Origin: an uncultured Lachnospiraceae bacterium
GTDB lineage: Bacteria; Bacillota; Clostridia; Lachnospirales; Lachnospiraceae
Length of the DNA: 36,213 nt
Direction of reading: 5' to 3'
Assembly (NCBI GenBank): GCA_946536155.1
Contig: CAMNEB010000009.1
Span: 1 to 36,213 of the forward strand
Shown here: in pieces, positions 1 to 36,213 of the stretch
Layout: every line of letters begins with the position of its first letter
Numbering within the stretch: position 1 is the first letter of the stretch
Notes under the pieces: generated by a model
Database searches by the model: none
What the model saw: the letters and a program-made list of their open reading frames with translations, nothing else
Told to the model about the DNA's origin: nothing
Made by a program: the position numbers and the translations under genes

Positions 1-34
1 ATAGCATATATATGAAAAATGCGAGGAGATCCTT

Positions 35-2152
35 ATGAAATACTCATCAGTTTCAAGAAAGGCGTTCAAAAATATCATTTCCCTGATGCTCACGGTGTTT
101 GTGACCGCATGCTCTGTCATTGCCGTGACCCCGCTTTCCGTAAAGGCGGCAGATCAGCCCGTCGCATCAAAGGTTGAGACCAATATGTGGGGCTCCGGCG
201 GACAGATATCATTTGACTTAAGCGGCTGCAACGGATATCTGACTGTCACAGCGGTGGTGGAATTCAATGCGGATGTCAATTCTCCGAGCGGATGGGGCTT
301 TGATACCTATACCGCAAACGGAAAACAGGTCACCGCTACGGTCAGGGCAGACGGTGCCAATTCATGGGGATTTAACTCAAACGTCGGTATCCAGGTATCG
401 GGCTCGGGACTTACAGACGCTAAGCTTGTGAGTGTCACGGGCTCCGGATCTTTTGCCGCCCCCGTCATCAACAATCCCAACCAGAACGGACAAAATGATC
501 AGAACGGTCAGGGAGGAGATGCGCCCAAGCCTGATTTTGCCTCACCTGCGGTTTCTGTATGCGGAGAAGCGGGAGATGACTGGCTTACCACCGACGGATC
601 CAGGATCGTCGACATGAACGGCAATGAAGTCTGGCTTACGGGACTCAACTGGTTCGGATACAATACCGGAACCAATCTTTTCGACGGATTGTGGAACGCC
701 GAGCTTGAAACTTCCATAGTTTCTATCGCGGATCACGGATTCAACCTGATGAGGATCCCCATGTCCGCAGAGCTCCTTCTTGAGTGGAAGAAGGGCAATT
801 ATCCAACGGCAAATTACAATCATGCATATAACAGCAATCTGAATTCCCTCAACTCGCTTGAGATATTCGACTATGTCCTTACCCTCTGCGAAGAGAACGG
901 CATCAAGGTCATGATCGATATACACTCTGCAAATACCGATGCTTCGGGACACAATCATCCCGTATGGTATACCGACAGGATAACCGAGGATCAGTATATC
1001 GAGGCACTTACATGGATCGCCGACAGATATAAGAATTTCGATACCATAGTTGCATATGACCTTAAGAACGAGCCTCACGGAAAAGCAAGTGAGCAGACAC
1101 ATGCCATCTGGAACGATTCCGATGATAAGGATAACTGGAAGAGAGCCGCTGAGCGCGCGGGAAATGCCATTCTGAATGTCAATCCCCATGCACTCATAGT
1201 CATAGAGGGTATTCAGATCTATCCCATCAATCCCGCTTCCAACAATTTCACATCAAAAAATGATGCGGATTACTACAATACCTGGTGGGGCGCCAATCTC
1301 ATGGCAGTCAGGGACTATCCCATTGATTTCGGTTCCGCCGCCAAAAATGCACAGATAGTCTATTCGCCTCATGATTACGGTCCTCTTGTCTATCAGCAGC
1401 CCTGGTTTTCCGGCGGCTTCGATTACGATTCCCTTTATGAGGACGCATGGCATGATTACTGGCTCTACATCGAGGAAGAGGATATCGCTCCCATCCTCAT
1501 AGGTGAGTGGGGCGGTTTCATGTCGGGGGATAATCTCAAGTGGATGGAATATCTCAGAGATCTCATCGGCAAGGATAATCTCAATCATACCTTCTGGTGC
1601 TACAACGCCAATTCAGGCGACACCGGCGGACTTGTAAAGGATGATTTCAAGACCTGGGACGAAGAAAAGTATGCACTGGTTAAACCTGTCCTTTGGCAGA
1701 CCCAGTCAGGTAAGTTCATCGGTCTCGACCATAAGGTTGCACTCGGGGCAAACGGCATATCCCTGGGAGATCATGCCGGCAATTCTCCCGAACCTGTGAT
1801 CAATCCCGAGACTGACAGTGCTGTTCTTGCAGGCGGCGCGTCCTCTGATGCGGCATCTGCAGGTGGAGGTCAGACCGGTTCTGCAGGCGATGCCGGATCG
1901 GAAGCCGCAGCGGGATCTTCCGCAGGAGTATCCGAAAATGCCGGACAGGATACGGTCATCGCAGGTCCTCCCACTCAGGAAAATGCCCCTGCAGGGAACG
2001 CGGCAAAGGAGAGCGGCTCGGCATCTTCGCCTCTTATCACCGTGCTCCTTATAGTTGCCATAATACTGCTGGCAGTTTCCGTTTTCCTGTCCCTCAGCAA
2101 CAGGAAAAAAATGCGTCAGAACAGCTCGGACAAAGACTCCGGAGAATTCTAA
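35..2152 (+). CDS. Secreted, C-terminally membrane-anchored GH5-family endoglucanase (cellulase) with an N-terminal putative carbohydrate-binding/beta-sandwich domain
   Basis: N-terminal signal peptide; GH5 motifs DLKNEPHG (acid/base) and ILIGEWGG (nucleophile); Ala/Gly/Ser-rich linker, then C-terminal TM helix (SPLITVLLIVAIILLAVSVFLSL) and short basic tail; RBS gaggag upstream. Confidence 0.93.
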   Translation: MKYSSVSRKAFKNIISLMLTVFVTACSVIAVTPLSVKAADQPVASKVETNMWGSGGQISFDLSGCNGYLTVTAVVEFNADVNSPSGWGFDTYTANGKQVTATVRADGANSWGFNSNVGIQVSGSGLTDAKLVSVTGSGSFAAPVINNPNQNGQNDQNGQGGDAPKPDFASPAVSVCGEAGDDWLTTDGSRIVDMNGNEVWLTGLNWFGYNTGTNLFDGLWNAELETSIVSIADHGFNLMRIPMSAELLLEWKKGNYPTANYNHAYNSNLNSLNSLEIFDYVLTLCEENGIKVMIDIHSANTDASGHNHPVWYTDRITEDQYIEALTWIADRYKNFDTIVAYDLKNEPHGKASEQTHAIWNDSDDKDNWKRAAERAGNAILNVNPHALIVIEGIQIYPINPASNNFTSKNDADYYNTWWGANLMAVRDYPIDFGSAAKNAQIVYSPHDYGPLVYQQPWFSGGFDYDSLYEDAWHDYWLYIEEEDIAPILIGEWGGFMSGDNLKWMEYLRDLIGKDNLNHTFWCYNANSGDTGGLVKDDFKTWDEEKYALVKPVLWQTQSGKFIGLDHKVALGANGISLGDHAGNSPEPVINPETDSAVLAGGASSDAASAGGGQTGSAGDAGSEAAAGSSAGVSENAGQDTVIAGPPTQENAPAGNAAKESGSASSPLITVLLIVAIILLAVSVFLSLSNRKKMRQNSSDKDSGEF

Positions 2153-2157
2153 TATCC

Positions 2158-2187
2158 TTGAAATAAAGGGCGCTTTTAAGATATAAT
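2158..2187 (+). promoter_or_regulatory. Putative sigma-A promoter: TTGAAA -18 nt- TATAAT
   Basis: Direct match to -35/-10 hexamers just upstream of the GH13-like gene. Confidence 0.55.
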
Positions 2188-2212
2188 ATATTGAATTGCG
2201 GAGGCTTTGCAG

Positions 2213-4060
2213 ATGAACAGAAAAGGCAACAATTTTATATTTCCGCTTATTACGCAGGTGACTGACGACGGTATAAGATTTTGCCTTGAAACATCATCAA
2301 ATGACTGCGGTATCATCATTTATGATATTGTCTCCGGCAAAGAACTTGAGAAGATCCCTTTCGGTCCGGAAGACCGTATCGGGAATCTCTGCTGCAAGAC
2401 AGTTTCCGGATTTGATGCATCCCGCATCTCTTATGTCTATTATTCGGGAGGAGAGACTCTGACCGATTGCAGGGCGACCGGGCTTCTGGGCGGAAGGGTA
2501 TACGGAAAGCCCGTTGCAGAACCCCTTAAAGCCGTTATTCGCGAAGATTCCTATGATTGGGAAGATGACGCATATCCCCGTATAAGCTTTGAAGAGAGCT
2601 TTTATTATCTGCTCCATGTAAGGGGATTTACCAATTCTCCCTCTTCGGGAGTAAAGCACAGAGGTACTTTTGCGGGGATCACGGAGAAGATAGATCATTT
2701 AAGGTCTTTCGGGATCACGACCCTTGAACTCCAGCCCGCCTATGAATTTATCGAAACGGAATGCAGGCCAGGTATAGATCCTGCCTACGGATACGCCGGA
2801 AGGACGACGGTTCCTTCCGTTCCCGGCAAGCTTAATTACTGGGGTTACAAGCCCGGATATTATTATGCACCCAAACAGGCATATTCATCATCTGATGATG
2901 CCTGCACAGAGTTTAAAGACATGGTCAAAGCTCTCCACAAAAACGGTATGGAGCTTTGCATGCAGTTTCATTTTGCACCGGATTTTCCGGAGTCTGAGGT
3001 CCTTGAGATCCTCAGATACTGGGTGGTCAATTATCATGTTGACGGATTCCACCTGATGGGAATAAACATCCCCATGAGACTGGTATCCTCGGATCCGCTC
3101 CTTGCGGGGACAAAGATCTTAAACGATCATCTGGACAATGTGGATTTCGGATGCATCGGTTCTTCCATGCAGAAGAGATTCATCGGTCTGTATTCGGATG
3201 AGTTTGAGTATCCACTCAGAAGGCTTCTGAAAAGTGATGAAGGCATGGTGTCGGCATCGCTCCTTGCACTCAGATCGAATCCCGGGGATTTCGGACGCAT
3301 AAACTTTCTTTCTTCATACCGCGGATTTACTCTCATGGACCTTGTCAGCTATGACCGCAAACACAACGAAGAGAACGGTGAAGAGGGAAGGGACGGCAGT
3401 GACTGCAACTACAGCTGGAACTGCGGTGAGGAAGGCCCCACCCGCAAGAAGAAGATACGTGAGCTGAGACTCAGACAGATAAAGAACGCTTACAGCCTTC
3501 TGATGCTGGGCGCCGGAACTCCCCTTATCTTTATGGGCGATGAGTTCGGCAATTCCCAGAAGGGCAATAACAATCCCTATTGCATAGATTCACCGGTGAC
3601 ATGGCTGGACTGGAAAAATGCGGATTCTTTTTCGGAGCTTACGGAATTCCTTAAGAAGCTGGTACTTCTCAGGAAAAAACATAAGGTCTTTTGCAAAGAC
3701 AGGGAGCTCTACACCGTTGATTCCGAGAATTGCGGATATCCCGAGATGAGCTATCATTCGGATACCGCATACAGAGTATCGGATGAATACTATTCAAGGT
3801 CCTTCGGCATCATGTACTGTGAGAACTGCGGAAGATCGCTCATATATGCGGCGGTCAACATGAACTGGGAAGAGACCACACTGGCCCTTCCGAGACCTCC
3901 CAAGGGATATGAATGGAGCGTAAGTCTTTCCACGGATCCCGCAGGCGGCAGTATATGCCGTGAGGATGAGTCTTTAAGAACCATACCGGGACGCACGGTT
4001 ACATTTTTTGAAACGGTCCCGAAAAAGTCCGGAAATAAACGATCAAAGGAAGATAAATGA
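2213..4060 (+). CDS. GH13-like protein (isoamylase/GlgX/type I pullulanase-like), predicted catalytically inactive pseudoenzyme
   Basis: Family hallmarks HRGTFAGITEKIDHLRSFGITTLELQP, LNYWGYKPGYYYAPKQAYSS, GTPLIFMGDEFGNSQKGNNNPYCID; catalytic motifs substituted (see findings). Track ORF starts at TTG 2207; ATG 2213 with upstream GGAGG is the likely start. Confidence 0.88.
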   Translation: MNRKGNNFIFPLITQVTDDGIRFCLETSSNDCGIIIYDIVSGKELEKIPFGPEDRIGNLCCKTVSGFDASRISYVYYSGGETLTDCRATGLLGGRVYGKPVAEPLKAVIREDSYDWEDDAYPRISFEESFYYLLHVRGFTNSPSSGVKHRGTFAGITEKIDHLRSFGITTLELQPAYEFIETECRPGIDPAYGYAGRTTVPSVPGKLNYWGYKPGYYYAPKQAYSSSDDACTEFKDMVKALHKNGMELCMQFHFAPDFPESEVLEILRYWVVNYHVDGFHLMGINIPMRLVSSDPLLAGTKILNDHLDNVDFGCIGSSMQKRFIGLYSDEFEYPLRRLLKSDEGMVSASLLALRSNPGDFGRINFLSSYRGFTLMDLVSYDRKHNEENGEEGRDGSDCNYSWNCGEEGPTRKKKIRELRLRQIKNAYSLLMLGAGTPLIFMGDEFGNSQKGNNNPYCIDSPVTWLDWKNADSFSELTEFLKKLVLLRKKHKVFCKDRELYTVDSENCGYPEMSYHSDTAYRVSDEYYSRSFGIMYCENCGRSLIYAAVNMNWEETTLALPRPPKGYEWSVSLSTDPAGGSICREDESLRTIPGRTVTFFETVPKKSGNKRSKEDK

Positions 4061-4650
4061 GCGATTCGTTTTTTTGCAGATTCATCAGACATTTTGTGAC
4101 CATTACAAAACACAGGCTCCTTGTCTGTAAAGGATGCTTTAAGATAGGGCTCTATTATCAGGGGCTCACTCATGACCTCTCAAAATATTCTCCCGATGAA
4201 TTCCTCGTGGGAGTTAAGTATTATCAGGGTACCAGGAGTCCCAACAATGCGGAGAGGGAGGATAAGGGATATTCCTCCGCATGGCTCCATCACAAAGGTC
4301 GTAACAAGCACCATTACGAGTACTGGATCGATTACAATACGAGAGGGGACGTACCCGGTGAAGACGTTCTCCTGCCTGTTGCAATGCCGGATAAATATCT
4401 TGCCGAGATGGTCATTGACAGGATAGCGGCATCGAAGGTCTATAAGGGCAGTGATTACAAGGATTCCGATCCTCTCGATTATTTTCTCAGCGGTCTTGAG
4501 ACCGTTCCCATGCATCCGGATACCAGGAAGAGACTCCGCAGGTATCTGATGATCCTCGCAAAATACGGCGAGGAGAAGACCTTCAGGCTCATAAAGTATG
4601 AACTGAGACACGGCCGTTACATTCCAAAGAGTAAAAGAAAAGAAGCTTGA
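4057..4650 (+). CDS. DUF5662 family protein
   Basis: THDLSKYSPDEF and HHKGRNKHHYEYW motifs typical of the family; ATGA overlap with upstream stop. Confidence 0.75.
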   Translation: MSDSFFCRFIRHFVTITKHRLLVCKGCFKIGLYYQGLTHDLSKYSPDEFLVGVKYYQGTRSPNNAEREDKGYSSAWLHHKGRNKHHYEYWIDYNTRGDVPGEDVLLPVAMPDKYLAEMVIDRIAASKVYKGSDYKDSDPLDYFLSGLETVPMHPDTRKRLRRYLMILAKYGEEKTFRLIKYELRHGRYIPKSKRKEA

Positions 4651-4652
4651 TC

Positions 4653-5756
4653 ATGGCAGGTTCATCATTCGGAAAAATATTCAGGATAACCACCTGGGGA
4701 GAGTCTCACGGACCCGCCCTGGGATGCGTTATAGACGGATGCCCCGCAGGCGTTGAACTTTCGGAGAGCGACATCCAGCCCTTTCTCGACAGGAGAAAGC
4801 CGGGTAATGCGGCAGTCGCCACAGCAAGAAAGGAATCCGATATATGCGAGATCCTTTCCGGCGTATACGAAGGCAGGACAACGGGCACACCGATCTCCGT
4901 CATGATAAGGAATTCCAATCAGCATTCGGGAGATTATGACGAATTAAAAGATGTTTTCAGACCGGGTCATGCGGATATGACCTTTGACGCCAAGTACGGC
5001 ATCAGGGATCACAGAGGCGGAGGCAGGAGTTCGGGAAGAGAGACGGCGGCCAGAGTCATCGCAGGTGCCGTGGCTTCCAAGGTGCTGTCGCAGCTGGGCA
5101 TAAAGGTTGAAGCCTATACAAGATCCATAGGACCCGTTGAAAGTGATCTTAGCGATTATTCCAGATCCGCGGTCCTTGCAAATGCCACCGCGATGCCCGA
5201 TATAAACGCAAATGCCAGGGCACTTGAGTATATCGCGGATCTTAAGACAAAATGCGATTCCTGCGGCGGAGTCATGGAGTGCATCATAAGCGGAGTTCCC
5301 GCAGGAGTGGGAGATCCCGTGTTTGATAAGCTGGACGCCCTTCTTGCACATGCCGCGATGAGCATAGGTGCCGTAAAGGCTGTTGAGATAGGTGACGGAG
5401 TACTTGCCGCATCTTCGACCGGCAGCAGGAACAATGACAGCTTCAAGGCTCTTCAGAGCGGCAGGATCGTAAAACGCACCAATCACAGCGGCGGGATACT
5501 CGGAGGCATCAGTGATTCTTCCGACATCCGCGTCAGATGTTCCGTAAAGCCCACACCCTCGATAGCAAGGGAGCAGAAGACCGTAACGAAAGACGGTGAG
5601 AATACCGTGATCGCCATCAAGGGAAGACACGATCCGGTCATCGTTCCCAGAGCTGTAGTGGTCCTCGAGAGCATGTGCGCCATAACGGTTCTGGACGCCA
5701 TGCTGAATGGCATGTCATCAAGAATTGATAATCTTGTCACTATATATAAAAAATAG
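4653..5756 (+). CDS. aroC: Chorismate synthase
   Basis: GKIFRITTWGESHGPALGCVIDGCPAG N-terminus, RHGxxD/GGGRSSGRETAARV motif; ATG 4653 preferred over track start 4647. Confidence 0.97.
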   Translation: MAGSSFGKIFRITTWGESHGPALGCVIDGCPAGVELSESDIQPFLDRRKPGNAAVATARKESDICEILSGVYEGRTTGTPISVMIRNSNQHSGDYDELKDVFRPGHADMTFDAKYGIRDHRGGGRSSGRETAARVIAGAVASKVLSQLGIKVEAYTRSIGPVESDLSDYSRSAVLANATAMPDINANARALEYIADLKTKCDSCGGVMECIISGVPAGVGDPVFDKLDALLAHAAMSIGAVKAVEIGDGVLAASSTGSRNNDSFKALQSGRIVKRTNHSGGILGGISDSSDIRVRCSVKPTPSIAREQKTVTKDGENTVIAIKGRHDPVIVPRAVVVLESMCAITVLDAMLNGMSSRIDNLVTIYKK

Positions 5757-5767
5757 AGGTGTCAAAC

Positions 5768-6889
5768 ATGGGAGAAACTAAAAAAGATAAGAAAAAAACG
5801 CAGGTAAAGCCCGCAGACAAGTATGTGGCTTATATCTCCACCTACACCATGGGTGATAATCACGGCATCAAGATATATGACGTAAATATGGAGACCGGAC
5901 GTTTTTCCGAGAAGGATGAGGTTGAGATATCCAATTCATCATATGTCACGGTATCTCATAACGGAAAATATCTTTATTCCATCACCGACCTCGGGGTTGA
6001 GTCGTACAAGATCGCACCGGACGGAACTCTGGATCTTATTAATTTCGCCCCCATCAACGGCATGAGAGGATGCTATCTTGCAACCGATTATTCCGACCGG
6101 TATCTTATGGTCGCAGGCTATCATGACGGCAAGCTCACCGTTCTCCATCTCAAGGATAACGGCGGCGTAGGTAAGATCACGGATGAAGTCTTCCATAAGG
6201 GACTCGGCTCCATGGCGGACAGAAACTTCAGGCCCCATATCGCCAGCGCCAGGATGACCCATGACAACAGATATATCCTCGTTGCCGATCAGGGAATGGA
6301 CCATGTCAATGTCTATGAGCTCAATCACGATAACGGCAAGGTAAAGCTTGTTGACATCATCAGATGCGAACTTGAGTCATCGCCACGTCAGATCAAGCTC
6401 TCCAAGGACGGACGTTTTATCTACATCTGCCTTGAGGCCACCTGCAAGATCGATGTATATGAATATAACTTTGACGGCAAGGAGCCTCATTTTGAGAAGA
6501 TCCAGACCGTTGATGTCATCAGGAATGAAAGAGGGACCAACTGTGCCATAAGCGCGCTTTCTTTCTCCCCGGATTATAAGTATATCCTCACCACCGTTGC
6601 CGGAGACAATTCGGTCGCTATTTTCTCTGCCGATGAGAAGACCGGACTCCTTGAAAAGAAGCTCCTTCTTCCCGTATCGGGAGATTATCCCAAGGATGCC
6701 GAGATCCTTCCCGGCAATAAATTCCTTGTTTCGCTGAACCATGAATCCAACGAGATGTCTTTCTTCAAGCTTGATATCGAGAACGGACAGATGGTCATGA
6801 ACGGCGGTTTTGTTCACGTAAATACACCGAATTGCATCCTGATCCACAAGCTGGATGATGATAACAGAGAGATACTGGAAAACCAATAA
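5768..6889 (+). CDS. Lactonase/6-phosphogluconolactonase-like beta-propeller protein
   Basis: YbhE-type repeats (RPHIASARMTHDNRYILVADQGMDHVNVYELN); ATG 5768 preferred over GTG 5759. Confidence 0.85.
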   Translation: MGETKKDKKKTQVKPADKYVAYISTYTMGDNHGIKIYDVNMETGRFSEKDEVEISNSSYVTVSHNGKYLYSITDLGVESYKIAPDGTLDLINFAPINGMRGCYLATDYSDRYLMVAGYHDGKLTVLHLKDNGGVGKITDEVFHKGLGSMADRNFRPHIASARMTHDNRYILVADQGMDHVNVYELNHDNGKVKLVDIIRCELESSPRQIKLSKDGRFIYICLEATCKIDVYEYNFDGKEPHFEKIQTVDVIRNERGTNCAISALSFSPDYKYILTTVAGDNSVAIFSADEKTGLLEKKLLLPVSGDYPKDAEILPGNKFLVSLNHESNEMSFFKLDIENGQMVMNGGFVHVNTPNCILIHKLDDDNREILENQ

Positions 6890-8031
6890 TGTCTGAGAAT
6901 TTTAAACTGTTAAAAAAAGACGGTGAAGCAAGAAGAGGGGAACTGGTGACTGTGCACGGAACGGTACAGACCCCTCTTTTTATGAATGTCGGGACCGTCG
7001 GCGCGATAAAAGGCGCAGTATCGACCGAAGACCTTGAAAATATCGGATGTCAGGTGGAACTTTCGAATACCTACCATCTCCATGTGAGGACCGGCGACGA
7101 TCTGATCAAACGATTCGGAGGCCTTCACAGGTTCATGGACTGGCACAGACCCATACTCACCGATTCCGGCGGGTTCCAGGTCTTTTCGCTTGCGTCCATG
7201 AGAAAGATAAAAGAAGAAGGTGTCACCTTCAGAAGCCATATAGACGGGCACAGGATCTTCATGGGTCCCGAGGAGAGCATGCGGATACAGAGCAATCTGG
7301 GTTCCACCATTGCCATGGCATTTGACGAATGCCCTCCCGCCAAGGCCGAGAGAAACTATGTCCTTGATTCCGTTGCAAGGACGGAGAGATGGCTTCTAAG
7401 ATGCAAGGCCGAGATGGAAAGGCTTGGCCTCCTGGAAGACACCATCAACAGAAAACAGCTTCTCTTCGGAATAAACCAGGGAGCTGTCTATAAAGATATC
7501 AGGATCGAAAACGCAAAGAGGATATCGGAGCTTGACCTTCCGGGATATGCCATAGGCGGACTTGCGGTGGGAGAGACTCATGAGGAGATGTACGATGTCA
7601 TAGAGCATACGGCACCTTTCCTCCCTGAGGACAAACCCAGATATCTCATGGGAGTGGGAACCCCCGCAAATATCCTCGAAGCCGTCGAACGCGGTATAGA
7701 TATGTTCGACTGTGTGTATCCTTCGAGAAACGGACGCCACGGTCATCTATATACCCATTACGGAAAGATCAATATAAACAATGCTAAATATGCGGAAGAT
7801 GACAGACCGATAGAAGAGGGATGCGGATGCCCCGCCTGCAGGAGATACTCCAGGGCCTATATAAGGCATCTTCACAAAGCGGGAGAGATGCTGGGCCTAA
7901 GGCTCTGTGTCCTCCACAATCTCTATTTCTACAATCACCTCATGGAAGAGATCAGGTATTCCATCGATGCGGGTGAATTTGCGGCATTTAAGAAAAAGAC
8001 CCTTGCGGACCTTTCATCAACCGAAAGATAG
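6889..8031 (+). CDS. tgt: tRNA-guanine (queuine) transglycosylase
   Basis: DSGGFQVFS, GGLAVGE, DCVYPSRNGRHG, Zn-binding CGCPAC...H motifs. Confidence 0.97.
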   Translation: MSENFKLLKKDGEARRGELVTVHGTVQTPLFMNVGTVGAIKGAVSTEDLENIGCQVELSNTYHLHVRTGDDLIKRFGGLHRFMDWHRPILTDSGGFQVFSLASMRKIKEEGVTFRSHIDGHRIFMGPEESMRIQSNLGSTIAMAFDECPPAKAERNYVLDSVARTERWLLRCKAEMERLGLLEDTINRKQLLFGINQGAVYKDIRIENAKRISELDLPGYAIGGLAVGETHEEMYDVIEHTAPFLPEDKPRYLMGVGTPANILEAVERGIDMFDCVYPSRNGRHGHLYTHYGKININNAKYAEDDRPIEEGCGCPACRRYSRAYIRHLHKAGEMLGLRLCVLHNLYFYNHLMEEIRYSIDAGEFAAFKKKTLADLSSTER

Positions 8032-8270
8032 AAGCTGTCTGTTGTTTCTGAAAGTTATAGTGCACGAATTAATTAATTGCACTTTCGCGGACTGCAAATG
8101 GCTTAGATGATACATTTTCAGCCCGCGATACGGCAATTACTAAATTCGTTGACTATAGAATGGGCCTGCTGTGCTTTAAAGACAGATAGATGTCATGTTT
8201 TGATTGTACTTTTTATTATTTTAATGTATCATTATGCACTGTAGTTGATTTTTTACGGAGGTTTTTGATA

Positions 8271-8621
8271 ATGAATTTAATTCTTCTTACAGGTGAGGCC
8301 CAGGTAGATCCTGCCGGTTCACTAATATCGATGGTGCTCATATACGGCGTACTTATCTTCGCGCTCTGGTTCTTCTTCATGAGACCCCAGGGCAAGGAGA
8401 GGAAGAAGCAGCAGGAAATGCTTTCCACTCTTGAGAACGGAGACATTGTCTGCACCACATCCGGATTTTACGGAACCATCATTGACATTCAGGACGATAT
8501 GGTCATTGTTGAGTTCGGAAATAACCGCAACTGCCGTATTCCCATGGAAAAGGCAGCTATCTCCAAGGTAGAAAAGCCCGGTGCTTCCGTCGCCGCAGAT
8601 ACCAAGGATTCCAAGAAATAA
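8271..8621 (+). CDS. yajC: Preprotein translocase subunit YajC
   Basis: Single TM then FFMRPQGKERKKQQEM...GDIVCTTSGFYGTI; ATG 8271 preceded by ACGGAGG; downstream of tgt. Confidence 0.95.
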   Translation: MNLILLTGEAQVDPAGSLISMVLIYGVLIFALWFFFMRPQGKERKKQQEMLSTLENGDIVCTTSGFYGTIIDIQDDMVIVEFGNNRNCRIPMEKAAISKVEKPGASVAADTKDSKK

Positions 8622-8645
8622 CATATGCGGCAGGGTATGCCGATG

Positions 8646-8673
8646 ACTCCCGGAAATTTTTCCGGGAGTTTTT
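8646..8673 (+). terminator. Rho-independent terminator after yajC
   Basis: ACTCCCGGAAA ... TCCGGGAGT followed by T-run. Confidence 0.85.
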
Positions 8674-8705
8674 ATATTTCCGGTGCATTTAAATACCATT
8701 AATCC

Positions 8706-8734
8706 TTGAAAAACACTGATAAATCACATATATT
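8706..8734 (+). promoter_or_regulatory. Putative sigma-A promoter of leuB operon: TTGAAA -17 nt- TATATT
   Basis: Hexamers with 17-nt spacing between yajC terminator and leuB. Confidence 0.55.
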
Positions 8735-8764
8735 AGAAATGTCGCTCTAAAGGAGGATTTTAAT

Positions 8765-9850
8765 ATGAAACTTAATATTGTTTGTATTCCCGGAGACGGG
8801 ATAGGACCCGAAATAGTCGCCCAGGCGAAGAAGGTTCTCGATAAGGTTACAGCGGTTTACGGTCATGAGATCGTATTTACGGATATTCTCATGGGAGGCG
8901 CATCGATAGACGCATGCGGCGAACCTCTCACTCAGGAGGCGATAGATACCGCCAAGGCAGCGGATGCGGTGCTCATGGGTTCCATCGGCGGAAATACCAC
9001 CACCAGTCCCTGGTACAAGCTTCCTCCCGAGAAGAGACCCGAAGCAGGTCTTCTTAAGATCAGAAAAGAGCTGGGACTGTTCGCAAACCTCCGTCCCGCT
9101 TATCTGTTCCCCGAGCTTGCTGCGGCATGTCCGCTTGCAAAAGGTACATCGGACAAGGGCTTTGATCTTCTCATCATGAGAGAACTCACCGGAGGACTGT
9201 ATTTCGGCGCAAGACACACAGAAGTAATAGACGGGGTAAGGACTGCCGTCGATACCCTTACATATAACGAGAATGAGATCAGAAGGATCGCGGTAAAGGC
9301 TTTTGAAGCCGCAAGGAAGAGAAAGGGAAAGGTTACCTCCGTAGATAAGGCAAACGTTCTTGATTCATCCAGACTCTGGAGAGCAGTGACCGCTGAGGTT
9401 GCGGCAGATTATCCCGATGTCACCCTTGAGAACATGCTCGTTGATAACTGCGCTATGCAGCTTGTCAAGGATCCCGCTCAGTTTGACGTCATCCTCACGG
9501 AGAACATGTTCGGCGATATTCTTTCCGACGAAGCCAGCATGATCACGGGCTCCATTGGAATGCTCTCGTCTGCATCCTTAAATGAGACCAGGTTCGGACT
9601 TTATGAGCCCAGCCACGGATCCGCTCCCGATATCGCGGGAATGGACATCGCAAATCCCATCGCCACCATTCTTTCCGCGTCAATGATGCTCAGATATTCA
9701 TTCGATCTGAACAAAGAGGCTGACAGCATCGAAGAAGCCGTCAAAGCGGTACTTAAGGAAGGCTACAGAACAGGCGACATCTATACAGAAGGCACCGTAA
9801 AGGTGGGCTGTAACGAGATGGGCAGTCTTATAAGCGACAGGATAAAATAA
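8765..9850 (+). CDS. leuB: 3-isopropylmalate dehydrogenase
   Basis: GDGIGPEIV, RELTGGLYFGARH, HGSAPDIAGMDIANPIATILSASMMLRYS. Confidence 0.97.
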   Translation: MKLNIVCIPGDGIGPEIVAQAKKVLDKVTAVYGHEIVFTDILMGGASIDACGEPLTQEAIDTAKAADAVLMGSIGGNTTTSPWYKLPPEKRPEAGLLKIRKELGLFANLRPAYLFPELAAACPLAKGTSDKGFDLLIMRELTGGLYFGARHTEVIDGVRTAVDTLTYNENEIRRIAVKAFEAARKRKGKVTSVDKANVLDSSRLWRAVTAEVAADYPDVTLENMLVDNCAMQLVKDPAQFDVILTENMFGDILSDEASMITGSIGMLSSASLNETRFGLYEPSHGSAPDIAGMDIANPIATILSASMMLRYSFDLNKEADSIEEAVKAVLKEGYRTGDIYTEGTVKVGCNEMGSLISDRIK

Positions 9851-9880
9851 TAAAGCGCGTACGCGGGAAAGGGAATATAT

Positions 9881-11554
9881 ATGAGAAGTGATTCCGTAAA
9901 GGTAGGAGACGCACAGGCGCCTCACAGAAGTCTTTTTAATGCACTTGGTTTTACCGAGGAGGAGAGAAACCGCCCTCTTATCGGTATCGTTACATCCTAC
10001 AATGAGATCGTACCCGGACATATGAATCTGGATAAGATAGCAGAGGCAGTAAAGCTCGGCGTTGCAATGGCCGGAGGAACTCCCGTGCTGTTCCCTGCGA
10101 TCGCTGTCTGCGACGGTATCGCAATGGGACACATCGGAATGAAATATTCACTGGTCACCAGGGATCTTATCGCCGATTCTACCGAGTGCATGGCTATGGC
10201 ACACGGTTTTGACGGACTCGTATGTATCCCCAACTGCGACAAGAACGTTCCCGGCCTTCTCATGGCTGCGGCAAGGGTAAATATCCCCACCGTATTCGTA
10301 TCCGGAGGCCCCATGCTTGCAGGACGTGTCAAGGGCTGCAAGAGGAGCCTTTCATCCATGTTCGAAGCCGTGGGTACATATGCTGCGGGAAATATGACAA
10401 AAGAAGAGCTTACCGAGTTCGAAGAGAAGGTATGCCCCACCTGCGGATCGTGTTCCGGAATGTATACCGCAAATTCCATGAACTGTCTCACCGAAGCCAT
10501 CGGTATGGGACTTAAGGGTAACGGAACCATTCCCGCCGTATATTCCGAGCGTATCAGACTTGCAAAGCATGCCGGAATGAAGGTCATGGAGCTTGTTGAA
10601 AAGAATATCAGACCCAGGGATATCATGACCGCAAAGGCATTCAAGAATGCCCTTACCGTTGATATGGCTCTCGGATGCTCTACAAATACCATGCTCCACA
10701 TCCCCGCCATCGCTAAAGAGGCAGGTGTTGAACTCAATATGGAAATGGTCAACGAGCTTTCCGGAAAGACTCCCAACCTCTGCCATCTCGCACCTGCAGG
10801 TCCCACCTACATGGAAGACCTTAACGAGGCAGGCGGAGTATATGCAGTCATGAATGAGCTCTCCAAGAAGGGCCTCATCGAGGAAGACTGCCTCACCGTA
10901 AACGGAACCACCATCGGTGAGAATATCAAAAACTGCATCAACAAGGATCCCGAGGTCATAAGACCCATCGACAATCCTTATCAGGCAACCGGAGGCATCG
11001 CCGTTCTCAAGGGAAATCTCGCACCCGACACAGGTGTCGTAAAACAATCTGCAGTTGCTCCCGAGATGCTGGTTCACGAGGGACCCGCAAGAGTATTCGA
11101 CTGCGAAGAAGATGCGATCGCTGCTATCAAGGGCGGCAAGATCGTCAGCGGTGATGTTGTTGTCATCAGATATGAAGGACCTAAGGGCGGACCCGGAATG
11201 AGAGAGATGCTCAATCCCACATCCGCTATCGCGGGAATGGGTCTCGGATCCACCGTTGCACTCATTACCGACGGACGTTTCTCAGGCGCATCCAGAGGAG
11301 CTTCCATAGGTCATGTATCACCCGAAGCCGCTGTAGGCGGACCTATCGCTCTTGTAAAAGAAGGAGATATCATCTCCATCGATATCCCCGCACGTAAGCT
11401 CGATGTCAGGGTTTCCGATGAGGAGATGGCAAAGAGAAAGGCAGAGTGGACTCCCAGGGAGCCCAAGGTAAATACGGGATATCTCGCTCGTTACAGAGAG
11501 CTCGTGACCAGCGGCAACAGAGGTGCCGTTCTCGAGATACCCCGCAAGGATTGA
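9881..11554 (+). CDS. ilvD: Dihydroxy-acid dehydratase
   Basis: [68 protein letters not shown]. Confidence 0.98.
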
Positions 11555-11601
11555 TAAGTGCCCGGACGTAAATAAAAAAACAGTTAGGAGAGTTTCTGAA
11601 T

Positions 11602-13281
11602 ATGGAGATGAACGGTTCTGAAATAGTTATCGCCTGTCTCAAGGAGCAGGGAGTTGATACGGTGTTCGGTTATCCCGGCGGAACGATACTGAACATCTAT
11701 GATGCGCTTTACAAGCATCAGGATGAGATCAGACACGTCCTTACCAGCCACGAGCAGGGTGCCGCACATGCTGCGGACGGTTATGCCAGGGCTACAGGCA
11801 AGGTCGGTGTGTGTATGGCCACTTCCGGCCCCGGTGCCACCAACCTCGTAACGGGTATCGCCACAGCATATATGGATTCCGTTCCTCTTGTTGCCATAAC
11901 AGCTAACGTTGCGCTTCCCGCACTTGGCAAGGATTCGTTCCAGGAGATCGATATCGCAGGTGTTACCATGCCCATAACAAAGCATGGTTTCATCGTAAAG
12001 AATATCGAAGACCTTGCCCCCACTCTCAGGAAGGCATTTAAGATAGCTAAGACCGGACGTCCCGGCCCCGTGCTTGTGGACATAACAAAGGATGTCACCG
12101 CTGCGGTGACTGATTATGAGCCTGTTAATCCCGCAGAACCCGAGAGGAAGTCCCATTATACCGAGCAGGATCTTACCAGGGTTGCGGAGATGCTCTGCAA
12201 GGCTAAAAAGCCCTTTATCTATGTGGGGGGCGGAGCCATCATTTCTGATGCATCCGAAGAGGTTGCACAGCTTGCCCAGCTTTTGGATGCCCCTGTCTGC
12301 GATACTCTTATGGCAAAGGGTGCTTTTGACGGAAACAGCAGCAGATATACCGGCATGATCGGAATGCACGGAACAAAGGCTTCAAACCTCGGAGTCACAG
12401 AATGCGATCTTCTTATCGCTCTCGGTGCAAGATTTTCTGACAGAGTTATCGGAAAACCCTCCAGATTTGCCGAAAATGCGAAGATCGTACATCTGGATGT
12501 GGATGCTGCCGAGATCAACAAAAATATCAAGGTCGATGCATCTCTTGTGGGAGATCTTAAGACAACACTGACAGCTCTCAATCCCCTCATCACCAAGCAG
12601 GATCATTCCGAATGGATGGAGCATATTGCGGAGCTTAAAGCAAAGTATCCTCTTTCATATGATGAGGATAAGCTGACCTGCCCCTACATCATTTCGGAGA
12701 TAGACCGTATCACCGAAGGAAAGGCAGTCATCACCACGGATGTGGGCCAGCATCAGATGTGGGCAGCCCAGTTCTATCACTATACTAAGCCCAGGACCTT
12801 CCTTTCATCCGGCGGACTCGGAACAATGGGTTATGGCCTTGGCGCATGTATAGGAGCACAGGTCGGAAGACCCGATGATATCTGCATAAACATTGCGGGA
12901 GACGGCTGCTTCAGGATGAACATGCAGGAGCTTGCCACCGCTTCAAGATACAACATCCCCGTTATCGAGATAGTCATCAACAACCATGTTCTCGGAATGG
13001 TAAGACAGTGGCAGACTCTTTTCTACGGAAAGAGATATTCACAGACCGTATTGAACGATAAGGTTGATTTCTGCAAGGTTGCGGAAGGCCTCGGATGCAA
13101 AGCGATAAGGATCACAAAGCGCGAAGAGGTCGAAGGCGCTTTGAAGGAAGCAATCAAAGCAAAATGTCCCGTGGTCATCGACTGCATCATCAATGAAGAT
13201 GACAAGGTATTCCCCATGGTTCCCGCAGGCGCACCTCTCAGTGATGTGTTTGATGAGAAAGATATGAAGGATAAGCAGTAA
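11602..13281 (+). CDS. ilvB: Acetolactate synthase large subunit (acetohydroxyacid synthase)
   Basis: VFGYPGGTILNIYDAL, TSHEQGAAHAADGYARATGKVGV, TPP motif GDGCFRMNMQELATASRYNIPV, VLGMVRQWQ. Confidence 0.97.
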   Translation: MEMNGSEIVIACLKEQGVDTVFGYPGGTILNIYDALYKHQDEIRHVLTSHEQGAAHAADGYARATGKVGVCMATSGPGATNLVTGIATAYMDSVPLVAITANVALPALGKDSFQEIDIAGVTMPITKHGFIVKNIEDLAPTLRKAFKIAKTGRPGPVLVDITKDVTAAVTDYEPVNPAEPERKSHYTEQDLTRVAEMLCKAKKPFIYVGGGAIISDASEEVAQLAQLLDAPVCDTLMAKGAFDGNSSRYTGMIGMHGTKASNLGVTECDLLIALGARFSDRVIGKPSRFAENAKIVHLDVDAAEINKNIKVDASLVGDLKTTLTALNPLITKQDHSEWMEHIAELKAKYPLSYDEDKLTCPYIISEIDRITEGKAVITTDVGQHQMWAAQFYHYTKPRTFLSSGGLGTMGYGLGACIGAQVGRPDDICINIAGDGCFRMNMQELATASRYNIPVIEIVINNHVLGMVRQWQTLFYGKRYSQTVLNDKVDFCKVAEGLGCKAIRITKREEVEGALKEAIKAKCPVVIDCIINEDDKVFPMVPAGAPLSDVFDEKDMKDKQ

Positions 13282-13283
13282 GT

Positions 13284-14723
13284 ATGTCGGAAGAAACCAA
13301 GGAAAAAAGCCCCGTCAGAGCGGCCGTTATATGTCTGTCCGCAATTGCCGTTCTGGCCGGTGTTATCTATCTCGCGGCTTCATGTTATTTTATCGGCAGA
13401 TTCCTTCCCAACACCTGGATAGGTGATGTGTACTGTACGGGCAAGGATATCGATTCGGTGGCAAGGGAGCTGAACGAAAAGATGATCATACCGGATATCA
13501 GGATCTCCTGGTCGATGGACGGTGAAGAGGATTCGGTCATTTCGTCGGAGCTCATAGATTACAGGTACGATCTGGAAAATGCGATATACGGCGTGATAGA
13601 TACGCAGAATCCTTTTTCCTGGCCTGCAGCGCTTTTCAGCAGGCAGGTCCTTGATCTTCAGCCTGTGATCACATATGACGAGGAAAAACTCCGTACCGTT
13701 TTTAATTCCCTGTCTCCCGTTAAGGATGAGGTGTCGGATATACCGGAATTTTCCATCAGGTTCGATCCCGAAACAGGCTATTATTCCTACGACAATCACC
13801 ACAGGAGACTTGATGTCGAAAAAGCATACAGCGCCCTTAAGTCATCGCTTAATAACGGCGTTCTGCTGCTTACTCTCGATGAGTCATATTTCAGGGATAT
13901 CCCTTATTCCGTCTCCGAAATGCGTTCCATAGATGAATTCAAGAGCATCTCGGCTTTCCTTGATACGGATCTTGTTTACGATATGGGAGCCGAGCAGATA
14001 AAGTTTGACTCTTCCGTAATGAGTTTTCTGGTACTTTCAGAAAACGGTATGCCTGTAAAGGATGCATACGGTCATTATCAGATAGATGATGAGGCCGTTG
14101 TTAAGTGGGTCGACGATCTGTGCGATGCATATGATACATACGGACGCGACAGGAAATTCAAGTCTTCATCCGGCAGGGAAGTGACCATACCGGCGACATA
14201 TTCGACATATGGCACGGAGCTTGACCATGATGCGGAGGAAGCTTATCTTCTTGAAATGATCCATTCGGATGATATAAGGGACGGAAAACCTGATGTGCAT
14301 ATCCCCAAATACATCCGGCAGGAGGCTTTCAGAGGACAAAACGACATAGGCGATACTTTCATCGAAGTAGATCTTACGGACCAGTACCTGTATTACTACA
14401 AGAACGGCGAACTGCTCTGGGAGACCGATATCGTGTCAGGCGACATCCCCAAGGGTTGGACCACACCGAGAGGAGTTTTTGCGATAAACGGCAAAGCTAC
14501 CGACCAGTGGCTATGGGGCAAGGACTATATGGACTTTGTTTCATACTGGATGCCTTATTTCAGAGGTTACGGCCTACACGATTCCGACTGGAGGGATGAA
14601 TGGGGCGGAGAGATCTACACCTATGACGGTTCCCACGGCTGTATCAACATGAACAAGGAATCCGCAGCCTTTCTCTACGAGAATGTGGAAATAGGCACAC
14701 CCGTGGTCGTATATGATTATTAA
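13284..14723 (+). CDS. L,D-transpeptidase (YkuD domain) with N-terminal TM and peptidoglycan-binding-like domain
   Basis: YGLHDSDW...YDGSHGCINMN catalytic motif, N-terminal TM segment, C-terminal EIGTPVVVYDY. Confidence 0.93.
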   Translation: MSEETKEKSPVRAAVICLSAIAVLAGVIYLAASCYFIGRFLPNTWIGDVYCTGKDIDSVARELNEKMIIPDIRISWSMDGEEDSVISSELIDYRYDLENAIYGVIDTQNPFSWPAALFSRQVLDLQPVITYDEEKLRTVFNSLSPVKDEVSDIPEFSIRFDPETGYYSYDNHHRRLDVEKAYSALKSSLNNGVLLLTLDESYFRDIPYSVSEMRSIDEFKSISAFLDTDLVYDMGAEQIKFDSSVMSFLVLSENGMPVKDAYGHYQIDDEAVVKWVDDLCDAYDTYGRDRKFKSSSGREVTIPATYSTYGTELDHDAEEAYLLEMIHSDDIRDGKPDVHIPKYIRQEAFRGQNDIGDTFIEVDLTDQYLYYYKNGELLWETDIVSGDIPKGWTTPRGVFAINGKATDQWLWGKDYMDFVSYWMPYFRGYGLHDSDWRDEWGGEIYTYDGSHGCINMNKESAAFLYENVEIGTPVVVYDY

Positions 14724-14787
14724 GTTGACTTAACCGTTTCAAAAGTATATTTTAAAGAAGTTATTATTTTTTTATCCCGGAGGCAAG

Positions 14788-14833
14788 GCGAAAGCAGATC
14801 TTTCGCTCTCATAAACAAAAGTCGCAGGGCGAC
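14788..14833 (+). promoter_or_regulatory. Structured 5' leader of serC: two consecutive hairpins
   Basis: GCGAAAG-CAGAT-CTTTCGC (14788-14806) and GTCGC-AGG-GCGAC (14821-14833), just upstream of the serC RBS AAGGAGG. Confidence 0.5.
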
Positions 14834-14852
14834 GAATTAAGGAGGAAGAGAA

Positions 14853-15935
14853 ATGTCCAGAGTTTACAATTTCTCAGCAGGACCCGCAGTATTACCTGAG
14901 GAGGTTCTCAAAGAAGCAGCAGAGGAGATGATGGATTATAAGGGATCCGGTCAGTCCGTTATGGAGATGAGCCACAGATCCAAGGTTTATGACACCATTA
15001 TCAAGGAAGCTGAAGCAGATCTTAGGGAACTCATGAATATCCCTGACAATTACAAGGTATTGTTCCTTCAGGGCGGTGCTTCACAGTTCTTTGCGGAAGT
15101 TCCCATGAACATGATGAAGAACAAGAAGGCCGGATATATCATCACCGGTCAGTGGGCCAAGAAAGCTTACCAGGAGGCCAAGATTTACGGAGAGGCTGTT
15201 GAACTTGCTTCATCCGCAGACAAGACTTTCAGCTATATTCCCGATGTTTCCGATCTTCCTATCACCGATGATATGGACTATGTCTACATCTGTGAGAACA
15301 ACACCATCTACGGAACCAAGTATAAGACCCTTCCCAACACAAAGGGAAAGACTCTTGTAGCCGATGTTTCTTCCTGCTTCCTTTCCGAGCCCGTTGATGT
15401 TACCAAGTACGGTGTCATCTACGGCGGCGTTCAGAAGAACGTAGGACCTGCAGGATGCGTTATCGCTATCATCAGAGAGGATCTCATCACCGATGATGTT
15501 CTTCCCGGAACTCCCACCATGCTCAAGTGGAAGACCCAGGCTGACAATGATTCTCTTTACAATACTCCTCCCTGCTACACCATCTATATCTGCGGCAAGG
15601 TATTCAAGTGGCTGAAGAAGATGGGCGGACTTGAGGAGATGAAGAGGAGAAACGAGGAGAAGGCTAAGATCCTTTATGATTTCCTCGATGAGTCCAAGCT
15701 TTTCAAGGGAACCGTCGTAAAAGAGGACAGATCCCTTATGAACGTTCCTTTCGTTACCGGAAATGAAGAGCTTGATGCAAAGTTTGTCAAAGAAGCTACC
15801 GAGGCAGGTTTTGTAAACCTCAAGGGACACAGAACCGTCGGCGGCATGAGAGCTTCCATCTACAACGCTATGCCCAGGGAAGGTGTTGAGAAGCTTGTTG
15901 AGTTCATGAAGAAATTCGAGGCTGAGAACGCCTGA
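14853..15935 (+). CDS. serC: Phosphoserine aminotransferase
   Basis: VYNFSAGPAVLPEEVL, LFLQGGASQFFAEVPMN, GGVQKNVGPAGC (PLP Lys). Confidence 0.97.
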   Translation: MSRVYNFSAGPAVLPEEVLKEAAEEMMDYKGSGQSVMEMSHRSKVYDTIIKEAEADLRELMNIPDNYKVLFLQGGASQFFAEVPMNMMKNKKAGYIITGQWAKKAYQEAKIYGEAVELASSADKTFSYIPDVSDLPITDDMDYVYICENNTIYGTKYKTLPNTKGKTLVADVSSCFLSEPVDVTKYGVIYGGVQKNVGPAGCVIAIIREDLITDDVLPGTPTMLKWKTQADNDSLYNTPPCYTIYICGKVFKWLKKMGGLEEMKRRNEEKAKILYDFLDESKLFKGTVVKEDRSLMNVPFVTGNEELDAKFVKEATEAGFVNLKGHRTVGGMRASIYNAMPREGVEKLVEFMKKFEAENA

Positions 15936-15962
15936 TAGACAGCCTCTTGAAAGGAGATTCAT

Positions 15963-17129
15963 ATGTTTAAGATCAATTGCCTTAATCCGATTTCCCAGGT
16001 GGGTCTTGCAGATCTTACCTCCGATTTCGCCATCACCGACAAGTTTGAGGATGCAGAGGGTGTACTTGTAAGAAGCGCATCCATGCATGAGCTTGAGCTT
16101 CCTTCATCTCTTCTTGCAGTCGCAAGAGCAGGTGCGGGCGTTAACAATATCCCCCTTGATAAGTGCGCAGAGAAGGGAATCGTTGTTTTCAATACTCCCG
16201 GTGCAAACGCAAACGGCGTTAAGGAGCTCGTTATCGCAGGAATGCTCCTTGCAGCCCGTGATATCGTAGGCGGTATCGACTGGATCAAGGAGAATGCATC
16301 CGATCCCGATATCGCAAAGACTGCCGAGAAGCAGAAGAAGAACTACGCAGGAACCGAGATTGCCGGCAAGAAGCTCGGTGTCATCGGACTCGGTGCCATC
16401 GGTGTCAAGGTTGCAAACGCAGCTCTTCACCTCGGAATGGATGTTTACGGATACGATCCTTACCTGAGCGTAAATGCAGCATGGAATCTCTCCAGAAGCG
16501 TTCATCATGTTGAGAAGGTAGAAGAGATCTACAAGGAGTGCGATTACATCACCATCCATGTTCCCCTTCTTGATTCCACCAAGGGCAGCATCAACCGTGA
16601 AGCCATTTCCATGATGAAGGACGGCGTCGTCATCATCAACTATTCACGTGACCTTCTTGTTTCCGAGACCGATATGCTCGAGGCTCTCAAGAACGGAAAG
16701 GTTGCAAGATACGTATCTGATTTCCCCAATCCCACCACAGCAGGACAGCCCGGAGTCATCCTTACTCCCCATCTCGGAGCAAGTACCGAAGAGTCCGAAG
16801 ACAACTGCGCTAAGATGGCTGTTGAGGAGATCATGGATTACCTCAACAACGGAAACATCAAGAATTCCGTAAACTTCCCCGCACTTGACATGGGTCCCTG
16901 CGACAACAAGGGCAGGATCGAGGTCTTCCACAAGAATCAGGCAAATATGATCACCCAGTTCACCGCAGTCATCGGTGCAGAGAAGATCAACATCTCCGAT
17001 ATGATGAACAAGTCAAGAGGAGACTATGCAGTAACAATGCTCGATCTCGACGATGTTCCCACCGAGCATCTTGTTGAGAAGCTCTCCGCAGCAGAGGGAG
17101 TCATCAGAGTACGTATAGTCAAGGGATGA
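15963..17129 (+). CDS. serA: D-3-phosphoglycerate dehydrogenase (short clostridial-type, C-terminal ACT domain)
   Basis: KKLGVIGLGAIGVKVANAA Rossmann motif, TPHLGASTEESEDNCA, C-terminal ACT-like ITQFTAVIGAEKINISDMMNKSRGDYAVTMLDLD; follows serC. Confidence 0.94.
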   Translation: MFKINCLNPISQVGLADLTSDFAITDKFEDAEGVLVRSASMHELELPSSLLAVARAGAGVNNIPLDKCAEKGIVVFNTPGANANGVKELVIAGMLLAARDIVGGIDWIKENASDPDIAKTAEKQKKNYAGTEIAGKKLGVIGLGAIGVKVANAALHLGMDVYGYDPYLSVNAAWNLSRSVHHVEKVEEIYKECDYITIHVPLLDSTKGSINREAISMMKDGVVIINYSRDLLVSETDMLEALKNGKVARYVSDFPNPTTAGQPGVILTPHLGASTEESEDNCAKMAVEEIMDYLNNGNIKNSVNFPALDMGPCDNKGRIEVFHKNQANMITQFTAVIGAEKINISDMMNKSRGDYAVTMLDLDDVPTEHLVEKLSAAEGVIRVRIVKG

Positions 17130-17146
17130 TCCTTACATGATACTTT

Positions 17147-17175
17147 AAAGGGACGCCGTATGGCGTCCCTTTTTT
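17147..17175 (+). terminator. Rho-independent terminator after serA
   Basis: AAAGGGACGCC-GTAT-GGCGTCCCTTTTTT. Confidence 0.92.
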
Positions 17176-17233
17176 GGATGATGATCGTTTCTGTCCTTAT
17201 TTATTGTTATCCGGGCGAAATTCGCCACGTGAA

Positions 17234-17500
17234 TTATCTTTTCTTGTCGTCATCCTCGATATCTTTGAGGGATTCCTGAAGCTTGTTCTCCATCTCAAGA
17301 GCATTTTCGCTGGCAAGATCCATATATTCGATAAAGATATCGCTTAAGGGTTTGCCCTGCTCATCGGCGATCTCCTGCATGATGGGCTTTAGCATCTCAA
17401 GCTGGTATGAGATGGCTGTTTTCTGGGGATCTATATCGGCCATTACCTTCTCTGCGTAATCATTTATTCTTTTTAAAAATTCGTGCTGTTCTTTTGTCAT
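17234..17500 (-). CDS. Small hypothetical, helical acidic/charged protein
   Basis: ORF in a gap otherwise free of plus-strand genes; ATG at 17500 preceded by AAGGTG on minus strand; track start 17509 is GTG. Confidence 0.65.
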   Translation of the reverse strand: MTKEQHEFLKRINDYAEKVMADIDPQKTAISYQLEMLKPIMQEIADEQGKPLSDIFIEYMDLASENALEMENKLQESLKDIEDDDKKR

Positions 17501-17648
17501 GATATACACCTTCTTTTTCCTTGTATCTTACGTTCAGTCACTGATTATACCACAGTCCGCCTATTGTTTGTACCTGATTAAAATGATAAAATATCTGTTG
17601 GTTTTCGGCATGCCCGGAAGCAAATAAAACAACTTATGGAGAGAGAAA

Positions 17649-18890
17649 ATGGCTGACGTAAGACCTTTTAATGCATACAGGCCCAAAAAGGGCATGGAAA
17701 GCGTTATCGCCGCACTTCCCTATGATGTTTACAACAGGGCGGAGAGCTGTGAGATCGTTAAGAACAATCCCGAATCCTTCCTTGCGATAGACAGGGCGGA
17801 GACCCAGTTTTCCGATGATGTTGATACATATGACGACAGAGTTTACGCAAAGGCTGCCGAGATGATAAGAGAGAGGATCGATGACGGCCGCTTTGTGCGT
17901 GATGAAGGAGAACCCGGTTATTATCTCTATGAGCTCACAATGGACGGAAGATCCCAGACCGGTATAGTGGCCTGCGCTTCCATTGATGATTATGTGAGCG
18001 GCACCATCAAAAAGCACGAGAATACAAGAGCTGACAAAGAGGTTGACCGCATCCGCCACGTAGATACAACGGGCTTCCAGACCGGGCCTATTTTCCTTGC
18101 CTACAGGCACAATGACATGCTCTCTGCCATCATAAGCGCTGTTAAGAAAGGCGAGGCTGACTGCGATTTTACATCGGATGACGGAATAAGGCACAGAGTA
18201 TTTTCCATAAAGGATCATGATAAGGTGGAAGCCATAAGGCTTGCTTTCTCCGATATGAACGCTCTATATATCGCCGACGGACACCACAGGTGTGCAAGTG
18301 CCGTCAAGGTCGGACTTAAGAGAAGAGAGGAAAATCCCGGATATACCGGAAATGAGGAGTTTAATTATTTCCTCAGTGTCATCTTCCCTGACGATGAGCT
18401 CAAGATAATGGACTACAACCGCGTGATCAGGGATCTGAACGGTCTGTCTGAGGTTCAGTTCTTTAATGAGGTCATCGCAAGGTTTGAGGTCTGTGACGCC
18501 AAGAAATACTATTCTCCCGAGGATAAGGGACTTTTCGGAATGTACATTTCCGGCAAGTGGTACAAACTCAGAGCTCATCATGACCTTAAATCGGATGATC
18601 CCGTAAAGGGGCTTGATGTTTCCGTGCTTCAGGACGGTCTCCTCGGACCTGTTCTCGGCATAGGAGATCCCAGGACGGATAAAAGGATCGATTTTGTGGG
18701 CGGAATAAGAGGCCTTGGGGAACTTGAGAGAAGGTGCAGCGAGGATATGACGGTTGCTTTCTCAATGCATCCCACATCCATCGAGGAGCTTTTTGAAGTG
18801 GCGGATGCGGGGCTTTTAATGCCTCCCAAGTCGACTTGGTTTGAGCCCAAGTTAAGAAGCGGACTCTTCCTTCACAAAATAGATGAATGA
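17649..18890 (+). CDS. DUF1015 family protein
   Basis: VRPFNAYRPKKG...VIAALPYDVYNRAE, LYIADGHHRCASAVKV; association with serC-serA. Confidence 0.88.
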   Translation: MADVRPFNAYRPKKGMESVIAALPYDVYNRAESCEIVKNNPESFLAIDRAETQFSDDVDTYDDRVYAKAAEMIRERIDDGRFVRDEGEPGYYLYELTMDGRSQTGIVACASIDDYVSGTIKKHENTRADKEVDRIRHVDTTGFQTGPIFLAYRHNDMLSAIISAVKKGEADCDFTSDDGIRHRVFSIKDHDKVEAIRLAFSDMNALYIADGHHRCASAVKVGLKRREENPGYTGNEEFNYFLSVIFPDDELKIMDYNRVIRDLNGLSEVQFFNEVIARFEVCDAKKYYSPEDKGLFGMYISGKWYKLRAHHDLKSDDPVKGLDVSVLQDGLLGPVLGIGDPRTDKRIDFVGGIRGLGELERRCSEDMTVAFSMHPTSIEELFEVADAGLLMPPKSTWFEPKLRSGLFLHKIDE

Positions 18891-18907
18891 AATCGGAGCA
18901 ATGAGAG

Positions 18908-21121
18908 ATGAATAAGAGACTTTATAAATTAATGGACTGGGCCTTTATCGAAGAGGTCATTTACTCGGAGTGCGTCCATCCCCAGGATCTTCTCGGACCT
19001 CATGCCAAGGGTCAGACAACTCTTTTACAGGCATTTTTTCCGGGATCCGAATCGGTAGTTGTCAAATGGAAGGACAGAGGCGAAGCAGGCAAGCCCAACG
19101 AGACCAGAATGGAAGTTGCGGATGATGACGGATTCTACGCACAGCTCCTTCCCACCAAAGATCCCGGTCCCTATACATATTATGTGACCTATGAGGAGAG
19201 GCTCGAGGACGGCAAGACCAGCAGGAAGAAGACTGTTAAGTTCGGCGATCCCTACAGACATAAGAATATCCTGAAAAAAGAAGATATAGACAGATTCACA
19301 CAGGGAACCTGTAATGATGCGGATCTTATGCTGGGTGCCCATCCCTGCACCATCGATGAAGAAGAGGGTGTTCTCTTTGCGGTATATGCGCCTAATGCCA
19401 TGAGGATCAGCGTGGTGGGAGATTTCAATTCATGGGATCCCAGGCTCCATCAGATGTGCAAACGTGAAGATTCCGGTATCTTCGAGCTCTTTGTTCCCGG
19501 AGCAAAGACAGGCGACAGATATCAGTACGAGATAAAGTTCGGAAATTACGAGATCCGCAGATTTTCGGATCCCTATGCCGTTTGCGTCTGTCCCGAAAAT
19601 AAAACGGTATCCGTGGTCGGAAAGGCTGCTGCGGGAAAGCCCGCACAGGCTCCGAAAAAAGCAAAGGCTCAGGATGTTACGGGCCTGCCCATTAGCATTT
19701 ACCAGGCAGATCCCTATTCCTATGCGGGAGGTGAGACTTCAGCCTTTGCAAGGATGAGCGAAGAACTTGTGCCTTATGTGGTCAAATGCGGTTTTTCACA
19801 CATCTGCATCGGCAATATTCTTTCAAGCTCCGGCAGGCATGACAAGACACTGTCCTATTTTGCCCCGGATCCCGCACTCGGAACAGAAGAAGAATTTGAA
19901 AAGCTGGTTAAAACTTTCAGGGACAAAGGAGTTTCGGTAATCCTTGACTGGATCCCTTCGTATTTTGCCCCGGATCAGGGAGGCTTATCCGGATTTGACG
20001 GAACATCTCTTTATGAGCATAACGATCCCAGACAGGGATATGCCCAGGACATCGGTGCATGTCTTTTCAACTATTCGAGCAATACCGTCCGCAATTTCCT
20101 TTTTTCCTCAGGCTTTGCCCTTGTAAGGAAATTCGGTATAGACGGACTCAGAGTCTTCGGAACTGCCAGGATGCTTTATCTTGACTACGGAAAGAGCGAC
20201 TGGGTACCCAACATCTACGGCGGAAATGAGAATCTAGACGCGATCTCATTTCTTCAGGAGTTTAATACCGCCATACGCAAGGCTTATCCCGGAACTCTTA
20301 TGATCGCCGAGGATTCGTCCCTCCATCAGGGAATAACCGATCCCGTAGGCAGAAACGGACTCGGCTTTGATCTTAAGTGGAATGAAGTATTCTATGATGA
20401 TTACAGAGCCTTCATATCACTGGATCCCCTTTACAGGGGCAGGGAGCTTCATTCCCTCGCAGACTCCATGACCTATGCCTTTGTCGAGAATTTCGTCCTG
20501 CCCTTTGCAGGAAATGAAAAGACTGAAAAGGTCGGAAGATTTGAGGATATGCTTCAGGGAGATGATGATGCGAGACAGTCACAGAAGAGGCTTTCCCTAG
20601 GGTACCTGTTCACACATCCCGGCAAGAAACTCATAGGACTTAAGCCGGATGGGTCGGATGAAGCCATCATCACCGCACTCAACCAGCTCTACAAAAAAGA
20701 GCCTGCCCTGAGCATGAACGAATCGGATCCCGAGTGCTTTGAGTGGCTCAGCAATATGAACACTGAGAGCTCATGTGTATCCTTTGTGAGAAAGACAGAT
20801 GATCCCGAGGATATGCTGGTCGTCATCGCAAACTTCTCCGGCATCGAGCAGAATTTCCAGACCGGCGTTCCCTATGAGGGAAAATACAAAGAGATATTCA
20901 CGACGGACGATAAGGCTTTCGGCGGCGGATCTTCGGTCTCAAAATCCATCAGGAAAGCATGCGATAAAAGACTTGACGGAAGGACCCAGTCCATCGCGGT
21001 AAAGATCAGACCTCAGTCACTCATCATCATGAAGTTCATCCCCTATACCGAGGAAGAACTCGAAAAAGTCATAGAGCAGAGGATAAGAAATTACACTCCC
21101 ATCAAAAAGACTAAGAAGTGA
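18908..21121 (+). CDS. GlgB-like (GH13 branching-enzyme family) protein with CBM48-like module, predicted catalytically inactive pseudoenzyme
   Basis: GDFNSWDPRLHQMCK...GIFELFVPG (CBM48-like), VSVILDWIPSYFAPDQGGLSGFDGTSLYEHNDPRQG, MLYLDYGKSDWVPNIYGGNENLDAISFLQEFN; catalytic Asp residues substituted (see findings). Confidence 0.9.
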   Translation: MNKRLYKLMDWAFIEEVIYSECVHPQDLLGPHAKGQTTLLQAFFPGSESVVVKWKDRGEAGKPNETRMEVADDDGFYAQLLPTKDPGPYTYYVTYEERLEDGKTSRKKTVKFGDPYRHKNILKKEDIDRFTQGTCNDADLMLGAHPCTIDEEEGVLFAVYAPNAMRISVVGDFNSWDPRLHQMCKREDSGIFELFVPGAKTGDRYQYEIKFGNYEIRRFSDPYAVCVCPENKTVSVVGKAAAGKPAQAPKKAKAQDVTGLPISIYQADPYSYAGGETSAFARMSEELVPYVVKCGFSHICIGNILSSSGRHDKTLSYFAPDPALGTEEEFEKLVKTFRDKGVSVILDWIPSYFAPDQGGLSGFDGTSLYEHNDPRQGYAQDIGACLFNYSSNTVRNFLFSSGFALVRKFGIDGLRVFGTARMLYLDYGKSDWVPNIYGGNENLDAISFLQEFNTAIRKAYPGTLMIAEDSSLHQGITDPVGRNGLGFDLKWNEVFYDDYRAFISLDPLYRGRELHSLADSMTYAFVENFVLPFAGNEKTEKVGRFEDMLQGDDDARQSQKRLSLGYLFTHPGKKLIGLKPDGSDEAIITALNQLYKKEPALSMNESDPECFEWLSNMNTESSCVSFVRKTDDPEDMLVVIANFSGIEQNFQTGVPYEGKYKEIFTTDDKAFGGGSSVSKSIRKACDKRLDGRTQSIAVKIRPQSLIIMKFIPYTEEELEKVIEQRIRNYTPIKKTKK

Positions 21122-21122
21122 C

Positions 21123-21151
21123 TTGATTTTTAAACGACTAATCTATATAAT
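21123..21151 (+). promoter_or_regulatory. Putative promoter for tRNA-Thr: TTGATT -17 nt- TATAAT
   Basis: Hexamer match and spacing immediately upstream of the tRNA. Confidence 0.6.
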
Positions 21152-21164
21152 TTGTTAAGTCGTT

Positions 21165-21237
<73 letters not shown>

Positions 21238-21240
21238 GGA

Positions 21241-21280
21241 GTCCCGAATCTCAGTAGATACTGGGAGTTCGGGACTTTTT
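21241..21280 (+). terminator. Rho-independent terminator after tRNA-Thr
   Basis: GTCCCGAA ... TTCGGGAC followed by TTTTT, with an inner CTCAGTA/TACTG stem. Confidence 0.9.
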
Positions 21281-21395
21281 ATATTCTGCACCTTTATAAA
21301 AATTCGTCATATTGCCGATAAAGAATTTATTGACAATACAGGGCAAATTATCGAAAATAAAAAAGATAAACTTTTATGTAAAGCGAGGTTTTATC

Positions 21396-22811
21396 ATGGC
21401 TCAGTTATGGGGCGGAAGATTCACGGGGCCCACAGATGAAAAAGTATATGCATTCAACGCATCCATCGGTTTTGACAAGAGGATGCTCAGACAGGATATA
21501 TGCGGCAGCATCGCACATTCCGCAATGCTCGGAAAACAGGGCATCATCTCGAAGGAGGATGCTTCTTCCATAGAAGCGGGACTCAGACAGATCTACAGGG
21601 ATGTCCTTGCAGGGAATCTTGAGATTACCGATAAGTATGAAGATATCCATTCTTTCTGCGAAGCGGTGCTTACCGAGAGGATCGGGGATGCCGGCAAGAG
21701 ACTCCACACAGGAAGGAGCCGCAATGACCAGGTGGCTCTCGACATGAGGATGTATGTCAGAGGCGAGGTTTGTGCGGCGGATGCTCTTCTTGAAACCCTT
21801 CTTAAGGAGATCCTTAAGGTTATGAAGGAAAACAGAGAAACCTTCATGCCCGGATTTACACATCTCCAGAAGGCACAGCCTGTTACACTTGCCCATCATA
21901 TGGGTGCATATTTTGAAATGTTCAGGCGTGACCGTCTGAGACTTGCCGATATTTATAAGAGGATGAACGAATGTCCCCTCGGAAGCGGTGCACTTGCGGG
22001 AACCACTTATCCCCTCGACAGGGAATATACCGCCGAAAAACTCGGATTTGACAGACCTACGGCCAATTCCATGGATTCCGTATCCGACAGGGATTATCTG
22101 ATAGAGTTTCTGGATGCCCTTTCCATTATCATGATGCATCTGTCCAGATCATGTGAAGAGATCATTACCTGGAACACCGACGAGTACAGATTTGTCGAGA
22201 TAGATGATGCATTTTCGACAGGATCGAGCATAATGCCTCAGAAGAAGAATCCCGATATTGCCGAACTTGTAAGGGGAAAGACGGGAAGGGTATACGGAGC
22301 CCTTATGAGTCTTCTCACTACCATGAAGGGTCTGCCTCTTGCCTACAATAAGGACATGCAGGAGGATAAAGAGACCGCCTTCGATGCGATGGACACCGTA
22401 TGCAGCTGCATTGATCTCTACACAGGGATGCTCGGCAGCATGAGATTCAATCTTGAGACTATGGAAAAGAGTGCTTCGGGCGGATTTACCAATGCCACCG
22501 ATGCAGCCGATTATCTGGTAGGAAAGGGAGTGCCCTTCAGGGATGCCCACGGAATAGTCGGAAGGATGGTCCTTGAGTGCATAGCAAAGAAGATCTCCAT
22601 AGACGATATGTCACTGGAAGACCTTAAGGCACTTTCTCCCGTTATAGAGGAGGATTTCTACACGGCAGTGAAGATATCTACCTGTGTTGAAAAGAGGATC
22701 ACCAAGGGAGCTCCGGGACCTGCTGCGATGAATGATGAGATCGCACTCTGTGAAGAGTATCTTGCAAATGCGGCCGTACTTACGGATCCCTTAAATGAAA
22801 TCTTGTTATGA
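21396..22811 (+). CDS. argH: Argininosuccinate lyase
   Basis: MAQLWGGRFTGPTDEKV start at 21396; LHTGRSRNDQVALDMR; GSSIMPQKKNPDIAELVRGKTGR signature. Confidence 0.98.
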   Translation: MAQLWGGRFTGPTDEKVYAFNASIGFDKRMLRQDICGSIAHSAMLGKQGIISKEDASSIEAGLRQIYRDVLAGNLEITDKYEDIHSFCEAVLTERIGDAGKRLHTGRSRNDQVALDMRMYVRGEVCAADALLETLLKEILKVMKENRETFMPGFTHLQKAQPVTLAHHMGAYFEMFRRDRLRLADIYKRMNECPLGSGALAGTTYPLDREYTAEKLGFDRPTANSMDSVSDRDYLIEFLDALSIIMMHLSRSCEEIITWNTDEYRFVEIDDAFSTGSSIMPQKKNPDIAELVRGKTGRVYGALMSLLTTMKGLPLAYNKDMQEDKETAFDAMDTVCSCIDLYTGMLGSMRFNLETMEKSASGGFTNATDAADYLVGKGVPFRDAHGIVGRMVLECIAKKISIDDMSLEDLKALSPVIEEDFYTAVKISTCVEKRITKGAPGPAAMNDEIALCEEYLANAAVLTDPLNEILL

Positions 22812-22849
22812 TCATCCGGAATACCGGAATAGATATGGAGGAGTAAATT

Positions 22850-23935
22850 ATGAGTGAAAAATTAAGAGTTGGTATCCTGGGCGGAACGGGAATGGTCGGA
22901 CAGAGATTTATCTCTCTTCTTGAGAACCACCCCTGGTTTGAAGTGACCGAGATCGCTGCATCACCCCGCAGCGCAGGAAAGACATACAAAGAGGCTGTCG
23001 GCGACAGATGGAAGATGGATAAGCCCATGCCCGCAGCCGCAGCGGATATCGTTGTAAAGGATGTATCCGATGTGCAGGCAGTTGTTAAGGATGTTGACTT
23101 CGTATTCAGTGCAGTCGATATGACAAAGGAAGAGATCAAGGCCATCGAGGAAGAGTATGCGAAGACCGAGACTCCAGTTGTTTCCAACAACAGCGCACAC
23201 AGATGGACTCCCGATGTTCCCATGATCGTACCCGAGATCAACGCTTCCCATGTGGATGTCATCGAGTATCAGAAGAAGAGACTCGGAACAAAGAGAGGCT
23301 TCATTGCAGTCAAGCCCAACTGTTCGATCCAGTCCTACGCACCTGTTCTTACCGCATGGAAAGAGTTCGAGCCCACACAGGTAGTTGTTTCCACCTATCA
23401 GGCTATCTCAGGTGCAGGCAAGACATTCAAAGACTGGCCCGAGATGATCGAGAACGTCATTCCTTACATCGGCGGAGAAGAGGAGAAGAGTGAGAAAGAG
23501 CCTCTCAGACTCTGGGGCAAGATCGAGAACGGAGTGATCGTTCCCGCTCAGGCACCTCTCATCACCTCTCAGTGCATAAGAGTTCCCGTTCTCAACGGAC
23601 ATACCGCATCGGTATTTATCAACCTAGCAAAGAAGGTTACCAAAGAAGAGCTTATCGAGAAGATGGTAAACTTCTCCGGCGAGCCTCAGAAGCTTGGACT
23701 TCCCAGTGCTCCGAAGCAGTTCATCAGATATCTGGAGGAGGACAACAGACCTCAGGTCAAGCTCGATGTAGATTACGAGAACGGCATGGGTATCAGCATC
23801 GGAAGACTCAGAGAGGATACGCTTTTTGACTGGAAGTTCGTAGGTCTTTCACACAACACCGTAAGAGGTGCCGCTGGGGGAGCGGTTCTGTGTGCAGAGC
23901 TTCTTAAAGCAAAGGGATATATTTCCGCAAAATAA
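22850..23935 (+). CDS. asd: Aspartate-semialdehyde dehydrogenase
   Basis: VGILGGTGMVGQRFISLLENHPWFEV, KPNCSIQSYAPVL (active-site Cys), GRLREDTLFDWKFVGLSHNTVRGAAGGAVLCAELL. Confidence 0.97.
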   Translation: MSEKLRVGILGGTGMVGQRFISLLENHPWFEVTEIAASPRSAGKTYKEAVGDRWKMDKPMPAAAADIVVKDVSDVQAVVKDVDFVFSAVDMTKEEIKAIEEEYAKTETPVVSNNSAHRWTPDVPMIVPEINASHVDVIEYQKKRLGTKRGFIAVKPNCSIQSYAPVLTAWKEFEPTQVVVSTYQAISGAGKTFKDWPEMIENVIPYIGGEEEKSEKEPLRLWGKIENGVIVPAQAPLITSQCIRVPVLNGHTASVFINLAKKVTKEELIEKMVNFSGEPQKLGLPSAPKQFIRYLEEDNRPQVKLDVDYENGMGISIGRLREDTLFDWKFVGLSHNTVRGAAGGAVLCAELLKAKGYISAK

Positions 23936-23962
23936 AAAAGAATACATTTCTTAGGGGACAGA

Positions 23963-25693
23963 ATGGAAGAGAATAAGTTTCAACTCGATCTTTTAAAAGC
24001 GCAGAATGAAAAGTTGTCAAAGACCGAGAGGATTTACAGGATCGTATGTGAATCATCGGAATATGGGTACGTTTACCAGGCTATTGGCAGTGAAGAGCTT
24101 CTTACTTTCGGATCGTTTGAAAAAATGTTCGGCTTCAGCATGACCGGGCAGAAGGATTTTGAGCGGCTTCTGGATGTTTTTCCGGAAGACTGTGCATCTT
24201 CCATACTCGATACATTGTGTCCCGAGAAATACAATAAGACCTTTGCTACCTGCGAATGCAGGTCGCTTGCCGATCATCTGTGGTACAGGATCACGACTCG
24301 CATAGAACACAGCGATGAACTTCCCGAGTTTGCCTATGACAAGGTGATCACATTTATCGATATAACCAAAGAGAAGGCCCGTAATTCGGACCTTCTCTAT
24401 ATGGCTTATTACGATACCACAACAGGTATCTATAACCGTAATTATTTCGTATCCCTTCTTACGGGATTTCTTTCGAGAGCCGTTGCAGAGAAATGCAAGG
24501 TTTCTCTTCTTATGATCGATATTGACGATTTCAAGAAGATCAATGATGTTCAGGGCATCATAATAGGTGATGAACTCCTTGAACAGGTCGGTTTTTACCT
24601 GAAGGGCAGAATGGTGGAAGACAAGGTCATCTGCTGCCATATCAACAATGATATATTCTGTGTTGCGATCTACGATCCCTTCGGAAGCTATTCCGTGGAA
24701 TCCTTCTGCAACGACCTAAGGATCCGCTTTTCCGAATCTTTCTGCATGAGCACCGGACAGGAAATATCCATAACCGCCTGCGTGGGTGTTGCGGAATTCC
24801 CCGAAGCCGGAACCTCTGCTCTTGATCTTATCAACTGCGCGGATATCGTGGTCTATGACTGCAAGCAGCACGGTAAGAATATCACAAGGTATTTCGAAGC
24901 ACCGATCCTCGATGATTTCCTCAAGAACGTTGATATTGAAAATAAGCTTAAGGATGCTGTTTTTACAAACAGCTTCATGCTTTATTACCAGCCTCAGTAC
25001 CATGCCGTAACGAGGAAGCTGCGCGGTGTTGAGTCCCTTATCAGATGGAGGGATGAAAACGGCACCATGATACCGCCGTCTGTATTCATTCCCATCGCGG
25101 AGAAGAACGGACTCATAATCTCCATCGGACGTTTTGTGGTGGAAGAGTCGCTGAGGCAGTACAAGAAATGGACCGATTATTACAAGATGCATTTTAAACT
25201 GTCCATCAACATCTCGGCGCTTCAGTATAAGAGAGACGATTTTGTGGACGTTATCATGTCTCTTATCGATAAATATCAGGTTGAGCCTTCGGATGTGGAG
25301 CTTGAGATCACCGAGAGCATCCTGATCGATGATTTTGATATGGTCACATCCAAGCTTGTGAGCCTGAGAGATCGCGGCGTCAGCATATCCCTCGATGATT
25401 TCGGAACGGGTTATTCGTCCCTTTCGTATCTTAAGAGATTCCCCATCGATACTCTCAAGATCGACAAGAGCTTTATCGATACCGTTCTTGATGACGCCTC
25501 AACAAGGATCATTACCGAATCCATACTCAATATGTCTCATGCCATGGGCTTTGAGACCATTGCAGAAGGGGTGGAGAACGAAAGACAGTTCAATTACCTC
25601 TCCGGAGTGGGCTGTGACGTGATACAGGGATTTTATCTTGGGAAGCCTTTGCCCGCCGAGAAGGTAGATGAGCTTCTCTCATACATAAACTGA
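23963..25693 (+). CDS. PAS-GGDEF-EAL protein; degenerate GGDEF, apparently intact EAL (c-di-GMP phosphodiesterase candidate)
   Basis: HINNDIF in place of GGDEF; EAL motifs GVESLIRW, LDDFGTGYSSLSYLKRFPIDTLKIDKSFI, ETIAEGVEN, VIQGFYLGKPL. Confidence 0.92.
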   Translation: MEENKFQLDLLKAQNEKLSKTERIYRIVCESSEYGYVYQAIGSEELLTFGSFEKMFGFSMTGQKDFERLLDVFPEDCASSILDTLCPEKYNKTFATCECRSLADHLWYRITTRIEHSDELPEFAYDKVITFIDITKEKARNSDLLYMAYYDTTTGIYNRNYFVSLLTGFLSRAVAEKCKVSLLMIDIDDFKKINDVQGIIIGDELLEQVGFYLKGRMVEDKVICCHINNDIFCVAIYDPFGSYSVESFCNDLRIRFSESFCMSTGQEISITACVGVAEFPEAGTSALDLINCADIVVYDCKQHGKNITRYFEAPILDDFLKNVDIENKLKDAVFTNSFMLYYQPQYHAVTRKLRGVESLIRWRDENGTMIPPSVFIPIAEKNGLIISIGRFVVEESLRQYKKWTDYYKMHFKLSINISALQYKRDDFVDVIMSLIDKYQVEPSDVELEITESILIDDFDMVTSKLVSLRDRGVSISLDDFGTGYSSLSYLKRFPIDTLKIDKSFIDTVLDDASTRIITESILNMSHAMGFETIAEGVENERQFNYLSGVGCDVIQGFYLGKPLPAEKVDELLSYIN

Positions 25694-25703
25694 AGGATCT
25701 GAA

Positions 25704-27755
25704 TTGTCCAAGAATCTTTTTATAACCGAAAAACCCAGCGTGGCAAGCCAGTTTTCACAGGCATTGCATGAGAACATGCGCAGAGGAGACGGATTCTTTG
25801 AGGGCGACACATGTGTCATCACATGGTGCGTCGGCCATCTTGTTTCCATGAGTTATCCCGAAAGCTATGACCCTGCACTGAAGAGTTGGAGATATGACAC
25901 TATCCCCTTTATTCCCGATGCGTATAAATACCAGGTCATAGACAATGTAAAAAAGCAGTTTGAGATCGTCAAAAAGCTGCTCTTAAGGGATGATATCTCC
26001 TGCATTTATATCTGTACCGACTCGGGACGTGAGGGAGAATATATCTACAGGCTTGTTGATATGGAGGCGGGAGTCCCTGCCGAAAAACCAAGAAAGCGTG
26101 TGTGGATCGATTCCCAGACCGAGGAGGAGATCGCAAGAGGCATACGCGAAGCAAAGGACTGGAAGGAATATGACAACCTCTCCGATGCCGCATATCTGAG
26201 GGCCCAGGAAGATTATCTGATGGGCATCAATTTCACCAGAGCCCTGACTCTTAAATACTCCAGGAAATGTGCGGAGCTTCTCGGAATGGACAGGCTGACC
26301 GTTACAGTGGGAAGGGTCATGACCTGCGTTCTCGGAATAGTCGTAAGAAGGGAACAGGAGATAAGGAATTTTGTAAAGACGCCCTTCTATAAGGTCATCA
26401 TGCAGGCAGACTTAGGGGGCGAGACGGCTGAGCTTCTCTGGAAGGTCACAGAGAGATCCCCTTATTACGGCAGTCCTTATCTGTACAAGGATAACGGATT
26501 CAAGGAAAGGGCTTATGCGGAGAAGCTTATCTCGGAACTTGAAACAAAAGGCGGTCACAGAGCCGAAGTCACCGATATCTCCAAAAAGACGGAAAAGAAA
26601 AATCCGCCCCTGCTCTTTAACCTTGCAGAGCTTCAGAATGTATGCTCCAAGCTGTTCAAGATATCGCCTTCGGATACCCTGAACATCGCACAGGAGCTTT
26701 ATGAAAAGAAACTCACCACATACCCCAGAACAGATGCCAGGGTACTCTCGACCGCGGTATGCAAGGAGATAAACAAAAACATAGGCGGCCTAAAGGGCTA
26801 CGCGGCCGTTTCCGAAGATGCGGCACGTATCCTTGCGGGCGATAAGTGGAAGAGCATCGCTAAGACCAAATACTGCAACGACAAGGCGATAACGGACCAC
26901 TATGCAATAATACCCACGGGACAGGGCCTGGGGAATCTGGGAAGCCTCAGCAGGCTTTCCGCAGATGTCTACGAGCTGATATGCAGAAGGTTTCTGTCGA
27001 TCTTCTGCGATCCAGCGGTCTATAAGAAGACTGTCTTGACTGCGGATGAAGCCGGAGAGACCTTCACCGCATCCTACAAGGTGCTTGAGAGCGAAGGCTA
27101 TATGAAGGTATTTACCTGTTCTTTCCAGAACAAAGGCGATAATACCGATACCCAGGATGCAAAGAACGAAAACGGTGATGAGGACGAAGACCAGGCGGCT
27201 GATGAAGGACTTAAGAAGGCTCTCGAGTCCATCAAAAAGGGCGATATCATAACCGTTAAGGACCACGTCATCAAGGAAGGAGAGACCGCTCCTCCCAAGA
27301 GATATACTTCCGGAAGCATGATCCTTACAATGGAAAATGCAGGACAGTTCATTGAGGATGAGGAACTGCGCGCACAGATAAAGGGCAGCGGCATCGGTAC
27401 CAGTGCAACGAGAGCCGAGATCCTCACCAAGCTCCAGACTATCGGATATCTGGATCTTAACAAAAAGACGCAGATCATAACTCCAACCATCGTCGGGGAG
27501 ATGATCTATTATATAGTCAACGGTTCGATCCCGTCGCTTCTTGATGCAAAGCTTACGGCCAGCTGGGAGAAGGGGCTTTCAGGGGTCGCAGACGGAACCA
27601 TCAGTCCGGAGGACTATCGCAGGAAGCTGGATAAGTTTGTTACCGACAAGACCAATGAAGTAAAGGGAAAATATAATGCGGACGGACTGTCTCAGGTGTA
27701 CAATAAAGTAAGTGTATACTACAAAAAGGCTTCGGCCGGGAAAGGCAGAAAATGA
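25704..27755 (+). CDS. topB: DNA topoisomerase III (type IA)
   Basis: LFITEKPSVASQF, TDSGREGEYIYR, TTYPRTDARVLS, GIGTSATRAEIL; TTG start. Confidence 0.95.
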   Translation: MSKNLFITEKPSVASQFSQALHENMRRGDGFFEGDTCVITWCVGHLVSMSYPESYDPALKSWRYDTIPFIPDAYKYQVIDNVKKQFEIVKKLLLRDDISCIYICTDSGREGEYIYRLVDMEAGVPAEKPRKRVWIDSQTEEEIARGIREAKDWKEYDNLSDAAYLRAQEDYLMGINFTRALTLKYSRKCAELLGMDRLTVTVGRVMTCVLGIVVRREQEIRNFVKTPFYKVIMQADLGGETAELLWKVTERSPYYGSPYLYKDNGFKERAYAEKLISELETKGGHRAEVTDISKKTEKKNPPLLFNLAELQNVCSKLFKISPSDTLNIAQELYEKKLTTYPRTDARVLSTAVCKEINKNIGGLKGYAAVSEDAARILAGDKWKSIAKTKYCNDKAITDHYAIIPTGQGLGNLGSLSRLSADVYELICRRFLSIFCDPAVYKKTVLTADEAGETFTASYKVLESEGYMKVFTCSFQNKGDNTDTQDAKNENGDEDEDQAADEGLKKALESIKKGDIITVKDHVIKEGETAPPKRYTSGSMILTMENAGQFIEDEELRAQIKGSGIGTSATRAEILTKLQTIGYLDLNKKTQIITPTIVGEMIYYIVNGSIPSLLDAKLTASWEKGLSGVADGTISPEDYRRKLDKFVTDKTNEVKGKYNADGLSQVYNKVSVYYKKASAGKGRK

Positions 27756-28420
27756 GCGATAATATAAGCATCACGGATCTCTACGATCTGAGCGAGACGA
27801 TAGCAGCTGAATATCTCAGTCAGTTTGAATACCCCTGGGAGGCACTCCCCGGCATAAAGGCTTTTATCTTGAGCCTCGGTGAGACTCTTCCCGAAGACAG
27901 GTACGACAGGATAAAAGAGGATGTGTGGGTATCAAAGAGCGCGACCGTGGCCCCCACGGCATGCCTTAACGGTCCCCTTATCATTGATGACGGCGCGGAA
28001 ATAAGGCACTGTGCATTTATCAGAGGATCGGCTATCGTCGGAAAGAACTGCGTTGTCGGCAATTCCACAGAGCTTAAGAATGTCATTCTTTTTAACAATG
28101 TCCAGGTGCCTCATTATAACTATGTAGGGGACAGCATTCTCGGTTTTAAGTCCCATATGGGAGCGGGTTCCATTACCTCCAATGTAAAATCCGACAAGCT
28201 TCCCGTAAAGGTAAAGGGCGAAGAAGTTTATGAGACCGGCCTTAAGAAGGTCGGAGCCATGCTTGGCGACAGGTCGGAGATCGGCTGCAATTCCGTACTC
28301 AATCCCGGAACGATCGTCGGAAGGGACTGCATTGTCTATCCCACATCATGTGTAAGAGGCGTGATCCCCGAAGCACATATCTTCAAGAAAACGGGTGAAG
28401 TCGCAGCAAGAGAGCTTTGA
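27752..28420 (+). CDS. Left-handed beta-helix (hexapeptide) acyltransferase-like / UDP-GlcNAc pyrophosphorylase-related protein
   Basis: Hexapeptide repeats (VWVSKSATVAPTACLNGPLIIDDGAEIRHCAFIRGSAIVGKNCVVGN); no nucleotidyltransferase domain; ATGA overlap with topB. Confidence 0.8.
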   Translation: MSDNISITDLYDLSETIAAEYLSQFEYPWEALPGIKAFILSLGETLPEDRYDRIKEDVWVSKSATVAPTACLNGPLIIDDGAEIRHCAFIRGSAIVGKNCVVGNSTELKNVILFNNVQVPHYNYVGDSILGFKSHMGAGSITSNVKSDKLPVKVKGEEVYETGLKKVGAMLGDRSEIGCNSVLNPGTIVGRDCIVYPTSCVRGVIPEAHIFKKTGEVAAREL

Positions 28421-28545
28421 TCTGAAACCTGTCTGAAGGCTTTGAATTATAGTTTGGTATTTGTCCCTAATTGTGATATCATACAAAATGGTCTTTGATC
28501 TGACAGGATATTTCTTTTGAGAGATCTTTTTTAAGGAGAGGGAAT

Positions 28546-29118
28546 ATGGATTACAACAACAATCAGAACAACCAGAACGCAAACGACGGTCAGAACATCA
28601 ATTATCAGCAGAATGATGTCCAGCAGGGCACATATCAGCAGGGTTCTTACCAGCAGGGTTCTTATCAGCAGAATACATATCAGCAGAACACTTATCAGGC
28701 AGGTCCCCAGCAGCCTCATTACTCATCACAGAGCAGCTTCACCACCGGACAGGGAAATACCTATTCCAATCCCGGAATGGATTATTCTTCACAGTACAGC
28801 AGCCCCTATGACCAGCCTGTACAGAAGCCCGGTCCCAATGCATGCCAGATCATATCACTGATCCTCGGCATCCTTTCCATCATCTGCTGCTGCTTTGGTA
28901 TCGTTTCCACCATAATGGCGGTTGTCGGAATCGTACTTGCCATCATCGGCAACAAGAACCACAAGCACGGTGTTGGTACCGGCGGTCTTGTCTGCTCCAT
29001 AGTCGGACTTATCCTTTCACTCATCATCCTCGGTCTGAGCGCTCTCGGAACCTATATCATCCCCGACAGCCTGAACGACCTTTATCAGACACTCGAGAGA
29101 TATGAGAACTACTATTGA
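28546..29118 (+). CDS. Gln/Tyr/Asn-rich N-terminus plus DUF4190-like membrane domain
   Basis: Disordered YQQGS/YQQNT repeat region, then paired TM helices ACQIISLILGILSIICCCFGIVSTIMAVVGIVLAIIGNKNH. Confidence 0.8.
   Translation: MDYNNNQNNQNANDGQNINYQQNDVQQGTYQQGSYQQGSYQQNTYQQNTYQAGPQQPHYSSQSSFTTGQGNTYSNPGMDYSSQYSSPYDQPVQKPGPNACQIISLILGILSIICCCFGIVSTIMAVVGIVLAIIGNKNHKHGVGTGGLVCSIVGLILSLIILGLSALGTYIIPDSLNDLYQTLERYENYY
28606..28695 (+). repeat. In-frame 15-bp tandem repeat (about 6 units, first one degenerate) encoding QQ-G/N-T/S-Y
   Basis: cagcagggcacatat / cagcagggttcttac / cagcagggttcttat / cagcagaatacatat / cagcagaacacttat read directly. Confidence 0.9.
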
Positions 29119-29602
29119 TGAAAGCGGAATAAATAAATCTGAAAAGCCATCCTCACGAAGGGGATGGCTTTTTAAAGAGTTTGATGACAGGGCTGTTTTT
29201 TATCTCGGACTTGTCATTGCGGGGATATGCGCCTCAGGGTGGTTTCTGTTCCCGTATGTGAACGGCTTTTTATCATCAAAAGAAGGCGTGCTCGGGGCAC
29301 TGTCTTTTCACGAATGTGCCTTTAAGAAAGCGACGGGACTGTACTGTCCGGGATGCGGCGGCACCAGGTCTGTCAGGGCGCTCCTGCACGGACACTTCAT
29401 ACTTTCTTTTCTCTATCATCCCTTTATCCCTTACTGTATCATCATGTGGATCCTTTACGAGGGCAGCCATCTGCTGGAGATACTGCATGTTCCGCATATA
29501 AAGGGGATGAAGTTCAGGACTGCCTATGTATGGACCGGCCTCGGGATCATTCTCTTGAACTGGATCGTGAAGAACATTCTCCTGATATACATAAACCTGT
29601 GA
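29102..29602 (+). CDS. DUF2752 family membrane protein
   Basis: ATGLYCPGCGGTRSVRALLHGHFILSFLYHPFIPY motif; several TM helices; overlaps the preceding gene by 17 nt. Confidence 0.88.
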   Translation: MRTTIDESGINKSEKPSSRRGWLFKEFDDRAVFYLGLVIAGICASGWFLFPYVNGFLSSKEGVLGALSFHECAFKKATGLYCPGCGGTRSVRALLHGHFILSFLYHPFIPYCIIMWILYEGSHLLEILHVPHIKGMKFRTAYVWTGLGIILLNWIVKNILLIYINL

Positions 29603-29609
29603 CGAAAGA

Positions 29610-30128
29610 TCAGTCGGAGAGGGTTCCGGATTCCGGTGAGGTCATATTTGCATTGGGATCGGCTTCTCCGTTCAGAAAGGTCATGATGACCTTGATGCGC
29701 TTAAAGGCACTTTCGTATGCTGAGGAGGCTTCTTCTGACCTGGCGGCTATATCATCGCCTGTAAGGGAATCGTCCGTAAATACCTGTAAGTAGAGCGCCA
29801 CGGCGCTGTTCATATAATCCGAGGCTTCATCGGCCAGATGCTCGAGATAATCGAATTCCGCGGGAAAATCAACGGCTGCAAAATCTGTGAAAGCGGAATT
29901 TAAGGAGCTTAACTTTGACGTTATATCTGATGCGTAGTTTTCAGACGATGCATCGATCCCGTTTATCTCGGAATCAAGGGCTGCTATCGATGAATTGAAG
30001 GAATCGACCGTTTCCCTGAATGCGGTAAGCTCTTCTGAGGAGGTGCCGCCGGCCCGGGCGTTTCCGCATGATGCAAGGAAGAGCACGATGACAAAGGCAG
30101 TTATCATTTTGGGAAGATAGAAGTTCAT
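29610..30128 (-). CDS. Hypothetical lipoprotein, predicted helical
   Basis: Signal peptide with lipobox LASC (ITAFVIVLFLASCGN); convergent with DUF2752 gene. Confidence 0.82.
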   Translation of the reverse strand: MNFYLPKMITAFVIVLFLASCGNARAGGTSSEELTAFRETVDSFNSSIAALDSEINGIDASSENYASDITSKLSSLNSAFTDFAAVDFPAEFDYLEHLADEASDYMNSAVALYLQVFTDDSLTGDDIAARSEEASSAYESAFKRIKVIMTFLNGEADPNANMTSPESGTLSD

Positions 30129-30248
30129 TTGCGTTTCCTTCGAAAAAGGTATTTGCTTAAAAGCCTGTACTATAATATCATATAGCAGATGGGTATGTCA
30201 GACGTTTAATGATATCTTAAAAAAATGAATTTTTCTTTTAAAAATCAC

Positions 30249-30277
30249 TTGACATAAACTGACTGCTTATATATAAT
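30249..30277 (+). promoter_or_regulatory. Consensus sigma-A promoter: TTGACA -17 nt- TATAAT
   Basis: Exact consensus hexamers with exact 17-nt spacing upstream of rpmF. Confidence 0.88.
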
Positions 30278-30351
30278 TTTTTGGTGTGTCGCAGATGGAT
30301 AATCTTGGCACCGATCGAATAGAAAATATAATGGATAAGGAGGTGTTTCAA

Positions 30352-30531
30352 ATGTCCATTTGCCCTAAGAATAAATCATCTAAAGGTCACAGAGACCAGA
30401 GAAGAGCTAACTGGAAAATGTCTGCTCCCACATTGGTTAAGTGCAGCAAATGCGGAAGCTTAATGGTTCCTCACAGAGTTTGCAAGAACTGTGGTTCTTA
30501 CAACAAGAAGCAGATCGTTGAGACAGACTGA
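30352..30531 (+). CDS. rpmF: 50S ribosomal protein L32
   Basis: MSICPKNKSSKGHRDQRRANWKMSAPTLVKCSKCGSLMVPHRVCKNCGSYNKKQI; ATG 30352 with AGGAGG upstream; track start 30286 is too early. Confidence 0.96.
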   Translation: MSICPKNKSSKGHRDQRRANWKMSAPTLVKCSKCGSLMVPHRVCKNCGSYNKKQIVETD

Positions 30532-30554
30532 TCTGAATTTAAGAATGTCTTAAG

Positions 30555-30590
30555 ACAGAGCGTTGCGGCGTGCGATGCTCTGTTTTTTTT
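30555..30590 (+). terminator. Rho-independent terminator/attenuator between rpmF and plsX
   Basis: ACAGAGC ... GCTCTGT followed by T8. Confidence 0.88.
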
Positions 30591-30651
30591 ATTGATTTTT
30601 ACAGTGCCTGCTAGTATATTTATCTTTGGTATTTTTTAGTGAGGAGACAGT

Positions 30652-31668
30652 ATGGCAGAAAGAGTAAATATCGCTGTCGATGCAATGGGAGGAGACAATG
30701 CTCCCGGGGAGATAGTCAAAGGCGCTGTGGATGCCGTTAACGGTTCACCCATAGTCAAAGTTTTCCTCGTAGGAAAGGAAGACCTTGTAAGAACCGAATT
30801 ATCCAAATATACTTACGATCCCGACCGTATCGAGGTAGTAAACGCCACAGAGGTCATCGAGATGTCCGAGCCGCCGGTCATGGCAGTCAGGACCAAGAAG
30901 GATTCTTCCCTTGTTAAATGTATGTACATGGTCAAGGAAGGAAAGTGCGATGCCCTTGTGACAGCGGGATCCACCGGTGCGTTTTTAGTCGGCGGACAGA
31001 TAATAGTAGGAAGGATCAAAGGTGTCGAGAGACCGCCTCTTGCTCCCTTCATCCCCACCACGGAAGGCAGATGCCTGCTTCTTGACTGCGGCGCGAATGT
31101 TGATGCCAGACCTTCACAGCTGGTACAGTTTGCCAAGATCGGATCGGCATATGCAAAGAAGGCATGCGGCATAGCAAATCCCAGGGTCGGTATAGTAAAT
31201 ATCGGTGCCGAGGAAGAAAAGGGCAATGCACTTGTCAAGGAGACTTTCCCTTTGCTTAAGTCAACCCCCGAGATCAATTTCATCGGAAGCGTTGAAGCCA
31301 GGGATATCCCCTACGGAGCGGCTGATGTTGTGGTCTGCGAAGCCTTTGTCGGAAATGTTATCCTCAAGATGTACGAAGGCGTCGGTACGGCATTGCTGAA
31401 AAGTGTCAAAGAGGCTATGATGTCAACGGGCAGGAGCAAGATAGGAGCACTTCTTGCAAAACCCGCACTCAAGAAAGAGCTTGTGAAGTTTGACACCGAC
31501 CGCTACGGCGGTGCACCTCTCCTGGGATGCAACGGACTCCTGGTCAAGACTCACGGATCGAGCAAAGCGATATCGATCACCAATTCCATCAATCAGTGCA
31601 AGCTGTTTGCGGAACAGAATATTAACGACGACATACGCGAAATGTTCAATATTTCTACAGATATTTAA
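30652..31668 (+). CDS. plsX: Phosphate acyltransferase PlsX
   Basis: [47 protein letters not shown]; position between rpmF and acpP. Confidence 0.97.
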
Positions 31669-31679
31669 GGAGGCTTTTT

Positions 31680-31919
31680 ATGGAATTCGAAAAATTAAAA
31701 ACTATCATTGCAGAGGTTCTCAATGTTGATCCCGAGGAGATCACCCTTCAGTCTACTTTTACCGACGATCTCGGCGCTGATTCTCTCGATGTTTATCAGA
31801 TCATCATGGGACTTGAAGATGCATTTGATATCAAGATCCCCGAAGAGAGCGCAGAGAAGATCACCACAGTCGGAGAGGCTGTTGAGATGATCAGATCCGC
31901 TCTTTCCGGAAACGAATGA
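31680..31919 (+). CDS. acpP: Acyl carrier protein
   Basis: [28 protein letters not shown] (phosphopantetheine Ser). Confidence 0.97.
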
Positions 31920-32059
31920 TCCAAAATATCAGATCCTGATCCCGAAAGGCAGAGCATCAAACCGGGCATAGGCTGTGTTTTTTCTATGGATATCACTTAG
32001 ATAACACGGATACTTGTCCGGCGTTGCTTTTTCTTGCGGGTTCTTTTTGGGGGAAGCAT

Positions 32060-32758
32060 ATGGATATTGCTACATTAGGGGAACTGGAAAAAAAGATAGG
32101 ATATGTTTTTAAGGATAATGCACTGCTGGTGCGGGCTCTCACTCATTCGTCTTATTGCAATGAGCAGCTCATAAACAAGACCGGCGATTACGAGAGGCTT
32201 GAGTTTCTCGGGGATGCGGTACTTGAAGCGGTCAGCAGCGAATTCCTTTTCAAAAGGTATCCCGATAAAAAAGAGGGTGAGCTTTCCAAGATCAGGGCAT
32301 CCATGGTCTGCGAACCTTCACTGGCTTTCTGCGCAAGGGATCTTGATCTCGGCGTTTATGTCAGGCTCGGAAAGGGCGAAGAAAAGACAGGCGGCAGGGA
32401 GAGGGACAGCATCATCTCTGATGTCATGGAAGCCATCACCGGCGCCATCTTTCTTGACGGCGGTTTTGATAAAGCCAGAGATTTTATTTACAGATTTATC
32501 CTTTCGGATCTCGAGAACAAGCAGCTGTTCTTTGATTCAAAGAGCAATCTTCAGGAATATGTTGCAAAGAACCTGAAGAAAGAAGTTGAGTATAAGACCG
32601 TTGAAGAAACGGGTGAGGGTAATGATAAATTCTTCCGCTCGGCAGTCTATGTCGACGGGGAGGTTGTTGCCGAGGGTTCGGGACGCAGCAAGAAGGCTTC
32701 TCAGCAGGAGGCTGCATATAATGCACTCATAAAGATCAGGAGTACAGATGTTTCTTAA
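32060..32758 (+). CDS. rnc: Ribonuclease III
   Basis: YERLEFLGDAVLEAVSSEFLFKRYP signature; C-terminal dsRBD GSGRSKKASQQEAAYNAL; ATG 32060 preferred over TTG 32024. Confidence 0.97.
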   Translation: MDIATLGELEKKIGYVFKDNALLVRALTHSSYCNEQLINKTGDYERLEFLGDAVLEAVSSEFLFKRYPDKKEGELSKIRASMVCEPSLAFCARDLDLGVYVRLGKGEEKTGGRERDSIISDVMEAITGAIFLDGGFDKARDFIYRFILSDLENKQLFFDSKSNLQEYVAKNLKKEVEYKTVEETGEGNDKFFRSAVYVDGEVVAEGSGRSKKASQQEAAYNALIKIRSTDVS

Positions 32759-35700
32759 AAGTATTGAAATTCAGGGATTCAAATCGTTTGCGGTCAAGAC
32801 CGTTCTTTTATTCCACGAGGGAGTTACGGGCATAGTCGGACCCAATGGTTCCGGCAAGAGTAATATCGCAGATGCGGTCAGATGGGTTCTGGGAGAACAG
32901 AGTGTCAAGCAGCTCCGCGGAGGCTCGATGCAGGATGTCATCTTCTCCGGTACCCAGACCAGAAAACCGCTCAGTTATGCATATGTTGCCATAACCCTCG
33001 ATAATTCCGATCACGCACTTAACATCTCATACGAAGAAGTTACCGTTGCAAGAAGACTTTACCGTTCCGGAGAGAGCGAATATCTTCTCAACGGTTCACC
33101 CTGCAGGCTCAAGGATGTAAATGAGCTTTTTTTTGATACCGGTATCGGTAAAGAAGGCTATTCCATCATCGGTCAGGGCCAGATAGACAAGATACTTTCC
33201 GGAAAGCCCGAAGAAAGAAGAGAACTCTTCGACGAAGCTGCCGGAATAGTCAAATTCAAATACCGTAAAAACGCCGCTCTGAAAAAACTCGACAACGAGC
33301 AGAATAATCTTGTCAGAGTAAATGATATTCTTGCAGAACTCGAGAGACAGCTCGGACCTCTTGAGAGGCAGTCCGGTAAAGCAAAAGAGTGGCTCAAATA
33401 CAAGGAAGAATTAAAGACCATAGACGTCAATTCATTCCTGCTCGAAAATGAGAGTCTTACCAAATCCGTAAAAGATCTCCAGGGAAGGCTTGATGTAGCA
33501 TCCTCGGACCTTGAATCCACATCCGGAGAATACAATAAGGTCAAGGAAGATTACAGCAGCGTCCAGCTTGAGATGGAGGAGCTTGAGGAATCCATAGAAA
33601 AAGCCAGGGAACTGGTTTCGGGTGCGGATTCCGCAAGACAGAAGCTTGAGAGCTCCATTGAACTCCTAAAGGAGCAGATCAAATCATCCGGCGAGAATAT
33701 TACCCATTTCTCGGAGAGAAAAGAAGCACTTCTCGGAGAGATGGAGAAATACCGGAAGGAAAAGGATTCGATACTTGCGGATTCCGATTCTGAGGAAGAA
33801 CAGACCCGCAAGGTCGAAGAGGAAGCCGCATCCCGCAAGAAGATCTTGGATGACCTTCAGGAAGAGATCCGCAGACTGAATGCGGATGTGGAGGAGCATG
33901 CTTCCGGAATAATGGACGAACTCAAGAAGCGTTCCGAGATACAGGGACGTATCAGCCATCTCGAGGGTGTCATGCAGCAGATAGAGCTCAGAAAAGCCGA
34001 GCTGCAGAGCAAGATCTTAAGAGCCCGTTCCGATGAGGAAGCAAGGGAAGATGTAATAAAAAAGTACGAGGAAGCTTTTGAAAAAGTCAGCGCTGAGGTC
34101 AGTGAACTGAACAAAAAGGCTTCTGAGCTGGAATTCAAGGTTACCGACTACAGATCACAGCTCACTAAAAAAGATGAAGAACTCAGAGCCCTGCAGGAGG
34201 AATACCACAAGGAGAACTCCAGATACAGAGCTCTTCAGGATATTGCCGAGGCTTATGAAGGCTACGGTAATTCCGTCAAGAAGATAATGGAGCAGAAAGC
34301 CTCTAATCCCGGTATCATCGGTGTCGTTGCGGATATCATAAAGGTTGATAAAAAATATGAGACCGCTATCGAGACCGCACTGGGAGGAAACATCCAGAAT
34401 ATCGTCACAAGGGATGAAGCGACCGCCAAGAAGATGATCACCTTCCTCAAGGAAGGAAGACTCGGAAGGGCAACATTCCTCCCTCTTGACAGTGTTACGG
34501 ATCCCCAGGAACTAAAAGCCAAGGATGCCCTCAAAGAAAACGGCATGCTCGGACTTGCAAGCGACCTTGTGGAAGCTGCCCCCGAGTATGGAAATATCAT
34601 AAAGAGCCTTCTGGGAAGATTCATTGTCGCCGACAATATGGACAATGCGACAAGGGCTGCAAGGAAGTTCAATTATACTCTCCGCATCGTTACTCTCGAA
34701 GGCGAACTTTTGATGCCCGGCGGTGCCATCAGCGGCGGTGCTTTCAGGAACAACAGCAATTTCCTCGGAAAGAGCCGTGAGATAGGTGATCTTAAGGCAG
34801 CTTGCGAGAAGCTTTCTTCCGAGATTGAAAATAAGAAAAAAGATATCGACATAACCCGCGAAAACCGTAACGCTTCGAGGACCGAGCTGGATAAACTCAA
34901 GATGGATATCCAGAACAAGATCATCGAGCAGAATACCGCAAGGCTTTCGCTTCAGTCTGAGCGCGACAGACTCGGGGAAGAGAGCGAAAATGCCATCAGC
35001 CTCAAGTCCGAACAGCAGGATATCGAAAATGAGATCATTTCCGTGACCAATTCGAAGAACGAAGCTGCGGAGATCCTTAAAGAGAGCGAGACCAGGGAAA
35101 AGCGTCTCCGTGATGAGGAAAACGATCTTAATGAGATGCTCAAAGACAGGCAGGCTGCAGAGACAGAAGCTCTCGCAAGAGTAAATGAATGGGAAGTCGA
35201 AGTCCAGAAGATGAAGCAGGCCAAGGACTTCAAACAGGCTAACCTGAGCCGTGTCGAGGAATCCCTGGGCAATGCGAACAATGAACTTGAAAGCCTCAAT
35301 GCTTCCATCGAGAGCAACAATGTATCGATAAATGAGAAGCAGCTCCAGATCGAGGAGATAAAGAAGACCATCGAGGCTTCCTTTACCGAACAGGAGAAGG
35401 CATCGGATCTTCTGAAGAACTCGCTTTCAAGAAAAGAGGATCTTTCATCCAGACAAAAAGGTTTCTTTGAGATAACCGAGAAGCTCCAGGAAAAGATGTC
35501 ATCCCTTGACAAGGAAGTCAACAGACTGACCGTTCAGAGAGACAAGGCAAACGAGACCATCGAGATCCGCATCAATTATATGTGGCAGGAATATGAGATC
35601 ACGCTTAGCCAGGCCGCAGAGATGAGGGATGAGAATCTGAACGACCTTACCGTCCTCAAACGCGATGCCGCAGAGGTCAGGGACAAGATCAAGAAGCTCG

Positions 35701-36213
35701 GAGACGTAAATGTCGGAGCTATAGAGGAATACAAAGAGGTTTCCGAGAGATACGATTCGATGAAGACTCAGCACGACGATCTCATCGAAGCCGCAGATAC
35801 TCTCAAGAAGATCATAGAAGAACTTGATGAGAACATGAGGACACAGTTCTCGGAGAAATTCAAACTTATCAACGAAGAATATGACAAGGTGTTCAAGGAA
35901 CTCTTCGGAGGCGGACAGGGATCTCTCTCGCTCCAGGATGACGAGGATATCCTTGAATGCGGCATTAACATCTCGGCACAGCCCCCCGGCAAGAAGCTTC
36001 AGAACATGATGCAGCTCTCCGGCGGTGAGAAGGCACTCTCCGCAATAGCACTTCTTTTTGCGATACAGAACTTAAAGCCTTCGCCGTTCTGTCTCCTTGA
36101 CGAGATCGAGGCCGCACTTGATGACAACAATGTCGGAAGATTTGCAAAGTACCTTCACAAGCTTACCAAGAATACACAGTTCATCGTAATAACACACAGA
36201 AGAGGAACCATGG
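32748..36213 (+). CDS. smc: Chromosome segregation protein SMC (3'-truncated by window end)
   Basis: My translation from ATG 32748: MFLKSIEIQGFKSFAVKTVLLFHEGVTGIVGPNGSGKSNIADAVRWVLGEQS (Walker A); coiled coils; hinge; QLSGGEKALSAIALLFAIQ signature; CLLDEIEAALDD Walker B. Open to the window edge, so absent from the ORF track. Confidence 0.97.
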   Translation, partial: MFLKSIEIQGFKSFAVKTVLLFHEGVTGIVGPNGSGKSNIADAVRWVLGEQSVKQLRGGSMQDVIFSGTQTRKPLSYAYVAITLDNSDHALNISYEEVTVARRLYRSGESEYLLNGSPCRLKDVNELFFDTGIGKEGYSIIGQGQIDKILSGKPEERRELFDEAAGIVKFKYRKNAALKKLDNEQNNLVRVNDILAELERQLGPLERQSGKAKEWLKYKEELKTIDVNSFLLENESLTKSVKDLQGRLDVASSDLESTSGEYNKVKEDYSSVQLEMEELEESIEKARELVSGADSARQKLESSIELLKEQIKSSGENITHFSERKEALLGEMEKYRKEKDSILADSDSEEEQTRKVEEEAASRKKILDDLQEEIRRLNADVEEHASGIMDELKKRSEIQGRISHLEGVMQQIELRKAELQSKILRARSDEEAREDVIKKYEEAFEKVSAEVSELNKKASELEFKVTDYRSQLTKKDEELRALQEEYHKENSRYRALQDIAEAYEGYGNSVKKIMEQKASNPGIIGVVADIIKVDKKYETAIETALGGNIQNIVTRDEATAKKMITFLKEGRLGRATFLPLDSVTDPQELKAKDALKENGMLGLASDLVEAAPEYGNIIKSLLGRFIVADNMDNATRAARKFNYTLRIVTLEGELLMPGGAISGGAFRNNSNFLGKSREIGDLKAACEKLSSEIENKKKDIDITRENRNASRTELDKLKMDIQNKIIEQNTARLSLQSERDRLGEESENAISLKSEQQDIENEIISVTNSKNEAAEILKESETREKRLRDEENDLNEMLKDRQAAETEALARVNEWEVEVQKMKQAKDFKQANLSRVEESLGNANNELESLNASIESNNVSINEKQLQIEEIKKTIEASFTEQEKASDLLKNSLSRKEDLSSRQKGFFEITEKLQEKMSSLDKEVNRLTVQRDKANETIEIRINYMWQEYEITLSQAAEMRDENLNDLTVLKRDAAEVRDKIKKLGDVNVGAIEEYKEVSERYDSMKTQHDDLIEAADTLKKIIEELDENMRTQFSEKFKLINEEYDKVFKELFGGGQGSLSLQDDEDILECGINISAQPPGKKLQNMMQLSGGEKALSAIALLFAIQNLKPSPFCLLDEIEAALDDNNVGRFAKYLHKLTKNTQFIVITHRRGTM

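What the first reader, a model, noticed from the sequence alone, without database searches (positions are those of the whole stretch)
2213..4060. Isoamylase/GlgX-like GH13 protein that has lost the catalytic triad: candidate pseudoenzyme
The family scaffold is well preserved, but each catalytic motif is changed. Region II, usually VDGFRFDLA, reads VDGFHLMGI, so the nucleophile Asp is Met. Region III, usually LLAGTKxxAEPWD, reads LLAGTKILNDHLD, so the acid/base Glu is Asp. Region IV, usually FVTAHDGFTLNDLVSYNxKHN, reads FLSSYRGFTLMDLVSYDRKHN, so the catalytic His-Asp is Tyr-Arg. Region I, usually DVVYNHT, reads MQFHFAP. The outer substrate-shell motif GDEFGNSQKGNNNPYCID is retained. The frame is intact over 615 codons, which suggests selection for a non-hydrolytic role such as glucan binding, scaffolding or regulation. 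Plant ISA2 is a known precedent: a non-catalytic isoamylase acting as a regulatory partner of ISA1.
Basis: partly seen in the sequence, partly recalled or inferred. Interest (0 to 1): 0.85.

Follow-up and report, generated by a model that had tools for sequence, protein, structure and literature searches.

The report
Dead debranching-enzyme look-alike kept by gut bacteria
Most Lachnospiraceae genera sampled carry a copy of the glycogen-debranching enzyme that has lost its catalytic residues but kept its fold and most of its sugar-contacting residues under strong selection, so it probably holds or senses glycogen rather than cutting it; in this genus a dead copy of the branching enzyme sits about 15 kb away.

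Summary
Window 2213-4060 encodes a 615-residue isoamylase/GlgX-type protein without the GH13 catalytic triad. It is one member of a monophyletic, Lachnospiraceae-restricted family found in 45 of 57 other sampled genera. The nucleophile Asp is absent from all members in the alignment (one has an Asp in raw register), and dN/dS is about 0.05-0.13. The AlphaFold model (pLDDT 90.6) matches isoamylase ISA1 over its whole length. Residues that contact acarbose in Streptomyces GlgX separate cleanly: five non-catalytic contacts are all kept in 75 of 82 members, while at most one of six catalytic-centre residues is kept in 69 of 82. I therefore favour a cytoplasmic, non-hydrolytic alpha-glucan-binding protein of glycogen metabolism. 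It is also not ISA2 itself, lacking the extra N-terminal domain. It is often followed, with overlapping codons, by DUF5662 (unknown function). Unexpectedly, a GlgB paralog at 18908-21121 in the same window is also catalytically dead, and this is conserved across the genus. No paper found describes either. Glucan binding is inferred, not shown.

The parts
2213..4060 (+). Pseudo-GlgX: catalytically dead GH13 isoamylase-type protein, 615 aa, no apparent signal peptide (by eye)
2158..2187 (+). Promoter-like TTGAAA-18-TATAAT just upstream of the gene (11 of 12 matches)
   Evidence: consensus match only
2200..2204 (+). Shine-Dalgarno-like GGAGG, 8 nt before ATG 2213
   Evidence: sequence printed
2249..2482 (+). 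CBM48-like N-terminal beta-sandwich; below Pfam threshold in the window, over threshold in relative L040
2840..2848 (+). Trp210 and Tyr212, equivalent to the -1 sugar platform Trp222/Tyr224 of Streptomyces GlgX; kept in 82 and 79 of 82
   Evidence: PMC9530166
2960..2980 (+). Region I remnant MQFHFAP (active: DVVYNHT); the following ~57-aa loop is deleted
3038..3064 (+). Region II VDGFHLMGI: nucleophile Asp replaced by Met283
3098..3136 (+). Region III LLAGTKILNDHLD: acid/base Glu replaced by Asp305
3305..3340 (+). Region IV FLSSYRGFTLMD: His-Asp replaced by Tyr369-Arg370
3380..3382 (+). Glu390, equivalent to distal sugar contact Glu470; kept in 80 of 82
3572..3580 (+). Asn454 and Tyr456 in GNNNPYC, equivalent to distal sugar contacts Asn534/Tyr536; kept in 82 and 78 of 82
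4057..4650 (+). DUF5662 gene whose ATG overlaps the pseudo-GlgX stop (ATGA 4057-4060); downstream partner in many genera; conserved HD and HHKGRNKHH motifs, function unknown
   Evidence: no PDB match by sequence or fold
18908..21121 (+). Pseudo-GlgB: branching-enzyme paralog with nucleophile Asp to Phe (DGLRVFGT) and region IV His-Asp to Gly-Asn (FAGNE); 13.5-17 kb from pseudo-GlgX on the same contig in about 12 genomes of the genus

Best explanation
This is a non-catalytic paralog of the glycogen debranching enzyme GlgX that works as a cytoplasmic alpha-glucan (glycogen or maltodextrin) binding protein. Shown here: the catalytic residues and the loops of strands beta3 to beta6 that carry them are gone across the family; the fold is predicted intact; sugar-contact residues on the beta2, beta7 and beta8 side and the C-terminal domain are retained under purifying selection. 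Inferred: the retained half-cleft, helped by the CBM48-like domain, binds glucan chains without cutting them, and through this binding the protein recruits, shields or reports on glycogen for enzymes that are present (GlgA, GlgB, GlgP, or GlgX where it exists), probably together with its co-expressed neighbour DUF5662.
For: All GH13 signature residues are lost across 82-85 aligned members. dN/dS is 0.05-0.13. The model has pLDDT 90.6 and pTM 0.91; the best Foldseek match is rice ISA1 9j60 (TM 0.82), then GlgX and TreX. Of residues contacting acarbose in Streptomyces GlgX (PMC9530166), W222, Y224, E470, N534 and Y536 are all kept in 75 of 82 members, while 69 of 82 keep at most one of H271, D342, E378, W380, H449 and D450. 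Residues invariant in active GlgX are kept at 78-94% in beta1-beta2 and 79-89% in beta7-beta8 but only 20-41% in beta3-beta6. Glycogen synthesis genes (glgA, glgD) are near universal in these genomes.
Against: No binding has been measured. Several retained residues (NNN, W, Y) may be structural, and Arg212 could not be placed. The gene is not in a glycogen operon: its neighbours are gltX, uvrD, DUF1292, DUF5662 and trpS. glgA is so common in the family that co-occurrence has no power to test the link. The N-terminal domain is below the CBM48 threshold in the window protein.
Confidence: 0.55

Rival explanations
1. Scaffold or sensor without polysaccharide binding: the old cleft binds a small effector, or serves only as a protein interface, mainly with DUF5662.
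For: DUF5662 lies directly downstream in many genera, often overlapping or within a few bases. New invariant positions (K221, D503) differ from active enzymes. There is no glycogen-operon linkage.
Against: The residues kept are specifically the sugar contacts. DUF5662 also occurs without pseudo-GlgX and is absent from some genomes that have it.
Confidence: 0.2
2. ISA2-like subunit: it forms a heteromer with the active GlgX of the same cell and tunes its activity or localisation.
For: The plant precedent ISA2 has the same kinds of catalytic loss (PMC12510319) and increases ISA1 activity in rice (PMC12892837). This genome and 13-15 genera carry both proteins.
Against: About 30 of 45 genera with the pseudo protein have no detected GlgX. 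ISA2's extra N-terminal beta-sandwich is missing.
Confidence: 0.12
3. Cryptic enzyme: it still acts on alpha-glucans with non-canonical residues.
For: At least 14 near-complete genomes that carry glycogen synthesis genes have this as their only isoamylase-type protein and no strong match to other debranching families tested.
Against: No family-conserved new carboxylate appears at strand ends; the only invariant ones there (GDE on beta8) are also present in active enzymes. Positions of the nucleophile, acid/base and transition-state residues vary freely. Other possible debranchers (GH31, other GH13 subfamilies) were not searched.
Confidence: 0.06
4. Decaying gene on its way to loss.
For: Catalytic residues are lost and end branches in the tree are long.
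Against: Intact frames in the retrieved orthologs, dN/dS around 0.05-0.13, conserved motifs over 80 sequences, retained in 45 of 57 genera.
Confidence: 0.01

Closest known systems
Plant isoamylase ISA2 (GH13_11)
   Same: GlgX/isoamylase paralog with the nucleophile and other catalytic residues replaced, kept over long evolution; not the active debrancher (PMC12510319).
   Different: ISA2 carries an extra N-terminal beta-sandwich and pairs with ISA1. This family lacks that domain, is confined to Lachnospiraceae in the samples taken, has a deleted beta3-alpha3 loop, and often occurs without an active GlgX.
Bacterial GlgX / archaeal TreX glycogen debranching enzymes (GH13_11)
   Same: Fold and domain order; sister group in the tree; retained distal sugar contacts.
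   Different: No catalytic triad; TIGR02100 score 274.5 against a cut-off of 640.9.
glgX2 of Butyrivibrio hungatei MB2003 (annotated glycogen debranching enzyme, 648 aa, no CBM48)
   Same: A shorter second GlgX beside a 726-aa CBM48-bearing glgX1 (PMC5716241); length and domain pattern match this family.
   Different: Sequence not available here, so identity is inferred; annotated there as an active enzyme.
GlgD, regulatory paralog of GlgC in Firmicutes
   Same: A regulatory paralog of a glycogen enzyme retained in the same lineage (general knowledge; PMC10395257 calls it a regulatory subunit).
   Different: Different fold and step; acts in an operon with its partner.

Membership tests
Active GlgX / isoamylase (GH13_11, TIGR02100) | CBM48-like N domain, (beta/alpha)8 barrel, C-terminal beta-sandwich | tested here: met
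   Model pLDDT 90.6, ISA1 TM 0.82; Pfam CBM_48 over cut-off only in relative L040
Active GlgX / isoamylase (GH13_11, TIGR02100) | Catalytic Asp/Glu/Asp triad | tested here: not met
   Met283, Asp305, Arg370; the nucleophile column is empty in all 85 aligned members
Active GlgX / isoamylase (GH13_11, TIGR02100) | Score over the curated equivalog cut-off | tested here: not met
   274.5 bits against 640.9
Active GlgX / isoamylase (GH13_11, TIGR02100) | Hydrolysis of alpha-1,6 branches | not testable with these tools
   needs an assay
Plant ISA2 | At least 4 of 5 conserved catalytic residues varied, nucleophile included | tested here: met
   criterion from PMC12510319
Plant ISA2 | Additional N-terminal beta-sandwich before CBM48 | tested here: not met
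   615-aa model begins with the CBM48-like sandwich at residue 21; criterion from PMC12510319
Plant ISA2 | Common descent with ISA2 | tested here: inconclusive
   Profile scores ISA1 426 bits, ISA2 231 bits; plant sequences were not in the tree; pseudo clade is sister to clostridial GlgX
Plant ISA2 | Works in complex with an active isoamylase | not testable with these tools
   Indirect evidence against as a rule: about 30 genera lack a detected GlgX
Pseudoenzyme (general) | Catalytic residues lost while the protein stays under purifying selection | tested here: met

The most novel reading that the evidence does not exclude
In this genus both enzymes that set glycogen branching have conserved, dead twins encoded about 15 kb apart: pseudo-GlgX removes no branches and pseudo-GlgB makes none. 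Both would bind glucan and act together as a non-catalytic module that shapes, protects or senses the glycogen particle. The GlgX twin would be family-wide and more widespread than active GlgX itself.
Probability: 0.3. Interest if true: 0.8.

Novelty: new variant of a known kind. Interest (0 to 1): 0.66.

Why it matters
A recent Plant Cell paper (PMC12510319) states that why a non-catalytic isoamylase keeps being selected in plants is not understood. An apparently independent bacterial case, shared by most Lachnospiraceae genera sampled and often present without any active GlgX, offers a second system in which to ask what a dead debranching enzyme does. It also warns that such genes are likely being counted as debranching enzymes in gut and rumen genomes (glgX2 in Butyrivibrio hungatei looks like one), which would distort predictions of glycogen breakdown.

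Tried and rejected
Pseudogene or sequencing error: rejected, since intact, selected orthologs were found across many genera. Misplaced catalytic residues elsewhere in the fold: profile and structure alignments place the lost positions in register, and no new conserved strand-end carboxylate was found. Co-occurrence with glycogen synthesis: uninformative because glgA and glgD are near universal. Function of DUF5662: model pLDDT 77, no PDB match by fold or sequence, no paper. Distribution: in a sample of 291 genomes of the class only Lachnospiraceae (group f1) had full-length matches. Paper searches for a bacterial non-catalytic GlgX or GlgB found none. CBM48 scan over the whole alignment was over the size limit. 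The rice ISA1-ISA2 paper was not held. L125 and L126 (G403, G399), labelled pseudo by my script in the tree, keep the nucleophile Asp (IDGFRIDEA, VDGFRVDEF) and are active-type, which explains the single 'pseudo' row outside the clade.

Full report
The open reading frame is real and intact. It runs from ATG 2213 to the TGA at 4058-4060, with GGAGG at 2200-2204 and a promoter-like TTGAAA-18-TATAAT at 2158-2187. Its best profile is TIGR02100 (GlgX, E 1.5e-81) but at 274.5 bits against a cut-off of 640.9; its best solved relatives are plant ISA1 and bacterial GlgX. The genome also carries a separate 763-aa GlgX with all motifs intact (G000:C129).

I aligned 85 relatives of the short kind with 27 GlgX that carry all catalytic residues. 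The region I Asp is Glu or Gln in 81 of 85. The nucleophile Asp column is empty in all 85, and in raw register one sequence (L104) has an Asp. The acid/base Glu is Glu in 11. The region IV His and Asp are kept in 15 and 12. Of the triad, 61 of 82 near-full-length members keep none and only one keeps two. A profile of the family aligned to ISA1 and TreX chains gives the same register. The excursion between regions I and II is deleted.

The family is old, single in origin and restricted. In a maximum-likelihood tree the 40 true pseudo rows form one clade (SH-aLRT 100), sister to the clostridial active GlgX; this was a quick tree with some long branches. Among 57 other genera of the family, 45 have it. 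In 291 genomes spread over the class only group f1 genomes have full-length matches; named relatives identify the family as Lachnospiraceae. Pairwise dN/dS is 0.05-0.13 where dS is measurable, so it is not decaying; several pairs have saturated dS.

Structure: AlphaFold2 from 82 sequences gives pLDDT 90.6 and pTM 0.91, with an N-terminal beta-sandwich, the eight barrel strands and a C-terminal sandwich. Foldseek matches rice ISA1 at TM 0.82, and TreX and GlgX nearly as well.

The pattern of loss points to function. Residues invariant in active GlgX are kept at 78-94% in beta1-beta2 and 79-89% in beta7-beta8, but only 20-41% in beta3 to beta6. The structure of Streptomyces venezuelae GlgX with acarbose lists its sugar contacts (PMC9530166). 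I mapped them through the alignments: Trp222, Tyr224, Glu470, Asn534 and Tyr536 are all kept in 75 of 82 pseudo members, while 69 of 82 keep at most one of His271, Asp342, Glu378, Trp380, His449 and Asp450. The split of contacts into binding and chemistry residues is mine. Arg212 could not be placed. The simplest reading is a cleft that still holds glucan but cannot cut it. Some of the kept residues may be structural, so binding remains an inference.

The ISA2 comparison holds only in part. ISA2 is likewise a dead isoamylase under long-term selection (PMC12510319). But ISA2 has an extra N-terminal beta-sandwich, which this protein lacks, and it works with ISA1. Here about 30 of 45 genera with the dead protein show no GlgX by two searches. 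Fourteen genomes of at least 90% completeness (G007, G014, G037, G042, G049, G052, G057, G059, G063, G067, G068, G073, G074, G084) also lack a pullulanase above cut-off and a strong GDE_C match; five have weak ones. Nearly all sampled family genomes have glgA and glgD. How these genomes debranch glycogen is open, and draft genomes may miss genes.

Neighbourhood: the gene is not in a glycogen operon. In many genera it lies after gltX, a UvrD-type helicase and DUF1292 and before DUF5662 or TraX (names other than DUF5662 are my reading of the sequences). DUF5662 follows directly, often overlapping, across many genera; it is also present without pseudo-GlgX. Its conserved His/Asp motifs suggest a metal site, but fold and sequence searches found nothing. 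Three relatives (L040, L041, L064) have a methylguanine-DNA methyltransferase fused to the C-terminus.

A second dead enzyme lies in the same window. ORF 18908-21121 is a GlgB paralog with CBM48, GlgB_N and C-terminal domains and region II DGLRVFGT for DGIRVDAV, region IV FAGNE for SHDE. All 28 full-length orthologs examined from the genus, the window's included, lack the nucleophile Asp and the region IV His-Asp. One more (L164) keeps an Asp at the nucleophile but lacks the region IV pair. Active GlgB copies sit elsewhere in these genomes. dN/dS is 0.04-0.11. In about twelve genomes it lies 13.5-17 kb from pseudo-GlgX on the same contig (positions). Dead GlgB paralogs also appear in four other genera (L165, L170, L173, L181).

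Novelty: no paper found describes a non-catalytic GlgX or GlgB family in bacteria (the library holds only open-licence papers). Butyrivibrio hungatei glgX2 (648 aa, no CBM48) beside glgX1 (726 aa, CBM48) is probably a named member annotated as active (PMC5716241), not verified by sequence. I rate it a new variant of a known kind.

Noticed in passing
window 18908-21121 (+): GlgB-type branching enzyme paralog is also catalytically dead (nucleophile Asp to Phe, region IV His-Asp to Gly-Asn), conserved across the genus with dN/dS 0.04-0.11.
   Followed up: partly
L040:5887-8292, L041:5827-8292, L064:5911-8349: Pseudo-GlgX fused at its C-terminus to a complete O6-methylguanine-DNA methyltransferase (PF01035/PF02870), an unexpected domain pairing.
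   Followed up: partly
window 4057-4650 (+): DUF5662: strongly conserved HD and HHKGRNKHH motifs, downstream partner of pseudo-GlgX in many genera, no known fold match.
   Followed up: partly
G007, G014, G037, G042, G049, G052, G057, G059, G063, G067, G068, G073, G074, G084 (handles): Near-complete Lachnospiraceae genomes with glycogen synthesis genes but no GlgX, no pullulanase above cut-off and no strong GDE match; their route of glycogen debranching is unclear.
   Followed up: partly
L165, L170, L173, L181: GlgB paralogs from four other genera that also lack catalytic motifs, suggesting repeated loss of catalysis in duplicated branching enzymes.
   Followed up: no
window 35-2152 (+): GH5 cellulase with a signal-like N-terminus and a C-terminal membrane-anchor-like segment, directly upstream of the pseudo-GlgX promoter.
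   Followed up: no

Follow-up and report, generated by a model that had tools for sequence, protein, structure and literature searches.

The closest described relatives of the protein studied here are the type 1 glycogen branching enzymes (GlgB) of M. tuberculosis (3k1d) and Cyanothece (5gr1), with which it shares homology over its full length and the domain order N1–CBM48–barrel–C. Among non-catalytic proteins, the plant isoamylase ISA2 is a GH13 paralog with a CBM48 that supports an active paralog. GlgD, a subunit without activity, modulates GlgC in Firmicutes (PMC9093745), and the chlamydial GlgA–GlgB fusion carries an inactive branching domain (PMC11046441). Truncation of N1 alters GlgB activity and chain length (PMC6339891), and the glucan sites of the branching enzyme CyBE1 lie on CBM48 and domain C (PMC6243121). 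We found no report of a GlgB or GH13 pseudoenzyme family in the open-licence literature.

Here we describe a glgB-derived gene, whose product we call Q, in a 36,213-nucleotide stretch of DNA (the window) from an uncultured Lachnospiraceae bacterium. Unlike type 1 GlgB, Q has lost its Asp nucleophile, both Tyr and His of region I and the His-Asp pair of region IV. A stretch of ~25 residues after HPGKKL is deleted, and its scores fall below the curated GlgB cut-offs. As with GlgD, an apparently inactive paralog of a glycogen-synthesis enzyme is kept alongside an active copy, but GlgD is paralogous to ADP-glucose pyrophosphorylase and its subunit role is demonstrated, whereas the role of Q is a candidate one. 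ISA2, by contrast, is a plant debranching enzyme by family, and its likeness to Q is one of general description. The chlamydial fusion also contains a branching enzyme domain turned inactive; it arose in a defective pathway when genes fused and were rearranged, whereas Q is free-standing and under selection. The Q family is a pseudoenzyme of glycogen metabolism that is unusual in its repeated origin at one locus.

Results

Q belongs to the GlgB family and has lost catalytic residues

Q is a member of GlgB (GH13_9) by family. Its closest solved relatives are GlgBs, and the match to GlgB 5gr1 (E 8.6e-107) excludes chance resemblance. The first-pass annotation had likened this open reading frame to branching enzyme, and the likeness holds, with all the motifs quoted there present; those read in Q are ILDWIPSYFAPD, FDGTSLYEHNDPRQG, GLRVFGTARML, LMIAEDSSL, LPFAGNEKTEKVGR and HPGKKLIGLKPDGSDEA. 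The annotation had also noted a CBM48-like module and full length, both of which we recover (Table 1), together with a GlgB_N domain that it had not listed. The alpha-amylase domain match of the barrel is weak. Q has the domain architecture and fold of GlgB and falls below the cut-off of all six GlgB models listed among curated families (for example, 446.6 against a cut-off of 463.95 for TIGR01515 and 487.7 against 741 for PRK05402). An AlphaFold2 model derived from an alignment of 29 sequences is confident (pLDDT 86, pTM 0.86), apart from low pLDDT at residues 538–542 in the region IV loop, and superposes on M. tuberculosis GlgB 3k1d with TM scores of 0.83/0.85.

In the PDB alignment, GLRVFGTARMLY of Q lies opposite GIRVDAVASMLY of Cyanothece GlgB, so F417 occupies the nucleophile position; in Cyanothece GlgB this nucleophile is exchanged in entry 6klf (D434A; an offset of 20 by count). 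The same alignment places FAGNE of Q opposite LSHDE and IAED opposite IAEE. We checked eight GH13 invariants, Y300, D335, H340, R403, D405, E458, H525 and D526, in E. coli numbering. Q reads D, D, Y, R, F, E, G and N at these positions, with 3/8 kept (the D335, R403 and E458 equivalents) and 5/8 lost, and its catalytic triad reads Phe-Glu-Asn in place of Asp-Glu-Asp. The replacements first described from the letters alone (nucleophile Asp by Phe, region I His by Tyr and region IV His-Asp by Gly-Asn) and the retained acid/base Glu are all reproduced here. The reported change in the GGEFGQ segment also stands, but it is a deletion of ~25 residues rather than a simple replacement. Because GH13 double displacement requires an Asp nucleophile, Q should lack branching activity.

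Table 1 Features of the Q locus, in window coordinates
Feature	Position	Strand	Remarks
serC and serA	14853..17129	+	Conserved neighbours upstream of Q
DUF1015 gene	17649..18890	+	17 nt upstream of Q; marker of the conserved locus
glgB-derived pseudoenzyme (Q)	18908..21121	+	737 aa, ATG start
N-terminal motif MNKRLYKLMDWAFIEEVIYSE...LLGPH	18908..19003	+	Kept in almost every dead ortholog of the locus and in the majority of intact ones
GlgB_N (N1) domain	18938..19207	+	Residues 11-100; PF22019, E 2e-21
CBM48	19331..19579	+	Residues 142-224; PF02922, E 5e-23
Degenerate GH13 (beta/alpha)8 barrel	19682..20707	+	Residues 259-600
Y300-equivalent	19841..19843	+	Asp312
Region I His (H340-equivalent)	19961..19963	+	Tyr352
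Nucleophile Asp (D405-equivalent; D434 of Cyanothece GlgB)	20156..20158	+	Phe417
Acid/base Glu (E458-equivalent)	20309..20311	+	Kept, Glu468
Region IV His-Asp (H525-D526)	20510..20515	+	Gly535-Asn536
C-terminal all-beta domain (amylase C-domain)	20744..21034	+	Residues 613-709, conserved Trp613; PF02806, E 3.5e-16
Basic C-terminal tail ...EQRIRNYTPIKKTKK	21044..21118	+	>=90% conserved at 68% of sites, genus-wide

The catalytic losses are shared by orthologs, as every one of the 24 genus-level loci has lost at least five of the eight invariants. The GLRVFG motif that the annotation had expected to be conserved is not: Phe occurs at the nucleophile position in the window only, and congeners carry Y, C, I, V, S or E. 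We reject a role for Phe417 itself because the position varies inside the genus; the feature common to the orthologs is loss of Asp, not gain of Phe. Trp613, the aligned counterpart of W655 in Cyanothece GlgB, is present in 24/24 genus loci and 21/23 other dead loci.

Q lies at a conserved locus outside any glg operon

The gene order ilvD-ilvB-serC-serA-DUF1015-glgB, often followed by argH-asd, recurs in dozens of Lachnospiraceae genera, and the genes around Q belong to the synthesis of arginine, serine and branched-chain amino acids. DUF1015 directly follows serC-serA in most of the Lachnospiraceae genera sampled (the window and loci L070-L227), and in the window the DUF1015 gene and Q are probably co-transcribed. 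A search by sequence found no PDB relative of DUF1015, and we found no paper linking DUF1015 to serine in the open-licence literature. A tRNA gene (21165-21237, +) lies between Q and argH and is preceded by a promoter-like match at 21123-21151, a kind of match that is as frequent in shuffled sequence.

We collected 75 loci with a GlgB open reading frame immediately downstream of DUF1015 or serA, a set that is enriched for relatives of Q. Classified by catalytic residues, 28 are intact (two with 7/8 invariants) and 47 are dead, 24 of the latter at the genus level of the window. When genera were sampled via DUF1015 regardless of GlgB, 28 had the gene and 10/28 were dead; the adjacency is thus equally present with intact GlgB (18/28) and is older than the loss. 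The closest intact positional relatives (L091, L092, L100 and L134) have the tail RIR..TP.KK in common with Q, whose own tail is also found in the intact sister orthologs L091 and L134. Three loci (L113, L115 and L118) keep 7–8 of the eight invariants with changed flanking motifs, and they are possibly intermediates toward loss. Intact GlgBs at the locus (L133, L135-L147 and similar) often have long, variable Lys/Ala/Glu-rich C-terminal tails, in open frames of 740–920 aa.

The first 32 residues of most live and dead proteins of the locus share the pattern MxxKLYxLMxWxxIExxxYSE, which was not found in the short GlgB described below nor in sampled GlgBs of other phyla. A profile of the N-terminal motif, searched against three genus genomes, retrieved only Q and its orthologs plus one match at E 0.97, and a general targeting peptide is thus unsupported.

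Catalysis was lost many separate times at this locus

A tree of the neighbouring genes (ilvD, ilvB, serC, serA and DUF1015; 2292 columns, GlgB itself excluded) requires 13 changes between the intact and dead states, at least 10 of them forced by well-supported branches, or 17 when losses alone are counted, although lateral transfer of glgB alone into the old locus could reduce such counts. On this tree, a single origin of all dead copies is rejected (AU test, p=3e-7). The GlgB tree built without the barrel requires 10 changes, at least five of which are forced. The same gene at the same locus died many separate times in Lachnospiraceae. Q falls into the same clade as the four closest intact relatives, with 99–100% support, whether the tree is built from the neighbouring genes or from GlgB; Q descended from a gene that is still intact in sister genera.

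Q is retained under selection with a shifted pattern of constraint

Among the 31 genus genomes searched, full or near-full copies of Q occur in 28 of the 30 other than that of the window. The copy in G301 is divided over two contigs. In G309 a 154-residue N-terminal fragment is all that was found, and G316, a metagenome-assembled genome of 80% completeness, yielded no copy. Named matches to Q come mainly from rumen Lachnospiraceae and include records AC2028 and P6A3. Pairwise dN/dS is ~0.03-0.11 in most pairs, figures that are rough because synonymous divergence is high in several pairs, yet they are far below 1. They are comparable to those of argH and up to a few times those of DUF1015 and serA.

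The ratio of barrel to N-domain divergence is 0.44-0.80 in intact pairs and 1.4-2.7 in genus pairs of matched overall identity. Among the 16 closest relatives, the fraction of sites conserved at ≥90% is 0.70 in the N-domain, 0.78 in the C-domain, 0.88 in the tail and 0.47 in the barrel, compared with 0.10, 0.16 and 0.49 in the N-domain, C-domain and barrel of intact genera. At this locus, intact GlgBs conserve the barrel best among the large domains and vary most in the N-domain, an order that is reversed in the genus. Constraint has shifted away from the barrel and toward the N- and C-terminal domains. Within the genus, GlgB_N is among the best conserved parts, and two segments hardly vary, the N-terminal motif LYKLMDW and the basic tail RIRNYTPIKKTKK. 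CBM48 does not surpass the N and C domains in conservation among the closest relatives. Other dead lineages have a barrel/N-domain ratio of ~1.0; constraint there has only levelled out, and relaxation instead of specialisation may be under way in some of them.

Q combines the loss of essential residues in a complete, foldable protein with purifying selection and conserved presence, as a pseudoenzyme does. The copies in congeners, the dN/dS values and the shift in constraint agree with the original suggestion of a retained dead GlgB rather than decay, and we are highly confident that Q no longer works as a branching enzyme and is maintained by selection.

A second, short GlgB keeps the catalytic residues

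The genus also encodes a short GlgB, in an open frame of ~660–730 aa, in which we found no GlgB_N match above threshold. All congeners fetched have 8/8 invariants in this protein, which answers, at the level of residues, to the separate catalytic glgB that the annotation had envisaged. In the window's own genome it is present as two fragments at contig ends (C30 and C79), and the part between them, where the nucleophile and Glu would lie, is unassembled. A second GlgB occurs in 47/48 further genomes, the exception (G099) having an intact locus copy, and is fully intact, judged by residues, in 20/20 genomes from other dead lineages. By the same measure, Q has an active paralog in the manner of GlgD. 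GlgB redundancy is near-universal; it permits loss and is insufficient alone to explain it. A review lists two or three glgB homologs for some commensals of the gut, among them Blautia obeum and Dorea longicatena (PMC10395257).

Discussion

The best explanation overall, which we hold with slightly better than even confidence, is that Q is a glucan-binding, non-catalytic subunit derived from a dead type 1 GlgB. On this view Q traces back to an active GlgB of the N1-domain kind (type 1) at the serC-serA-DUF1015 locus; its catalysis was lost, whereas the second, short (type 2) GlgB stayed catalytic. Q can no longer form the covalent glucosyl intermediate and would be kept for its non-catalytic surfaces, namely the N-terminal motif, N1 domain, CBM48, C-domain and basic tail. 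The parts kept in Q include the GlgB surfaces for glucan contact and chain length. A subunit or scaffold that binds alpha-glucan and supplies such surfaces is the simplest reading, after the example of GlgD and GlgC within this phylum. Such a protein may dock or tune the N1-less short active GlgB or another glycogen enzyme, a partner mechanism that, drawn by analogy, we put at a little under an even chance. Glucan binding is plausible in view of the CBM48 and the conserved Trp; as conservation of CBM48 in the closest relatives does not exceed that of the N and C domains, protein docking fits better than glucan binding alone. We infer the glucan binding, the identity of the partner and the regulatory role from these comparisons. 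The position of Q among amino acid synthesis genes rather than in a glg operon counts against this reading, as does the levelled constraint in other dead lineages.

Q might instead have left glucans entirely to become a structural or regulatory protein for a locus-linked process involving DUF1015 and serine synthesis. In dozens of genera the gene sits tightly beside DUF1015 and serA/serC, which would suit this role, as would the preference of its 16 closest relatives for conserving the N-terminus, C-domain and tail over CBM48. We consider it unlikely, however, since the adjacency is equally present with intact GlgB and since CBM48 and Trp613 are conserved in most dead lineages.

An enzyme of new chemistry in the old cleft is less probable again. 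In its favour, 24/24 genus loci retain Glu468 together with the AEDSS segment, and most proteins of the locus, intact or dead, conserve several polar residues (D364, E370, R510 and K574); but Glu468 is lost in 13/23 dead loci outside the genus, cleft residues vary within it and the barrel is its least conserved domain. The free drift of catalytic residues and fast evolution of the barrel could mark a functionless relic in slow decay, as could the several other dead lineages without excess conservation of the N- or C-domain. For this genus, the relic reading is already largely refuted by dN/dS (0.03-0.11, with synonymous sites near saturation, in most pairs), and frames intact in nearly all congeners, a confident fold and inverted constraint make it very improbable. 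Residual branching through an altered active site, for which the overall fold and Glu might speak, can be set aside as barely credible, because the nucleophile and region IV Asp are absent, making GH13 double displacement impossible, and the replacement residues differ among close relatives.

The subunit reading of Q extends to a broader proposal, in which Lachnospiraceae repeatedly turn a type 1 GlgB into a dedicated non-catalytic subunit that would act in trans, lending the functions of its N1 domain and CBM48 to a short GlgB of type 2, and the rumen genus would pair dead with live proteins in both branching and debranching, a GlgX-like pseudoenzyme also being kept. We advance this only tentatively and regard it as doubtful in its full extent.

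Pseudoenzymes are usually examined singly. At least 10 independent conversions at one address, with intact orthologs close by in the tree, make the route from enzyme to non-enzyme comparable in replicate. Many Lachnospiraceae genes that are likely to carry the name glgB do not encode branching enzymes. Counts of glycogen genes in metagenomes of the gut and rumen are affected by this, and the finding hints at a further layer of control in bacterial glycogen synthesis.

The GlgX-like protein of the window (617 aa; 2207-4060, +) has lost its catalytic motifs, reading DGFHLMGIN for DGFRFDLAS and SSYRGF for NCHDGF. Full-length or partial matches to it occur in 31/31 genus genomes, one of which has only a fragment of 65% identity. 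The motif loss is present in 12/12 copies read, and GlgX is intact elsewhere.
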